Below are positions 1 through 54,225 of a stretch of 54,225 bases of DNA, piece after piece. The DNA lies in NCBI GenBank assembly GCA_903882745.1, contig CAIRYG010000006.1, positions 1 to 54,225 of the forward strand, in the 5' to 3' direction. Origin of the DNA: an uncultured Gemmatimonadota bacterium (GTDB taxonomy: Bacteria > Gemmatimonadota > Gemmatimonadetes > Gemmatimonadales > Gemmatimonadaceae). Position numbers and translations under genes: made by a program. Each line of letters begins with the position of its first letter. Positions within the stretch are counted from its first letter, which is position 1. The notes beneath the pieces were generated by a model that had not been told where the DNA came from, made no database searches, and was given only the letters and a program-made list of their open reading frames with translations.

Positions 1-2
1 GC

Positions 3-197
3 TACCTTCGCCTTAAAGGCGGGGGCATGATTCCGGCGTTGACGTTTCGACATCTGGAGCTCCTGGGTGAGAGGCGAACATGTCGCCGTGGAGCCCGCCT
101 GTCCACTCATCCGACCTGTTCAGATAACCGAGACCACTTCTGTTTTGTAGCGATGAACGATGCTATTGCCCGCAAACTGGAAATAGCCACCAAATAA
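3..197 (+). CDS. 3' end of an unidentified gene, truncated by the window edge
   Basis: An open frame runs in from the left edge and ends with TAA at 195-197, giving at most 64 C-terminal residues. The last residues (MNDAIARKLEIATK) look like ordinary protein, but no family is recognisable. Base composition falls towards AT from about position 120 onward, unlike the GC-rich genes to the right. The frame points towards the tRNA-Thr gene and could be the last gene of an element inserted there. No upstream sequence is available, so the frame may be spurious. Confidence 0.3.
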   Translation, partial: YLRLKGGGMIPALTFRHLELLGERRTCRRGARLSTHPTCSDNRDHFCFVAMNDAIARKLEIATK

Positions 198-225
198 AAA
201 AGCACCCTCAACTGTTGAGAGTGCT
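195..225 (-). terminator. Rho-independent terminator, minus strand
   Basis: The bases at 201-225 form a 12-bp stem with one mismatch (AGCAC...GTGCT). Read on the minus strand the hairpin is followed directly by a run of six T (195-200). This is a classical intrinsic terminator for leftward transcription, most simply the end of the tRNA transcript. On the plus strand there is no T run after the stem. Confidence 0.65.
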
Positions 226-457
226 GGAGAAGCAGTATGAAGACATTGTCAGAAGCAGCCCAACTGCGATTACAGATGTTTTACAATCGGGAAATAACAA
301 CCGAGTCGGAGATGATGAGTTCCGTGTATGAACGGATTGAAAACCTCACTACGACCGCTCTACAAAGTATGGAAAATCCATACACAGCCCCATACACCAA
401 AAACCACCAAAATCAACAGACTTCCGTAAGTGATTGTTTTTAAACTACTTACAACAG
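198..457. other. AT-rich boundary segment next to tRNA-Thr
   Basis: This 260-base stretch is clearly richer in A and T than the rest of the window. It contains a perfect inverted repeat at 367-383 (seven-base arms around AAA) and two direct copies of CCATACAC at 378-385 and 390-397. It ends at the 3' end of the tRNA-Thr gene. Such repeats beside a tRNA 3' end are typical of integrase arm-binding sites at an attachment junction. The other junction and any integrase are not visible, so this is an inference. Confidence 0.35.
237..443 (+). CDS. Small hypothetical protein (68 aa)
   Basis: ATG at 237 is preceded by GGAGAAG at a workable distance for a ribosome binding site. The 68-residue product is polar and rich in Glu, Gln, Asn, Thr and Ser, with no membrane segment or known motif. 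Codon use is AT-rich, matching its local DNA and not the chromosome further right. It overlaps the inverted and direct repeats described for this boundary segment, so it may be a remnant rather than a working gene. Function unknown. Confidence 0.3.
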   Translation: MKTLSEAAQLRLQMFYNREITTESEMMSSVYERIENLTTTALQSMENPYTAPYTKNHQNQQTSVSDCF

Positions 458-529
458 AGCCACAGGTCGGAATTGAACCGACGACCGCTCGATTACGAAT
501 CGAGTGCTCTACCCCTGAGCTACTGTGGC
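458..529 (-). tRNA. tRNA-Thr (anticodon CGT)
   Basis: The reverse complement folds as a complete cloverleaf: acceptor GCCACAG/CTGTGGC with discriminator T, and anticodon loop TTCGTAA flanked by a CTCGA/TCGAG stem. The anticodon CGT reads ACG. No CCA is encoded. It is the last gene of the cluster, and its 3' end touches the AT-rich segment. Confidence 0.95.
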
Positions 530-541
530 GAGGGAACCTCA

Positions 542-623
542 TGCCCTGGCTCGGATTCGAACCGAGACGCCTTGCGGCACCACCCCCTCAAGATGGCGTG
601 TCTACCAGTTTCACCACCAGGGC
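542..623 (-). tRNA. tRNA-Leu (anticodon GAG)
   Basis: This is an 82-base gene with the long variable arm typical of tRNA-Leu, acceptor GCCCTGG/CCAGGGC and discriminator A. The anticodon region CTTGAGG gives GAG, which reads CTC and CTT. No CCA is encoded. Confidence 0.94.
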
Positions 624-712
624 GAGGATCTCTTCCATTATGTCCGGCATCAATCCACCGATGCCGATGCTACAACCTGCGTCCAAACCACACTACGAGC
701 CCATACTTCCAA

Positions 713-787
713 CGGGAGCGACGGGGCTCGAACCCGCGACCTCTCGAGTGACAGTCGAGTGCTCTAACCAAACTGAGCTACGCCCCC
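713..787 (-). tRNA. tRNA-Asp (anticodon GTC)
   Basis: Acceptor GGGGGCG pairs with CGCTCCC (one G-U pair), with discriminator G as expected for tRNA-Asp. The anticodon loop CTGTCAC sits on a CTCGA/TCGAG stem. No CCA is encoded. Confidence 0.95.
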
Positions 788-869
788 TGAACCGAACCCT
801 ACCCCTACATCCTGCACCCCCATCCTGCACCCACATCCTGCGTTTCTCGTCGCCGCCGAGGCGACCGGA

Positions 870-941
870 TAGCCCCAACGGGAGTCGAACCCGTCTCTGC
901 ACCTTGAAAGGGTGCCGTCCTAACCGATAGACGATGAGGCC
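870..941 (-). tRNA. tRNA-Glu (anticodon TTC)
   Basis: A 72-base cloverleaf with anticodon loop CTTTCAA on a GCACC/GGTGC stem, giving anticodon TTC. The acceptor stem contains G-U pairs at its first and fifth positions. It is followed downstream by tRNA-Asp. Confidence 0.93.
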
Positions 942-994
942 GACTATCGCCTGCTGTCCTACACCTACAACAGACAACCCACACTGCGGTCACA

Positions 995-1067
995 TAGCGC
1001 TAACGGGATTCGAACCCGTGTTCCAGCCTTGAGAGGGCCGTGTCCTAGTCCCCTAGACGATAGCGCC
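995..1067 (-). tRNA. tRNA-Glu (anticodon CTC)
   Basis: A second glutamate isoacceptor. Acceptor GGCGCTA pairs with TAGCGCT, discriminator A, anticodon loop CTCTCAA giving CTC, which reads GAG. It lies directly upstream of the TTC isoacceptor in the same transcript direction. Confidence 0.94.
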
Positions 1068-1103
1068 GCAGGACTTCCCTTCCGATACATCCTCAATTGT
1101 CGA

Positions 1104-1176
1104 CAGGCCCGGAGGGAATCGAACCCCCAACCGCCGGTTTTGGAGACCGGTGCTCTACCAATTGAGCTACGGACCT
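1104..1176 (-). tRNA. tRNA-Trp (anticodon CCA)
   Basis: Acceptor AGGTCCG/CGGGCCT with discriminator G, and anticodon loop CTCCAAA on a CCGGT/ACCGG stem, giving anticodon CCA. Confidence 0.95.
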
Positions 1177-1192
1177 AACATTCCGACAGGAG

Positions 1193-1267
1193 GGTGACTG
1201 ACGGGACTTGAACCCGCAACCCCCGGTGCCACAGACCGGTGCTCTAACCAGTTGAGCTACAGCCACC
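1193..1267 (-). tRNA. tRNA-His (anticodon GTG)
   Basis: Anticodon loop CTGTGGC sits on a CCGGT/ACCGG stem, giving GTG. The gene encodes the extra 5' G (position -1) that pairs with discriminator C, the identity element of tRNA-His. It is the first tRNA of the cluster in transcription order. Confidence 0.95.
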
Positions 1268-1312
1268 ATCGCCGGTTGATGCGCCCCCGGCAGGGATTTT
1301 GTACAGACTTCA

Positions 1313-1341
1313 AACGTAGCGCGACGACATGACTACTTCAA
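1313..1341 (-). promoter_or_regulatory. Possible promoter of the tRNA cluster
   Basis: On the minus strand TTGAAG (1336-1341) and TACGTT (1313-1318) are separated by 17 bases, about 45 bases upstream of tRNA-His. The spacing is ideal but the -10 box is weak. The tRNAs could also be read through from efp, because no convincing terminator lies between them. Confidence 0.4.
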
Positions 1342-1414
1342 CCTCACATCGCCACTTTCTCATCAGTTATTAAAAAAGCGCGGTGCAAACGACCGAAAAT
1401 CAGTCCCTCGACAC

Positions 1415-1981
1415 TCAGTCCTTCGCCCGATCCATGTACTCGCCAGTCGTCGGGTTCACACGCACCCGCTCGCCACTCGCAATAAACTCGGGCACGTTGA
1501 TCGTCACACCATTCTCCAACGTCGCCGGCTTGGTGCTCGCCGTCTTGGTCGCCGTCTTCATCACCGGCGCGGTGTCAACAATCGTCAGCGACAGATGCTG
1601 CGGCAGCTGAATACCGATCGCCTTGCCGTTGTAATACTCCGCGAGGATCTTCATCCCCGACTGCATCCACTGCGCATTGTCGCCCAACGTCTCGGCGTCC
1701 ATCTCCAGCTGATCGTAGTTCTCGGTGTTCATGAAATGCCAAGTGTCACCACCGGCATACATAAACTCCAGCTCGTGCGTCTCCATGTCGGCCTTCTCAA
1801 TGGAGTCGGCCGCGCGGAACCGATGCTCAAAGCTGTTGCCGCTGCGCATGTTCTTGAGCTTGGCCTGCACCATCGCGCGGAGGTTACCCGGCGTGTGGTG
1901 ACGGAACTCGATCACACGGCACGGATCGCCCTCGAACACGAGGACCATTCCGCGGCGGATTTGGGTGGCGGGCATTGCCAT
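1415..1981 (-). CDS. efp: Translation elongation factor P
   Basis: EF-P binds the ribosome between the P and E sites and relieves stalling at proline stretches. The 188-residue length and the three-domain layout match the family: KOW-like N-terminus, central OB domain, and C-terminal OB domain containing the segment PATLENGVTINVPEFI. The loop that normally carries the modified Lys or Arg reads HTPGNLRAM (residues 29-37), so the tip position holds Asn33 where Escherichia coli has Lys34. The downstream KLKN of the family is kept. An isolated strong promoter lies about 50 bases upstream and the tRNA cluster follows. The second in-frame ATG (codon 3) is an alternative start. The identification is secure; how, or whether, the loop is modified is unknown. 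Confidence 0.93.
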   Translation of the reverse strand: MAMPATQIRRGMVLVFEGDPCRVIEFRHHTPGNLRAMVQAKLKNMRSGNSFEHRFRAADSIEKADMETHELEFMYAGGDTWHFMNTENYDQLEMDAETLGDNAQWMQSGMKILAEYYNGKAIGIQLPQHLSLTIVDTAPVMKTATKTASTKPATLENGVTINVPEFIASGERVRVNPTTGEYMDRAKD

Positions 1982-2031
1982 TGAACGACATCCCTCTTAA
2001 GCGATTCGAAAGTGTTCGGAGGTAGCCTTCA

Positions 2032-2060
2032 AGTATAAACCAGACAATCGGTTGGGTCAA
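2032..2060 (-). promoter_or_regulatory. Strong sigma-70-type promoter of efp
   Basis: On the minus strand TTGACC (2055-2060) and TATACT (2032-2037) are separated by exactly 17 bases. Both boxes are near consensus, the best match seen in the window. The predicted transcript start is about 45 bases before the efp start codon. Confidence 0.72.
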
Positions 2061-2116
2061 CGTGTGTCCGGGCCGGCAGGGGGCCGGCATAGGGCCCCCC
2101 TGGGGGTTCAGAAGGC

Positions 2117-2872
2117 CTACGGCCTGCCGATTCCACTCCGAATAGACGGCCATAGCGTCCGGGCCGCACGACGAGCCCCCTCCGGCAACGGGTGGATTCC
2201 GTCCGCCTGATTGAGCGTCCGCACCGCCGCCACACCGTCCAGCAGGAAGGGCGACAGCGCAATCTTGGCCTCCCGAGCCACCCGCCCATACAGCGCATGG
2301 AACTCACGGGTATACCCGGTCCCCAAATTGGTCGGCGCCTCCATCTGCACCAGCAGCAGCTTCGCCCCGGGCTGCGCCGCACGAATCTTCCCCACAATCG
2401 CCCGAAGATTCGCCGCCGTCGAATCAGGATTCAGCCCCCGAAGCCCATCGTTGGCGCCAGTCTCAATCACCACCAAGTCGGCATGCTGCTTGAGCAGCCA
2501 ATCGGTGCGCCGCAGCGCTCCCGCCGACGTCTCCCCCGACAGGCCAGCGTTCACCACCTCCAGCGGCACGCGCAGCGAGTCGGCGATCTGCTGAATCACC
2601 GCAGGCCAACTGTCGTGCGCGGGGTCGTCCAGGCCATACCCGGCGGTGAGCGACGTCCCCAGAAACAGAACGCGAGGCGCCCCCGTACGGTCTTGCACCA
2701 CCTCCGGCGCCGCGCTGACTGCCAATGGCGCCGCCGCGGTGGTTGATTCCACAGGAACCGAGGGCTCCCCACCGGGGTTCGCCATTGGTGACTTCTTTGC
2801 CCCACCGGCGCTTGCCCCACCGGCGCTGGTGCCACCACCGCACGCCGCGCTCAGTAGTCCGAGTCCGATCAT
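2117..2872 (-). CDS. tesA: SGNH/GDSL esterase lipoprotein, TesA-like
   Basis: A predicted periplasmic arylesterase/lysophospholipase/thioesterase of the SGNH hydrolase family. A lipobox (LLSAAC, Cys11) is followed by a low-complexity Gly/Ala/Ser linker to about residue 60. Block I reads FLGTSLTAGYGL, so the usual Asp of GDSL is Thr while the nucleophile Ser is kept. Block III is ETGANDGLRG, and block V is DGIHP with the catalytic Asp and His. The 251-residue length equals a TesA domain plus linker. ATG at 2872 is chosen because it gives the lipoprotein signal and leaves a 58-base divergent gap to ybbA. The same divergent tesA / ybbA-ybbP arrangement occurs in Escherichia coli, which supports the assignment. 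Confidence 0.85.
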   Translation of the reverse strand: MIGLGLLSAACGGGTSAGGASAGGAKKSPMANPGGEPSVPVESTTAAAPLAVSAAPEVVQDRTGAPRVLFLGTSLTAGYGLDDPAHDSWPAVIQQIADSLRVPLEVVNAGLSGETSAGALRRTDWLLKQHADLVVIETGANDGLRGLNPDSTAANLRAIVGKIRAAQPGAKLLLVQMEAPTNLGTGYTREFHALYGRVAREAKIALSPFLLDGVAAVRTLNQADGIHPLPEGARRAARTLWPSIRSGIGRP

Positions 2873-2930
2873 CACGCCGCGCGTCCAACGCCCTCGGGCG
2901 AGACGGCGACTTCCCTGCACCGCTGCACTT

Positions 2931-3611
2931 ATGCTCACGGCCACACACCTCACGAAAGAATACCAGAGCGGCAACGGCCGGCTGGCGGTACTGAAACATG
3001 TCTCCTTCTCCGTCCCACAGGGGGCCTTTGTCGCGATCGTCGGCCCCTCGGGAAGCGGCAAGACGACCCTCCTCGGCCTCCTCGCCGGCCTCGACACGCC
3101 GAGTGATGGCGCCGTCAGCCTCGACGGCGTGGACATCACGCGGATGACCGAAGACCAGCGCGCCCTGCTACGCGGTGAGAAAGTCGGATTCATCTTCCAA
3201 TCGTTCCAACTGATCCCGACACTCACCGCATTGGAAAATGTGCAGGTGCCGCTGGAATTGCGCGGGGAGGACGGCTCCGCCGACCGCGCCCGCGACCTCC
3301 TGCAGCGCGTGGGGCTCGGCGACCGCACGGGACACTTCCCCGCCCAGCTCTCGGGGGGCGAACAGCAGCGGGTGGCCATTGCCCGCGCCTTCTCGAACAA
3401 TCCGCGCATCCTGTTTGCCGACGAGCCCACGGGCAACCTCGACGGCGCCACGGGCGAGCGAATCGTCGAACTCCTGCAGGAACTCAACCGCGAGTCGGGG
3501 TCGACCGTGGTGATTGTCACGCACGATATTGCGCTCGCCGAACGGACGGGGCGTGTGATTCGACTCCGCGACGGCGAAGTGGTGGAAGATCGGATGACCG
3601 GAGCCGGCTGA
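2931..3611 (+). CDS. ybbA: ABC transporter ATP-binding protein, YbbA/LolD type
   Basis: ATPase of a MacB/LolCDE-like ABC system. The 226-residue protein has Walker A GPSGSGKTT near residue 40, the Q-loop (FQSFQLIP), the signature LSGGEQQR, Walker B ILFADEPTGNLDG and the switch His in VTHD. The motif set, including the EPTGNLD Walker B, is that of the LolD/YbbA subfamily. Its stop codon overlaps the start of the permease gene (TGATG), so the two are translationally coupled. ATG at 2931 is preferred over upstream in-frame starts because those would invade tesA. Substrate unknown; in enteric bacteria the system is linked to envelope lipid or lipoprotein handling. Confidence 0.93.
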   Translation: MLTATHLTKEYQSGNGRLAVLKHVSFSVPQGAFVAIVGPSGSGKTTLLGLLAGLDTPSDGAVSLDGVDITRMTEDQRALLRGEKVGFIFQSFQLIPTLTALENVQVPLELRGEDGSADRARDLLQRVGLGDRTGHFPAQLSGGEQQRVAIARAFSNNPRILFADEPTGNLDGATGERIVELLQELNRESGSTVVIVTHDIALAERTGRVIRLRDGEVVEDRMTGAG

Positions 3612-6157
3612 TGGCAATGCGCTGGTCTGCTATTCCGCGTCTGGCCTGGCGCGAAAGCCGCACGGCTCGCCGTCGGCTGCTGTTGTACATGTCCTCGATC
3701 TCACTCGGCGTTGCCGCGCTCGTCGCGATCGATTCGTTCGCGGCAAATGTGCAGGCCTCGCTCAAATCGCAGTCGCGCACGCTGCTGGGCGGCGATGTGT
3801 CGTTCACGTACAATGCGCAGTTCCCGGAGGATGCGCAGCGAGCGCTCGACACGATCGCCGCGCGTGGCACGCCCGTGGCGCGGGTGGTGAGCTTTGGCTC
3901 CATGGTGTTGGCGCAGCGCTCGGGTGGCACGCGCCTCGCACAGGTGAAGGCGGTGGGTGAGGGATACCCGTTCTACGGCACGGTGGAAACGGCACCCGTG
4001 GGACGATGGGCGCAGGTGCAGACCGGCCGACGTGCGGTGGTCGACCCCGCGTTGCTGATCGCCCTCGACGCGCAGGTCGGCGACTCGCTGACCATCGGTT
4101 ACGGACGCTTTGAGATTATTGGCGCCGTTGAGGCGATGCCGGGGGATCCGGGGTTCGCCGCCGCGATCGGCCCGCGTGTGTATATCGCCGAACGCTACGC
4201 GGCCGAAACACAGCTCCTCGGCTTCGGGAGCCGCGCGTCGTACGAGGCGCTGGTAAAGCTGCCGGCGAACATCGCGAGCGACGACTGGGTGAAGGCCTAC
4301 CGCGCGCGACTCCAGAAGCAGAATGTGCGTGTGGTCACCGTCACGCAGCGCGAATCGAACTTGACCGAGTCGATCGGACAGCTCGCGGATTTCCTCGGCA
4401 TCGTGGGACTGATCGCATTGCTGCTCGGTGGGATTGGTGTCGCGAGCGGGGTGAATGCCTTTGTGACGCGCAAGATTGAGACCGTGGCCGTCCTGCGTTG
4501 CGTGGGTGCGACCAGTGGTCAGGTGCTCGGGATTTACGTACTGCAGGCCAGCGTCATGGGCTTCCTGGGTGCGGCCATGGGCGCGGTGCTTGGCGTGGCC
4601 ATTCAGTTTGGCCTTCCGCTGGTGCTCAAGGATTTCCTGCCGGTAGACGTCAGCGTCGCGCTGGACCCCAAGGCACTCCTGACGGGGCTCGGGATTGGCG
4701 TGTGGGTGGCGTTGGTCTTTGCGCTGCGGCCCTTGCTTGGACTTCGCCGTGTCTCGCCGTTGCAGGCGCTGCGGCGCGATGCCGACGCGCTTGATCGGGC
4801 ACGTGCTCGTGATATTCCCACGCAGTTGGTAAACGTGGCCTTGGTCGGCAGTGTGCTCGCGCTCTCGTTCCAGCGCGCCGGCTCACTCCGGCGCGGCGCG
4901 GGCTTTGCCGGTGGCATCGCGGGGAGCATGGTGGTGCTCTACCTGAGCGCCGCGGGGCTCTCGTGGCTCGCGCGCCGCATGGGAACGGCGCGGTGGCCGT
5001 ATGTGGCGCGCCAAGGACTCGCGAACCTGTATCGCCCCGGCAATCAGACGCGCACGGTGGTCCTCGCCCTCGGCTTCGGCTCGTTCTTGGTGAGCACCTT
5101 GTTCTTGGTGCAGGCCAATCTGCTCAACCAGTTCAATGTGACCGCGGCGCAGTCCAAGGCGAACATGATTCTGTTCGACATTCAAGACGACCAGCGCGCC
5201 GGCCTCGACTCCATCTTTGCGGCCGAAGGGCAGCAGGTGATGGGATATTCGCCGATCGTGACGATGAAGATTGCCGAGGTCAACGGGCTGAGTGGCGTGC
5301 GGTGGGCGGCCGCACATGCGATGCAGGCGACGCATTGGACGCTGCGTCGCGAGTATCGCTCGACATACCGCGACACGGTGGTGGCCACAGAGAAGATTGT
5401 GAGTGGGACGTGGTTTGGGGCCGCGACGCTCCCCGACTCTATCACCGAGCTGTCGCTCGATCAGGATGTCGCCAATCAGTTGAAGGTACAGGTCGGCGAT
5501 CAGATCGTGTGGGATGTGCAGGGGGTGCGGATTTTGTCGCAGATTACCAGCCTGCGTACCGTCACCTGGGGACGGTTCGAGCCGAACTTCTTTGCGGTGT
5601 TTGCGACGAAGGGGCTCGTAACGGCGCCCAAACAGTTTGTGACGATGGCAGCGGTGAGTGCGGACACAACCATCGCGCGCCTGCAGCGTCGCACCGTGTC
5701 GCGCTTCCCCAATGTGTCGAGTGTCGATCTCTCGCTTGTTCGTCGCACCGTCACGGAGATCCTTGAGAAGGTGAGCGTTGCCGTGCGATTCCTCGCGCTC
5801 TTTAGCTTGGCGATGGGAGTCCCCGTGCTGTTCAGTGCCGTGGCCGCCACGCGGCGCGACCGCCTGCGCGAGAGCGTGCTCCTCAAAACGCTGGGTGCCA
5901 CGCAGGCGCAGATTATGCGGATCCTGCTCGTGGAGTACGCCTTGCTCGGTGCCCTCGGCGCTCTGACCGGGATGGTCCTCTCCTTTGGCGGTGCCTGGGC
6001 GCTGATTCACTATGTGTTCAAGGGCTCGTTCTCACCGGCGATCGCCGCCGCGGCAGGGATCGCGGCCTTGATGATGGGGCTTGCTGTGACGATTGGCCTA
6101 GTGACGAGCCGCGATGTGTTTCGCGAAACGCCAATGGCGGCGCTGCGCGAGAACTGA
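3611..6157 (+). CDS. ybbP: ABC transporter permease, YbbP family (FtsX domains)
   Basis: An 848-residue inner-membrane permease and partner of the preceding ATPase. After a first transmembrane segment (MSSISLGVAALVAIDSF) there is a periplasmic domain, then a first three-helix FtsX-type bundle near residues 260-380 (FLGIVGLIALLLGGIGVASG, ending with LRRVSPLQALR). A further helix pair follows, then a second periplasmic domain and a last FtsX bundle near 720-845 ending with ETPMAALREN. The duplicated layout and the terminal ...PLQALR / PMAALR signatures are typical of YbbP. It is translated from an ATG overlapping the ybbA stop. A strong bidirectional terminator follows. Confidence 0.92.
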   Translation: MAMRWSAIPRLAWRESRTARRRLLLYMSSISLGVAALVAIDSFAANVQASLKSQSRTLLGGDVSFTYNAQFPEDAQRALDTIAARGTPVARVVSFGSMVLAQRSGGTRLAQVKAVGEGYPFYGTVETAPVGRWAQVQTGRRAVVDPALLIALDAQVGDSLTIGYGRFEIIGAVEAMPGDPGFAAAIGPRVYIAERYAAETQLLGFGSRASYEALVKLPANIASDDWVKAYRARLQKQNVRVVTVTQRESNLTESIGQLADFLGIVGLIALLLGGIGVASGVNAFVTRKIETVAVLRCVGATSGQVLGIYVLQASVMGFLGAAMGAVLGVAIQFGLPLVLKDFLPVDVSVALDPKALLTGLGIGVWVALVFALRPLLGLRRVSPLQALRRDADALDRARARDIPTQLVNVALVGSVLALSFQRAGSLRRGAGFAGGIAGSMVVLYLSAAGLSWLARRMGTARWPYVARQGLANLYRPGNQTRTVVLALGFGSFLVSTLFLVQANLLNQFNVTAAQSKANMILFDIQDDQRAGLDSIFAAEGQQVMGYSPIVTMKIAEVNGLSGVRWAAAHAMQATHWTLRREYRSTYRDTVVATEKIVSGTWFGAATLPDSITELSLDQDVANQLKVQVGDQIVWDVQGVRILSQITSLRTVTWGRFEPNFFAVFATKGLVTAPKQFVTMAAVSADTTIARLQRRTVSRFPNVSSVDLSLVRRTVTEILEKVSVAVRFLALFSLAMGVPVLFSAVAATRRDRLRESVLLKTLGATQAQIMRILLVEYALLGALGALTGMVLSFGGAWALIHYVFKGSFSPAIAAAAGIAALMMGLAVTIGLVTSRDVFRETPMAALREN

Positions 6158-6176
6158 TTGCAGCGCTTATGCATGG

Positions 6177-6213
6177 CAGACGGGGCGGCCACTTGATGTG
6201 GCCGCCCCGTCTG
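6177..6213. terminator. Bidirectional terminator between convergent genes
   Basis: A perfect 16-bp GC-rich stem (6177-6192 with 6198-6213) encloses a TTGAT loop. It sits in the 70-base gap between the stops of ybbP and the convergent minus-strand lipoprotein gene. There is no clear T run, but its position and stability make termination likely. Confidence 0.8.
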
Positions 6214-6227
6214 TGTGTCTCGCCGCG

Positions 6228-8774
6228 CTACTGCACCCGTGCGATCGCGATGCGCATGGTGGACGGCGGGTCCGTTCCGTTCGGGCCTTTGAGTTCGAGC
6301 AGTTGGCGAGCGGTCTGTGTTCCGCCCAGGTCGAAGAGTGTATAGCCGCCCCCGACCATTGCGGTGATGGCGGAGGTGAAGTTGCCAAAACTCACCGCAT
6401 GCGGCTGCTGCGGGATGGGGCGCGGGTACTGTTGCACCAGGTTTGTTGGTGTGGTGCAGGGTCCGAGGTCGCCGCAGAGCCCCAAAAAGATGTTGCGGAG
6501 ATTCCACGACGGGAAATCGATGCGTGGATTCGCAGGGGTGAAGCCCGGCAGATCATCGAGATACATTGCGAGCGACCACTCGCCAAGGATTTCTTCCCAG
6601 GGATGACTCGCGGTTCGCGCTTCAAGCGCGGGGACGCCTGTTGTGGTGCCCGTGGTGAACGCGGAGAGGAACTGGCTCTCGGTCGGGCCGTAGTGGTCAA
6701 TAGCCCACCGCAGGAGCGACCAGGCGCTGGCATAAAAACTAACATCGGTGGGCTGCGCCCGCCCCAGAGGGCTCAACGACTGCGACGCGGAGAGCGCACC
6801 GAAGAGCGCCTCGAAGTGCCGTTGCATGAGCACTGGCCGATCCTGACAGGCCCCAACAGCGAGGAACGTGAGGTCACAGCCGATCGACGCCGCGTAGCGC
6901 AGATTTGCTTTGGCGGGCGATTGGTAGAAGCTGCGCGCGTACAGCTCCTCTGCCACGCGCGCCGTTCCTTCCTCCCACGAGACATCCGTGAGGACGGGAT
7001 CGAGCGAGAGTCCCCGCGACCGACGCTCGGCGAACGTGGCGATGTGTTTGACCTCGTGCACGACCGTCGCGCGGATCTGCCGGAACCAGCTGTCGCGCGA
7101 CTCGCTATTCGTGTAACCGCTCGTAGAGCTCGTGGGAACGACGGCGTAAAAGAACGCGCCCGCATTGCTGCTGGGCAGGGTGGGGTCGAGGTCGCAGCTC
7201 ACCGCAAAGCCCTGCACCGCTTGTTGCTGCATCACATTGATGCGCGGCGAGAAGACCATCACCACTTTGCCGACGCCACCGATTTGGGCGTCCATCGCGA
7301 GCGGATTGCCGAAGTTCGTGGTGATGAGTGGCCAGACCACGGCGTCGAACTCTTGCCCAAGCCGCCGGTAGTAGTCGTCCATTTGCCCGGCGAGCGTGGC
7401 GCGTGCGCCAAACACCGTAGTGGTGTCCTCGAGGATCACTCCGCGCTGCCCGACAAATACCGTACGTGCGTTGACGGCGATGCTCGAGGTGCAGAAGTTC
7501 GCGGCGTCGAGGTTCGGAAGCTTGACCGGCGTGATGGTGCCAACGGTGGTACTTGCCGTGGTTGTGATCGAAGCACCGCGCGCCGCAACACGAGTCAACA
7601 TCCCGCGATTGCGCGCGAGGATGTTGAGGTGCGACGTAGCGGAAAGCGCCATAGCGGCAGGCACTGCCGGCGCTGCCACGGCAAGATTCGCGGCGCGGCT
7701 CGCGGCCGGTGCCACTTGCCCGCCACCGAACGTCGTGGCGCCGCGCAGCGTCGCCGACACCGCGTTCACTGCCGTTGGAGTAATGCTCGCGCGACTCGCG
7801 TTATACACGCTCACGACATATCGGCCGCCGGTAAGCGCCAGCTCATTGCACCGAACATCACTCGCGGCACTCAGCACCACCGACTGCCCTGGCTGCAGCG
7901 TGCGTGGGCTCGCGACCTGGAGCGTGGCAACGCCACCTCCGGTCACGCCTCCCGCCGTCACCTGAACAATCACCGGGCGCGTGGGCTCACAGGAAAAGCC
8001 TGCGCTTGGCAGTGTAATGACCATCTGCGTGAGCGACGACGAGCCCACGACCGCCGGGAGTCCGTCGATGACCACGGAGTTCCCGGAGGAGGTATTCGCG
8101 AAGTTCGCTCCGGTCAGCGTGTATGTCCCACCAGGCACGAGCGTTGCACTCGGCGCGATGGCAGTGATCGTCGGGGCATTCTGCGCCGGTGCCAGCTGCA
8201 CGGCGACAATCGCTTGGGCCGAGGCACTGTCCATGGCGGCACGAATCACGGCAGTACCGGCGGCCACCGGCGTCACGAGCCCCGCCGCGCTCACTCGGGC
8301 AATCAGCGGCGTGGCAGAACTCCAGGTGATCTCCGGCCGAGCAATCAGGGCACCAGAGGCATCGCGCGCGTTGGCCTGTAACTGCAGCGTGCCACTGGGG
8401 AACAGCACCGTGGCGGTGTCACGCGTCATCACGAGCGACGTTGCCACTGGGTTCACCACCACAACCTGGATGTCCGTGGTCACGGTCCCAACGGTGGCGC
8501 GGATGGTGGCCGTGCCCAGCCCCACCCCCGTGATCAACCCGTTGGCTCCAACGACGGCGATGGTGGGGTTCAAGGAACTCCACGCGGGGAGTCCGTCTGC
8601 AATAACTGCTCCCGCGCCGTTCTTCAGCACGGCGGTCGCGAGGACCGTCCCACCAATGGCCACACGCCCCGCGGCGAGTGACACCGTGATCGTGCTCACG
8701 GCCAACGGATCACGCGGCCCCTCCGTGACGGAGCGGCAGGCGATGGCGAGGAGCAGAACCCAAAGGCGTCTCAC
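6228..8774 (-). CDS. Ig-like lipoprotein with HExxH metalloprotease-like C-terminus
   Basis: A surface or secreted 848-residue protein. It begins with a short lipoprotein signal (lipobox LAIAC, Cys13). Two Big-2-like Ig repeats follow at roughly 25-108 and 109-192 (each with WSS and a GTATIRA-like end), then an IPT/TIG-like domain near 200-290. A less defined middle leads to a C-terminal region with HEVKH at 573-577 and a downstream Glu pair at 601-602 (WEEGTAR), the arrangement of gluzincin-type peptidases such as the hyicolysin-like M30 family. GTG at 8774 is the start; it lacks a ribosome binding site but has TAACTT six bases upstream, suggesting a leaderless transcript. Family membership of the peptidase part is inferred from motif spacing only. 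Confidence 0.72.
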   Translation of the reverse strand: MRRLWVLLLAIACRSVTEGPRDPLAVSTITVSLAAGRVAIGGTVLATAVLKNGAGAVIADGLPAWSSLNPTIAVVGANGLITGVGLGTATIRATVGTVTTDIQVVVVNPVATSLVMTRDTATVLFPSGTLQLQANARDASGALIARPEITWSSATPLIARVSAAGLVTPVAAGTAVIRAAMDSASAQAIVAVQLAPAQNAPTITAIAPSATLVPGGTYTLTGANFANTSSGNSVVIDGLPAVVGSSSLTQMVITLPSAGFSCEPTRPVIVQVTAGGVTGGGVATLQVASPRTLQPGQSVVLSAASDVRCNELALTGGRYVVSVYNASRASITPTAVNAVSATLRGATTFGGGQVAPAASRAANLAVAAPAVPAAMALSATSHLNILARNRGMLTRVAARGASITTTASTTVGTITPVKLPNLDAANFCTSSIAVNARTVFVGQRGVILEDTTTVFGARATLAGQMDDYYRRLGQEFDAVVWPLITTNFGNPLAMDAQIGGVGKVVMVFSPRINVMQQQAVQGFAVSCDLDPTLPSSNAGAFFYAVVPTSSTSGYTNSESRDSWFRQIRATVVHEVKHIATFAERRSRGLSLDPVLTDVSWEEGTARVAEELYARSFYQSPAKANLRYAASIGCDLTFLAVGACQDRPVLMQRHFEALFGALSASQSLSPLGRAQPTDVSFYASAWSLLRWAIDHYGPTESQFLSAFTTGTTTGVPALEARTASHPWEEILGEWSLAMYLDDLPGFTPANPRIDFPSWNLRNIFLGLCGDLGPCTTPTNLVQQYPRPIPQQPHAVSFGNFTSAITAMVGGGYTLFDLGGTQTARQLLELKGPNGTDPPSTMRIAIARVQ

Positions 8775-8780
8775 CCGGTG

Positions 8781-8786
8781 AAGTTA
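8781..8786 (-). promoter_or_regulatory. TANCTT box of a possible leaderless promoter
   Basis: TAACTT on the minus strand lies six bases before the GTG start at 8774. There is no ribosome binding site in between. The same arrangement is seen at three other genes in this window. Confidence 0.4.
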
Positions 8787-8818
8787 CGCCGGGCCGCGCT
8801 GGGAGGCTATATCTGGCG

Positions 8819-10027
8819 CTAGGTCTCGCTGATCAGTTCGACCAGGGCGCCGCGGCAGCGCTCGAGCTCCGCGGTGGTGTTGAAATAGTGCGGCGAAATC
8901 CGGAGGGTCGACTCCGCCACTTTCCGGCCCAGGTCGATGACGGCGTCGGCACGCGACTGCGCGGTCGTATGAATGCGCCGGGCGCGCAGCGCATGCATGA
9001 GCGCTGACGCCTCGTGTCCCTCCACCGCGAGCGACACAATCGCACAGCGCTGCGCCCCTTCATCGAGCACGCGAACTCCCGCCAGCGAGGCGAGATCATG
9101 ACGCAGGCTCTCAGCCAGCGCGTGAGCGCGTCCGGCGGTCCGCTCCACCCCCGCGTCAATCGCGTAGCGGGCCGCGCGACCCATGCCGAGCAGGAGGGCG
9201 TAGGGGAGTTCCCACTGCTCGAATCGACGTGCGCCGTCAAAGAGTTCGTAGGCGTCACTCGCCGTCCACGCCGCGCCGCGCATATCGAGGAGCAACGGAT
9301 GCGCCCCACGCGCAAGCATGCGCTCGGCCACATACAAGAACCCGATCCCGCGTGGACCACGCAGAAACTTCCGCGCCGTGGCAGCGAGAAAGTCGCACTG
9401 CAGCCGCGTCACATCGATCGGGAGCTGCCCTACCGCCTGACAGGCATCGAGTACATACGGTACGCCCGCCTCGGCACAAATCGCGCCGACCTCAGCGGCT
9501 GGCTGCACGAGCCCCGAGTTCGTGGGAATCCAGGTCAGCGACACCAGCTTGGGCTTGTGACGGCGCACGAGGGTCCGGAGCGACTCCAGCGCTACCCCAC
9601 CCTGCGGATCATCCTCGGCGCGGACCACCTGCACGCCGAACCGCTGCGCAAGCGACAGGAACATCAACTGATTGGAGATGTAGTCGGCGTTGGTCGTGAC
9701 AATCGTGTCGCCCGCAGTCAACGCCACACTCGACAGCGCCTGCGCGAATGCTGCGGTGGCACTCGACACCACCGCGATTTCCGACGCGCGCGCACCAATC
9801 AGCGCCGCGATGTCGTCATAGCATCGACCAATGCTCGGCGCAGCGGCGGCCGCTGCCTCGTAGCCGCCAATCTGCCGCTCCAACTCGAGATGCCCAATCA
9901 CCGCGTCGTGTACCGGTGTCGGAACGAGCGAGGCCCCGGCGCTGTTCAGGTGCGTGCACTGCGCACAGCCCAGCGTGTCGCGCCGCCATGCGGCGATGTC
10001 GGCCTCGCGAATGGGCTGATCCACCAT
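8819..10027 (-). CDS. Aminotransferase class V family protein (PLP enzyme)
   Basis: A 402-residue fold-type I PLP enzyme resembling cysteine desulfurase/selenocysteine lyase and isopenicillin-N-epimerase-like proteins. Seen in sequence: an N-terminal LNSAGASLVP segment, VSSATAAFAQAL for cofactor phosphate binding, VLDACQAVGQLPIDV holding the Asp that contacts the PLP ring, and ATARKFLRGPRGIGFLYV with the Schiff-base Lys. No Cys-loop typical of IscS is evident, so sulfur transfer is not assured. It lies 19 bases after apaG in the same direction and is probably the last gene of a manC-apaG operon. The ATG at 10027 is the first start giving the normal family N-terminus. Substrate unknown. Confidence 0.85.
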   Translation of the reverse strand: MVDQPIREADIAAWRRDTLGCAQCTHLNSAGASLVPTPVHDAVIGHLELERQIGGYEAAAAAAPSIGRCYDDIAALIGARASEIAVVSSATAAFAQALSSVALTAGDTIVTTNADYISNQLMFLSLAQRFGVQVVRAEDDPQGGVALESLRTLVRRHKPKLVSLTWIPTNSGLVQPAAEVGAICAEAGVPYVLDACQAVGQLPIDVTRLQCDFLAATARKFLRGPRGIGFLYVAERMLARGAHPLLLDMRGAAWTASDAYELFDGARRFEQWELPYALLLGMGRAARYAIDAGVERTAGRAHALAESLRHDLASLAGVRVLDEGAQRCAIVSLAVEGHEASALMHALRARRIHTTAQSRADAVIDLGRKVAESTLRISPHYFNTTAELERCRGALVELISET

Positions 10028-10046
10028 CAGCGTGACCGTGCGTGCA

Positions 10047-10457
10047 TCAGTTTTGCTTGCCCAGCCATTCGTCGGCGGCGAGTGTGAAGCGGGGAATGTC
10101 CGCGTCAAAGTGCTCGTCGTTGTCTCGCACGAAGTGATATTCGCCTTCCATGTACCCGCTCGGCGATTTAAGCACGCAGAAGCTCTGGTACTCGTGCACA
10201 TCACCCACGGCCAGCAATGGTTGCTGCCCCACCACGCCGTCGCCCGCAACTTCGCTGTCTTCGCCAAAGGAATCGTGGATGCGCCAGCGACGCGACAGCA
10301 ACTGCGCCGCGCGCGTGCCCACGTTCTCAATGCGCACGAAATAGGCGAACACGAACTGCTGCTGTTCCGGGATCGACTGCTCCGAGAGATACACCGGACG
10401 CACCGTCACGCGAATGCCATTCGTGATGCGATAAAACAACGGCGAACGAGGGGTCAT
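10047..10457 (-). CDS. apaG: ApaG domain protein
   Basis: A 136-residue protein of the ApaG family, a fibronectin-III-like beta fold of about 125 residues. Recognisable parts are the N-terminal ITNGIRVTVRPVYLSEQS, FAYFVRIENVG, the RRWRIHDSFG segment, and the GxGVVGQQPLL and YQSFCVLKSPSGYMEGEY stretches that are conserved in ApaG. The start ATG overlaps the stop of the guanylyltransferase gene (ATGA), so translation is coupled. ApaG proteins have been linked to metal or nucleotide stress, but the biochemical role is unsettled, and the context here (nucleotide-sugar synthesis) does not decide it. Confidence 0.9.
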   Translation of the reverse strand: MTPRSPLFYRITNGIRVTVRPVYLSEQSIPEQQQFVFAYFVRIENVGTRAAQLLSRRWRIHDSFGEDSEVAGDGVVGQQPLLAVGDVHEYQSFCVLKSPSGYMEGEYHFVRDNDEHFDADIPRFTLAADEWLGKQN

Positions 10458-11650
10458 GCGGGTCGGACCGGGCCCGGGTTCATACGCAAGTTTCGTGGAA
10501 GTGCATCGAGTAACGGCTTGAGGTCGTTGGCGCGATCGAGCGTGGTCACAAATGTCAGCCCGGGGAGCGTCACGACGAGGAGCCGTTCGACCCCGTAGAG
10601 GACCACCGTGCCCCCTTCGGCGTGCACAATATTGTTCTCGCTGTCCACGAAGGAGACGCGCCCAAGCGCCCCATTGCCGTCGTCGTCGAGATCGCGCGCG
10701 CGCCGGAGACTCGCCCAGGTGCCGATATCGTCCCACGCCACATCGCCGCTGACCACGAGCAACCGTTCCACCCGCTCGAGGAGGCCACGCTCGATCGAAA
10801 TGGAGTCGCCGAGTCGAGCGACCCAGCCGTCGATGTCCCCTTGGGCCAGTTGATCGAGTCCTGAGGCGATCTCGGGGGTACAATGGGCCAGCTGGAGGAG
10901 CACCGTCTGTGCGTCGGCGACAAATGCCCCGGAGTGCCATCGTGCGTCCTGCGCGATCAACTCGGCAGCGCGCGCCTCCGATGGTTTTTCCTCAAAACCA
11001 TCGACGATTGCGGAGCCCCCACGGTTGAGCGGCGTGTCGGAATCGAGCAGTGCGCCAGTGCGCAGGTAGCCGAATTGTGGGTCAGCGCGGGTCGGCGTGA
11101 CACCGATCGTAACGATGGCCCGCTCGCGGTGCGCCACCGCGGCGGCGCGATGGATCATTTCGCGAAAGACCCCCGGGAAACCGATCGCGAGGTCGCAGTG
11201 CAGCGCGACAAAGGCTGTGTTTGGCCCTGCGCGGCGCGAAATCTCTTGCGCCGCCCAGGCGAGCGCCGCGGCCGTTCCGAGTGGTCGCGGCTCAACGAGC
11301 ACGTTGGCGTCTGGGACGTCGTGGATGGCCGTACGAATCGCGGGGGCGATGTCGGCGCTCGTGACGACGATCACCCGCTCAGGGGGAATCATCGGCTGAA
11401 GGCGACCGACGGTGTCCTCGAGCAGGGTGCGACCGGTTACCAGGGCGAGCAACGGTTTGGGGCGCGTCGGCGTGCTGAGCGGCCAGAAGCGCGACCCGAT
11501 ACCGCCGGCGAATACCACCGCCCAAATCGCGAGGTCGGTGAGCTGCTCGTCGACCGGCGCCAGCTCCGGCGTCGGCAGCGTGCCTGCGGCGCCGGACGAT
11601 GAGGAGGTGAACGAACCTGGCGGAGTCGGTCCCGATGACGGAATAGGCAT
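10454..11650 (-). CDS. manC: Mannose-1-phosphate guanylyltransferase
   Basis: A 398-residue nucleotidyltransferase that makes GDP-mannose from GTP and mannose-1-phosphate. After a low-complexity Pro/Ser/Gly N-terminus of about 38 residues, the catalytic signature reads VFAGGIGSRFWPLSTPTRPKP (about 46-66). Other family segments are VEPRPLGTAAALAWAA, GYLRTG, GFEEKPS, WHSGAFVAD and VAWDDIGTW. The usual P-x-D-H metal motif is altered to HCDLAI (about 151-156). There is no isomerase domain, so this is the short, monofunctional type. TATCTT lies seven bases before the ATG and there is no ribosome binding site. First gene of manC-apaG-aminotransferase. Confidence 0.88.
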   Translation of the reverse strand: MPIPSSGPTPPGSFTSSSSGAAGTLPTPELAPVDEQLTDLAIWAVVFAGGIGSRFWPLSTPTRPKPLLALVTGRTLLEDTVGRLQPMIPPERVIVVTSADIAPAIRTAIHDVPDANVLVEPRPLGTAAALAWAAQEISRRAGPNTAFVALHCDLAIGFPGVFREMIHRAAAVAHRERAIVTIGVTPTRADPQFGYLRTGALLDSDTPLNRGGSAIVDGFEEKPSEARAAELIAQDARWHSGAFVADAQTVLLQLAHCTPEIASGLDQLAQGDIDGWVARLGDSISIERGLLERVERLLVVSGDVAWDDIGTWASLRRARDLDDDGNGALGRVSFVDSENNIVHAEGGTVVLYGVERLLVVTLPGLTFVTTLDRANDLKPLLDALPRNLRMNPGPVRPA

Positions 11651-11657
11651 TCTGTCA

Positions 11658-11663
11658 AAGATA
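11658..11663 (-). promoter_or_regulatory. TANCTT box of a possible leaderless promoter (manC)
   Basis: TATCTT on the minus strand, preceded by TGA as in an extended -10 element, lies seven bases before the manC ATG. No ribosome binding site fits in the gap. Confidence 0.42.
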
Positions 11664-11722
11664 TCACGGTGCCCCGTGTTCGCGATCCGGGGCTCCTCCT
11701 CCACCGGATCGGAGTCGTAGGC

Positions 11723-11728
11723 TACCTT
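11723..11728 (+). promoter_or_regulatory. TANCTT box of a possible leaderless promoter (patatin gene)
   Basis: TACCTT lies six bases before the GTG chosen as start of the patatin gene. It faces the manC box within an 84-base divergent gap. Confidence 0.35.
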
Positions 11729-11734
11729 CAAAGG

Positions 11735-13837
11735 GTGCGTCGACTCCTCCTTGCCGCTCTGTTGGGGACTGTGGCTGCGTCCATCGCTCCGGCACAGTCG
11801 TGCCCAGCGGCGCCGACCGCGTTGGTGTTGGCTGGTGGCGGCGCCAAGGGGTTCGCACATATCGGCGTCATCGAGATGCTCGACAGTCTCAAGCTCCGCC
11901 CTGACTTGATTGTCGGTACGAGCAGCGGCGCGATTATCGGTGCGCTCTATGCCAGCGGCTACAGCGGCACGCAGATCGACTCCATCACGCGCGCGCTCCC
12001 GATGGACCAGGTCATCAAGCAGTATGAGCCGCAAGTCTCCAAGGCGCTTGGCCTGCTGCGCCCGACCGCGGTCTGGGAGCTGACGGCGGCAGGGTACGCG
12101 ATCCAGTCGGGCGCGGCACACGAGGGCGAACTCAATGCGCTGATGTCGGCGCTCTTTTTGCGCGGCAATGTGATGGCACGGGGGAACTTCGATCAGCTCC
12201 CCATTCCATTCCGCGCCGTTGCCACCGACCTCCGGACGCATGCCCCCGTGGTGCTGGGCACAGGGGATCTGGCCCGTGCCATCCGCGCCAGTGCCGCGAT
12301 TCCTGTGATCCTGCGCCCCATACAGCTCGACGGACGCTGGTTGACCGACGGCGGCATCGCCGAAAATGAGCCGGTCAAGTCGGCCCGTGCACTGGGCGCG
12401 CAACGGGTGTGGGTGTCCCGGTTGCCCTACGCGCCTCCGTCGCCGTCGTCGTATGAGGATCCGCTGCAGATCATGGCGGATATGCTCAACTCGCTCTTTG
12501 AGCAGGATTCGCTCGTCACACGTCCCACGGATGTGGTGATTCGGAACGGGACCGAGAACTACGACAACTTGGTGTTTAGCCGGACGGCGCAGGATTCGCT
12601 CGTCGACATCGGTCGTCGCGCTGCGCGCGCGGCGTTTGCACACGCCACCTGCCTGCACCCCGCTGGCACGGTAAACCCCGCGCGGGCGGAAGCGACGCTC
12701 GCTGGACGCATCACGCAGGTCACCGTGGCTCCGCAGCAACGCGACAGCAGTGGCCTGCAGAGCATTGTCGACGGCGCCGCCATTCTCGCGGACCTCGGGC
12801 AGACCGACGGCTCCGCACTCGACCTGCGGAAACTCGAACGCGGGCTCCTCCAAATCGGACGAATGGATCGCTACCGCGAGGTGTGGCTGAACCCGAGCGG
12901 GACGGCCGACACCGTGGCGCTGCATGCAACGCTCGCGGGCGCCTCGCTCCGAAGCTTGGGTGTGGGTGTCGCATTCGATCAGTTCAGCAGCGGACGTCTC
13001 TGGATTGGCGCGGTGGATCGGGCCCTGTTCAAAGGCAATGCCGACGCGGCACTTCTGGTAAAGCTTGGCACCTACCAGCAAGAAGCCTGGGGCTTTGTGC
13101 GACGACGCGCACTGGTCGACGACCGCTTCCTCCCGCTGACGCTCAGCGCGCGGATTATGCACGAGAGCGTGCGCCTGTTCTCGGGGGCAACCGAACTCCC
13201 GAGCATCGACGCGCGTGCGCTCTCCGGAACCTTGGGATTCCACGAAGACCTTGCCGTGGGACAATGGCGGTACGACGCCGGCCTCGAGTTCCGCATTTTC
13301 CGCGAGACGTATCACACCGCGCGAGGCGCACTCGGCCTTCGCGCGTCGATCACGCGCGCGGCGAACGAGTACGAACTGGGGACCGTCGGCGAGCTCCTCG
13401 TGCTCAACGACTATCAACGGCTGCACATCGAAAGCAGCAACAGTTGGATGCGCGGCAATGTGCAGACCACGCTCCGGGTCGCGGCAGGCTGGGGAAACAA
13501 TCTCCCGACCTACCAGACCTTCTCACTCGGCGGCAACGAGGGATTCGCCGGGTATCGTATTGGGGAGTTCCGTGGCTCGCAGGAACTGTTTGCGAGCGTC
13601 CTGCTCCGCCGTCCCATTACGAACCTCCTGAAAATTCGGGCCGAGTTCATGGCGGGCGTAATCGCACGAGGGTATGGCGTGCTGACCAACGAACCTGGCA
13701 CAGAGTATGGTGCCTGGCGGGGCGGGCTGCGCACCGGCGTCGAAGCGCAGACCCCGATTGGTCCGATCCGCGCAGAGGAAGGGTTTAGCCTGACCGGCCA
13801 ACGCTCGACACTGATTCGCGTGGGGTACTGGTTCTAG
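11735..13837 (+). CDS. Patatin-like phospholipase with C-terminal outer-membrane barrel
   Basis: A 700-residue exported lipid hydrolase of the type Vd (PlpD-like) class. GTG at 11735 gives a clean signal peptide (RRLLLAALLGTVAA, cleavage near AQS). The patatin domain has the oxyanion motif GGGAKG at 34-39, the nucleophile motif GTSSG at 61-65 (Ser63), and the Asp of LTDGG near residue 207. A POTRA-like segment (SALDLRKLERGLLQIGRMDRY) follows near 360-385, and a C-terminal barrel similar to BamA/bacterial surface antigen includes FSLGGNEGFAGYRIGEFRG and ends in ...LIRVGYWF with a terminal aromatic. The patatin domain is probably moved through or displayed by its own barrel. An upstream GTG at 11669 would add 22 residues and spoil the signal peptide. 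Confidence 0.88.
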   Translation: MRRLLLAALLGTVAASIAPAQSCPAAPTALVLAGGGAKGFAHIGVIEMLDSLKLRPDLIVGTSSGAIIGALYASGYSGTQIDSITRALPMDQVIKQYEPQVSKALGLLRPTAVWELTAAGYAIQSGAAHEGELNALMSALFLRGNVMARGNFDQLPIPFRAVATDLRTHAPVVLGTGDLARAIRASAAIPVILRPIQLDGRWLTDGGIAENEPVKSARALGAQRVWVSRLPYAPPSPSSYEDPLQIMADMLNSLFEQDSLVTRPTDVVIRNGTENYDNLVFSRTAQDSLVDIGRRAARAAFAHATCLHPAGTVNPARAEATLAGRITQVTVAPQQRDSSGLQSIVDGAAILADLGQTDGSALDLRKLERGLLQIGRMDRYREVWLNPSGTADTVALHATLAGASLRSLGVGVAFDQFSSGRLWIGAVDRALFKGNADAALLVKLGTYQQEAWGFVRRRALVDDRFLPLTLSARIMHESVRLFSGATELPSIDARALSGTLGFHEDLAVGQWRYDAGLEFRIFRETYHTARGALGLRASITRAANEYELGTVGELLVLNDYQRLHIESSNSWMRGNVQTTLRVAAGWGNNLPTYQTFSLGGNEGFAGYRIGEFRGSQELFASVLLRRPITNLLKIRAEFMAGVIARGYGVLTNEPGTEYGAWRGGLRTGVEAQTPIGPIRAEEGFSLTGQRSTLIRVGYWF

Positions 13838-13863
13838 CCCCTCCCGCGGTCGCGGCCACTGCG

Positions 13864-13869
13864 TATCTT
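13864..13869 (+). promoter_or_regulatory. TANCTT box of a possible leaderless promoter
   Basis: TATCTT ends five bases before the ATG at 13875. The intervening CGGGG is not a convincing ribosome binding site. The box follows the patatin gene by under 30 bases. Confidence 0.38.
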
Positions 13870-13874
13870 CGGGG

Positions 13875-14663
13875 ATGCGAATTATTACTACTGCGCGCTT
13901 CGCGCTCGCCCTGTCCTGTGCCGTGCCGGCCATCGCCGCCGCACAGGAGAACTACGAGATCCAGGTCTATCCCTCCGAAACCACCAAGAAGGGGACCACG
14001 GTCTTTGAGCTCCACAGCAACTTTACCGGATCGGGGACGACAGCCCGCACGGGAAGCTTGCTCGCCACCAATGGCGCCTTTCACGAGACGCTCGAGATCA
14101 CGCACGGCTTCAGCGACATATTTGAAGTCGGCTTCTATGTCTTTACCAGCGATCGCGGGGCCGACGGCTATCGGTTTGTGGGCACGCACATTCGCCCGCG
14201 GATCCGCGCGCCCGAATCGTGGAAGCTCCCGGTCGGCCTGAGCCTCTCGACGGAGTTCGGCCCCACCAACAAGGCGTTCGACGAGAGCGAACTGGGCGTC
14301 GAGTTCCGTCCGATCATCGACCAAACCATCGGCAAGTTCTACTGGTCCATCAACCCGACCATCGGCTGGTCAGTCAAAGGGCCAGAGGCTGGCAAGGGAC
14401 TCGACGGGATGATGTTCGCCCCGGCCGTGAAGCTCCAGTGGGAGCTCAACGACAAAGTCTCCGCGGGGATCGAATATTATGGCGGCACCGGTTCGCTCAA
14501 GCGGATGGCTGCCGCGGCCGACCAGTCGCACATGATTTATCCGACGCTCGACTTTGACCTTGGCCCGGAGTGGGAGTTGAACGTGGGCTACGGCGTTCTG
14601 GCCGCGGGCGGCGGCGACCACAACATCTTCAAGGTGATTTTCGGGCGTCGCGTCGGCTGGTGA
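13875..14663 (+). CDS. Predicted outer-membrane beta-barrel protein
   Basis: A 262-residue exported protein. Residues 1-23 form a signal peptide ending AIAAAQ. The rest alternates polar and hydrophobic residues in beta-strand style (EVGFYVFTS, FYWSINPTIGWSV, VSAGIEYYGG, ELNVGYGVLAAGG) and ends with FKVIFGRRVGW, a terminal aromatic typical of assembled barrels. No enzyme motif is seen. It follows the patatin-barrel gene with a 37-base gap, so it may be co-transcribed or start from the TATCTT box just before its ATG. It resembles the general group of uncharacterised transporter-like outer-membrane proteins; the solute is unknown. Confidence 0.72.
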   Translation: MRIITTARFALALSCAVPAIAAAQENYEIQVYPSETTKKGTTVFELHSNFTGSGTTARTGSLLATNGAFHETLEITHGFSDIFEVGFYVFTSDRGADGYRFVGTHIRPRIRAPESWKLPVGLSLSTEFGPTNKAFDESELGVEFRPIIDQTIGKFYWSINPTIGWSVKGPEAGKGLDGMMFAPAVKLQWELNDKVSAGIEYYGGTGSLKRMAAAADQSHMIYPTLDFDLGPEWELNVGYGVLAAGGGDHNIFKVIFGRRVGW

Positions 14664-14679
14664 TCGCGACGGACGCATA

Positions 14680-14717
14680 AAAAAGGGGCGGCTCCGCGTG
14701 CGGAGCCGCCCCTTTTT
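14680..14717. terminator. Bidirectional intrinsic terminator
   Basis: A perfect GC-rich inverted repeat (GGGGCGGCTCCG paired with CGGAGCCGCCCC) is flanked by A4-5 on the left and T5 on the right, so it works as an intrinsic terminator in both directions. It lies between two convergent genes. Confidence 0.9.
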
Positions 14718-14735
14718 GCCTGCCCGCGCGGAGTG

Positions 14736-17054
14736 CTAGAAGTGCACCACCTCGAGGCCCACGCGCAGGGTGCGCGGCAACCCAAGCGAGTAGATCGGAG
14801 CGGCCGTCGTGCCGGAGATCGTCACGTAGTACGGACGATCAAAGACATTTTCGACCGACACGAAGAGATTCACGTCACCCAAGATGTGGCGCTGGGCGCT
14901 GAAGTCCACGACACCAAAGTCAGGAATCGTGAAGCTGTTGCCGAGCGTGGTGTTTGTGCTTTCGTAGCGCCCCAACACCGTGAAGGTGCCGATGTCGCGG
15001 TTGTCGTACGTGATGCGCGCCGTGCCACGCTGCTGCGGTACGCGGCCGATTCGTGCACCAACGAACACCAACGCCGTGGGCGCTGTCGGGCCCAGATCGA
15101 CCACCCGGGCGTCGTCGTAGTTGCCGCTGAGGCCGATTTCCAGGTGACGGAGCGGACGCAGCGCGAGGTACACTTCGCCGCCGACACTCTTGGCCTTCTG
15201 CACGTTCTGCCGCTGGCGCGTGGTGACGCCCGACGTCGTGGAGAGGGTGACGAAGGTATTGAAATCCGTGTAGTTCGCCTGATAGATCGTGCCCTTCATC
15301 TGGAACCAATCAGCGGGCTGCCAGTCCATGCCGACTTCATAGCCCGTGGCGAACTCCGGCTTTAGATCCGGATTCGGAATGGAGATGGTCGTGCTCGACA
15401 CCTGCTTGCGATACAGCTCCGCAAGATTCGGCGCGCGGAATGCCTGATACAGCGCGGTGTGGAACGCGAGCGCCGGCGCGAGCTGATACTTCAATCCGAG
15501 GCGCGGGGAGAAGGCATCGCGCTTGGCGTCAGGGTAGTTCGTGGTGCCCGCGGCTTCGACCGCGTAGGCGCCGGTGTTGCTCCAGTGATCCACGCGGGCG
15601 CTTGCTTCAAAGCGCCATGCCGTCGCGAGCGACCAGAGCCCGCTCACATAGGCACCGCTCAGCGTCTCGACACCACCCGAGGTGATATGCGTCGTTGCGG
15701 CGTTCGCGGTGGTGTTGGCGTAATCCTGCTGATCAAAGAACCCAGACATCGAGCGGTAGTCAGCGCCCACGCTCAGGACGTCGGTGCCCAGGAGTCCCTT
15801 CTTGTTCCAGGTGGCAGAGGCGCCGCGATCATAGCTCGGGATGCGCGAGTAGCTGGTGCGACGTTCGTCGGCGCGTGTGACGGTGGCCACGGTCAGCAGC
15901 GTGGTGGAGTTGGTCGTTTCGCGCATCTCGCGATTCCACGCACGCACCGCGATCGCGGAGCCGTCCGCCGTGCGGTAGTTCAGTCCGCCGTCGGCCGCTC
16001 CATCGGTGCGGACCGCCTGACTGATCTTGGTTCCGAGGTGGCGGTCGTCGCCAAAGAGGTGGCCGGTCAGAAAGGCGTTGAACGTTGCGGACGGCGAATA
16101 CTCGAGCTTCGCCATCGCGTTCCGGCGGATGGACCAGGAATCGATGTCCACCGCGCCACGGTTCGCCGGCGCAATCAAGGTGTACCCGCCGCCCTCGGCG
16201 TAGTCGCCGGTGAGCGCCAAGTTGAGCGCACCAACAAGCGGCACGCCAACTGACGCGAAGCCGTGACGCGCGTTGCGGCTTCCGCCATCCAACGTGAAGC
16301 GATACGAGCCCGGGGCGATGGGCCGCGAGAAGAAACTGATTACACCACCCATGGCGCCGTTGCCGTACAGGCTCGACCCGCCGCCCTCAAGCACTTCGAC
16401 GCGCTCGACACTGCCCTTGGGCATCCGATCCCAGTCGATCCACTCGCCCCAGGCGTCGTTGAGCGGAATGCCGTCGACGAGCACCGTGGTGCGTCCTTCG
16501 TCGACGCCGCGGATCGACACGATCTGTGCCGTGCCCCCCACCGTGCTGCTGGTACGGGCGAGCTCAACACCAGGAATCTCGCGGAGCATGTCCTGCACCG
16601 TGCTCGCCGGTGAGGTCCGCACCTGTTCGGCAGACAGCGTGTTCACGGTGCCGGCCACCTTGTGGGCGTCGTCGGACGACCCGCTCGCCGTCACGAACAC
16701 ACCGGACAGCATGATCGAGCCTTTCTTGAGCTTGGCGTCGTAGGTCGTGGTTCCGGTGGCAATCGTGACGGCCTGGCGCAGCGCATCGTGCCCAATCGCG
16801 CTCACGGTAATCTCCACCGTACCGACGGGGAGATCCTTGAGTTGATACGCGCCGTTGGCGTCAGTCACCGCCACGCGCACCGGCAGTCCGCTGGCGACGC
16901 GCGCGCCCGCAATCGGCGCACCGCCTGCCGCGGCCGTGATCACACCCTTGAGGGCGCCACGATCCTGCGCGAGCAGGGCGAGCGGAGCACAGGCGATCAA
17001 GCCAAGCCACATGGCAATCGCGCGAAGTTTGCGGTGCAGAAGTTTGCGGTGCAT
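14736..17054 (-). CDS. TonB-dependent outer-membrane receptor
   Basis: A 772-residue receptor. The signal peptide ends ALLAQ. A carboxypeptidase-regulatory-like domain (GVITAAAGGAPIAGARV...) follows near 25-100, then the plug (MLREIPGVELART, VSIRGVDEGRTTVLVDGIP, SVERVEVLEGGGSSLYGNGA) to about residue 260. A 22-strand-type barrel ends LPRTLRVGLEVVHF. The architecture is that of siderophore, vitamin or metal receptors rather than SusC. ATG at 17054 has AGAGG eight bases upstream. The N-terminus contains a short in-frame duplication (HRKLLHRKL). It is the last gene of a minus-strand run starting with cytochromes and a molybdoenzyme, 47 bases after the permease, which hints at a shared regulon. 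The substrate is not readable from sequence. Confidence 0.9.
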   Translation of the reverse strand: MHRKLLHRKLRAIAMWLGLIACAPLALLAQDRGALKGVITAAAGGAPIAGARVASGLPVRVAVTDANGAYQLKDLPVGTVEITVSAIGHDALRQAVTIATGTTTYDAKLKKGSIMLSGVFVTASGSSDDAHKVAGTVNTLSAEQVRTSPASTVQDMLREIPGVELARTSSTVGGTAQIVSIRGVDEGRTTVLVDGIPLNDAWGEWIDWDRMPKGSVERVEVLEGGGSSLYGNGAMGGVISFFSRPIAPGSYRFTLDGGSRNARHGFASVGVPLVGALNLALTGDYAEGGGYTLIAPANRGAVDIDSWSIRRNAMAKLEYSPSATFNAFLTGHLFGDDRHLGTKISQAVRTDGAADGGLNYRTADGSAIAVRAWNREMRETTNSTTLLTVATVTRADERRTSYSRIPSYDRGASATWNKKGLLGTDVLSVGADYRSMSGFFDQQDYANTTANAATTHITSGGVETLSGAYVSGLWSLATAWRFEASARVDHWSNTGAYAVEAAGTTNYPDAKRDAFSPRLGLKYQLAPALAFHTALYQAFRAPNLAELYRKQVSSTTISIPNPDLKPEFATGYEVGMDWQPADWFQMKGTIYQANYTDFNTFVTLSTTSGVTTRQRQNVQKAKSVGGEVYLALRPLRHLEIGLSGNYDDARVVDLGPTAPTALVFVGARIGRVPQQRGTARITYDNRDIGTFTVLGRYESTNTTLGNSFTIPDFGVVDFSAQRHILGDVNLFVSVENVFDRPYYVTISGTTAAPIYSLGLPRTLRVGLEVVHF

Positions 17055-17101
17055 CAGAAGGCCTCTGAGGTTGGAAGTCCCAATCTCCAGGCCGTCACGC
17101 G

Positions 17102-18424
17102 TCAACTCACACGCCGCGCTCGCCAGAAGATCGCAATCATGAGCAGCGGCCACGCCAGAAAGAACAGAAAAGCGGCGTACCGCGGCTCAGAGTTCATGGA
17201 ATATCCATAATACGTCGACTCGGCGCCAGTCGTTGGCTGCTCTTTTCCTGCCAGGCGCAAGACGGTCTCGACCACGATATTGTCGATCGTCGAACGTTCC
17301 ATAACTCGCTTCCCTGCAAGCGAATACCAGATTTCTCCGTAGGCGGAATCGGGGTGCGCAAACAGCCCCGTCCGGCCGCCACCACCACGCTGTACGAATC
17401 GTGTCTTTACGACACGCTCCATGCGCGCCAGAACCCCTCGGCGAAGATCCGCGAGACGCGGGTCCTCGGGGGCGAGGTGGGCCTCCACCGTGAGCTCCCC
17501 TGAAATCGAGCGCAACGCCGACGAGACCTCCGGGCTGAACGAATGGCGCTGGTCCTCGGACAGATCCCAGCTCCACGGGAGTCGCGATGCCAGGCCCACA
17601 AGCAGCACGGCCACCACAAGCGCGCCGGCGCTCGAACGAAGCCGCGCCTGCACGCGCCGCCCCGGCACCGACCAGATCATCGCCGCCACGAGCCCGCTCG
17701 CAAGCACCGCCACCAACACCACCACGGTGCTCGCGCGCACCAGCCCTTGCTCAAACTGCCGAAGCGCCGCCGCTGGGCCGAACGCGGCGAACTGTTCGGC
17801 AATACCACCACTCGTCGCGGCAATGAAGTCGAGCGCCCACAGCCCGACGGTCACCGCGAGCGTCGCGACCGCGGCCGTGGCCGGCTGCGGCGCGATGCAG
17901 GCAAGTGCGGCCGCTATTCCCACCGAGATCCCCGCACGCAATAGATGCCCGGCGAGCAACGTCACGAGCTCGGCGCCATGCACATGCCCGCCATACGAAC
18001 GCCACAACACCACCGCGAGGAGTCCGGGCACGAGCGCCACGAGCCAGGCGGCGAACAGTGCCGTGGCCTTCACGACGATCATCGTGCGCGTGCTCACACG
18101 GGACTGCACGAGCAACGACCAGGCCCCCGAGGCGCGTTCGGCTCCAAACGTGCGAATCACCACGAAGGGGAGCAACAGCGTCGCCGCCAGATCGTACGCC
18201 CCGAAGGTGGGCACGAGAATCCCATCGAGGGGCGAGAGCCCCTGCGTGAGCGCCGCCGCACCACCGCCAGCACCACTCATTTCCGCGTACGTCTGCACCG
18301 CCGTGATAAAGGCGTGCCCCACCAGCAACCCCACCGCAATCAGCAACAGCCCGAACGCGCGCGAGAGCAGCAGCTCGCGCACCTCCTTTCGCCACAGCGC
18401 GCCGAGTGCATTAGGTGAGCGCAA
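17102..18424 (-). CDS. ABC-2 type permease fused to a Gld-type auxiliary domain
   Basis: A 440-residue membrane protein translated from TTG at 18424. The first ~270 residues carry about six transmembrane segments (for example FGLLLIAVGLLVGHAF, LLLPFVVIRTFGAERASGAW, AGISVGIAAALACIA). The EYxxG-like FGAERASG segment is typical of ABC-2/GldF permeases. A helix near 285-300 leads into a periplasmic stretch beginning WSWDLSEDQRHSFSPEV, which matches the start of the GldG/ABC_transp_aux domain (Asp-Leu-Thr...SLSpeT), and a final helix (FLFFLAWPLLMIAIF) ends the protein. No ATG fits; the TTG has an excellent GAGGAGG six bases upstream, inside the end of the ATPase gene, giving a 14-base overlap. Pairs with the upstream ATPase; cargo unknown. 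Confidence 0.8.
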   Translation of the reverse strand: MRSPNALGALWRKEVRELLLSRAFGLLLIAVGLLVGHAFITAVQTYAEMSGAGGGAAALTQGLSPLDGILVPTFGAYDLAATLLLPFVVIRTFGAERASGAWSLLVQSRVSTRTMIVVKATALFAAWLVALVPGLLAVVLWRSYGGHVHGAELVTLLAGHLLRAGISVGIAAALACIAPQPATAAVATLAVTVGLWALDFIAATSGGIAEQFAAFGPAAALRQFEQGLVRASTVVVLVAVLASGLVAAMIWSVPGRRVQARLRSSAGALVVAVLLVGLASRLPWSWDLSEDQRHSFSPEVSSALRSISGELTVEAHLAPEDPRLADLRRGVLARMERVVKTRFVQRGGGGRTGLFAHPDSAYGEIWYSLAGKRVMERSTIDNIVVETVLRLAGKEQPTTGAESTYYGYSMNSEPRYAAFLFFLAWPLLMIAIFWRARRVS

Positions 18425-19118
18425 GAAACACCTCCTCAATCCCGCCCTCGGGACGACCCGAGCGGTGGCGCAAATCTTCGAGCGTTCCCATCGCGACGGT
18501 GCGCCCGGCGTCAAGCAGCACCAGATCATCACAGGTGCGTGCGGCGTCCGTCAGCTGGTGAATCGAGAGCACCAAGCCACGCCCGCGCTCCGCGTGCGTG
18601 CGCAACAGCGCCGCCACATCGCGGACCTGCCGCAGATCGAGCCCATCAAACGGTTCGTCGAGCAGCAGGAACGGGTGGGGCGTGAGCAGTCCCAACGCAA
18701 TCAACAATCGCTTCCCCTGCCCCTTGCTCAGCGCACCCACTCGCTGCGTGCGCAGCGCGGTGAGCAGCAGCGCGTCGTGCAGCTCGGCCACGAGCGTCGG
18801 CGGGGCACCATGCACCGCCGCAAAAAAACTCAGCACCTGCGCCACCGATTGATCGACCCACGGGCGCGCGCCGTCGGGCACAAGAAACACCGAGGTCGCA
18901 TGGCGCGTCGCACCGGTCGGCACGCCATCCATCGTCACCGTGCCGCTGTCTGGTTCGTCGAGCCCCGCCACGCAGGCCAGCAGCGTCGACTTCCCCGCGC
19001 CGTTGGGACCAATCAGCCCGGTGACACGCCCCGTCTCCGCGCGCAGCTCGGCGCCGCGCAACGCCTCAATCACGCCGAAACGGCGCGTGATGGCGGTGGC
19101 GTGCAGAACGTGCGGCAT
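18411..19118 (-). CDS. ABC transporter ATP-binding protein (ABC-2 exporter type)
   Basis: A 235-residue ATPase. Walker A is GPNGAGKST near residue 38. The signature is an atypical LSKGQGKRL, Walker B is FLLLDEPFDGLD and the switch His is in SIHQ. The divergent signature resembles NatA/CcmA/GldA-like exporters. It ends GGIEEVFLALT, as many drug-export ATPases do, and the code for these last residues also carries the ribosome binding site and TTG start of the permease gene. It begins 23 bases after the cytochrome c gene and appears to belong to the same transcript. Confidence 0.9.
   Translation of the reverse strand: MPHVLHATAITRRFGVIEALRGAELRAETGRVTGLIGPNGAGKSTLLACVAGLDEPDSGTVTMDGVPTGATRHATSVFLVPDGARPWVDQSVAQVLSFFAAVHGAPPTLVAELHDALLLTALRTQRVGALSKGQGKRLLIALGLLTPHPFLLLDEPFDGLDLRQVRDVAALLRTHAERGRGLVLSIHQLTDAARTCDDLVLLDAGRTVAMGTLEDLRHRSGRPEGGIEEVFLALT
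18431..18437 (-). promoter_or_regulatory. Ribosome binding site that fixes a TTG start
   Basis: GAGGAGG on the minus strand lies six bases before TTG at 18424 and inside the ATPase coding sequence. It decides the permease start, for which no ATG or well-placed GTG exists. Confidence 0.7.
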
Positions 19119-19141
19119 TCCTCGGCGGCTATGAGCGATCG

Positions 19142-19738
19142 TTAGCGAACAGTGCCGCCGCCGCGCCGATCGTCGGGCACGAAGTGTCCGGCCGCCGGCA
19201 TCTTCACCTGCATCAATGACGCCGAGTCGAGCACGGCGGTCGCCGGAAGCAATCCATTGGCGGAGAGCAAATGCGCGGTGAGGGCGTAGACCTCATCGTT
19301 GGTCAGCGAGCCCGGCGCGGTGTGCGGCATCGCGCGACGGATGTAGTCGAACAACGTGGTGGCGTTCGACCAGTAGTTGCCGATCGTCTTCGCGATTTTG
19401 GCGTCCTTGGCGAACCCAAATTTTTCGCCCGCGGAATCCCGGCCGACAATCGCCGGATACGCCGGGGGCATCCCTTCGCCCTTCGGACCGTGGCACTGCG
19501 CGCATTTTGTGGCGTAGATCGTAGCGCCGTCACTCACACTGCCTTTGCCCGCGGGCAGCCCTGCGCCGTCGGGGCCGACATCGATGTCGATGGCGGCGAT
19601 CTCTTGCGACGTGGCCGCGCGGCCAATGCCGTAGCGCGCGGGAGTGTCGCCACCCGGCTTTCCACCGCATGCGGCCAGCACGAGGAGCGCTGCCGGCACC
19701 ACACTACGGCGGAGACTGTAGCTCTTGATCGCGCGCAT
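19142..19738 (-). CDS. Monoheme cytochrome c lipoprotein
   Basis: A 198-residue periplasmic electron carrier. The signal ends in a lipobox (LVLAAC, Cys24). A single class I heme motif CAQCH is at 79-83, followed by GPKGEG typical of SoxX/SoxD-like cytochromes. RRAMPHTAPGSLTNDEVYALTAHLL supplies the axial Met and the C-terminal helix. The start codon lies two bases after the stop of the SoxC-like gene, so the two are co-translated. It is the probable electron acceptor of the molybdoenzyme. The same MPxTAPGSLT segment occurs in the diheme cytochrome upstream, suggesting the two are related. Confidence 0.88.
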   Translation of the reverse strand: MRAIKSYSLRRSVVPAALLVLAACGGKPGGDTPARYGIGRAATSQEIAAIDIDVGPDGAGLPAGKGSVSDGATIYATKCAQCHGPKGEGMPPAYPAIVGRDSAGEKFGFAKDAKIAKTIGNYWSNATTLFDYIRRAMPHTAPGSLTNDEVYALTAHLLSANGLLPATAVLDSASLMQVKMPAAGHFVPDDRRGGGTVR

Positions 19739-19740
19739 GC

Positions 19741-21015
19741 TCAGCTCTCCCCGTGGAAGGTGATGGCGCCGTCGGCGGCAACTCGCCACCCGTAAATCGG
19801 ATTGAAATGATAGTCCGTTCCCTTCCCACGCACTTCAATGAGCTTCGCACGGGTGGGCTGCACGTAGCCCGTCTCGTCGGTTGCGCGAGAGAGCAGCACC
19901 TGTTCGCGTCCCTTCCACTCCCACATATACGCGAAGCGCACGTGCGCCTTGGGGAGCGACGGTCCCTGCAACTCGGCCTCGTGCCAATTCTTTCCGTTGT
20001 CGGTACTGACCTCGACCTTCGCGATGCGACCGCGACCACTCCAGGCGAGCCCGCTAATCGGGTTCCACCCCTTGGTGATCGTGCGCGGCGCGCACGGCGA
20101 CGTAATCACTGACTTCGCATCCATCTCGAAACTGAACTGCCGCGCAATGCCACCCGGGAGCGGATCGGTGTACTTGGCCGTCTCCCACCGGGTCATCCAC
20201 GGCCGCATCCCCACTTCAAGGCGGCGCAACCATTTCACGTTCGCGTTCCCTTCGTAGCCGGGGAGCAACAATCGCATCGGGTATCCCTGCTCCGGACGCA
20301 GCGGCTCGCCGTTCTGCGCCCACACCACCAACGCATCGTCGTAGGCTTTGGGCATCGGGATGCTGCGCGCGAGCAGGCAGGCGTCGCCCCCTTCGGCAAG
20401 GAACCACTGCGCTTCGCTGCGGGCGCCGGCTTCTTTCATGATGTCGGCCACGCGAACGCCGGTCCACTCCGAGTTGCTCGTCATGCCAGCAATCTTCTGC
20501 GGCGTGAGATCAGGCTTCGGATCGCGGTAGGCACCCCGTCCATTGCCGGAGCACTCCACAAAATAGACACGCGTCACCTGCGGAAAGCGCCGGAGATCCT
20601 CCACGGTGAACGACATCGGGCGCTCCACCATTCCGTGCACGGTCAACGTGTGCCGCGCGGGATCCAGAAGCGGAATGCCGGCGTGGTGGCGCTCAAAGTG
20701 CAAATCCGACGGCGTGATTGTCCCCGTCAAATCCTGCAACGGTGTGAACGACGTCCCGGTCACTTCGCCCGTCGGTGTGCGCGATGCCGTCACGAACCGG
20801 GAGCGGGTGCCCACCGGCGACGTTGGCGCGCCCAGCAGTTTCGTGGCGTCCTCAGGGATCGGCACTAGGGGCGGCACTACGTGCGCCAAGGCCTGTGCCT
20901 GCGACCGCGCGACCGCCGGGAGGCCAACCAACGCGGCCCCACCTGCGACCGCTGCCCCGAGCAATAAATCGCGTCGGGTGAGGGCGGCGCCGTCTTTCTG
21001 CTCCGGATCAGTCAT
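19741..21015 (-). CDS. SoxC/SorA-like sulfite oxidase family molybdoenzyme
   Basis: A 424-residue Tat-exported molybdopterin enzyme, probably a sulfite dehydrogenase. A twin-arginine signal (LTRRDLLLGAAVAGGAAL) spans 12-30. The sulfite oxidase core contains VYFVECSGNGR with Cys155, the Mo ligand, and GxRVADIMKEAG. A Mo-co dimerisation domain (ISGLAWSGRGRIAKVEVSTDNGKNW) lies near 330-355. The internal order and the extended N-terminal part resemble SoxC more than SorA. It overlaps the diheme cytochrome gene by eight bases and is followed by a monoheme cytochrome, the expected redox partners of the SoxCD/SorAB type. No soxXYZAB genes are in the window, so a full thiosulfate pathway cannot be claimed. 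Confidence 0.86.
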   Translation of the reverse strand: MTDPEQKDGAALTRRDLLLGAAVAGGAALVGLPAVARSQAQALAHVVPPLVPIPEDATKLLGAPTSPVGTRSRFVTASRTPTGEVTGTSFTPLQDLTGTITPSDLHFERHHAGIPLLDPARHTLTVHGMVERPMSFTVEDLRRFPQVTRVYFVECSGNGRGAYRDPKPDLTPQKIAGMTSNSEWTGVRVADIMKEAGARSEAQWFLAEGGDACLLARSIPMPKAYDDALVVWAQNGEPLRPEQGYPMRLLLPGYEGNANVKWLRRLEVGMRPWMTRWETAKYTDPLPGGIARQFSFEMDAKSVITSPCAPRTITKGWNPISGLAWSGRGRIAKVEVSTDNGKNWHEAELQGPSLPKAHVRFAYMWEWKGREQVLLSRATDETGYVQPTRAKLIEVRGKGTDYHFNPIYGWRVAADGAITFHGES

Positions 21016-22018
21016 GTGCAGCTCCACGGGCAGTGCGCCCGATACGCGTGGGCGCGGGAACGAGCGCACCCTGTGGGTTGCCGCGCGGCACGAGTCGCGC
21101 GGGTGGGTTGAACGCGGCATGTCCCTTCGTGGCATACGGGACATCGCGTGGCGCGCCACCAAGGGGCCAGTCACCGTCCTTGCCGGGTGAGTCGGGACGT
21201 TCGTGCGAGTTGATGAACGCCGCAACGTCAAAGGCTTGCTGCGTGGTCAACGATCCTGGAGCGGTCTGCGGCATGTTGTGCGAAATAAAGCTCGCCGCCC
21301 GTTCCACCCGTGCCATCGACGCGCCAATCGAATACGACTTGGCCCCCCATAGTGCAGGAATCGCTCCCGAGCCAGCCCCGTCCTTTTGATGGCAGACAAT
21401 GCAACTGGTCTCAAAAACGACGCGACCGCGCGCGGTGTCGCCGGCGAGCGTGTCCTTCATTGCCAGCAGCCCGTCAGCGCCCATCACCTTGGCACCGATG
21501 GGCACCCCCTTCGAGATAAACGCCAGATAGGCGAGAATATCTTCCATCTCGCGGCTATCTGAGGGAATGGCATTACCCGCGAGCGAACGGGTGAAGCAAT
21601 AATTCACACGATCGGCGAGTGCGATCACAGCGCCCGATCGCGTCAGATACTTGGGGAACCGCGCATGCGCGCCCGTGAGCGGCGCGGCCGTCGCTTTGCG
21701 CCCGTCCAGCTCGTGACAGCTCGTGCAGCGCAAGCTTGAGGTCGCATACGTCGGCAGGCTCTCGGGGGTAAAACGGAGCAAGGCGAGCCCACGGCGGATC
21801 GAGGCACCGAGCGAATCGTTGGGAATCTCGGCTTCCGACGGCGGGGCCCAGGCGGCGGCATCAAAGCTCTGGTGCGCTTTGGCCGGGGCGGAGCGGGAAC
21901 AGCCGATTCCCACCACCAGACACACCGCCATTGCCGTCGATTGTACGACGGACAACGCACGTGTGCGGGAGCGGGACTCGGCGACACCGGTCCGAGGCGT
22001 AGTGGTTGGCGGCAACAT
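21008..22018 (-). CDS. Diheme cytochrome c, likely partner of the SoxC-like enzyme
   Basis: A 336-residue periplasmic protein with two class I heme sites, CTSCH at 98-102 and CIVCH at 206-210. The second domain contains NMPQTAPGSLTTQQAFDVAAFI with the presumed Met ligand. The N-terminus is unusual: about 28 polar residues precede a hydrophobic stretch (MAVCLVVGIGC) ending in a lipobox at Cys40, so a start at the Met30 codon is possible; the ATG at 22018 is kept as the longest sensible start. SoxD proteins are also diheme cytochromes paired with SoxC, which fits the eight-base overlap with the next gene. First gene of the minus-strand run. Confidence 0.85.
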   Translation of the reverse strand: MLPPTTTPRTGVAESRSRTRALSVVQSTAMAVCLVVGIGCSRSAPAKAHQSFDAAAWAPPSEAEIPNDSLGASIRRGLALLRFTPESLPTYATSSLRCTSCHELDGRKATAAPLTGAHARFPKYLTRSGAVIALADRVNYCFTRSLAGNAIPSDSREMEDILAYLAFISKGVPIGAKVMGADGLLAMKDTLAGDTARGRVVFETSCIVCHQKDGAGSGAIPALWGAKSYSIGASMARVERAASFISHNMPQTAPGSLTTQQAFDVAAFINSHERPDSPGKDGDWPLGGAPRDVPYATKGHAAFNPPARLVPRGNPQGALVPAPTRIGRTARGAAHD

Positions 22019-22198
22019 CTCGGCAAAGATACCGGATGGGGACTCCGGCGCCACCCTTGGTGGCCGCGCATCCACCACAACCTGCCGAGAGGGCTGGCGC
22101 AACCGAGGCCAAGACCAGCACTTTCCAGAGACTCCGCGTTTTAGTAAACAGTTCGTACAGCGCTCACGCGTCACCGTCTCACCCCCCATTCCCCCTCT

Positions 22199-24862
22199 AT
22201 GCGACGCTCGACCTCTCGCATCACCGCAGCCCTGCTCGTCGCAGTGGCCTGCGCCTCCCCGACGCCAGCGCCCACCCCGGCGCCAACGCCGGCTCCCGCT
22301 CCGACGACCGCCGTGACGCCTGCTGGCGGCCGCGCCAATGCCCCAACGCCGGCCCCGCGCGACTCCGCCGCACCTGATGCCCCCGCCGCCGCTGGTCGCG
22401 GTGGACGTGGTGGCGCCGCTGGTGGTGCCGCCGGTGGTGCCGCAGGCGAAGCGACGCCGCAGCCCTACGGCCGCGTGGTCACCAGCGAAGCCAAGACCCG
22501 CGACGGCCTCTTCAAGGTCCACCGGATTGGCGCCCGCCTGCTGTTCGAAATTCCGCGCGACCAGCTCGGCAAGGATCAGCTCCTCGTGACCGAGATCGCC
22601 AAGACGGTCCTCGGGTCCGGCTACGGCGGACAGGCCGTGAGCAACAAGGTGTACCGCTGGGAGCGCCGCGAGAACCGCGTGTTCCTGCGCGGCGTGTCGT
22701 ACGACGCCATCGTGGACCCCAAGGTCAACGAAGCCCGCGCCGTCGCCGACGCCAATGTGAACCCGATTGTCTCGGTGTTCAACGTCGAGAGCTACGGCCG
22801 CGACAGCTCGATGGTGATCGATGTCTCGCGCCTCTTCACGCAGCCGCCGAGCGAGCTCGGCCCGGGCTCGCGGATCCCGGGCAACGTCGACGCGACGCGT
22901 TCGTTCATTGAGAGCGCCACGCCGTTCGTCGACAACGTGAACGTCTACGCGACGCTCACCTTTGCGCAGGCCGGTGGCGGCGGACGCGGTGCGGCCGCGG
23001 CGCCAGCAGGACGTGGTGGCCCGACCAACAACAACGCGTCCAACACCGTCGTAATGAGCTGGAGCTTCCATCGCCTCCCGGACAAGCCAATGATGGCGCG
23101 TCTGTGCGACGATCGCGTTGGCTATTTCTCGACGCGCTCCACCGACTACACGGACGTCGGCGACAAGGTGAACGAGAAGTGCCTGATCACCCGCTATCGC
23201 CTGGAGAAGAAGGATCCGAACGCCGCCATGTCGGAGCCGGTGAAGCCGATCGTCTACTATATCGATCCGGCCACGCCGAAGAAGTGGATCCCCTGGTTCA
23301 AGAAGGCGATCGAAGATTGGCAGCCGGCGTTCGAAGCCGCCGGCTTCAAGAACGCGATCATCGCCAAGGAAGCCCCGGCGAACGATCCGGATTGGTCGCC
23401 GGAAGATGCCCGCTACTCCGTGGTCCGCTGGCTCCCGTCCACGACGGAAAACGCCTCGGGCCCGAACGTGCACGATCCGCGCTCGGGTGAAATCCTGAAC
23501 GCGCACATCCAGTTCTACCAGAACGTGCAGAAGCTCCAGCTCTCGTGGTACTTCACGCAGGCAGCGGCGATCGACCCACGCGCGCGCACCTTCCCGTTCA
23601 GCGACGAGCTGATGGGCCGTCTGCTCGAGTACGTGCTGGCGCACGAAGTCGGTCACACGCTGGGCTTCCAGCACAACATGAAGGCCAGCGCCACCTATCC
23701 GACCGATTCGCTCCGCAGCGTCAGCTTCCTCAAGCAGTGGGGACACACCCCCACGCTCATGGACTACTCGCGCTTCAACTACCTCGTGCAGCCTGAGGAC
23801 AACGTTCCTGTGGACTTGCTCACGCCGGTCATCGGACCCTACGACAAGTGGGCGACGATGTGGGGCTACAAGCCGATCGGTGCTGCGTCGCCAGAAGCCG
23901 AGCGCCCGACGCTCGACCTGTGGGCACGTGAGCAGGACACCAAGCCGTACCTCCGCTTCTCGACCTCCGGGCAGGCCGGTTCGGATCCGGGCGACGAGAC
24001 GGAAGCCGTCGGCGATCAGGACGCGACAAAGGCCACCGGCTGGGGCATCAAGAACATCAAGCGCGAAGTGGCCTACTTGGTTGGCGCGACGGTCAAGCCC
24101 ACGGAGGGCTTCGACGACCTGAACGAGCTCTACGGCCGTTTGATCGGCCAGTGGCGCACCGAGCTGACGCACGTCACGAACGTGGTCGGTGGTGCTGAGT
24201 CGCAGGAAAAGTATGGTTCGCAGACGGGCATCCGGTTCACGCCGGTTGCGAAGGCGCGTCAGCAGGCGGCGGTGAAGTTCCTGAACGAAAACGCCTTTGC
24301 CACGCCGACCTACTTCCTTGACCAGGACATCCTGCGCAAGATCGAGCCCACCGGGTCGGTCCCGCGTATCCTGGCCGCGCAGAGTGGAATTCTGTCGTCG
24401 CTCCTCCAGCCGGCGCGCCTGATTCGCTTGGCCGAGCATGACGGCATGTCCACCGGCAACCTGTACTCGATGCCGGAGCTGTTCGATGATCTCCGCCACG
24501 GGCTGTTCTCCGAGCTCGCCTCGGGCGCCAAGATCGACGTATACCGCCGCGCCCTGCAGCGTGCATACGTCGAGAACCTGAACCTCAAGCTGAACCCGCC
24601 GGCTGCGGCGGCCGGCGCTGGTGGTCGTGCGGGTGGCGGTGGTGGCGGTGGCGGAAGCCGCCCGCAGGCTCCGTCGCTCGACCCCAAGCTGTCCGACATC
24701 AACGGGGTGGTGCGCGCTGAACTGAAGGCGCTCGACGCCGAGTTGAAGGGTGCGGCAGCCAAGTCCACGGACCGCAACACCAAGGCCCATATCTCGGACC
24801 TTCGTCACCGCATCGCCGACGCCATCAAGGGCAAGGCAGGCGCTGGCGACGAAGAGGGGTGA
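22199..24862 (+). CDS. Secreted zinc-dependent metalloprotease lipoprotein (HExxHxxGxxH)
   Basis: An 887-residue protein with a lipoprotein signal (LLVAVAC, Cys18), a Pro/Ala/Thr repeat tract and a Gly-rich tract up to about residue 85. The next ~400 residues match the large DUF5117-type bacterial zinc metalloproteases (GLFKVHRIGARLLFEIP near 103-119, PIVYYIDPATPKKWIPWFKK near 350-369). The catalytic motif HEVGHTLGFQH lies at 482-492, with the metzincin spacing of a third His ligand. A Met in TLMDYSRFNYL could form the Met-turn. A C-terminal region has a further Gly/Ala low-complexity insert near 802-820. It is transcribed away from the cytochrome run across a 180-base divergent gap. The substrate is unknown, probably extracellular protein. 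Confidence 0.88.
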   Translation: MRRSTSRITAALLVAVACASPTPAPTPAPTPAPAPTTAVTPAGGRANAPTPAPRDSAAPDAPAAAGRGGRGGAAGGAAGGAAGEATPQPYGRVVTSEAKTRDGLFKVHRIGARLLFEIPRDQLGKDQLLVTEIAKTVLGSGYGGQAVSNKVYRWERRENRVFLRGVSYDAIVDPKVNEARAVADANVNPIVSVFNVESYGRDSSMVIDVSRLFTQPPSELGPGSRIPGNVDATRSFIESATPFVDNVNVYATLTFAQAGGGGRGAAAAPAGRGGPTNNNASNTVVMSWSFHRLPDKPMMARLCDDRVGYFSTRSTDYTDVGDKVNEKCLITRYRLEKKDPNAAMSEPVKPIVYYIDPATPKKWIPWFKKAIEDWQPAFEAAGFKNAIIAKEAPANDPDWSPEDARYSVVRWLPSTTENASGPNVHDPRSGEILNAHIQFYQNVQKLQLSWYFTQAAAIDPRARTFPFSDELMGRLLEYVLAHEVGHTLGFQHNMKASATYPTDSLRSVSFLKQWGHTPTLMDYSRFNYLVQPEDNVPVDLLTPVIGPYDKWATMWGYKPIGAASPEAERPTLDLWAREQDTKPYLRFSTSGQAGSDPGDETEAVGDQDATKATGWGIKNIKREVAYLVGATVKPTEGFDDLNELYGRLIGQWRTELTHVTNVVGGAESQEKYGSQTGIRFTPVAKARQQAAVKFLNENAFATPTYFLDQDILRKIEPTGSVPRILAAQSGILSSLLQPARLIRLAEHDGMSTGNLYSMPELFDDLRHGLFSELASGAKIDVYRRALQRAYVENLNLKLNPPAAAAGAGGRAGGGGGGGGSRPQAPSLDPKLSDINGVVRAELKALDAELKGAAAKSTDRNTKAHISDLRHRIADAIKGKAGAGDEEG

Positions 24863-24883
24863 GTAGGCGCTGACCGGGGAATC

Positions 24884-24931
24884 CCCTCGGGGATTTCCCT
24901 CGGGGATTTCCCTCGGGGATTTCCCTCGGGA
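24884..24931. repeat. 13-base tandem repeat, 3.7 copies
   Basis: The unit CCCTCGGGGATTT begins at 24884, 24897 and 24910, with a partial fourth copy at 24923. It fills the space between the metalloprotease stop and its terminator hairpin. Each unit contains the short palindrome CCCTCGGGG. Confidence 0.9.
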
Positions 24932-24933
24932 GA

Positions 24934-24971
24934 CGAGAAAGGCCGGCCGCGCAAGCGACCGGCCTTTCTCG
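24934..24971 (+). terminator. Terminator hairpin after the metalloprotease gene
   Basis: Two 17-base arms with one mismatch (CGAGAAAGGCCGG... and ...CCGGCCTTTCTCG) flank a GCAA tetraloop. The 3' arm is T-rich and is followed by TTTCG. It lies directly after the 13-base tandem repeats. Confidence 0.75.
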
Positions 24972-24977
24972 TTTCGC

Positions 24978-25005
24978 TTGAACCAGCTTCCCGGCAGACT
25001 AACTT
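24978..25005 (+). promoter_or_regulatory. Possible promoter of the glycosyltransferase gene
   Basis: TTGAAC (24978-24983) and TAACTT (25000-25005) are 16 bases apart, about 55 bases before the GTG start at 25060 and immediately after the preceding terminator. Confidence 0.42.
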
Positions 25006-25059
25006 TCGCAGCAAGATTTTCCTGCGCCACAAAACGGCGCACCCCCTCACGATTCCGAT

Positions 25060-26244
25060 GTGATCGTCGCTGCACTCCGAAACTTCGTTCGCCGCCCGCT
25101 CGCCCCCCTGCCAGATTGGGTGCGTGTGGCGTGGACGCGTTGGGGCAGCGCCGCAGTCATCACCATCTGGACCCTCATGGTGGTGATTGCCACCGTACAG
25201 CGAGGCGTGCTCTCCCAAGAGCACACCACTTGGCCAATTTTCCGACAGTCGTACTCACATTTACTCGCGGGCGTCGACCTCTATCGCTACTACCCCAGTG
25301 AGCAGGGCACCGGCGCGGCGGACCTCTTCAAGTACAGCCCCCCCTGGGCGCTTCTCCACGGAGCGTTTTCACCGCTCCCCTTTGCGCTCGGGCTCCTCCT
25401 CTGGAACCTGCTGAATGCCACGGTGCTCTTTGCCGCGGTTCGCGCGCTCTTGCCAAAGCCACAGGCCACACTGGCCCTGTTGTTCATGTCGCCGTGGTTG
25501 CTCCACGCGGTGCAAAGTTCTTCGAGCAACGCCTTAGTGGCGGGCTTGGTGGTGATGGCGTACCTCAACATAGAGCGCCGAAACCTCTGGGGCGCCGCGT
25601 TCGGCATTGCCGCGGGCACCCTCATCAAGATTTTTCCCGTTGCGGCGGTGAGCTTTGCCCTCTTCCGCCCAGGCAAACTGCGCTTTGCGCTCGCCCTCAC
25701 GGTGATGTTCGTGGCGCTCATCGCGCTCCCGCTCGCGGTCGTCACGCCAGACTCCCTGCTCTTTCAGTACGCCAACTGGCAGCGCATGGTGACGCTCGAC
25801 GAAAACGACCTGGTCTTTGGGCGTTCTGTCCTCGAGCTGATTCGCACCCTCTCCGGCACGGAGATGCCGAACTGGCCCGCACAGCTCGTGGGGAGCGCGC
25901 TCCTGTTGGTGCCACCGCTGCTGCGTCGCGATCGCTGGAACGACGCCGAGTATCGGATGCGCTTCTTGTGCTCGCTGCTGGTGTTCGCGGTGATTTTTAA
26001 TCACCAAGCGGAGCATCAGTCGTACATTATCGCGGCAACGGGGGTTGCCTTGTGGTTCGTGACAGCGGAACGTCGCGAACTCTGGCGCGTGGCAATACTC
26101 GCCGGATGCCTCATAGGCTATGAGGCGGTGCCATACACCATTGCGTGGGTCGCCATGATGGTGGAGCTGCTCGCCGCCGCACCGGCTATGGGATGGAACC
26201 TGCGAGCAACTCCCGCGCGGCCACGTCCAGGGTACGCGCCGTAA
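25060..26244 (+). CDS. GT87-like membrane glycosyltransferase (DUF2029 family)
   Basis: A 394-residue polytopic membrane protein with about nine to ten hydrophobic segments. The first periplasmic loop carries the acidic/aromatic signature region (GVDLYRYYPSEQ... then FKYSPPWALLHGAF) expected of polyprenyl-phosphate-mannose-dependent GT87 enzymes, followed by LLLWNLLNATVLF and GTLIKIFPVAAVSFAL. Likely role: transfer of mannose or a related sugar onto an envelope glycan from a lipid carrier. The start is GTG at 25060; an out-of-frame ATG just before it hits a stop at once. Its last 59 bases overlap the 3' end of the convergent histidine kinase gene, so the true C-terminus is fixed by both frames staying open. 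Confidence 0.75.
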   Translation: MIVAALRNFVRRPLAPLPDWVRVAWTRWGSAAVITIWTLMVVIATVQRGVLSQEHTTWPIFRQSYSHLLAGVDLYRYYPSEQGTGAADLFKYSPPWALLHGAFSPLPFALGLLLWNLLNATVLFAAVRALLPKPQATLALLFMSPWLLHAVQSSSSNALVAGLVVMAYLNIERRNLWGAAFGIAAGTLIKIFPVAAVSFALFRPGKLRFALALTVMFVALIALPLAVVTPDSLLFQYANWQRMVTLDENDLVFGRSVLELIRTLSGTEMPNWPAQLVGSALLLVPPLLRRDRWNDAEYRMRFLCSLLVFAVIFNHQAEHQSYIIAATGVALWFVTAERRELWRVAILAGCLIGYEAVPYTIAWVAMMVELLAAAPAMGWNLRATPARPRPGYAP

Positions 26245-27925
26245 ACGGCTTCGCAAGAAACCCTGAGTGTGCGTTCACCAGCCCTGTCCACTCGACCAGA
26301 TCCTCCGAGTGTCCCGAGACGTACAGCACCCGAGTCTCCGGACGTTGGGCACGCACGGCGACCGCAAGATCGCGCCCGCTAAGCCCCGGCATCAGCATGT
26401 CAGTGACGAGCAGGTGGATCTCCCCGACGTACGCGCGCGCGAGCGCGAGCGCCTCCTGGCCATTGGCCGCACAGAGCACCGTGAACCCGCCCCGTTCGAG
26501 TGACCGCTGCATCAAATGGCGAATCGCGTCCTCGTCTTCGGCGACAAGCGCGGTACCTGCTCGCCCAGCAACCGTCACCGGCGCGACATCCACCGGCTCA
26601 AGCTCTGGCAGTCCGTGCGTTTCCGGCAGATAGATCGAGAAGCAGCTCCCCGCCCCGACTTCGCTGTCCACCACCACGTGGCCACCCGACTGCGCCACGA
26701 TACCGTACAGCATGGAGAGGCCAAGCCCGGTCCCACGGTCCAGCGCCTTGGTCGAGAAGAACGGCTCAAAGATGCGGCCCAGATGCTCCCGCTTGATTCC
26801 CGTCCCCGTGTCGCGGACTTGCAGCAGAATCCAATCGCCGGCAAGAACACCGCGTGCCGTAATAGGATCGTCGGCCATCACCCGTGCACGCGCGGTCTGG
26901 ATGTGCAACACGCCACCGCGCGGCATCGCGTCGCGCGCATTGATCGCCAAGTTCAGGAGCGCCTGCTCCATCTGACTGCGATCCGCTGACACGAGACACA
27001 GTTCCGCCGGCGTGTGAATCTCAATCGCGATATGCTCAACAATCAGGCGCCGGAGCATGGGTTCAACCGCATACACCACGGCGTTCAGGTCCAGCACGGC
27101 CAATCGGAGCATCTGATTGCGGCTGAACGCCAGCAGCTGTTGCGTCAGTGTCGTCGCGCGCCGCGCCGACTTGAGAATCTCGTCGACGTCGCTCCGCTGC
27201 GGAGTTCCTTCGGTGAGGTCCTCCTGCAGAAACTCGGCGTTCGACAAAATGACGGTCATCAGATTGTTGAAGTCGTGGGCGATTCCTCCCGCCAGCCGCC
27301 CCACGGCATCCATCTTCTGCGCCTGCTCCAACTGCGCAGTGAGCGAGCGCTGCTCGGTGACATCACGCCACGTCCACACACGTCCAATCGTCCGGCCATC
27401 AATGCGCTGGGGCAGCGAATACCGCTCAAAGACGCGTCCATCAGTAAAGCGCACAACATCCGACGTGGATCGGTCGGTATGCTGCGCGGCCGCACTCGCC
27501 TCCGCCACAAGGGCAATCGGATCTTCCACGCGCGATGAAAGGAAGCCGAAGAGCGCCGTCTCGTCGCGGGCGTTGAGCACCTCCTCCGGGAGCTGCAGCA
27601 ATGCGGCGAATCGGGAGTTCGAGCGCACAATCCGGCCGTCGAGATCCATCACGACGATGCCGTCAGCAGTGCTCTCAAGCGTGGCCGCCAGCACCGAGAG
27701 TGCCTGACTCACACCGTCCTTCTCGTCAATCGCATTGCGCAAACGATAGTAGCGATCAGCGAGTTCAACGGAGAGGTTCTCCATCGAGAGCTCCAGCATG
27801 GCGCGCTCGTCATCGGCCTGCACGTACGCGGCGGCGACCGCCGTGAACAGCGGCCGCAACGATTCCGGCACGGCGTCAAGCGAACCGAACTGTTTGCGCA
27901 GCTGGCGCACCAGGAGCTTGTGCAC
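26186..27925 (-). CDS. Hybrid sensor histidine kinase (PAS, HisKA, HATPase, receiver)
   Basis: A 579-residue cytoplasmic kinase without transmembrane segments. An N-terminal helical region (1-75) precedes a PAS domain (about 76-195). The H-box GGIAHDFNNLMTV has His217, and the N-box LLNLAINARDAMPRGG and the ATP-lid GTGLGLSMLYGIV are intact. A C-terminal receiver domain runs from about 455 to the end with the DED acidic pair and the phospho-acceptor Asp in LLVTDMLMPG. Hybrid kinases of this type usually pass phosphate to their own receiver or to a separate phosphotransfer protein. GTG at 27925 follows the FIST gene stop by one base, so the FIST protein is the likely input module. The C-terminal end overlaps the glycosyltransferase gene. 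Confidence 0.92.
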   Translation of the reverse strand: MHKLLVRQLRKQFGSLDAVPESLRPLFTAVAAAYVQADDERAMLELSMENLSVELADRYYRLRNAIDEKDGVSQALSVLAATLESTADGIVVMDLDGRIVRSNSRFAALLQLPEEVLNARDETALFGFLSSRVEDPIALVAEASAAAQHTDRSTSDVVRFTDGRVFERYSLPQRIDGRTIGRVWTWRDVTEQRSLTAQLEQAQKMDAVGRLAGGIAHDFNNLMTVILSNAEFLQEDLTEGTPQRSDVDEILKSARRATTLTQQLLAFSRNQMLRLAVLDLNAVVYAVEPMLRRLIVEHIAIEIHTPAELCLVSADRSQMEQALLNLAINARDAMPRGGVLHIQTARARVMADDPITARGVLAGDWILLQVRDTGTGIKREHLGRIFEPFFSTKALDRGTGLGLSMLYGIVAQSGGHVVVDSEVGAGSCFSIYLPETHGLPELEPVDVAPVTVAGRAGTALVAEDEDAIRHLMQRSLERGGFTVLCAANGQEALALARAYVGEIHLLVTDMLMPGLSGRDLAVAVRAQRPETRVLYVSGHSEDLVEWTGLVNAHSGFLAKPFTARTLDVAARELLAGSIP

Positions 27926-27926
27926 G

Positions 27927-29063
27927 CTACGACTCGGTGAGTGTGGTGATCGTCATCGTCTGGTTGTGAAGTTCACAACGCGCCGACGACGAGAACGGAG
28001 AAATCTCGCCGTAGGAATAGAACCCGCCCAGCACGGTGTCGTCGCCCAAGACCTCACGCACGCTCTCGACTTCTTCTTCCACGCGTTGCTTCAGCACGAG
28101 CTTTCGTCCGACACAGCTAATCAAGATGGCGAGCGTGGCGGCATTCGCCGCAAGCGGCTCAACGCTGGCACTGGCCGCGTCGTGCGCGCCATCGATCAGG
28201 CGGTCAAAGTTGGCCTTCATCAGACGCGCCGAGGCCCCTTGCGGCATGTCGCCCGCAAAGGTGAGACTGCCGGCGACTTCGTCGACACCAAGAATCGTGC
28301 GCACCACGCGACGATTTCCCTCGCCCGCGAGGCTCAGCGGAAAGAGCAGTCCACTGGCCGGCAGAGCGTCGGCGTGCGGCCCCAAGTAGGACTTGTACAG
28401 TGCGAGCGCCGAACGTCCATCGAGTTCGTACAGCACATTCCCCACCGAGCGCGTGATAATCCGGTCCGGCCCAAAGGAGTCCCAGCCCCCCATGGAGCCG
28501 TACCCAACGCGCAGGCGCTCACCGTAGAAGCCGATCCCCACCACCGCGCCCTCGACGGCCGCGCCGTCAAAACACACCACCGTCTGCTCGAACTTGGCAG
28601 CATCGCCGGCGAGTCCGCCGGTCACCGCGACCTCTCGGGGCAACGCGTCACGCAATCCGCGGACGAGTTCCGTGCCGTTGATGTGAACGCCCTCGGCAAG
28701 CACAAACAGGTGCGTGAGTCCTGCACCGGCGAGTTCACGCGCCAGTTGTCCCCCAGCCTCGGCGCTCGCTGACGCATCGGCAATCGGCACCTGCGCAAGC
28801 CGAAGCGTGGAGTGCTCAAGCTCCAACGCCGTCGCCACGACCGTGTCGTCCGTGACTTCGACGCCGCAGATTTCACCGGCCGTACTGCAGCCGATTTGTC
28901 GCGCGTCGGGGTAGAGCGCGCGCAGCGCGCGGATGCAGGATCCCTCGGCCAGCGCTTCGCGTGCGCCAAAGATCAGCACAACCTGTGGTGTTCGCACACC
29001 AGCACCCGCCAAGGGCTCGGACCATCCCTCAGCACTTGTCCAACGGCGTTGCTCGACTCGCAT
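27927..29063 (-). CDS. FIST domain sensory protein
   Basis: A 378-residue soluble protein consisting of a FIST N domain (about 20-215; VVLIFGAREAL, IGCSTAGEICG, and VTGGLAGDAAKFEQTVV) and a FIST C domain (about 220-370; LYELDGRSALALYKSYLG, then LGDDTVLGGFYSYGEISP near the end). FIST domains are thought to bind small ligands, perhaps amino acids, and to feed signals into two-component systems. Here the gene directly precedes a hybrid histidine kinase with a one-base gap, strong evidence for a functional pair. ATG at 29063 gives the usual family N-terminus. Confidence 0.9.
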   Translation of the reverse strand: MRVEQRRWTSAEGWSEPLAGAGVRTPQVVLIFGAREALAEGSCIRALRALYPDARQIGCSTAGEICGVEVTDDTVVATALELEHSTLRLAQVPIADASASAEAGGQLARELAGAGLTHLFVLAEGVHINGTELVRGLRDALPREVAVTGGLAGDAAKFEQTVVCFDGAAVEGAVVGIGFYGERLRVGYGSMGGWDSFGPDRIITRSVGNVLYELDGRSALALYKSYLGPHADALPASGLLFPLSLAGEGNRRVVRTILGVDEVAGSLTFAGDMPQGASARLMKANFDRLIDGAHDAASASVEPLAANAATLAILISCVGRKLVLKQRVEEEVESVREVLGDDTVLGGFYSYGEISPFSSSARCELHNQTMTITTLTES

Positions 29064-29205
29064 CGGGATAGCTCCGAAACTTTTTGGGTGGAGTGCGACG
29101 TAGAAAGATAGATAACGCACGGCCGGCACGGCGAGATGGCAAGCGCGTGACGGCCCGAGGTCCATCGCCCTAGATTTACTGTCTCATATTTGAACAGGAG
29201 TCCCG

Positions 29206-30891
29206 ATGTCCCCCGTCGATCCGAGTTCGTCTCCACGCGACAGTCGTCGTGAGTTCGTGACCAAGTCGCTGATGCTGGGCGCCGCGATGGTCTTGGCTCC
29301 GGAAGCCGCCGCGGGAGAGCGGCCGGCGGGTGCGCCGACCCCGGCACGCCCCGCACCAACCGGGGGCAGCTCGGCACGACAGGCACCGGCGCAGGACTCG
29401 CCCTTCGAGAAATCGGTGGGGGAGCTACAGGCCATGATGGCGCGCGGCGCCCTCACGTCGCGATCCCTGACGGAGTTTTACCTCGCCCGCCTCGACAGCT
29501 TGGACGCCAAGGGTCCCACGGTGAATAGCGTGATTGAGCGGAACCCCGACGCGCTCGCCATTGCGGAAACGATGGATGCCGAGCGTGCGGCGGGACGCAT
29601 CCGCGGTCCGCTCCACGGGATTCCGGTGCTCATCAAGGACAACATCGACAGCGCCGACCGGATGCACACCACGGCGGGCTCGCTCGCACTCGCCACCAGT
29701 ATCGCCCCGAAGGACGCGTTCATTGTCGAGCGCCTGCGCGCCGCAGGCGCGGTGATCCTCGGCAAGACCAATCTCAGCGAGTGGGCCAACTATCGGTCAA
29801 CGCGCAGCACCAGCGGCTGGAGCGGACGCGGCGGGCAGACCAAGAACCCGTACGTCCGCGACCGGAATCCCTGTGGCTCGAGTTCAGGCACTGGAGCCGC
29901 GATCGCCGCCGATTTCGCGGCAGTGGGTATCGGCACCGAGACCGACGGGTCAATCATCTGCCCGTCGTCGATGAATGGCCTGGTTGGACTGAAGCCCACG
30001 GTCGGGCTCTGGAGCCGCTCCGGGATTATCCCCATCTCCGCGTCGCAGGATACCGCAGGTCCCATGGGGCGCACCGTTGCCGACGTGGCCGCACTCTTGG
30101 GCCTCCTCACAGGAGTCGACCCACGCGACAGCGCCACCGCCGCGAGCAAAGGAAAGTCGCACACCGACTACACCACCTTCCTCGATGTGGACGGGCTGCG
30201 CGGCGCGCGCATTGGCGTTGCGCGCAACCTGGCGGGATTCAATTACAGCGTGGACGCGCGATTTGAGAGCGCCATCGATGCGATGGCCAAGGCCGGTGCG
30301 GTGATCGTCGACAAAACCAACTTCACCACGCTCGGCAAGTTTGACGAGGCCGAGTCGCTGGTGCTGGACTACGAGTTCAAAGCTGGGCTGAACGCCTATC
30401 TCGCGTCGCTCGGTGCATCGGCACCCGTGAAATCGCTGACCGAGTTGATTGCCTGGAACGAAAAGAACGCCGCGCGCGAGATGCCCTGGTTCGCGCAGGA
30501 GATTTTTGTGCGCGCCAACACGCGTGGCCCACTCACCGACCGCGCGTACCGTGACGCGCGCGCCACCTGCGTACGGCTCGCGCGCTCCGAAGGGATCGAT
30601 GCACTGATGGCGACGCATCGACTCGACGCGATCATCTGTCCGTCCAATCAGCCCGCTTGGCCGACGGACCCGTTGAATGGGGATCACTTCACCGGCGGGA
30701 ACACCTCGTTCGCAGCCGTCTCGGGGTACCCGAGCATCACCGTCCCAATGGGCTTCGACCACGAACTGCCGCTCGGGCTCTCGTTCATTGGGAAAGCGTG
30801 GAGCGAGCCCACCCTGTTGAAGTTGGCATGCGGTTTTGAACAGAAGACGCGCGCGCGCCGGGCCCCGCAGTTCCTTCCAACGCTCGGCTGA
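29206..30891 (+). CDS. Amidase signature family enzyme, Tat-exported
   Basis: A 561-residue hydrolase of the amidase signature family. A twin-arginine-like signal (DSRREFVTKSLMLGAAMVL) is followed by an Ala/Pro/Gly-rich linker to about residue 65. The Ser-cisSer-Lys triad is visible: Lys144 in VLIKDNID, Ser225 in NPCGSSSGTGAA, and nucleophile Ser249 in ETDGSIICPSS. The enzyme should hydrolyse an amide, possibly an amino-acid or peptide amide, in the periplasm. ACAGGAG lies a few bases before ATG 29206. The stop overlaps the start of the next gene (TGATG), so it is translated together with the serine hydrolase. Substrate not predictable from the motif set. Confidence 0.92.
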   Translation: MSPVDPSSSPRDSRREFVTKSLMLGAAMVLAPEAAAGERPAGAPTPARPAPTGGSSARQAPAQDSPFEKSVGELQAMMARGALTSRSLTEFYLARLDSLDAKGPTVNSVIERNPDALAIAETMDAERAAGRIRGPLHGIPVLIKDNIDSADRMHTTAGSLALATSIAPKDAFIVERLRAAGAVILGKTNLSEWANYRSTRSTSGWSGRGGQTKNPYVRDRNPCGSSSGTGAAIAADFAAVGIGTETDGSIICPSSMNGLVGLKPTVGLWSRSGIIPISASQDTAGPMGRTVADVAALLGLLTGVDPRDSATAASKGKSHTDYTTFLDVDGLRGARIGVARNLAGFNYSVDARFESAIDAMAKAGAVIVDKTNFTTLGKFDEAESLVLDYEFKAGLNAYLASLGASAPVKSLTELIAWNEKNAAREMPWFAQEIFVRANTRGPLTDRAYRDARATCVRLARSEGIDALMATHRLDAIICPSNQPAWPTDPLNGDHFTGGNTSFAAVSGYPSITVPMGFDHELPLGLSFIGKAWSEPTLLKLACGFEQKTRARRAPQFLPTLG

Positions 30892-32471
30892 TGCGCACTT
30901 TCTCTCGTAGGCTCATCGCGTTGAGTGTTGCCCTGCCCATGGCGCTCGCTGCGCAGGCATCCGCACCCGCCACGCCAGCTGCACCCCCGCCAGGCTTTGA
31001 CAGCTACGTCCAGAAAGTGCTGGCCGCCTTTCAGGTACCGGGTGTCGCGGTTGCGATTGTGAAGGACGGGCGCGTGGTACTCGCCAAAGGGTATGGGGTT
31101 CGCACACTCGGCAAACCGGAGCAGGTCGATTCGCTGACGCGCTTCGGTATTGCATCCAACACCAAGGCGTTCACGGCCACTGCACTCGCAATCCTCGTGG
31201 AGCGTGGCAAGCTCAAGTGGGACGAGCCGGTGCGCACATACCTGAAAGACTTCGCGATGTATGACCCCTTCGTCACGCGCGAGATCACCGTGCGCGACCT
31301 GCTCGTTCACCGCAGTGGCCTCGGGCTCGGTGCGGGCGACCTGCTCTGGTGGCCCGCCTCGACCTACACCCGCGCCGAGATTGCGCAGCGACTGCGCTAC
31401 ATCAAGCCGGCAACGTCGTTCCGCAGTGCCTACGCCTACGACAACGTGCTGTATCTCGTGGCCGGCCAGTTGATCGAAAAGATCAGCGGGCAGTCGTGGG
31501 AGACTTTCATGAGCACTGAGTTGCTCAATCCGCTGGGGATGTCGCACAGCAGCGTGCGGCACGCCGATGCGGCGTCCGGCGGCAACGTGGCCACAACGCA
31601 CGCCGAGGTGGACGGCACGGTGGTCGCGGTACCCCCGATGACCAGCGACAATACCAATCCCGCTGGAGGCATCAACGCGGGCGCCGCCGATATTGCGCGC
31701 TGGATGATCACGCAGCTCGACTCGGGGCGCACCCCAGAGGGCAAGCGCCTCTGGTCGCCGGCCTCAGCGCGCGAACTGTGGACAGGGGTCACCCCCATGC
31801 CCATTGGTGGCAGTGTGCCCGCGCTGGCGCCGCTGCGCCCCAGCTTCAACCTCTACGGACTCGGCTTCGGGGTGCGTGATTATCGCGGGGTGAAGATGCT
31901 CTCGCATACCGGAGGACTTCCGGGCTACGTATCTGAGATCTTGATGCTGCCCGATCAAAAGATCGGAGTCGCGGTGTTCACCAATCAGGAATCATCGGCC
32001 GCCTTCCGTTCAATCACGCTCGCGGTGCTCGATCATTACCTCGGGGTGAAGCCGGCCTGGGACTGGCTCGGCGCGTACACCACGCTAGCCGCGCAACAAC
32101 GTACCGAACTCGCCAGCGCGACCACCAAGGAAACGGCGCGTGACACCACCGTGCGCCCAACCCTGCCCCTGCCGAAGTACGCCGGCACCTACAGCGACGT
32201 GTGGTATGGCGACGTCACGGTGGGCTCCGCCAATGGACAGCTCACGATGCGTTTCTCTCACACGCCGGAACTCACCGGCGTGCTCGAGCACCAGAAAGGC
32301 GACGCCTTTATTGTGCGCTGGAAGGATCGGTCGCTCCGCGCCGACGCCGTCGTGACGTTCGACGTGAAAGCGGGCGCTGTGACCCGCGTGCGCATGGTCC
32401 CGACACCGGGCGTCGATTTCAGTTTTGATTTTCAGGACCTTGATCTGCGTCCGAAGCGCGGCGGAAAATAG
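30891..32471 (+). CDS. Serine hydrolase, beta-lactamase class C / esterase type
   Basis: A 526-residue exported enzyme. The signal peptide ends LAAQA. The catalytic motifs of the class C beta-lactamase/D-aminopeptidase/EstB superfamily are complete: SNTK (Ser89, Lys92), Y-D-N (Tyr183, Asn185) and HTG (339-341). After about residue 400 a DUF3471-like beta-rich tail follows (LPKYAGTYSDVWYGDVTV...), common in such hydrolases. It could act on D-amino-acid peptides, esters or lactams; true beta-lactamase activity is not implied. Coupled to the upstream amidase through an overlapping stop/start. Confidence 0.9.
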   Translation: MRTFSRRLIALSVALPMALAAQASAPATPAAPPPGFDSYVQKVLAAFQVPGVAVAIVKDGRVVLAKGYGVRTLGKPEQVDSLTRFGIASNTKAFTATALAILVERGKLKWDEPVRTYLKDFAMYDPFVTREITVRDLLVHRSGLGLGAGDLLWWPASTYTRAEIAQRLRYIKPATSFRSAYAYDNVLYLVAGQLIEKISGQSWETFMSTELLNPLGMSHSSVRHADAASGGNVATTHAEVDGTVVAVPPMTSDNTNPAGGINAGAADIARWMITQLDSGRTPEGKRLWSPASARELWTGVTPMPIGGSVPALAPLRPSFNLYGLGFGVRDYRGVKMLSHTGGLPGYVSEILMLPDQKIGVAVFTNQESSAAFRSITLAVLDHYLGVKPAWDWLGAYTTLAAQQRTELASATTKETARDTTVRPTLPLPKYAGTYSDVWYGDVTVGSANGQLTMRFSHTPELTGVLEHQKGDAFIVRWKDRSLRADAVVTFDVKAGAVTRVRMVPTPGVDFSFDFQDLDLRPKRGGK

Positions 32472-32528
32472 GACGCAACAGGCGCAGGGCACACGACAGC
32501 AGCTCACACTTCGGCGACGGAGCCATCG

Positions 32529-34298
32529 GTGAACATTCTGTTGGTACACGGCATTGGGCACTGCGACAGCGACAGCGATTACTACGCCAGCTGGCGACAG
32601 GTCATTACCGCAGCGCTGCAGGGGGCGGGAGCCACGACGCCCCCGACTTTCACAGAATTTGCGTACGACGATCTCTTTGAGGCGCGCTACGCAGGCCCCG
32701 ACCTCTATGCCGGTGCGCTCCTCGAACTGACGGGAAGTGTCGCGCTGCACGGACTCTCCGACGGGATGGCCGCAGGAACCGATCACACGCGAGCACTCGA
32801 ATCTCCCGCCGACTGGATGCGCTGGCGACTCGGTATGGTGTCCCAGTTCGTGGTTGATTCCGCCTTGCGGCGGCAGCTGCGCAATCGGCTACACCGCGCC
32901 GTCACGCTGAACCCGCCAGACATCATAGCGGCGCACAGCCTCGGCTCGCTCGTGACGTTCGACTATCTGCGCAACGACCCGCGCGCCGCGCTGCCCACCA
33001 GCACGTTGGTGACCTTCGGTTCTCAAATTGGAAATCTGTTTGTGCGCAATCGCCTCTGGCCGGGACGCTTCACGCTCCCGCCAGTCAAGCGCTGGTTCCA
33101 GCTGTTCAACCCCGAGGACCACGTCTTTACCGCGGAGATTCCGCTACAGGGATCACCGGAGTTTACGGAAGTTCGCACACCAAGCGCAGCGGGACACGCC
33201 CCCACACGATCCGCTGACGGCCCGGGCTATCTCGACCACGAAGCAACCCAACGGGGCGTCTGGTCGGTGCTCGCCACTCCTGCCGCCACACGCGAGTTCA
33301 CCCGCGCCGCCGCCGTCCAGCGCTTGTCACAGCGGAAGCCGCGTCGCCGCGCGTTACTCATTGGCATCAATGCGTATCCCGATCCTGCGCATCGACTGGC
33401 TGGCTGCGTCAACGACACGTTCCTGATGTCGAGCCTTCTGCAAGAACGCGGATTCGACCCCACCGACATCCGTGTCCTGCTCGACGCGCGCGCGACCGCC
33501 AGCGCGATTCGCACCCGTCTTGCGTGGCTCCTCGACGGCGCGGACGATGGCTGCGAACGGGTGCTGTTCTATAGCGGACACGGAGCGCAACTGCCGGGCT
33601 ACTCCGCTTCGGAAACCGTCGATCACGTGGACGAATGTCTGGTGCCGTACGACTTTGACTGGTCGCTCGAGCGCGCAATCACCGACAACGACTTCTTCCG
33701 CCTCTACAGCGAGCTGCCATTCAGCGCGCGATTCTCCGCGATCCTCGACTGCTGCCACGCGGGAGGCATGACCCGAGATCGTGGCCTTCGGGATGGTGGC
33801 CTTCGTGACGGTGGCCCGCGCATGCGCGGACTCACACCGCCCGACGATATTCGCCATCGCCAGCTGCAATGGGATGGCGAGCAGCAGTGCTGGTCGTCGC
33901 GGTCGTTGCGACCGATCAGTGCGCGCTACCGGCGCACCACCGATGCGCCGATGACGGGCCTCGGCCGCGCCACCTACCGACTTGGGCGCGGGATGCGACT
34001 ACGTGGACCACTGAGCCGCGCCACCGAACAGCGATTGATTGCGCAGCAACGGGGGCTCTATCTGCCCGTCTTGTTCGAGGCGTGCGGTGAAGGCGAGCTC
34101 GCGCAGGAATACCGACATGGGGCCGAGTCGTATGGTGCCTTCACCTGGACACTCGCCGCCGCCTTACGTCGCTCGCCGCGCATGAGCTGGGAACGCCTGC
34201 AGCGGGTGGTCAGCGCCGACTTCGCGGTGCGGGGCTACAACCAACGCCCCGTGCTCGTCGGCGCGTCGGCGCCAGTACGACGCCGCGCACTGTCCTAG
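32529..34298 (+). CDS. Fusion of an alpha/beta-hydrolase with a caspase-like (C14) peptidase
   Basis: A 589-residue cytoplasmic protein with no signal peptide. Residues 1-250 look like an alpha/beta-hydrolase: MNILLVHGIG strand, nucleophile elbow AHSLGS with Ser137, VTFGSQIG, and Asp/His candidates in NPEDH (197-198) and YLDH (237). Residues 274 to about 570 are a caspase/metacaspase fold: RALLIGINAYPD, catalytic His351 in YSGHG, and catalytic Cys409 in DCCHAGG. The linker (about 258-275) is strongly basic (QRLSQRKPRRR), and an Arg-Asp-Gly repeat (RDRGLRDGGLRDGG) follows the active-site Cys; both are candidate self-cleavage regions for an Arg/Lys-specific peptidase. GTG at 32529 has GGAG at good distance. 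A stand-alone gene between the hydrolase pair and a convergent peptidase. Confidence 0.85.
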   Translation: MNILLVHGIGHCDSDSDYYASWRQVITAALQGAGATTPPTFTEFAYDDLFEARYAGPDLYAGALLELTGSVALHGLSDGMAAGTDHTRALESPADWMRWRLGMVSQFVVDSALRRQLRNRLHRAVTLNPPDIIAAHSLGSLVTFDYLRNDPRAALPTSTLVTFGSQIGNLFVRNRLWPGRFTLPPVKRWFQLFNPEDHVFTAEIPLQGSPEFTEVRTPSAAGHAPTRSADGPGYLDHEATQRGVWSVLATPAATREFTRAAAVQRLSQRKPRRRALLIGINAYPDPAHRLAGCVNDTFLMSSLLQERGFDPTDIRVLLDARATASAIRTRLAWLLDGADDGCERVLFYSGHGAQLPGYSASETVDHVDECLVPYDFDWSLERAITDNDFFRLYSELPFSARFSAILDCCHAGGMTRDRGLRDGGLRDGGPRMRGLTPPDDIRHRQLQWDGEQQCWSSRSLRPISARYRRTTDAPMTGLGRATYRLGRGMRLRGPLSRATEQRLIAQQRGLYLPVLFEACGEGELAQEYRHGAESYGAFTWTLAAALRRSPRMSWERLQRVVSADFAVRGYNQRPVLVGASAPVRRRALS

Positions 34299-34325
34299 CC
34301 CGTTCGGTTTTATCTGGCTCCGTGC

Positions 34326-35867
34326 CTACGGCTTCGCGAGGAGTTTGGCCATGAGCGCGTCAGCGATCGACTTGGCATCCGCGGCATCGTCGTTCGTGAG
34401 TACAATGACCGTGGCGTGGCGGTCCGGCACGCGCACGAAGGCGCTGCGCTTTCCGGTCTCGGTGCCGTAGGCCGCATAGCGCGTCACGCCACCCGCAGTC
34501 TCGGTCTTCCATCCCTGCGTGGCGTCAATCGGATCGCGCGTGGCCGACGTGTCGGCCGCGGCGCCGCGTGTGTAGGTGCGCGGCTGCTCGAGTCCGAGCG
34601 CCAGGCGATACAGCTCGTCAACATTGGAGAGCACATCGCCGGCATCAGTCGCGGTCGTTTTGTGTAAACCGACGGGAGTCGACGCGCGCTGCGTCACGCA
34701 CCGCTGGAACGCTGTCTGCGGCGGAGTGGCAGCACGGCCACGTCCTGCGGCCGAATCGGGGGCAGCGGCGCCGCCCGCACGCCCGCGGCCCGCGGGCTCG
34801 GGAACCTGCGCGCAGATAGCTTCGAAGACGGCCGACATGCGACCGAGCGAAAAGTTCGGCACTGTGGTCGTCGGCATGTACCGCGCCTGCGCCGGAATAC
34901 CGAACGACTGATCCACAAACACCTTGCCGTCCTTGGCCACCAGCACGGTTGCACCACCAGCAGCGGCGTTCTCGTACTTGGCAAAGAGTGACTTCACCAA
35001 CGACGGAGCAACCGGCGACTCGCTTGCCACACGATGCAACATTTTCCGTGCACCGAGGTCGTAGCGATCGCCAGGATGCAGCGTCAGGAATGGACTCCCG
35101 GGGTCGGTGGCATCCTTGCCGTTGTATACAAATCCACGATTCCGACCAATGATCGTTCCCGTGTCGCCGCGCACAACCCACGCCGTTCCTTCGTCCTCGG
35201 AAATCGCCAACAGCGTGGGGTACTTGGGAATAATCGAGTCGGCGAGATCCGGAAGCCGCTCACGCGCCACCACGTGCTGATCAATGCCAACACCACGCAG
35301 ATAGGCGAAGCCCTTCTGGTAGCCGGGGGAGTCCATAATGAAGTTGTTGTTCGACGGCGCGCCGCGCACCAAGAAGTCGCCAAGGATTGACGCACCCGCC
35401 GACGATCCGGCCACAACGCCACCGCGTGCGAGCAGCTCATTGAACGCGGCTTCGGTCTTGGTGCCAGCGTAGGCATCTACCAAGTGAAACTGGCGCCCGC
35501 CTTCGAACCAAATACCACCGGCCTTCTTGATCAACGCGACGAATGCGTCGCTGTCGGCAACTTTGCGATCCGTCGTGAACAAGACCTGCACATTGTGCGC
35601 GCCATTCTGCTTCCAGCTGCGCGTATTCGATCCCTCGGCGGGATAGCTCTCCGCCCCACCAGCATTGGGTACAGTGAGGATCAGCGCATCGGGCCCACCC
35701 GCTGCGTCGATAAACGCCTTGTACACCTCGGGTCCCATGGAGCCACCGCCCACCACAATCACGGTGCCCTTTGCGGGCCCGACCTTGAGCGTGCCCTTTG
35801 AGGCTTGTGCCGTGAGCACAAGAGGAACGCAGCTGAGGAGCAACGCGAAGCGGCGAATGGCAAACAT
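34326..35867 (-). CDS. Cyanophycinase-like S51 peptidase with degenerate beta-lactamase-like domain
   Basis: A 513-residue exported protein. The signal peptide ends LTAQA. Residues 30-285 match the cyanophycinase/peptidase S51 fold: GTVIVVGGGSMGPEVY, the nucleophile motif GSSAGAS with Ser156, and GIDQHVVARERLPDL (about 194-208). From about 305 the sequence resembles a class C beta-lactamase domain (GATVLVAKDGKVFVDQSFGI, then SLGRMSAVFEA) but the SxxK motif is lost: the Ser and Lys positions are Arg343 and Ala346. The C-terminal part (YAAYGTETGKRSAFVRVPD...VIVLTNDD) also fits that family. An Ala/Gly-rich insert splits the tail. ATG at 35867 has AGAGG just upstream. Likely acts on peptides or Asp-containing polymers outside the cytoplasm. 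Confidence 0.82.
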   Translation of the reverse strand: MFAIRRFALLLSCVPLVLTAQASKGTLKVGPAKGTVIVVGGGSMGPEVYKAFIDAAGGPDALILTVPNAGGAESYPAEGSNTRSWKQNGAHNVQVLFTTDRKVADSDAFVALIKKAGGIWFEGGRQFHLVDAYAGTKTEAAFNELLARGGVVAGSSAGASILGDFLVRGAPSNNNFIMDSPGYQKGFAYLRGVGIDQHVVARERLPDLADSIIPKYPTLLAISEDEGTAWVVRGDTGTIIGRNRGFVYNGKDATDPGSPFLTLHPGDRYDLGARKMLHRVASESPVAPSLVKSLFAKYENAAAGGATVLVAKDGKVFVDQSFGIPAQARYMPTTTVPNFSLGRMSAVFEAICAQVPEPAGRGRAGGAAAPDSAAGRGRAATPPQTAFQRCVTQRASTPVGLHKTTATDAGDVLSNVDELYRLALGLEQPRTYTRGAAADTSATRDPIDATQGWKTETAGGVTRYAAYGTETGKRSAFVRVPDRHATVIVLTNDDAADAKSIADALMAKLLAKP

Positions 35868-36054
35868 GGAAACCTCTATGTGGTGACGGTGCACGGGAAC
35901 GCTGCCAACAGAAGATGCGCCACCGCGTCACCCTCGACAAGCACCACCCCTGCCTCACGTTCTGCGCTCCCTGTCCTGCGCTCCTTGCTAGTTCTGCGCC
36001 ATATTTATCACATCGACCGCCCCCTGCGGTTCCTTCACGACCCACAGCTCTCTT

Positions 36055-37854
36055 ATGCATCGACTCAGCGTAGTTCTTTCTCGCGTCGCGCGTCGCGCAC
36101 GCCTGCGCACCACCATCGGCGCGGCGCTCGCCCTTCTGACCGCCACGGCACACCTCCTGGCCGCGCAGGCACCAGCCCCGACGGTCGGGCCAGACCTCGG
36201 CAAACGGGTCGTCGCCGATCACGGTGTGGTTGCTGCCGGCAACGCGTATGCGAGCGACGCTGGGCTTGAGATGCTCCGCCAGGGCGGATCGGCCATCGAC
36301 GCCGCGGTGGCTACCGCCTTTGCGCTCGGCGTCACCGAGCCAATGATGAGCGGGCTCGGCGCGGGTGGCGGACTTCTGTATTACGACGCTAAAACCAAAC
36401 ACGCCGAATACCTCGATTTCTACAGTGCGTCCGGCAGCATCGTCGACCTGGGACTCCGCTCCACTACCTCCACCGCGACACCGCGCGGCGTGGGAATCCC
36501 AGGCGCCGTGCGCGGGCTGCTCGCCGCGCACGCGCGTTACGGCAAGTTGCCGGTCGCCGCGGTGCTCGCTCCAGCGATCCGGCTCGCCGGCGAAGGCTAC
36601 ACCGCCAACGCCCTGCTCGCCCGAGAAGTCGCGGTGAGCATTGAGAAGCTCTCCGCCACTGGCGCCAAGGCGATCTTCCTGCCGGGCGGCAAGCCAGTGC
36701 GCGCGGGTGATCACATTGTGCAGCCCGAGCTCGCGGCCACCCTTCGCACCATTGCGGCGCAGGGTGCCGATGCGTTTTACGCAGGCGCGATTGGCGACCA
36801 CATCGTACAAACGCTGCGCGATGCGGGCTCCACCATCACGCGCGCCGATTTCGCAGCCTACCAGCCGCAGTGGACCCGCCCGGTGTGCACGATGTACCAC
36901 GGCCGAGTGGTGCTCTCCGCCGCAGCGCCGCAGTCGGGAATGCAGGTGATTGAGGCGCTGAACCTTGTCGCGGGGCGAGATCTCCCCGCGCTCGGCCTTC
37001 CGAGCCGCAACGCCGACGCCTTCCGGGTGATGACTGGCGCGCTGCGCATTGCCGTGACCGATCGCGATGCCGTTGTTGGCGATCCGTCGAAGGTTGCCGT
37101 GCCAATGGCTGGGGTGACCAGCACCGCGTACGCGGCAACGCGCGCCTCGTTGGTGGACGCCCCTGCACAGCCACGCCTCCCCGCCGGCGACCCCTGGTCG
37201 TATGAAAAGGCGCCTACCGGCGATTGCGCGGTGTTGGCCGCGGCTCCCGTGTCTACGGTGCAGCCGCGCCCCGCCGCCCCGGGCACGCCGGGCGATGGCG
37301 CGATGTCGGAAACGACGCACATGTCGGTCGTGGACGACGCGGGGAACGCCGTGTCGATTACGAACACGCTTGGCCTGGGCTTCGGCACTGGTACCTGGGT
37401 AGACGGGGTGTTCCTGAACAGCGCGCTGTTCAACTTCGCGCGCGACGCGGCCTCCCCGAACGCACCCGGCCCGTTCCGCATTCCCGCCTCGACCATTGCC
37501 CCAACCATCATTCTGAAGGACGGCGCGGTGGAGATGGTGGTGGGCTGCCCGGGGTCACCGGCGATTCCGCCGGCGATTGTGCAGACGATCGTCTACGTGC
37601 TCGACTACCACTTGGATCCGATGCAGGCGCTGCGGATCCCGCGGATGATCCCCTCCTCGTCCGGGGTGGGGCTCCGTATGGAAGATGGGTTCGCCGAGGG
37701 GGTGTATGCGGAGGCCAAGCGGTTGGGGTATGAGGTCGCTGTGTCACCGCCCGTGGATATGGGATTTGGCGGGGTGCATGTGATTGCCCGGATTGGCGGG
37801 CGCTGGGTGGGAGCGGCCGACCCCCGAAGAGATGGCGAAGTCCGAGGCATGTAG
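36055..37854 (+). CDS. ggt: Gamma-glutamyltransferase
   Basis: A 599-residue exported precursor that should self-cleave into large and small subunits and transfer or hydrolyse gamma-glutamyl groups. A signal peptide ends HLLAAQA. Conserved pieces include NAYASDAGLEMLRQGGSAIDAAVA, GLGAGGGLLYYD and TPRGVGIPG. The autoprocessing site precedes the nucleophile Thr in ETTHMSVVDDAGNAVSITNTL. The oxyanion-hole motif, normally GSPGG, reads GSPAIPP here, a notable change that is compatible with a divergent subgroup. The gene follows the divergent cyanophycinase-like gene and precedes the SusC/SusD pair. No good ribosome binding site is visible before ATG 36055. Confidence 0.9.
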   Translation: MHRLSVVLSRVARRARLRTTIGAALALLTATAHLLAAQAPAPTVGPDLGKRVVADHGVVAAGNAYASDAGLEMLRQGGSAIDAAVATAFALGVTEPMMSGLGAGGGLLYYDAKTKHAEYLDFYSASGSIVDLGLRSTTSTATPRGVGIPGAVRGLLAAHARYGKLPVAAVLAPAIRLAGEGYTANALLAREVAVSIEKLSATGAKAIFLPGGKPVRAGDHIVQPELAATLRTIAAQGADAFYAGAIGDHIVQTLRDAGSTITRADFAAYQPQWTRPVCTMYHGRVVLSAAAPQSGMQVIEALNLVAGRDLPALGLPSRNADAFRVMTGALRIAVTDRDAVVGDPSKVAVPMAGVTSTAYAATRASLVDAPAQPRLPAGDPWSYEKAPTGDCAVLAAAPVSTVQPRPAAPGTPGDGAMSETTHMSVVDDAGNAVSITNTLGLGFGTGTWVDGVFLNSALFNFARDAASPNAPGPFRIPASTIAPTIILKDGAVEMVVGCPGSPAIPPAIVQTIVYVLDYHLDPMQALRIPRMIPSSSGVGLRMEDGFAEGVYAEAKRLGYEVAVSPPVDMGFGGVHVIARIGGRWVGAADPRRDGEVRGM

Positions 37855-37858
37855 AGCT

Positions 37859-37887
37859 TTGCGTCACGGTTCGGACACGAATATCTT
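37859..37887 (+). promoter_or_regulatory. Likely promoter of the susCD pair
   Basis: TTGCGT (37859-37864) and TATCTT (37882-37887) are separated by exactly 17 bases and lie about 60 bases before the SusC start codon, just after the gamma-glutamyltransferase stop. Confidence 0.52.
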
Positions 37888-37948
37888 TAGCGGCTATTCC
37901 CGATTTTTGGGAAAGTTGCACACCACCCGTACCTCTCGATGGAGAGTA

Positions 37949-40900
37949 ATGGCACAAGCCTTTTCATCACGGTGGACCCGCCTGATCGCGGCTGCCATCC
38001 TTGCGGTCCCAGCACTGGGACATGCACAGGGTGGGGCGACGATTAGCGGCACCGTCAGCGAGCGAGGGTCGAACACCCCGCTCGAGCGTGCGCAGGTCAG
38101 CATTGTCGGCACGGCGAATGCCGTTGCCTCCGACGCCAAGGGCGGCTTTACGCTGCGTGGCGTTGACGCCGGCACGGTTACCGTGCGCGCCCAGTACATC
38201 GGCTACGAAGCCCGTGAACAGGTCGTGCAGGTTGCTGCCAACGGCACCGTGCGCGTGAACTTTGCGCTGTCCCGCACCGCGGTGACGCTCTCGGGCGTCA
38301 TGGTGACCGCGACTGGTGAAGAGCGCCGTCGCTCGGTCGGTACGGCCATGGCCACTGTCGACACCGCGCAGATCGAGCGGTCGGCGGCCACCAACACCCA
38401 GCAGTTGCTCGCGGGCTCGACCCCGGGCGTCACGGTGTTGGCGAACGGCGGCCAGCCGGGCGCCGGTGCCACCGTCCGCCTCCGCGGCGTGAACAGCGTG
38501 AGCATGGGCAACAGCCCGCTCATCTATGTTGACGGCGTGCGTGTGTACGGCGGCAACACCCCGACCAACGTTGGCGGTCGTCAGTTCAGCTCGCCGCTCA
38601 ATGACATTGCGGCAGAAGACATCGACCACATTGAAATCGTGAAGGGCCCTGCGGCCACGACGCTCTACGGCACGGAAGCCTCCGGCGGCGTGCTGCAGAT
38701 CTTCACCAAGCAGGGTGTCGAAGGCGCGCCGCGCTGGAACCTGAGCGTGACCTCCGGCTACAACAACATGGGGCACGTGGGTCCGGCGTCGGACACCACC
38801 GGCCTCTTCCTGAACAGCTGCGCCGGCGTCCACACGATCGGCGATGGCACCAAGTTCCAGGATGCCACCTGCCCGGCGAGCGGGTCCTGGCTCTCCAATG
38901 GCCCGATCCAGCGTACCGCGATCAGTGTGCGCGGCGGCAGTGCCAACGGCACCACGTACGACCTCAGCGTCACCGGCAACAATGAGCGCGGCGTGCTTCC
39001 GGTGGGCGGCTCCTACGTCCGCTCGTTCCGCGTCAACCTCGGCTTCAAGCCGGCCAAGGGCTTCACGCTCAGCTTCAACCAGTCCTACGTGAACAACCGC
39101 TCGGTCGGGTTCCCGGACGGCAACAGCTCGAACGGCGTGATGCTCAACATCTCGCGTGGTTCCGGCTCGAACTTCAAGGGCCCGGGCTGCACCGATCTGA
39201 CCGTCACCTGCGTGCTGAACGACAGCCTGTTCACCTCGCAGGTCACCAGCAGCACGAACCACTTTGTCACCGGCGCCACGCTGGCCTACCAGCCGTTCGA
39301 CGCCTGGACGACGCGCCTCACGCTCGGCCTGGACTACAACAACGCCGACATCCAGTACATCACCCCGTTCGGTCACCTCCGTGTACCGCTCGGCCAGATG
39401 TATCAGACCCTCTGGACCCGTCAGTTCCTCTCGGCGGACTTGGCGTCGACGTATCGCAAGCAGATCGCCACGAACTGGAGCAGCAGCACCGCTGTCGGCG
39501 GACAGGTGTTCGAGAACAAGGTGTACTCGACCGACCTGCAGAGCGACAACTTCGCCGGCCCCGGCGACCCGACGCTCCTCTCGGGCGCGCTCAAGCAGAT
39601 CACCGGTGTCTCGCAGCAGCGCGTGATCAACGCCGGCTACTTTGCGCAGGAGACCATCGGCTGGCGTGATGTGCTCTTCGTGACCATCGGCGCCCGCGCC
39701 GACGGAAACAGCGCCTTCGGCAAGAGCTTCGGCATCCAGACCTACCCCAAGATCAGCGCCTCGTACGTGATCTCGGATGAATCGTTCTGGCCCCGCAGCA
39801 TCATTGAGACCCTCAAGCTGCGCGGCGCCATTGGCGACGCCGGCAAGGCGCCGGGCGCGTTCGACGCCGTCCGCACCTGGAGCCCCGTGGCCGCAGAAGC
39901 CGGCAAGCCGGCCTTCTCCACCAACCAGATCGGTAACCCCGACCTCGGTCCGGAGCGCACGCGCGAAATCGAACTTGGTTTCGACGCCAGTGCCTTCAAC
40001 GGCCGCGTGAACCTGCAGTACACGCACTTCGACCAGCACACCTACAAGGCGCTGATCCCGGTGCAGCAGGCTCCGTCGCTCGGTTTCGCGGGCTCCCAGC
40101 TGATCAACGCTGGCGACCTCATGAACTCGGGTCACGAAGTCCAGCTGAATCTCGACGTCTTCCGGAGCCGCAACCTCGATGTCAGCACCCGCATCGGCTT
40201 CATGAAGCTGCATAGCGAGGCCGGCAATGTTGGGAACGGGCCGCTGACGATTTTCGCCCTCGGCCGCACCTATGTTGTGCAGGGGCTGCCGATTCCGACG
40301 TACTACGGGCCGAAGGTCATGAACCCGAACGACTTCGCGAATCCGGTCATCCAGCAGAACCAAGATCTCGGCTCGGCCTTCGCCGACCGCATCTGGACCC
40401 CGGGCATCTCGGTCAAGCTGTTCCGGAGCATCACGGTTGATGCGCAGGGTGAGTGGCAGCTCGGTGGCCACAACCTGAACGCCTTGGCCTACCAGAATGC
40501 GAACTTGAACTCGTGGCAGCCGTGCTTCAACGCGCAGGACCAGATGCGCAAAGCCGTCGCCGGCGACTCCTCCGGGCTCGCCACCATCAATGCACTCGAT
40601 CGCGCGCGCTGCACGATCAACACCAAGATCGCGCGTGACTACGGCTTCTTTGTTGAAGCCAACGACTTCTTCAAGCTCCGTAGCGTCTCGGTGACCTACG
40701 ACCTGCCGAAGTCGATCCTGCGCTTCGGCGCGCGCTCGGGCTCGCTGGCGTTCGCTGGTCGTAACTTGTTCACCTCGACCAACTACAGCGGCACCGATCC
40801 GGAAGTTTCTGACCAGCGCGACGACCAGTTTGCCCGTCGCGATTACTACGTGTTCCCGACCTCTCGGTCGTTCACGATGACCCTCCGCCTGGGCTTCTGA
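37949..40900 (+). CDS. SusC/RagA-type TonB-linked outer-membrane transporter
   Basis: A 983-residue transporter. A signal peptide ends ALGHAQ. A carboxypeptidase-regulatory-like domain (TISGTVSERGSNTPLERAQV) is at about 30-110. The plug has LLAGSTPGVTVLANGGQPGAG, VRLRGVNSVSMGNSPLIYVDGV and IDHIEIVKGPAATTLYGTEA, the signatures of the SusC family. A large barrel ends RSFTMTLRLGF. Together with the adjacent SusD-like lipoprotein it forms a pedal-bin importer for oligomeric nutrients such as glycans or peptides. ATG 37949 has GGAGAG just upstream. The gene stop and the SusD start are two bases apart. Confidence 0.93.
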   Translation: MAQAFSSRWTRLIAAAILAVPALGHAQGGATISGTVSERGSNTPLERAQVSIVGTANAVASDAKGGFTLRGVDAGTVTVRAQYIGYEAREQVVQVAANGTVRVNFALSRTAVTLSGVMVTATGEERRRSVGTAMATVDTAQIERSAATNTQQLLAGSTPGVTVLANGGQPGAGATVRLRGVNSVSMGNSPLIYVDGVRVYGGNTPTNVGGRQFSSPLNDIAAEDIDHIEIVKGPAATTLYGTEASGGVLQIFTKQGVEGAPRWNLSVTSGYNNMGHVGPASDTTGLFLNSCAGVHTIGDGTKFQDATCPASGSWLSNGPIQRTAISVRGGSANGTTYDLSVTGNNERGVLPVGGSYVRSFRVNLGFKPAKGFTLSFNQSYVNNRSVGFPDGNSSNGVMLNISRGSGSNFKGPGCTDLTVTCVLNDSLFTSQVTSSTNHFVTGATLAYQPFDAWTTRLTLGLDYNNADIQYITPFGHLRVPLGQMYQTLWTRQFLSADLASTYRKQIATNWSSSTAVGGQVFENKVYSTDLQSDNFAGPGDPTLLSGALKQITGVSQQRVINAGYFAQETIGWRDVLFVTIGARADGNSAFGKSFGIQTYPKISASYVISDESFWPRSIIETLKLRGAIGDAGKAPGAFDAVRTWSPVAAEAGKPAFSTNQIGNPDLGPERTREIELGFDASAFNGRVNLQYTHFDQHTYKALIPVQQAPSLGFAGSQLINAGDLMNSGHEVQLNLDVFRSRNLDVSTRIGFMKLHSEAGNVGNGPLTIFALGRTYVVQGLPIPTYYGPKVMNPNDFANPVIQQNQDLGSAFADRIWTPGISVKLFRSITVDAQGEWQLGGHNLNALAYQNANLNSWQPCFNAQDQMRKAVAGDSSGLATINALDRARCTINTKIARDYGFFVEANDFFKLRSVSVTYDLPKSILRFGARSGSLAFAGRNLFTSTNYSGTDPEVSDQRDDQFARRDYYVFPTSRSFTMTLRLGF

Positions 40901-40902
40901 TA

Positions 40903-42120
40903 ATGACGACCCTTCGTAACTTCGGACGCCGTTCCATCGGTGTCGCCGCTGTGCTCTGCGCGGCCTGTAGCCTGCAGGTGACCAACCCGGGTCCGATTCA
41001 GGACTCGCAGCTCAATGCCGTCTCCGCCGTGCCCGCGCTCGTCAACGGCATGTCGGGCGATCTCTCCTATGCGCTCGGCAACTACGTCGATCGCGGTGGA
41101 CTGGCCTCGGGTGAGATGACCGAAGCGGGCAACTATTCCGCCGAGCAGCAGTATTGGTTCGGCATCATCCGTCCGGACGACGTCAATCCGGACTGGGCAG
41201 CCATGCAGCAGGCGCGGTGGTCGGCGGAGAACGGCATCGAGCGTATGAAGTCCGTGCTCGGCGCCAACTTCGAAAAGAACGTCGACACCCCACGTGCCTA
41301 TCTCTACGCGGGTTTTGCCAATCGGTTGCTCGGTGAGAATGTCTGCACCGGCGTGATCGATGGCGGCCCTGCGCAGAGCGACACCGTGTACTTCGTGCGC
41401 GCGGAAAGCCTCTTCACCCGCGCCTACACGATCGCCACGGCGCTCGCGAACACCAACGTGGCGAACGCTGCGCTCGGTGGCCGTGCCTCGGTGCGTGCCT
41501 GGCAGGGCAACTGGACGGCCGCGGTCGCCGATGCGGCGCTCGTGCCGAACGCGTTCGTGTACAACGCGATCTTCTCGACCAACAGCGCCCGTGAGAATCT
41601 GGACATGGCGGTTCAGACCATCTCGCGTCGTGAGGTCACGGTGTTCGGCACAGTGTATGCCACCATTTCCAAGACCGACCCGCGCACTCCGTGGGATACG
41701 GTCAAGGCTGGCACCGCCATCCAGACCGGACAGGACGGCAAGACCAAGTTCTTCCAGCAGAAGAAGTACACGTCGCTCGGCAGCCCGGTCCCGCTTGTTA
41801 AGGGCGCCGACATGTTGCTGATGCGCGCGGAGGCCGCCCTGCGCGCGGGCGACCTGGCTGGCATGACGACGCTGATCAATGCGGCGCGCGCCACCTGGAC
41901 GGGACTGACCCCTCTGACGGCTCCGGCCACGGTTGCCGCGGGCTGGACGATGCTGCAGGCTGAGCGTGGCTCGGCGCTGTGGCTCGAAGGGCGTCGCCTG
42001 TGGGATCTGCGCCGTTGGAATGCGGAAGGCACCAACACCTTCCTCACGGGCCGCAGCAAGTGCGTGCCGGTCAGCACCAACGAGCGTGCGTCGAACCCGA
42101 ACCCGATGCCAGCGCCGTAA
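40903..42120 (+). CDS. SusD/RagB-like surface lipoprotein
   Basis: A 405-residue nutrient-binding lipoprotein, partner of SusC. The lipobox is VLCAAC (Cys19 or nearby). The all-helical body contains TPR-like stretches (TPRAYLYAGFANRLLGENVCTGVI, ESLFTRAYTIATALA) and the C-terminal signature LLMRAEAALRAGDLAGMTTLINAAR followed by LQAERGSALWLEGRRLWDLRRW, characteristic of SusD/RagB. It is about 100 residues shorter than many SusD proteins, suggesting a compact binding face. Ligand unknown; the surrounding peptide and amide hydrolases favour peptides over sugars, which is an inference from context. Confidence 0.88.
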   Translation: MTTLRNFGRRSIGVAAVLCAACSLQVTNPGPIQDSQLNAVSAVPALVNGMSGDLSYALGNYVDRGGLASGEMTEAGNYSAEQQYWFGIIRPDDVNPDWAAMQQARWSAENGIERMKSVLGANFEKNVDTPRAYLYAGFANRLLGENVCTGVIDGGPAQSDTVYFVRAESLFTRAYTIATALANTNVANAALGGRASVRAWQGNWTAAVADAALVPNAFVYNAIFSTNSARENLDMAVQTISRREVTVFGTVYATISKTDPRTPWDTVKAGTAIQTGQDGKTKFFQQKKYTSLGSPVPLVKGADMLLMRAEAALRAGDLAGMTTLINAARATWTGLTPLTAPATVAAGWTMLQAERGSALWLEGRRLWDLRRWNAEGTNTFLTGRSKCVPVSTNERASNPNPMPAP

Positions 42121-42140
42121 GCTGGTTGTCGTGATCGTCT

Positions 42141-42174
42141 CGAAGGGGCGTCGCTTCCAAGCGGCGCCCCTTCG
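42141..42174 (+). terminator. Terminator-like hairpin after susCD
   Basis: A 16-bp stem with one G-T pair (CGAAGGGGCG...CGCCCCTTCG) and a minimal CC loop begins 20 bases after the SusD stop. A strong T run is missing, so termination is likely but not certain. Confidence 0.65.
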
Positions 42175-42299
42175 TGCATCCGGGCATCCGGGCATCCGCG
42201 AATCAGCACACGAGAGCCCTTTCGCTCGGGCGCTCGCACGCGCAACTTTTCCACCAGCGGGACACACCTCCCCGCGCAGTCCCACTCTCGGAGCTCTGC

Positions 42300-43670
42300 A
42301 TGCGTCGTTTTCTTCGTGCCATCGTCCCGCTGACCTTTGCTGCGGTCGCAGCCTCCGTTGGTCAGGCCCAAACGCGCGGCGCGGCCGCCACAGCGCCGCT
42401 CAAGGCTGGCGAGCTCCGCCTCACGTATTTGGGGAACGCGGGATGGGAAATCACCGACGGCAAGAAGATCGTGCTCGTGGATCCCTTCCTCACGCAGTTC
42501 GCGCGCTGGACGCCGAAGGGGCCCGCCCCGGAAGTCGGCCCCAATGATCCGTATCCGGCCGACACGGCGCTGATCAATGCGCACGTCAAGAAGGCCGACT
42601 ATATCGTCATCACCCACGGGCACCCCGACCATGCGCTCGACGCCGGCTACATCTCCAAGCGCACCGGCGCGGTGATCATTGGCCACGAGACCGCGGCGAA
42701 TCTCGCGCGCGCCTACGACGTGCCAGACAGCAACATCATCACCGTGGTCGGCGGCGAAGATTATGAGTTCGGCGATTTCTCGCTGCGCGTGGTACCAAAC
42801 ATCCACAGCGCGCTCGACAAAAAGCACTATTTCAATAACGGTCGCGGCATTGTTGGGAATGCCCCCCGCGGGCTCAAGGCGCCGCTCAAGCGCAACGCCT
42901 ATGTCGAGGGCGGCAACCTCGCCTACATCCTGCGGATGGGTGGGCATGAAGTCTTGATCATGGGGTCCATGAACTATCTCGAGAACGAGATGGTTGGCCT
43001 GCGCCCCGACATCGCCTTGGTGGGTGCCAACAGTCAGCGCCTCGAGATTCACGATTTCACCGGCCGCCTGATGCGCGCGCTCGGCTCGCCGGCGCTGGTG
43101 ATTCCCTCGCACGCTGATGCGTACGGCGATCCGAACCCCACCGCCGGCGCGCTCGCTGACCGGAAGAAGTTCATTCAGGAAGTGGCTGCGTCGTCGCCTA
43201 CGAGCCGCGTGATTTCGCCTGTGTGGTTTGAGCCCATTGTGGTGCCCGCGCTCGCGCGTCCCGCAGCGACGGCGACCACCGGACGCCACGTGATTAATCC
43301 CCCCGGCATCGCGCCCCTTGTGCCGGCGTATTCGGTGGCGATTCGTGATGGCGATCAGGTGTTCGTCTCTGGCATGACCGGCATCAAGCCGGGCACGCAG
43401 GACATCATCGAGGGCGGCGTTGGCGCGCAGACGCGGCAGACCATGGAGAACATCCGGACGTCGTTACAGGCAACCGGTGCAACCATGGCGGACGTCGCTG
43501 AGTGCACCGTGTTCCTCATGGACATGGCCGACTACGCCGCCATGAACAGCGTGTACGTGGAGTTCTTCACGGTGAATCCGCCGGCTCGCGCGGCGATGGC
43601 CGTCACGGCGCTCCCCCGCCCCGCCGCGCGCGTGGAGATCAAGTGCAGTGCAAAGATCCACCTTCGGTAG
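42300..43670 (+). CDS. Fusion of a metallo-beta-lactamase-fold hydrolase and a RidA domain
   Basis: A 456-residue exported protein; the signal peptide ends VGQAQ. Residues 35-310 are an MBL-fold (UPF0173/UlaG-like) domain: YLGNAGWEI, VDPFLTQF, zinc motif THGHPDH with His106, His108, Asp110 and His111, and VVPNIHSA further on. Residues 330-456 are a RidA/YjgF domain: SVAIRDGDQVFVSGMTG, QTRQTMENIRTSLQATGATMADV, NPPARAAMAVTALP with the deaminase Arg430, and VEIKCSA with Glu446. RidA proteins hydrolyse reactive enamines/imines; the lactonase-like MBL half could supply or open a related substrate. ATG at 42300 starts the signal peptide; no clear ribosome binding site precedes it. Stands alone after susCD. 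Confidence 0.87.
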   Translation: MRRFLRAIVPLTFAAVAASVGQAQTRGAAATAPLKAGELRLTYLGNAGWEITDGKKIVLVDPFLTQFARWTPKGPAPEVGPNDPYPADTALINAHVKKADYIVITHGHPDHALDAGYISKRTGAVIIGHETAANLARAYDVPDSNIITVVGGEDYEFGDFSLRVVPNIHSALDKKHYFNNGRGIVGNAPRGLKAPLKRNAYVEGGNLAYILRMGGHEVLIMGSMNYLENEMVGLRPDIALVGANSQRLEIHDFTGRLMRALGSPALVIPSHADAYGDPNPTAGALADRKKFIQEVAASSPTSRVISPVWFEPIVVPALARPAATATTGRHVINPPGIAPLVPAYSVAIRDGDQVFVSGMTGIKPGTQDIIEGGVGAQTRQTMENIRTSLQATGATMADVAECTVFLMDMADYAAMNSVYVEFFTVNPPARAAMAVTALPRPAARVEIKCSAKIHLR

Positions 43671-43779
43671 CAGGAACCCGCCTCCGCGTCGGGGGTTAAC
43701 ATGTCGTGCCGTATTGCGTCAGACGTTCACGCGTTAGCTGTTCGCCGTACCGTAGTTCACCCTGACTTGGAGGTGTTCC

Positions 43780-44070
43780 ATGCGTATTCGCACCACGCTG
43801 ATGGGGATTGCCGCGCTCGCACTGTTCGCCGCTGTACCCGCCACGGCCCGCGCGCAGGGCACTGGCACGGGAAGCGGCACCTCGACGGGCACGCCCAAGA
43901 AGCACCGTCCGGCTCCGACCGCCGAGCAGAAGGCGTTCGCCCAGGCGTTCCGCGCGCAGCAGAAGTCGCTGCGTGACCAGGTGAAGGCGGGCACGATCAC
44001 CAAGAAGTCCGCGGCCGAGCAGCTCAAGGCCTGGCGTGCCGCCAACAAGCCGACCACGAAGACGCCGTAA
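43780..44070 (+). CDS. Small basic exported protein
   Basis: A 96-residue protein with a clear signal peptide (LMGIAALALFAAVPATARAQ), a Gly/Ser/Thr-rich linker, and a Lys/Gln/Ala-rich helical tail (EQKAFAQAFRAQQKSL...AAEQLKAWRAANK). GGAGG lies a few bases before ATG 43780, a good ribosome binding site. The mature part is strongly basic and probably helical; no family is recognised. The next gene begins on the base after its stop codon, so the two products probably act together at the envelope. Confidence 0.75.
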   Translation: MRIRTTLMGIAALALFAAVPATARAQGTGTGSGTSTGTPKKHRPAPTAEQKAFAQAFRAQQKSLRDQVKAGTITKKSAAEQLKAWRAANKPTTKTP

Positions 44071-45354
44071 GTGACGGCCAAGCGTCGCTCACGCCTCGGC
44101 GTGATGTCTCGCTTCGGAGCAGGTGCGATCGTCGCGGCCCTTTGGGTCGCGACGATTGTCGCTCCGTGGCAGGCACTCCGTGCGCAGGATTCTACAGCCA
44201 AGCCCACCGCCTCACCAACGGCCTCACCAGCCGAACCACCCGCTGGGCCGAAAACAAACGTTTACTTTCAGTTTGGCACTCGCGGCTATTCGATCGGGGG
44301 CTCCAAGGTGACCGAGCAGGCCGGGAACCTCAGCTACGAGTATCGCACCAAACAGTGGGGACTCAGCGTTGACGGCGCCTCGCTGCAGTACGGCGCGCTC
44401 GGACGCACGATCTCGGGCACCGGGAACTCCAATGTGCGCGTCGACTACAGGCTGCAGCCCGGTGATACCCTGATGCTCTACGGCAGGTCCGGGAGCCAGC
44501 CGGGGACCCTCGATTCGGCACAGGTCGCGGCCATCGGCGTCGCGGGCGGCTCCTTTGTGGACCTGCAGGCCAACAGCCTCGGCAATCCGGCGCTGTTCGG
44601 AGGACGCGCGGTCTTCTCCTTTCCTGTCGGAGACCTCGTGCTCAACCTCCGTGGGGCGCTCGAGAGCGAGAGCAGGCCCGCGGCCACCCAAAAGGTCTAC
44701 TGGCGCGGCACCACCTGGGCGATCGGCTCTACCCTCTACGGAAATATCGGAAAGGGGCAGCTGGCGGCGATGGTGGATATTTCGTCCAGCAGCGCCGATT
44801 CCCTCGGCGGCAAAAACCTGTACCCCGGCGGCGGTGAAACCACCGTCCGATTGGACCTACAACTCCCGATCGACAACCCCGCCGATTCCACCGGCGACGA
44901 CTGGAACAGCGCCTTTTCGGCTTGGTTCTCCTCGCCCTTTGGTGCAAGCCGCGCAGACCAGCCAAACCGACTCCTCCCGCTGGGTAACTCGTTCGGTCTC
45001 AGCGGGGCCCTCACCTTCCCGGTCGGCGATGCCACCTGGGGGCCCAGTGTGCAGTTCCAGTCGACCTCGGCATCGGCGAGTGCCAAGTCAGGAGCCACGC
45101 TGCTGTCGACCTCGTCGTCCGGATGGGCCGCGAACTTTGCCATCAACGCCGATATCCCGACCTCGTCGATCTTTGAGCTCACCCCCGAACTGGGCTACGC
45201 AGTGGGCAATGCCTCAACCTCCTACGGCCAAACATCGAGTAAGACGGTGGTGGTCCAACGGCGAGGGCGCACGGTCACGACCACGAGCGGCGGCACCACC
45301 GCCACCGCCGTGAGAGGCTGGTGGATTGCCCTCGGAGTGTCCGCCCACTTTTGA
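44071..45354 (+). CDS. Predicted outer-membrane beta-barrel protein
   Basis: A 427-residue exported protein beginning with GTG immediately after the TAA of the preceding gene; a start at the ATG 33 bases on (44104) is also possible. A signal-like helix (FGAGAIVAALWVATIVAPW) ends ALRAQ and is followed by a Pro/Ala/Thr spacer. The remaining sequence has repeated amphipathic strands (NVYFQFGTRGYSIGG, VRVDYRLQPGDTLMLYG, DLVLNLRGALESES, ELTPELGYAVG) and ends WWIALGVSAHF with terminal Phe, as in outer-membrane barrels. Function unknown. Confidence 0.68.
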   Translation: MTAKRRSRLGVMSRFGAGAIVAALWVATIVAPWQALRAQDSTAKPTASPTASPAEPPAGPKTNVYFQFGTRGYSIGGSKVTEQAGNLSYEYRTKQWGLSVDGASLQYGALGRTISGTGNSNVRVDYRLQPGDTLMLYGRSGSQPGTLDSAQVAAIGVAGGSFVDLQANSLGNPALFGGRAVFSFPVGDLVLNLRGALESESRPAATQKVYWRGTTWAIGSTLYGNIGKGQLAAMVDISSSSADSLGGKNLYPGGGETTVRLDLQLPIDNPADSTGDDWNSAFSAWFSSPFGASRADQPNRLLPLGNSFGLSGALTFPVGDATWGPSVQFQSTSASASAKSGATLLSTSSSGWAANFAINADIPTSSIFELTPELGYAVGNASTSYGQTSSKTVVVQRRGRTVTTTSGGTTATAVRGWWIALGVSAHF

Positions 45355-45372
45355 CCGGACCAGCGCTGCGCA

Positions 45373-45385
45373 GGGGGGGGGGGGG
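45373..45385 (+). repeat. Homopolymer of 13 G
   Basis: An uninterrupted run of 13 G lies in the intergenic gap before feoA and can pair with the nearby CCCCCC at about 45392-45397. It is either a real slippage-prone tract or a place where the assembly length is uncertain. Confidence 0.8.
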
Positions 45386-45435
45386 ACCCTTCCCCCCTAG
45401 CCCGCCTGTTGCGTTAGATTTGGGTTCCCCGTGCA

Positions 45436-45765
45436 GTGAGCCCTGTGAACCTGCTGCGACTCTGGAAGAGCTGGCGAGCGACCAAGGCAGCCCGCGTGAC
45501 GCAAGAACGTGTCATGCTGGACGCTGCGCTGTGCGCGCCCTCCTGCACTCTCGCCGCCTGCTTTGCCGGAGACCGCGCCACGGTCCGCCAACTGCAGTGC
45601 ACCAAGGCTGACGCCATGCGGCTCCGAAGCCTGGGCGTGTACGAAGGGGCGAAGGTCGGGATCGTGGATCGCCGCAACGGCGTGCTCCTCGACGTCTGCG
45701 GGTCGCGCCTCGCCCTCGACGCGACGATGGCCGGCGCGATCGTGGTGGATCCCACCCCGGCATGA
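45436..45765 (+). CDS. feoA: FeoA family ferrous iron transport protein
   Basis: A small cytoplasmic SH3-like protein that supports FeoB. The C-terminal ~70 residues match FeoA: DRATVRQLQCTKADAMRLRSLGVYEGAKVGIV, then GSRLALDATMAGAIVV. The N-terminal ~40 residues are extra and Cys-rich (ALCAPSCTLAACFAG), which is unusual. The GTG at 45436 is the longest start; the in-frame ATG at 45514 would give a product of normal FeoA size and removes most of the extension. The end overlaps the feoB start (ATGA), so the genes are translationally coupled. Confidence 0.85.
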   Translation: MSPVNLLRLWKSWRATKAARVTQERVMLDAALCAPSCTLAACFAGDRATVRQLQCTKADAMRLRSLGVYEGAKVGIVDRRNGVLLDVCGSRLALDATMAGAIVVDPTPA

Positions 45766-47678
45766 CCCGACCGACGCTCCGCGTCGCGCTGATTGGGAAC
45801 CCGAACTGCGGCAAGAGCACCCTCTTCAACGCCCTAACCGGCCGCCGACAGAAGGTCGCCAACTTTCCCGGGGTCACCGTCGAGCGGGTCGAAGGCAGCT
45901 ACGTGCACGAGGGGACAACGGTCTCCGTGCTCGACCTGCCGGGCACCTATAGCCTCTCCCCCGACGCGCCCGACGAAGTCATCACCTACGACGTGGTGCA
46001 CGACCGAGCCGACGGCGTCGCGCCGGTCGACGTGTTCGTCGTCGTACTCGACGCCGAAAACCTCGAGCGCAATCTGTACCTGGCCACCGAAGTGCTCGAA
46101 CTCGGCCGCCCCACAGTGGTCGTGCTCAATCGCGTCGATCGGCTTCCGCTTGCCGGAATGAAAGTCGATGTCGTCGAGCTCATCCATGCGCTCGGCGCGA
46201 TTGTCGTGCCGACCGTCGCGACCACGCAAGAGGGCGTGGAGCGCGTGCGCCACTGCATCGCACGGGCGCTCGATGTGCCGCAATCGCAGTTACGCAATCA
46301 AGGGGCAGTCGCCGAGGAGTATCGTGCGGAACGCCGGTACGAGTGGATTGCCGCGGTGATGGCACGCACGGTCACCCGCGAGGCAGGCACGAGAACACGC
46401 CCCAGCGATCGGGTCGACGCGGTACTCCTGCACCGCGTGTGGGGACCACTGATTTTTGTGGCCGTCATGGCGATCGCGTTCCAAGCGCTCTTTCTCGTGG
46501 CAACTCCGCTGGCCACGGTACTGCAATCGGCGCTCGGTTCGCTCTCCGACGTTCTGCGCGGCCTGCTCCCCGCGGGTGATTTCCAAAGTCTGTTGATCGA
46601 CGGTGTCCTCGGCGGCGTTGGCAGTGTGGTGGTGTTTGTGCCGCAGATTGCGCTGCTCTTTCTGTTCATTGGCGCGCTGGAGGACAGCGGCTATCTCTCC
46701 CGCGCCGCGTTCGTGATGGACCGCTTTATGCGCCCGTTGGGATTGCAGGGAAAGAGTTTTATTCCACTGCTCTCGGGCTATGCGTGCGCGGTGCCGGCGA
46801 TCATGGCCACGCGCACGATTCCGCAGACCAAGGAACGGCTCGCCACCATTATGGTGGTACCGCTCATGAGTTGTTCAGCGCGGCTGCCCGTGTACGCGCT
46901 GCTGATTTCGGCGTTTGTCCCGGCCGTGACGATCGGGCATGTGATCACGCTGCAGGGGCTCGCGCTGCTCGCGATGTACCTGTTTGGCACTGTGGCGGCG
47001 TTGGCCGCCGCGGCGGTGTTTCGGCGCACGTTGCTCCGCTCGGATACCCGAGCGCTGATTATCGAAATGCCGGCCTACGCAAAGCCGACCATGCGCGTGC
47101 TCCTCACAACCGTGTGGCAGCGGGTGTCGGTCTTCCTGCAGCGGGCCGGCACGGTGATCTTCGCGATCTCTGTAATCCTCTGGGCGATGGGGCGCTATCC
47201 GCAGGCGGGGACGCCGAGCGCACCGGTGTCCGAGGAGGCACAACTGACGCAGTCGGCACTCGGCCAGGTGGGACACGCCGTAGAGCCGCTGGTGCGCCCA
47301 CTGGGCCTCGACTGGAAAATCGGCGTCGCCATGGTGGCGTCGTTCGCGGCGCGTGAAGTGTTCGTGTCGACCATGGCCACGATGTACGGCGTGCCGCAGC
47401 ACGAGACCGTACATACGGAGCTTGCCGCCCGCCTGCGCGACGCGCGAGCCCCGGGCACGGGTCGCCCCACGTATACGCGCGCGGCCGCCTTTGGATTGCT
47501 GGCCTTCTATGTGTTCGCCTTGATGTGCACGAGCACGATCGCGGTCACCGTGCGCGAAACAGGCGGTGGCTGGCAGGGCGCGCGCTGGGCGTCGCTGCAG
47601 TTCAGTTACATGCTCGTGCTCGCGTGGGGCAGCGCATTCGTGGTGTATCGCATTGCGCTCGCACTGGGAGCCGGCTGA
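45762..47678 (+). CDS. feoB: FeoB ferrous iron transporter
   Basis: A 638-residue inner-membrane Fe(II) transporter with an N-terminal GTPase. G1 is GNPNCGKST at 12-20, G3 is DLPGTY near residue 60, and G4 is NRVD (usually NxxD). Gate motifs follow in the membrane part: FIPLLSGYACAVPAIMATRTI with the first conserved Cys, and EVFVSTMATMYGV. About nine to ten transmembrane segments are visible. It is shorter than the Escherichia coli protein by over 100 residues, mainly through shorter loops. Gene order feoA-feoB plus a small Cys-rich partner is a standard iron operon. Confidence 0.95.
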   Translation: MTRPTLRVALIGNPNCGKSTLFNALTGRRQKVANFPGVTVERVEGSYVHEGTTVSVLDLPGTYSLSPDAPDEVITYDVVHDRADGVAPVDVFVVVLDAENLERNLYLATEVLELGRPTVVVLNRVDRLPLAGMKVDVVELIHALGAIVVPTVATTQEGVERVRHCIARALDVPQSQLRNQGAVAEEYRAERRYEWIAAVMARTVTREAGTRTRPSDRVDAVLLHRVWGPLIFVAVMAIAFQALFLVATPLATVLQSALGSLSDVLRGLLPAGDFQSLLIDGVLGGVGSVVVFVPQIALLFLFIGALEDSGYLSRAAFVMDRFMRPLGLQGKSFIPLLSGYACAVPAIMATRTIPQTKERLATIMVVPLMSCSARLPVYALLISAFVPAVTIGHVITLQGLALLAMYLFGTVAALAAAAVFRRTLLRSDTRALIIEMPAYAKPTMRVLLTTVWQRVSVFLQRAGTVIFAISVILWAMGRYPQAGTPSAPVSEEAQLTQSALGQVGHAVEPLVRPLGLDWKIGVAMVASFAAREVFVSTMATMYGVPQHETVHTELAARLRDARAPGTGRPTYTRAAAFGLLAFYVFALMCTSTIAVTVRETGGGWQGARWASLQFSYMLVLAWGSAFVVYRIALALGAG

Positions 47679-47836
47679 TGCCGCACTGGGCGGATCGCGC
47701 GCTCGTGCTCGCGCTCGTTGGCGGAGCCGCGTGGTTCATTGCACACCGCGCGTGGCAGCGCCTCGCGAGTGTGCGCGCCACCAAAACCGCGGGGAGCTGC
47801 GGCCACGACAACTGTGGCTGCAAGCCACCGGCCTAG
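47678..47836 (+). CDS. FeoB-associated Cys-rich membrane protein
   Basis: A 52-residue protein starting at ATG 47678, which overlaps the feoB stop (TGATG). It has one transmembrane helix (ALVLALVGGAAWFIAH) and a C-terminal Cys cluster (SCGHDNCGC), the layout of the FeoB-associated Cys-rich membrane family. It may play the part of FeoC or help redox/iron handling at the cytoplasmic face. The overlapping start, length and position make it a real gene despite its size. Confidence 0.82.
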   Translation: MPHWADRALVLALVGGAAWFIAHRAWQRLASVRATKTAGSCGHDNCGCKPPA

Positions 47837-47853
47837 CTCCCCCGCGCCTCCGA

Positions 47854-49374
47854 TCACTGCGTGGTCGTGACGCCGAACAGATTGCGCTTCATCCCATCGT
47901 CCCAGCGTTCCATGCGCGCGGTGTAGTCACGCACGCGGTCGGGAAAGCGACCGGCGAGGTTGTAGGCCTCGCCAGGATCGGTCTTCAAATTGTACAGCAG
48001 CGGAAGCGGGCCGGTGGTCTGGCGCGTGAGCCAGCCGAGTTTCGCGTTGACCGGCAGCGGCCACACATAATGGTTGATCTTGCGAATGAACTTCCACTCA
48101 CCGGCGCGCATACTTTCGAGCGTCCCCTGGTGATAGAAGTACAGTTCTCGCGGCGTCGCCGGCGGCTCGGCGGGGTGCGTCAGGAGCGACGCCATCGAGA
48201 GGCCGTCGATGATTCGATCGGACGGCGTACGGATCCCGGCAAAACCCAACAGCGTGGGAAACACATCGATGTTCATAGCGGGCGAGTCGCAGAGCTGCCC
48301 ACGCGGTACCATGCCGTCCCAGCGCACGATCATCGGCACGCGGTGTCCGCCTTCGAAGCTCTGTCCCTTGCGGCCGCGGAATCCTGCGGGGCTACCGTCG
48401 TACCAGGGGCCGTTGTCGCTCGTGAAAATCACAATCGTATTCTTCTCTTGGCCCGCTTTCTTGAGCGTGTCCATAAGCCGACCGAAGTTCCAGTCGATCT
48501 CCTCTACGGCGTCGCCGTAGAGTCCGCCGGCCGAGGAGTCCTTGAACTGCGCGGAGGCAGCGAGCGGGCGATGCGGATAGGTGTGCGCGAGATAGAGGAA
48601 GAACGGCGTGTCCTTGCTCGACTCCACAATCTTGATTGCCTCATCCGTGTAGATGCGGCTGAGTTTTGTGCGGTCGGTGATCTCGGCTTCAATCTTCTCC
48701 CGGTCCCGGTAGAGCGGAAACGGGGTCATGTCGTTGCTGTGCGGCACGCCGTAGAAGCTCTGGAACCCGTGCTCCATGGGGTGGAACTGCGGAGACTTGA
48801 TAAAATCGCCGAGGTGCCATTTGCCGATCATGGCCGTGCGGTAGCCGCGCTGTTGGAGCGCGTCGCCGATGGCGATTTCGAAGGGGTTGAGCCCTTCGGC
48901 GCCGACTTCGGAGTCCATGTCCATGATTCCGGCCGCGCCGGCGGCGAATCCGATTTGATTCAGCAGCTTCACCTTCAGCGACGTGGCCCCAGAGAAGAGG
49001 GGGAAGTCGAGTCGCATGCGCTTTGGGTAGCGTCCGGTGAGGAGCCCCGCGCGCGACGGGGTGCAGACGGAGTCGCAGGCGTGGAAGTCGGTGAATCGGA
49101 CCCCCTGCGCGGCGAGGGCATCGATGTGGGGCGTCTTGACGGCCGTGCTGCCGTAGCAGCCGAGGTCGCCATAGCCCAGGTCGTCGCAGTTGACGAGAAT
49201 GATGTTCGGGGGGCGGCTCGTGAAGGCGGGATCGAGGCTGACAACGTCGCGAATCGCGCGGCGCGGCAGGAATGGCGCCGGGGTGTCTTGGCGGAAGTAG
49301 CAGGTGCCGGCCGCGAGTCCAACGCCGCCGATCGCGACGCCCCCGATGAATTTTCTGCGCGAGATCTTTGCCAT
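47854..49374 (-). CDS. Tat-exported sulfatase
   Basis: A 506-residue type I sulfatase. A twin-arginine signal (SRRKFIGGVAIGGVGLAAG) is at 5-23. The metal site begins NCDDLGYGDLGCYG (Asp64, Asp65). The formylglycine motif is CTPSR at 104-108, so maturation needs formylglycine-generating activity. GKWHLGD and the later FTSDNGPWYDG are further family signatures. It resembles arylsulfatase A-type enzymes acting on sulfated glycans or sulfate esters. ATG at 49374 gives the correct signal; a GTG 21 bases upstream is less suitable. No sulfatase-modifying gene is in the window. Released sulfate ester substrates could link it to the envelope or nutrient genes, but nothing here proves that. Confidence 0.93.
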   Translation of the reverse strand: MAKISRRKFIGGVAIGGVGLAAGTCYFRQDTPAPFLPRRAIRDVVSLDPAFTSRPPNIILVNCDDLGYGDLGCYGSTAVKTPHIDALAAQGVRFTDFHACDSVCTPSRAGLLTGRYPKRMRLDFPLFSGATSLKVKLLNQIGFAAGAAGIMDMDSEVGAEGLNPFEIAIGDALQQRGYRTAMIGKWHLGDFIKSPQFHPMEHGFQSFYGVPHSNDMTPFPLYRDREKIEAEITDRTKLSRIYTDEAIKIVESSKDTPFFLYLAHTYPHRPLAASAQFKDSSAGGLYGDAVEEIDWNFGRLMDTLKKAGQEKNTIVIFTSDNGPWYDGSPAGFRGRKGQSFEGGHRVPMIVRWDGMVPRGQLCDSPAMNIDVFPTLLGFAGIRTPSDRIIDGLSMASLLTHPAEPPATPRELYFYHQGTLESMRAGEWKFIRKINHYVWPLPVNAKLGWLTRQTTGPLPLLYNLKTDPGEAYNLAGRFPDRVRDYTARMERWDDGMKRNLFGVTTTQ

Positions 49375-49475
49375 GGTGTGCCCGTGAAGGTTCACTGCAA
49401 CTCGGTAAAGTATGGCGCAGGGACACGTCGTGCGCCACGCGCGCGACAGGCGTCACTCGGCGGGGGCACGAGCAT

Positions 49476-49528
49476 CGCTCCGGCACCTCACCCAGTCTGC
49501 GGGCGAGGTACCGGAGCGTTTCGCTCCG
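49476..49528. terminator. Mutually exclusive hairpins between sulfatase and lipoprotein genes
   Basis: Bases 49476-49489 can pair with 49505-49518 (14 bp, one mismatch), while 49512-49518 can instead pair with 49522-49528 (CGGAGCG/CGCTCCG, loop TTT). The segment lies just downstream of the minus-strand lipoprotein gene and upstream of the sulfatase gene. It may terminate one and act on the other; no clear T run is present. Confidence 0.45.
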
Positions 49529-49541
49529 TTGGAATTATTTC

Positions 49542-49934
49542 TTACTTCGTGCAGCTCGGATCGGTGAAGTGCACCACGGTGCCTTGGAGTGTGGTGAGCG
49601 TGGTGTTGACCGGGCCTGCCACAGAGTAGGTGGCCCCGACCACGCGTGTTCCCTGCCCGACTCCGACGACGGCATCACCACCCATTTGTTGCGCGTGTGA
49701 TACCAGTGCCGTGCGAATCGCTTTGGGCGACACGAAGTCGCCACCTTCCGAACGCACGCTGCCGATTTCGACATAGGCGCAGGTGGGTTTTTCGTCGGCG
49801 TACATCGCGACCTGTGATCCCGGCGCACGCACGGGGAACCGCTGCACGGTATCAAAGCGAATCGCCGACGCTTGCGCGCAGGCGGTGAGTATCACGACGA
49901 CGGTGAGCAGCCCGAGGTTCTTGATCGTGTGCAT
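49542..49934 (-). CDS. Putative lipoprotein, function unknown
   Basis: A 130-residue protein with a lipoprotein signal (LLTVVVILTAC). The mature part begins around AQASAIRFDTVQRFPVR and includes CAYVEIGSVRSEGGDFVS and HAQQMGGDAVVGVGQGTRVVG. The latter resembles the YbjQ/heavy-metal-binding or Rcs-type lipoproteins in which a small alpha/beta domain has a DAVVGV strand. That resemblance is loose. ATG at 49934 has GGGAGG at a good distance. Function unknown. Confidence 0.7.
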   Translation of the reverse strand: MHTIKNLGLLTVVVILTACAQASAIRFDTVQRFPVRAPGSQVAMYADEKPTCAYVEIGSVRSEGGDFVSPKAIRTALVSHAQQMGGDAVVGVGQGTRVVGATYSVAGPVNTTLTTLQGTVVHFTDPSCTK

Positions 49935-50054
49935 GTGGTGACCTCCCGTGATGGATGGGTGCACGTCACGACCGAACAGAATCGACGTTCGCATAGGCGT
50001 GCGTCTCCTGCTGGAGCCAGATCACTCGGGGCGACAGAAGGCCACTCACCGAGC

Positions 50055-50095
50055 CCTACCCTAGAAAACGTATCACGGTTTTCTGTAAGAGTAGG
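50055..50095 (-). terminator. Terminator-like hairpin
   Basis: A seven-base perfect stem AGAAAAC/GTTTTCT (50063-50069 with 50078-50084) is nested in an outer CCTAC/GTAGG pairing (50055-50059 with 50091-50095). It lies just downstream of the minus-strand gene that ends at 50116. The rest of the 49935-50115 gap shows nothing else recognisable. Confidence 0.4.
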
Positions 50096-50115
50096 CGTAG
50101 TCGGTTACTGCGCCA

Positions 50116-50847
50116 TTAGCGCGTCGGCGGCCGCTCCAGCACCCGAATACTGGTTATCGGATGCACCTCCCACACGGTGGCGCGCCAGATGTTGGCTTTG
50201 CCCCGATGTGTGTTTGCGGCGTTGGCTTCGTGCTCTTCGTCGTAGAGCAGCCACCCCGTGACCTCCACCCAGCGCCCTTTGAGATTGCGGCGGAGCGCAT
50301 TGGTGTGCCAATCCTCGCCTCGCGCGGCAACGATCGTGCGCCAGCGCGGCGTGACCTCAACGATCAGGTGCTTGGCTCCGTCCTCCGACATCGGCTCGAG
50401 GGTGAGCTCGATGTGCGTGTCGCGGGCATCGGGGTCCTTGGCTTTGCAGTTGACCGTTTCGACGCCGCCCACTTTTACATCGGCTACATAGCCGCTCACG
50501 CGCACGGCCTTGCCCGTGGTAAAGCGACTGCGATCGTCTCCGGGCGCGACGAGCATGGCGGTGGTGATGGCGGTATCGATGTCGGCGAGTGCGGGGACCG
50601 TGGTGCGGTTTTTGAGGAGATTCAGCGCGGTGACGCGCGGGACCTTGGCGTCCCCTTCAACCGGGCAGCCGGAGTCTGCCGCGGGCCGTCCGAGTGGCGC
50701 GCGCGGCGATGCATCCGTCGCCTGCTGCTGCGCCTGGTGTGCCATGCGCGGCGAGCGGCTGGGTCGTGGGCCCCAGAGGCGCGCCACGACAAGCACGAGC
50801 ACCGCGAGAACCACGATGATTCGCGCCCCCCCGGCTCGCCTCAGCAT
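50116..50847 (-). CDS. Membrane-anchored protein of unknown function
   Basis: A 243-residue protein with an N-terminal transmembrane anchor (IIVVLAVLVLVVARLW) and a mature domain that begins after a Gln/Ala/Pro-rich spacer. The body has an OB-like pattern: KAVRVSGYVADVKVGG..., then DTHIELTLEP, and KGRWVEVTGWLLYDEEHE, ending in IWRATVWEVHPITSIRV. The VRVSGYV and WEVHP segments recall proteins annotated as OB-fold or nuclease-associated, but no catalytic motif is clear. ATG at 50847 is the natural start; upstream open frame is antisense to the methyltransferase gene. Function not assigned. Confidence 0.62.
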   Translation of the reverse strand: MLRRAGGARIIVVLAVLVLVVARLWGPRPSRSPRMAHQAQQQATDASPRAPLGRPAADSGCPVEGDAKVPRVTALNLLKNRTTVPALADIDTAITTAMLVAPGDDRSRFTTGKAVRVSGYVADVKVGGVETVNCKAKDPDARDTHIELTLEPMSEDGAKHLIVEVTPRWRTIVAARGEDWHTNALRRNLKGRWVEVTGWLLYDEEHEANAANTHRGKANIWRATVWEVHPITSIRVLERPPTR

Positions 50848-50959
50848 CCTGCCAGTCGTCTGTCCATAGGTCGGAATATACGTCGCTGAGCTCCCCGACC
50901 GGCCCCGTGGTGCGGCGGCAGTGCTGGAACCCTCGGGGCCGCGACTGCGCTTATTTCGT

Positions 50960-51706
50960 ATGACCCCTACATACCTTGCCCGATTATTCCGGGGCCTGCC
51001 CCTGCTCGTTGTGGTTGTTGTTGCACCAGCATTCGTGCAGGCCCAGGCGCGTGCCCAGGCGGACAGCTTCCCGCGGCCAGACCGCCCGGTGTCGAGCATA
51101 GTTGCCCCACGCTGGGTTGATGAGGATCGGCGCGACGCACTCGGCGAGGCCGACCGCGTGATGGAGGTCCTGCGCATTGGGCGTGGGACGCGCGTGGCCG
51201 ACATTGGGGCGGGCGACGGCTACTACGTGGCTCGGCTCGCCGAACGGGTCGGCTCCACCGGGCTTGTATTTGGCGAAGACATCGAGCCGCGTTATCTCGA
51301 CTTGTTACGGGAGCGCGTTGAGTCCGGCGGATGGAAGAACGTCCGTGTGATTGAGGGCACGCCGGACAACCCGTCGCTGCTCGCCGGGAGTGTGGACGTG
51401 GCGCTGATGATCCATATGTACCACGAGATTACGGAGCCCTTTGCGCTGCTGCATCGCCTGGCCCCAGCCTTTCGCGCCGGCGGTCGGCTTGCGGTGCTCG
51501 ACGTGGACGGCCCGACCGATCGCCACGGAACGCCAACGCGCCTGCTGGCCTGCGAGCTTGGGGCGCTGGGTTACGTGAAGCAGCGCCAACAGACCATGGC
51601 CGACGGCGCGTATCTGATGATTTTTAGCGCGCCGAGTGCGGCGGAGCGGACGACGAGCGCCGCCGACGTGCGTGCGCGGGTTGCCAAGGCGCAGTGTCGG
51701 GGGTGA
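50960..51706 (+). CDS. Exported class I SAM-dependent methyltransferase-like protein
   Basis: A 248-residue protein. An N-terminal signal (LFRGLPLLVVVVVAPAFVQAQ) is followed by a Rossmann methyltransferase domain. Motif I is VADIGAGDGYYVARLAERV near 83-101, motif II holds an acidic residue in FGEDIEP, and DVALMIHMYHEI forms motif IV. The fold matches the small SAM methyltransferases often found as secreted or lipoprotein forms in Gram-negative bacteria; since SAM is cytoplasmic, the exported form is puzzling. The ATG at 50960 is chosen to give the signal peptide. It is the last gene before the CRISPR array, with no visible functional link. Confidence 0.82.
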   Translation: MTPTYLARLFRGLPLLVVVVVAPAFVQAQARAQADSFPRPDRPVSSIVAPRWVDEDRRDALGEADRVMEVLRIGRGTRVADIGAGDGYYVARLAERVGSTGLVFGEDIEPRYLDLLRERVESGGWKNVRVIEGTPDNPSLLAGSVDVALMIHMYHEITEPFALLHRLAPAFRAGGRLAVLDVDGPTDRHGTPTRLLACELGALGYVKQRQQTMADGAYLMIFSAPSAAERTTSAADVRARVAKAQCRG

Positions 51707-51738
51707 GTAGGGGGGATAATTTGTACGGCGCTCCGCTG

Positions 51739-54225
51739 CGGACCATCCCCGCGCGTGAGTTGAGAACGCGCGCCAAAACTACACCGCGGTGCTCGACGTC
51801 GGACCATCCCCACGCGTTTGGGGAGAACGCACGGTCGATTTCCGACTGGTCAATGGTGCGCGGACCATCCCCACGCGTGTGGGGAGAACGCTGGTGGAGG
51901 ATAGCCACTAAATCGTAGGGGCGGACCATCCCCACGCGTGTGGGGAGAACGTATCCGCTCCCGTACTAACGAGCCGAATAAACGGACCATCCCCACGCGT
52001 GTGGGGAGAACCGGACGTAGAGTATCGGGTGGAACACGATACACGGACCATCCCCACGCGTGTGGGGAGAACATACGTCCTAGGCGGGGGTTCACGCTGT
52101 AACTCGGACCATCCCCACGCGTGTGGGGAGAACGAATATCCCGGGCGCTGGCGGCATCGTGTGGGCGGACCATCCCCACGCGTGTGGGGAGAACGTCGTA
52201 CATCTGAGCGGATGCCTTCAAGTATTCGGACCATCCCCACGCGTGTGGGGAGAACGCCACTTGCCTACTCGCTGCCTGCTTTGCTACCGGACCATCCCCA
52301 CGCGTGTGGGGAGAACGTCAAAGGGGAAGCGCCCGGTCGTTTGCCAGGCGGACCATCCCCACGCGTGTGGGGAGAACGCTTCCGCACAGGAGGGCTGAGC
52401 GATGGCAAACGGACCATCCCCACGCGTGTGGGGAGAACAAGATTGAGCCATAGTGCGCTGACGGTGTTTAGGGACCATCCCCACGCGTGTGGGGAGAACG
52501 GCGCAGACTTCACGATAAAATGCGTCGATAACGGACCATCCCCACGCGTGTGGGGAGAACCAAATATCCCCAGCGCGGTCGGGTTCGGCGACCGGACCAT
52601 CCCCACGCGTGTGGGGAGAACTGCTCCAAATACACGTCATAACCAGCGGAAAACGGACCATCCCCACGCGTGTGGGGAGAACTAAAAGCGCACTATGAAA
52701 TTGCGGGGGCGCTCCGGACCATCCCCACGCGTGTGGGGAGAACTGGGGACTCTTCTGGAATCGGCGCTCCTCGTACGGACCATCCCCACGCGTGTGGGGA
52801 GAACCGCTGGATCTTCGCCACTCCTCCGCTCTAAAACGGACCATCCCCACGCGTGTGGGTAGAACAGCCTACGGGCGGCGATTGAGCCAGCGCGTGGCGG
52901 ACCATCCCCACGCGTGTGGGGAGAACGCATTCCACCGTGCAGAAAACCGTGCTGTTGTCGGACCATCCCCACGCGTGTGGGGAGAACCTAGTTGATAATC
53001 GCTACGCATTATTTTGTACCGGACCATCCCCACGCGTGTGGGGAGAACGCTCTAAGTCCTCCATTGCGTCCAGCACAGTGCGGACCATCCCCACGCGTGT
53101 GGGGAGAACGCATCGCATTTGCACGATTGGCCCGCGTCCGTCGGACCATCCCCACGCGTGTGGGGAGAACTACATAACCTTCGGGTTGCCTACGGGTTCC
53201 CACGGACCATCCCCACGCGTGTGGGGAGAACCGCGTGCCAACCGCATGGATGCAACGCTCGGACGGACCATCCCCACGCGTGTGGGGAGAACGCGACGCG
53301 AAACGGTGCAGCGGGTAGCGTAGCCGGACCATCCCCACGCGTGTGGGGAGAACGTCTACGATTGTGACGGCACCACGCGGGCGTACGGACCATCCCCACG
53401 CGTGTGGGGAGAACCGTTGGCTGGTAAAAGCCCGTGATTTCTGGCACGGACCATCCCCATGCGTGTGGGGAGAACCGCCATGCTTGCGCTTCGCGGGACT
53501 TTGCACCCGGACCATCCCCACGCGTGTGGGGAGAACGAGCAGTACGCGGACTTGTAGCCTCTGCCTGCCGGACCATCCCCACGCGTGTGGGGAGAACAAG
53601 GAGCTGCGAACCGTCGGGGCCGGTGATCTCGGACCATCCCCACGCGTGTGGGGAGAACCCCATTTTCTGCTTCACCGGACGGATCACCATCGGACCATCC
53701 CCACGCGTGTGGGGAGAACGTTCTACTGGCCATCACAGGCGCAGGCGTCGGCGGACCATCCCCACGCGTGTGGGGAGAACCCCAAGCCTAAGAGGCCCGT
53801 CTATGGTGTACCCGGACCATCCCCACGCGTGTGGGGAGAACGCACGCGGCCACCGCTGCCCACCAACGCCTGGCGGACCATCCCCACGCGTGTGGGGAGA
53901 ACGGCTGTTCGGGTACACGATTCCGGTGTACTCACGGACCATCCCCACGCGTGTGGGGAGAACGTAGACCCCACAAACCCTCAGCGAGAGTATTTCTGGA
54001 CCATCCCCACGCGTGTGGGGAGAACACAGCGAGGTCAGCATAATCGCGCTCTAGTCCCGGACCATCCCCACGCGTGTGGGGAGAACAAGTCAGGCGCATC
54101 GGCAAAGTACGGCTGAGCCGGACCATCCCCACGCGTGTGGGGAGAACCAGGCACCGATAGGGCGAGTAGACGGTGCTCGCGGACCATCCCCACGCGTGTG
54201 GGGAGAACGGCTCCCGTCCATTCCC
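51739..54225 (-). CRISPR. Type I-E-like CRISPR array, 41 repeats, truncated at the right edge
   Basis: Forty-one 29-base repeats begin at 51739 and recur every 61 bases to 53935, then at 53997, 54058, 54119 and 54180. Spacers are 32 bases, with 33-base spacers before 53997, 54058 or their neighbours at the shift points. Forty spacers are complete and a 17-base partial one ends the window. The reverse complement of the repeat has GTTCTCCCC at the start and GGGGATGGTCCG at the end, the type I-E pattern, so crRNA is read from the minus strand. Repeats 1 (51739) and 2 (51800) are decayed, as expected at the leader-distal end. The leader and cas genes must lie beyond 54225. Point variants occur at 52837 and 53447. 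Confidence 0.97.

Follow-up and report, generated by a model that had tools for sequence, protein, structure and literature searches.

Does a single bacterial gene encode both a lipid or ester hydrolase and the protease that controls it? The question is raised by one locus in the window, the 54,225-nucleotide stretch of DNA from an uncultured Gemmatimonadota bacterium that was analysed in this study. A sequence-only reading had proposed that one 589-residue protein joins a lipase-like domain to a caspase-like peptidase. As shown in Table 1, this was borne out by one open reading frame on the forward strand, in which an alpha/beta-hydrolase-like half is followed by a complete C14 caspase half. 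The motif GGAG lies 6 bases 5' of the GTG start, and the GC content at the three codon positions (0.69, 0.53, and 0.74) is like that of the adjoining genes. Because of the GGAG before the GTG and the neighbour-like third-position GC of 74%, we regard the open reading frame as a real gene.

Table 1. Positions of the fusion gene and of the features of its product in the window.
Feature	Position	Strand	Basis
Fusion gene, 589 aa, GTG start	32529..34298	+	ORF list; orthologs in two other same-genus genomes
N-terminal alpha/beta-hydrolase domain, residues 1-259	32529..33305	+	Profile match and structural match
Ser137, presumed nucleophile (AHSLGS)	32937..32939	+	HSLG invariant in 16 family members
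Asp197, presumed triad acid	33117..33119	+	Invariant in 16 family members
Ala229, column of the family's conserved His	33213..33215	+	Five residues before Y234
Basic interdomain linker QRLSQRKPRRR, residues 264-274	33318..33350	+	Three-ortholog alignment
C14 caspase domain (p20 and p10), residues 272-577	33342..34259	+	Pfam PF00656, E 1.4e-25
His351, catalytic dyad (YSGHG)	33579..33581	+	Metacaspase alignment
Cys409, catalytic dyad (DCCHAGG)	33753..33755	+	Metacaspase alignment
Arg-rich loop after the catalytic Cys, residues 416-434, RDG repeat	33774..33830	+	Ortholog alignment

An assembly error, with the fusion missing from relatives, had been named as a possible source of this gene. It was ruled out, since the same fusion is present in three genomes, the window's own and two others of the same genus. 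The ortholog in a Lac Pavin MAG (L002, JAPLKT010000007.1; the same contig as G315:C3) is 85% identical, and that in the third genome (G397) is 46% identical and lies at a different locus. The fusion is rare; it was found in 3 of the 18 genus genomes and was seen neither elsewhere among the 179 family genomes searched (E 1e-24) nor in the phylum sample; the viral collections held no close relative of it. The three fusions formed one clade (100/98) in the hydrolase tree, in which a trypsin-fused Streptomyces row was disregarded for its wrong reading frame.

The caspase half matched PF00656 over profile columns 1-224 of 233, and its closest PDB relatives were plant metacaspases (metacaspase-4, E 1e-21). 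Both His351 and Cys409 aligned with the metacaspase dyad, confirming the complete caspase core that had been claimed. D296, S349, and D407 aligned with D95, S156, and D211 of T. brucei MCA2, which we take to be the residues of an acidic S1 pocket that accepts Arg or Lys at P1. The cleavage after Arg or Lys expected by the sequence-only reading is thus consistent with the matched S1-pocket residues and is supported in silico. The expected calcium dependence was weakened: with the four MCA2 calcium ligands that we assumed for the comparison, two columns were kept (D368 and D386), whereas the other two were changed (N387 and R416). The caspase half was the sole C14 match in the window's genome. 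It scored 33.1 bits with the EACC1-associated caspase model NF047832, below the curated cut-off of 140, and an EACC1 caspase identity was ruled out on this score.

No Pfam hydrolase model scored above its cut-off within residues 1-259. The lipase-like N-terminal fold that had been proposed was upheld by a profile comparison and by a modest AlphaFold model. Compared with a profile of ten hydrolases, of which nine have a caspase gene as neighbour and one has a CHAT gene, the hydrolase half gave a probability of 99.2% and an E value of 1.1e-19 over 244 columns. The model of this half, built from a five-row alignment, had a mean pLDDT of 58 and a core of 70-90 and is usable for the core alone. It fitted B. 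subtilis lipase A with a Z score of 11.4 and an rmsd of 3.1 over 151 residues, and also aligned with cutinases, carboxylesterases, and DDHD domains. Foldseek by itself was ambiguous, with azoreductases and a DDHD domain on top; VIA-align favoured lipases. A full-chain AlphaFold model from a two-row alignment reached a pLDDT of only 31. In a 7.3 Gb plasmid collection, the few matches to the hydrolase half were alike among themselves and resembled the family of hydrolases encoded beside caspases. By its sequence, the hydrolase half belongs to this one specific family and not to hydrolases at large.

The catalytic state of the hydrolase half was less clear-cut. The serine and the aspartate of the presumed triad are invariant, but the family His, which stands five residues ahead of a conserved Tyr, is replaced by Ala229 in the window protein; the Lac Pavin ortholog also has Ala, and G397 has His. 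H223 or H237 may substitute for the family His in the window protein, and the loop that carries these candidates is below pLDDT 50 in the model. Because of Ala229 at the His column and the low confidence of this loop, catalysis by the hydrolase half is only putative. The replacement also bears on a different explanation, which we consider unlikely: the hydrolase half may be a pseudo-enzyme, or a sensor or targeting domain that regulates or localises the caspase, with the protease as the true effector. Caspases elsewhere use fused regulatory domains, and of the two halves the hydrolase is the faster to diverge, with an identity between the window protein and G397 of 36%, against 51% for the caspase half. 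However, Ser137 and Asp197 are retained, G397 keeps the His, H223 or H237 could take its place, and stand-alone relatives of the hydrolase half from different phyla have retained all of Ser, Asp, and His.

Two segments had been put forward as natural self-cleavage sites. The basic linker is present and Arg-rich in 3 of 3 fusions, with R269, P271, and R274 invariant in the three orthologs. However, a protein with 11.5% Arg can readily contain a run of this kind: an 11-residue run as basic as QRLSQRKPRRR appeared somewhere in the shuffled fusion protein in 14% of cases, and the linker could be basic merely through an Arg-rich genome. The Arg-Asp-Gly repeat after the catalytic Cys is present but not conserved. 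The window protein has one extra RDGGL-type copy, which is missing from the shorter repeat of L002, and G397 has no repeat. The repeat was therefore dropped as a conserved cleavage feature.

Relatives of the hydrolase half were first picked by sequence, and their neighbours were read afterwards. The loci for this reading were hand-picked from the hits, some already listed with a caspase annotation; therefore, the pairing of hydrolase and protease is given as a strong trend, and its frequency is no unbiased measurement. In Gemmatimonadota, Rhizobiales, Bacteroidota, and Actinomycetota, relatives had a caspase-type gene as their immediate neighbour, and the two genes often overlapped by 4 bp. 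The caspase gene immediately preceded the hydrolase gene, in the same orientation, in Hymenobacter tibetensis (L048), Bradyrhizobium (L049), Sinorhizobium medicae, S. chiapasense, Sinorhizobium sp. M14, an Agrobacterium Ti plasmid, Rhizobium ruizarguesonis, S. terangae, Ensifer adhaerens, S. meliloti, and S. fredii GR64. It was immediately upstream in 4 of 4 strong Gemmatimonadota relatives, and in two of these four (G144 and G246) the adjacent caspase gene was the sole C14 match found per genome. Several partner caspases with a weak or absent Pfam match were called by RefSeq naming, by BLAST to better-scoring partners, or by HG and DACR motifs. On an actinobacteria-like contig in a viral collection, whose host was guessed from composition and relatives, the hydrolase gene is directly upstream of a caspase-WD40 gene. 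On Rhizobium and Sinorhizobium fredii plasmids (L063 2073-7417 and L111 1082-6408), the caspase-hydrolase pair sits in a recurrent cassette, followed by an HTH regulator, an ImmA/IrrE-type or I42 inhibitor-type protein, and a C1 peptidase.

Partners of other kinds were also observed. A CHAT-domain gene pairs with a family hydrolase in S. fredii NXT3, trypsin is fused to the hydrolase in Streptomyces jietaisiensis and adjacent to it in Rhodococcus, and VMAP proteins lie beside it in Streptomyces. STAND-like WD40 partners have N-termini with caspase-like His-Gly and Cys motifs, as judged by eye. In three Gemmatimonadota genomes (L040 733-3378; L042; L039 124-2889, reverse strand), a subtilisin (S8) is fused to the hydrolase family in proteins of about 880-920 residues. 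Family members with no protease neighbour were found in Acinetobacter, on two viral contigs, and as secreted Gemmatimonadota forms. The Acinetobacter hydrolase (L066 3629-4513) also occurs in records named Acinetobacter phage MD-2021a (H74 and H75), where it is annotated as PGAP1-like. The search for the same domain pair and its neighbours, as the sequence-only reading had proposed, thus gave the fusion in two other genomes and hydrolase relatives that adjoin caspase genes. The partner caspases are of the SDACRS type and not close to the fused DCCHAGG type; therefore, the fusion seems to be a pairing of its own and not a joined form of the common operon. These results support a protease and an ester or lipid hydrolase acting as a regulated effector, in a pairing that recurs with caspases and less often with other proteases. 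The exchange of partners is also compatible with a relation through a common scaffold or substrate that involves no cleavage.

The genes around the fusion gene in the window encode a GT87 protein, a histidine kinase, a FIST protein, an amidase, a beta-lactamase-family protein, an S51 peptidase, and a gamma-glutamyltransferase. The S51 peptidase (34326-35894, reverse strand; 522 residues) is covered by its profile only at residues 56-248, leaving a long C-terminal remainder, and an empty-site comparison found it absent from other genus members. The GT87 and beta-lactamase-family genes of the window (25060-32471) correspond to one open frame in the Lac Pavin MAG (L002 3197-5959); the histidine kinase, FIST, and amidase genes by which the window separates the two are absent there. 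PADLOC on ten neighbours gave no defence gene, in line with the earlier reading, and a defence island around the fusion gene was ruled out by this result. Its lone match was to a protein 8 kb off, at that protein's RidA-like end. This protein (42174-43670, forward strand) looks like an MBL-fold hydrolase with a RidA/YjgF-like domain after it, and PD-T4-2_B matches its RidA-like part at residues 380-494 (E 1.6e-20). No MoxR, vWA, or VMAP core gene lies beside the fusion gene; a VMAP-C search of the window's genome gave no match, though the control of that search also went unmatched.

This setting could be read as that of two housekeeping enzymes fused for convenience, for example for lipoprotein or peptide-ester turnover, with neither an activation link nor a role in cell death. 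The site is chromosomal, amid metabolic and secreted hydrolase genes with no defence genes, and the fusion gene starts 57 bases past the beta-lactamase-family gene on the same strand and is just downstream of the same neighbour in L002. The patchy presence of the fusion in the genus argues against this housekeeping reading, as does the strong and mostly plasmid-borne pairing of the family with caspase-type proteases, and we consider it improbable.

Our preferred reading, in which our confidence is evenly balanced, is that the window protein is a cytosolic one-chain, two-enzyme effector, whose protease would control a hydrolase effector acting on a membrane lipid or acyl ester. A stress or invasion signal would switch on the caspase part. 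The activated caspase would then cut after Arg or Lys, probably in its own linker and/or the post-Cys loop, and the cleavage would free or unblock the hydrolase. The freed hydrolase would attack a membrane lipid or other acyl ester, so that growth would stop or the cell would die. The observed parts of this scheme are the fusion, the two folds (with differing confidence), the dyad of the protease, Ser and Asp of the hydrolase, and the repeated pairing of the hydrolase family with caspase-type and other proteases. No gating insertion was seen in the window protein. The regulated effector module suggested by the sequence-only reading therefore stands as far as the recurrent hydrolase-protease pairing carries it, whereas the trigger, the cleavage, the substrate, the outcome, and which half controls the other are what we infer. 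We tentatively extend the two-enzyme effector reading to a class of protease-gated lipases or esterases, in which one hydrolase family would be activated by whichever protease is paired with it, be it a caspase, a metacaspase fusion, CHAT, trypsin, or subtilisin.

Previous work demonstrated protease-activated pro-nucleases in Canu, Hachiman, and AVAST, in which a caspase can be the partner (PMC12799240). This 2025 report showed protease-activated nucleases to be common to several bacterial immune systems and predicted further proteolytically activated enzyme classes. By analogy, the window protein might be a Canu-like anti-phage abortive-infection system in which a hydrolase replaces the nuclease. 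This is a narrower form of the two-enzyme effector reading, so that the confidences of the two overlap, and we consider it possible but doubtful. The logic is the same as in the Canu caspase-nuclease and trypsin-nuclease pairs, where a protease stands repeatedly beside a hydrolytic effector and the protease family is swapped between systems (PMC12799240), and relatives of the hydrolase occur in plasmid and mobile contexts. However, PADLOC assigned the fusion protein to a generic caspase model only, and the window has no sensor gene or defence island. Moreover, gating loops and activation have been demonstrated for the Canu effector, an MBL-fold nuclease, whereas the partner in the window is a predicted alpha/beta-hydrolase.

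The literature searched held no report of activity for a caspase-partnered alpha/beta-hydrolase. Kaur et al. 2020 (PMC7159879) reported that caspases of VMAP systems always occur with a neighbouring alpha/beta-hydrolase gene; therefore, the pairing is already known as a prediction, and the window protein is a one-chain variant of it, outside any visible VMAP core. Like the MoxR-vWA-VMAP ternary conflict systems (PMC7159879), it links a caspase-superfamily peptidase to an alpha/beta-hydrolase, and family hydrolases adjoin VMAP proteins in Streptomyces. Unlike in those systems, the two enzymes are parts of a single chain, next to whose gene no MoxR, vWA, or VMAP gene was found, and the protease is metacaspase-like (DCCHAGG). 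It shares the p20/p10 order, the His-Cys dyad, and the acidic S1-pocket residues with plant MC4 and T. brucei MCA2, but differs from them in the fused N-terminal hydrolase and in two of the four MCA2 calcium ligands. A metacaspase of Chitinophaga pinensis (PMC3501461) likewise combines a metacaspase with a lipase-type domain in a single protein; however, that domain has a GDSL fold and not an AHSLGS alpha/beta-hydrolase, and the protein carries an extra amidase domain. Three points go beyond PMC7159879: both enzymes occur in one chain, two-gene pairs occur where the stretches read show no VMAP core, and a single hydrolase family is found with exchanged protease classes. With its caspase, CHAT, trypsin, and subtilisin partners, this family is a concrete candidate for the enzyme classes predicted in PMC12799240. 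If the protease-gated class is real, it would be the lipid-attacking counterpart of the protease-activated nucleases, and the window form would be a single self-activating protein. This one-chain form is a handy test object, in which a single gene holds the predicted cutter, target, and cut site.

Follow-up and report, generated by a model that had tools for sequence, protein, structure and literature searches.

An exported protein joining a metallo-beta-lactamase-fold domain to a RidA domain in a Gemmatimonadaceae bacterium, and the recurrence of this pairing in related loci

The fusion gene and its surroundings

The window, the whole stretch of 54,225 nucleotides analysed here, was one complete contig (C6) of a genome of 3.06 Mb in 14 contigs. 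A gene on its forward strand encoded a protein of 456 residues in which a signal peptide was followed by a metallo-beta-lactamase-fold (MBL) domain and a RidA domain. The 456 codons and the stop formed one open frame (42300-43670) with an ATG start and no internal stop, and GGAG was found a few bases 5' of the start. The features of this gene and of the genes upstream were as follows:

29206-30891, + strand, amidase (Pfam)
30891-32471, + strand, PF00144 serine hydrolase (Pfam)
32529-34298, + strand, caspase-domain protein (Pfam)
36055..37854, + strand, exported gamma-glutamyltranspeptidase (GGT; PF01019)
37949..40900, + strand, SusC/RagA-like TonB-dependent receptor (TIGR04056, 367.2 bits, below the cut-off of 368.25)
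40903..42120, + strand, SusD/RagB-like lipoprotein, the upstream neighbour (PF07980)
42300..43670, + strand, coding sequence of the exported MBL-RidA fusion (ORF analysis, Pfam; 456 aa)
42300..42368, + strand, Sec signal peptide, residues 1-23 (hydrophobicity and motif scans; cleavage between GQA and Q, by eye)
42408..43265, + strand, MBL-fold domain, about residues 37-322 (PF13483/PF00753/PF12706; AlphaFold model; PDB matches 3x2y, 6hrg and 2wyl)
42612..42632, + strand, THGHPDH, residues 105-111, with predicted metal ligands H106, H108, D110 and H111 (family alignment)
42804..42806, + strand, H169, predicted site-1 ligand, position 196 in beta-lactamase numbering by alignment (58/58)
42963..42983, + strand, GSMNYLE, residues 222-228, with Ser223 at the position of the bridging Asp and N225 and E228 conserved (alignment)
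43110..43118, + strand, H271, predicted site-2 ligand, and D273 (58/58 each)
43281..43667, + strand, RidA (YjgF/L-PSP) domain, about residues 328-456 (PF01042; PDB match 2dyy, 2.7e-24)
43587..43589, + strand, Arg430, the catalytic Arg of Rid deaminases (aligned to the Arg of 2dyy)
43635..43637, + strand, Glu446 of the RidA domain (alignment)

Visual inspection and pattern scans both identified the N-terminus, MRRFLRAIVPLTFAAVAASVGQA followed by Q, as a typical Sec signal. Both domains scored above their Pfam cut-offs, with Lactamase_B_3 (PF13483) reaching 44 bits over residues 40-246 (cut-off 24) and Ribonuc_L-PSP (PF01042) reaching 102 bits over residues 343-452 (cut-off 27.3). The preliminary description of an exported MBL-RidA fusion was thus borne out by the signal, the two domains and the single frame, and its positions for THGHPDH, Arg430 and Glu446 were exact. 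Comparison with the nearest relative, L029, gave dN/dS values of 0.12 for the MBL domain and 0.10 for the RidA domain, so both are under purifying selection. The closest named relatives, among the best 80 of 475, were mostly from Gemmatimonadota. When the mature protein was used as a query against its own genome, eight further places were found, each matching the RidA part only.

The stretch 29206-37854 held a run of amide-bond hydrolases (the amidase, the PF00144 protein, an S51 peptidase and the GGT), interrupted by the caspase-domain protein; the S51 peptidase, which was cyanophycinase-like, lay on the other strand from the MBL-RidA gene. Export signals were recognised by eye in the amidase, the PF00144 protein, the S51 peptidase, the GGT and the SusD-like protein, and these surroundings suit a nitrogen-scavenging neighbourhood. 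The window's own neighbours were not conserved in the gene lists of relatives that were compared, and no SusCD pair was found beside the MBL in these lists, a possible exception being L032, in which an open frame whose start resembles that of SusC lay about 5 kb from the MBL. A common operon with SusC/SusD and the GGT was considered and rejected, as the 180-nt gap after the SusD gene holds a strong hairpin (42142-42176), which was not followed by a T-run. A consensus promoter and terminator scan found no terminator in this gap and was otherwise uninformative. The window also contained seven minus-strand tRNA genes (457-1266) and a sulfatase with a twin-arginine-like signal (47857-49395).

The two domains and their nearest characterised relatives

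An alignment of 58 full-length MBLs of the family revealed that H106, H108, H111, D114, H169, R212, M224, N225, R256, H271 and D273 were invariant, and D110 was kept in 57 of the 58. Position 223 was Ser in 56 and Gly in two, whereas the same column in 28 distant UPF0173-like relatives was the Asp of a GDT motif in 26 and Gly in two; the profile alignment to TM_1162 also paired GSM with GDT. The alignment thus showed that the bridging Asp has been lost throughout the family and that all six predicted His/Asp ligands are retained. The predicted zinc ligands were intact, while the term "lactonase-like" in the preliminary description was not upheld, because the GDT Asp of 26 of the 28 distant relatives is Ser in 56 of the 58 family members. 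The residues H106, H108 and H169 on one side and D110, H111 and H271 on the other, together with Ser223, would make up a B3-type HHH/DHH set. This reading, drawn from the alignment, follows from the match to FEZ-1, a B3 enzyme listed with H116-H118-H196 and D120-H121-H263 and a Ser at 221 in Table 5 of PMC5531557; a passage of PMC7392888 calls HHH/DHH characteristic of B3. The inferred ligand set and Ser221 are shared with L1 and FEZ-1, but the family is far from subclass B3 by sequence and would not be placed in it (12.8 bits with model NF033105, whose cut-off is 240).

The AlphaFold model of the fusion had a mean pLDDT of 81 and a pTM of 0.68. Its MBL part matched UPF0173 TM_1162 (3x2y; Z 23.8, rmsd 2.5, 215 aligned), Igni18 (6hrg; Z 22.4) and UlaG (2wyl; Z 21.0), and the diiron hydroxylases CmlA and FrsH also matched the fold. 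The UPF0173 proteins TM_1162 and Igni18 and UlaG have the fold, the HxHxDH motif and both further His residues in common with the window MBL; however, the UPF0173 proteins (TM_1162 and 26 of the 28 distant loci) keep the bridging Asp, where the window MBL has Ser, and UlaG likewise has it in its GDT motif. The UPF0173/PRK00685 model NF001911 gave 57.5 bits, under its cut-off of 144, and the UlaG L-ascorbate-6-phosphate lactonase model NF008688 gave 16.8 bits against 306.

A search of plasmids in PLSDB found no fused MBL-RidA and four records with the MBL only. The best plasmid match was pSCAT of Streptomyces (Streptantibioticus) cattleya, with 35.6% identity over 279 aa, in a frame flanked by a NUDIX gene on one side and an S58 peptidase gene on the other, with a SARP-type regulator next to the S58 gene. 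We take this frame, for which PLSDB gave no annotation, to be ThnS from the gene order thnR-thnS-thnT-thnU; ThnS was the closest characterised relative that the searches found. The family profile scored 197.7 bits against ThnS and at most 115.6 against the 28 controls (at most 70.8 for the 26 UPF0173-like ones and 111-116 for L098 and L099). A quick tree placed ThnS in a clade of 62 with a support of 100, although long branches meet there. All six metal-ligand positions, N225, E228, R256 and D273 are shared; position 223 of ThnS is Thr, so that it likewise has no Asp at motif 4, and it appears by eye to be exported through a twin-arginine-like signal. It differs in its lack of a RidA domain, of M224 and of the GGEDY motif, in its long branch and in belonging to an antibiotic cluster. 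In a passage of PMC8115136, thnS is placed in the thienamycin cluster on a 1,809,491-bp plasmid of S. cattleya, and ThnS is reported to hydrolyse imipenem and, more weakly, penicillin, to cause ascorbate loss and to have nuclease activities unaffected by EDTA. Because its branch is long, ThnS is a lead for the predicted activity of the family and not an assignment, and transfer of its function is weak owing to that branch and to the broad, partly EDTA-insensitive activities reported.

Rid proteins have been studied as cytoplasmic guards against 2-aminoacrylate. The RidA part of the fusion matched the Rid structures 1x25 and 3v4d (Foldseek), although the loop around Arg430 was poorly predicted (pLDDT <50). 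The alignment of relatives agreed with the earlier statement that the active-site residues were intact: Arg430 was conserved in 12 rows of the first type (rid1), an equivalent Arg was present in 13 rows of the second (rid2), and the active-site Glu was kept across both. By its PF01042 score and these two residues the domain belongs to the Rid (YjgF/YER057c/UK114) superfamily, with 98.6 bits against the RidA subfamily model TIGR00004, below the cut-off of 106.25. It has PF01042 and the Arg/Glu pair in common with the Rid imine deaminases, but it is exported and fused. The 3x-RidA proteins, as described in an excerpt of PMC4433059, likewise hold a Rid domain within a larger polypeptide, but they fuse Rid to Rid only, whereas the window protein fuses Rid to an MBL.

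Pairing, fusion and export among related loci

A scan of named genomes for relatives retained the best 80 of 475, from which 63 non-redundant related loci were taken for comparison, the window among them; 28 loci with distant MBLs, taken from the same scan, served as controls. L046, L049, L053, L056, L061, L074 and L086 lay on the same contigs as others and were dropped before counting, and the partial MBLs L092-L096 were left out of the 58-row tree. L085 and L087, which are near-identical, were both counted, and L092 and L094 came from one genome. In a sample of 200 genomes of the phylum, MBL relatives were found in 20 (E 1e-10), two of them distant with 29-30% identity, and the distribution within the genus was patchy.

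RidA was fused to the MBL or adjoined it in 25 of the 63 related loci and in none of the 28 controls (Fisher p 2e-5, relatedness ignored). All 25 RidA domains shared the strand of the MBL and lay within 440 nt of it or in the same chain, and the architectures were as follows:

Fused MBL-RidA: window, L032, L033, L034, L047, L048, L050, L051
RidA adjacent downstream of the MBL: L029, L030, L031, L037
Fused RidA-MBL: L038, L042, L045, L065, L066, L092
RidA adjacent upstream of the MBL: L060, L062, L068, L070, L083, L088, L096

In clade A of the 58-row tree (11 rows, support 100/99) RidA was present throughout, fused in eight and adjacent in three, of the PF01042 type and in the order MBL-RidA. 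Since the fusion is conserved in eight of these 11 members, it is not a chance event. The RidA of clade B belonged to a different subfamily, as PF14588 outscored PF01042 in both of the proteins scanned, and the fused RidA-MBL forms of clade B occupied a separate, well-supported part of the tree. The two domains were thus fused twice independently, in opposite orders and with two RidA subfamilies, and at least six changes between the fused and unfused states were needed on the tree. The search for the domain pair in other genomes therefore backed a functional link, which follows from the convergent fusions in opposite orders and the adjacency in the remaining RidA-bearing loci. RidA was not found nearby in the other 38 of the 63 loci, and the MBL can therefore work without RidA or with a distant one.

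Several loci showed further arrangements. The downstream partner in L037 (L037:8099-10120) was an exported protein of 673 aa that combined three RidA domains with an Amidohydro_2 domain, and FG-GAP and creatininase-like genes were found near its gene. L051, whose genome is recorded as that of Sphingomonas sp. 35-24ZXX, carried the fusion with an adjoining creatininase gene; because this copy nests inside a Gemmatimonadota clade, its position in the tree suggests acquisition by horizontal transfer. In L080 (5914-7677), an MBL of the same family was fused to an M28 peptidase.

Export signals accompanied the pair in its separate and fused forms. The separate RidAs of L029, L030 and L031 bore signals of their own: that of L029 was a lipoprotein signal (LLTGC), and the RidAs of L030 and L031 began with a GTG overlapping the stop of the MBL gene and had a lipobox. 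A first, loose signal scan gave two false positives among the RidAs of the window's own genome (L003 and L008); a stricter scan still flagged L008 and missed some signals that were good by eye. The strict scan, applied to the question of whether the signal peptide is conserved, recognised signals in all 11 separate RidAs, in 12 of the 14 fusions and in 35 of the 51 MBL-only frames, compared with 6/28 in the controls. Three other RidAs of the window's own genome, L002 (C8:6722), L004 (C5:216535) and L005 (C14:12194), carried lipoprotein or Sec signals and were not linked to an MBL, so that an exported RidA is not peculiar to the fusion gene and, judging from these signals, seems common in the source organism. 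The export of RidA, presented earlier as an oddity, was supported but is less surprising in this genome. Both the MBL-RidA linkage and the export are well supported.

An exported FG-GAP propeller was nearby or fused in 29 of the 63 related loci and in none of the 28 controls (Fisher p 2e-6, relatedness ignored); 24 of these 29 matches lay within 405 nt of the MBL and 25 were on the same strand. The propeller was fused N-terminally in L034 and L048 and C-terminally in L032 and, by eye, in L050, where it was under the threshold used for the counts; these represent at least two more fusion events. An exported FG-GAP propeller homologue was also present in the window's own genome (C5:138595-139638; L130:5575-6726), unlinked to the MBL-RidA gene. 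Creatininase (PF02633) was nearby in seven of the 63 loci and no control, an enrichment that was not significant on its own (Fisher p 0.095, relatedness ignored). Amidohydro_1 was nearby in seven and eight of the 63 with two queries, FmdA in five, PALP in four, M19 in three and Amidohydro_2 in two, each against 0/28 controls, and the kinds of amide-hydrolase neighbours varied between lineages.

A proposed extracytoplasmic reaction sequence

The recurrent pairing and fusion outside the cytoplasm, observed together with export signals and intact catalytic residues, points to a shared, so far undescribed extracytoplasmic reaction sequence. Our tentative proposal is that the protein catalyses two successive steps after export: the MBL would open an amide or lactam, and the enamine or imine released would be deaminated by RidA. 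The fusion would be exported by Sec, and its two linked enzymes would act in the periplasm or at the cell surface. The MBL, as a ThnS relative with a putative two-metal site of B3 type, would hydrolyse a C-N bond in an external nitrogen compound and so give, directly or after collapse of the product, an enamine or imine, which the RidA domain would hydrolyse to a carbonyl compound and ammonium. The window gene would then be a fused version of the exported pair of MBL and RidA, which often occurs together with an FG-GAP propeller and in certain genomes also with other amide hydrolases. We infer from the sequences compared that both domains are active, and likewise the bond cut, the order of the steps and the substrate.

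The two domains might instead have a compartment and an operon history in common while acting on different substrates, with the MBL performing an unrelated hydrolysis and RidA clearing extracytoplasmic imines made by other enzymes, such as oxidases or dehydropeptidases; the fusion would then only secure co-export and equal amounts. This is possible, if on the doubtful side: the genome's three additional exported RidAs, which are encoded at MBL-free loci, the absence of RidA near 38 of the 63 related MBLs and the broad action of Rid proteins on imines, as stated in a section of PMC5619798, all speak for it, but fusions in opposite orders, two RidA subfamilies and strict same-strand adjacency exceed what co-export needs. 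An MBL acting as a lactonase or phosphodiesterase, with RidA working on a later amine-bearing intermediate, appears unlikely. The fold is nearest to UPF0173 and UlaG (3x2y, Z 23.8; 2wyl, Z 21.0), and some B3 enzymes also cleave lactones according to a portion of PMC7392888; against this, the GDT Asp is Ser or Gly in all 58 family members and the UlaG model gave 16.8 against 306.

RidA could also serve a structural purpose, forming trimers that bring MBL sites together, with the FG-GAP propeller as a binding module. Rid proteins are typically trimers and 3x-RidA proteins occur (an extract of PMC4433059), and the L037 neighbour is a 3xRidA-Amidohydro_2 protein; however, the deaminase Arg and Glu are kept and the RidA dN/dS is 0.10, although a scaffold would need neither residue, and RidA is often a separate protein, so we regard this role as quite improbable. 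That a missed frameshift or an assembly error had joined two genes was the concern behind an earlier caution. Separate-gene homologues do exist in three clade A members (L029, L030 and L031), but no missed stop or frameshift was found in the fusion gene, and the same short-linker junction recurs in eight loci including L051, which leaves an artefact with a negligible probability.

A literature search, judged by titles and the beginnings of abstracts, found no description of RidA being fused to an MBL or being exported. The GlcNAc1A pathway was considered as a precedent and rejected as no match, because a passage of PMC9537276 gives the RidA protein OngD no known role and assigns OngB and OngC to the cytoplasm. 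The novelty is the combination and the extracytoplasmic place, not either domain.

The most far-reaching version of the two-step proposal, which we consider a long shot, is an extracytoplasmic Rid system in which a lactamase-type MBL and an imine deaminase, fused at least twice, degrade lactams and, in the boldest form, carbapenem-like or other beta-lactams. If that form were true, the MBL would open the beta-lactam ring and leave a pyrroline enamine or imine, RidA would hydrolyse the imine, and an antibiotic would be irreversibly turned into food. Because enzyme and partner lie on one chain, the idea is directly testable with the fused proteins. The putative B3-like site in a ThnS-related family would be a new place to seek the origins of lactam hydrolysis. 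More generally, a conserved exported Rid protein, linked to an exported hydrolase through gene order and through fusions in both orders, would imply that Gemmatimonadota, Bacteroidota and Pseudomonadota normally use imine chemistry in their extracytoplasmic nitrogen metabolism.
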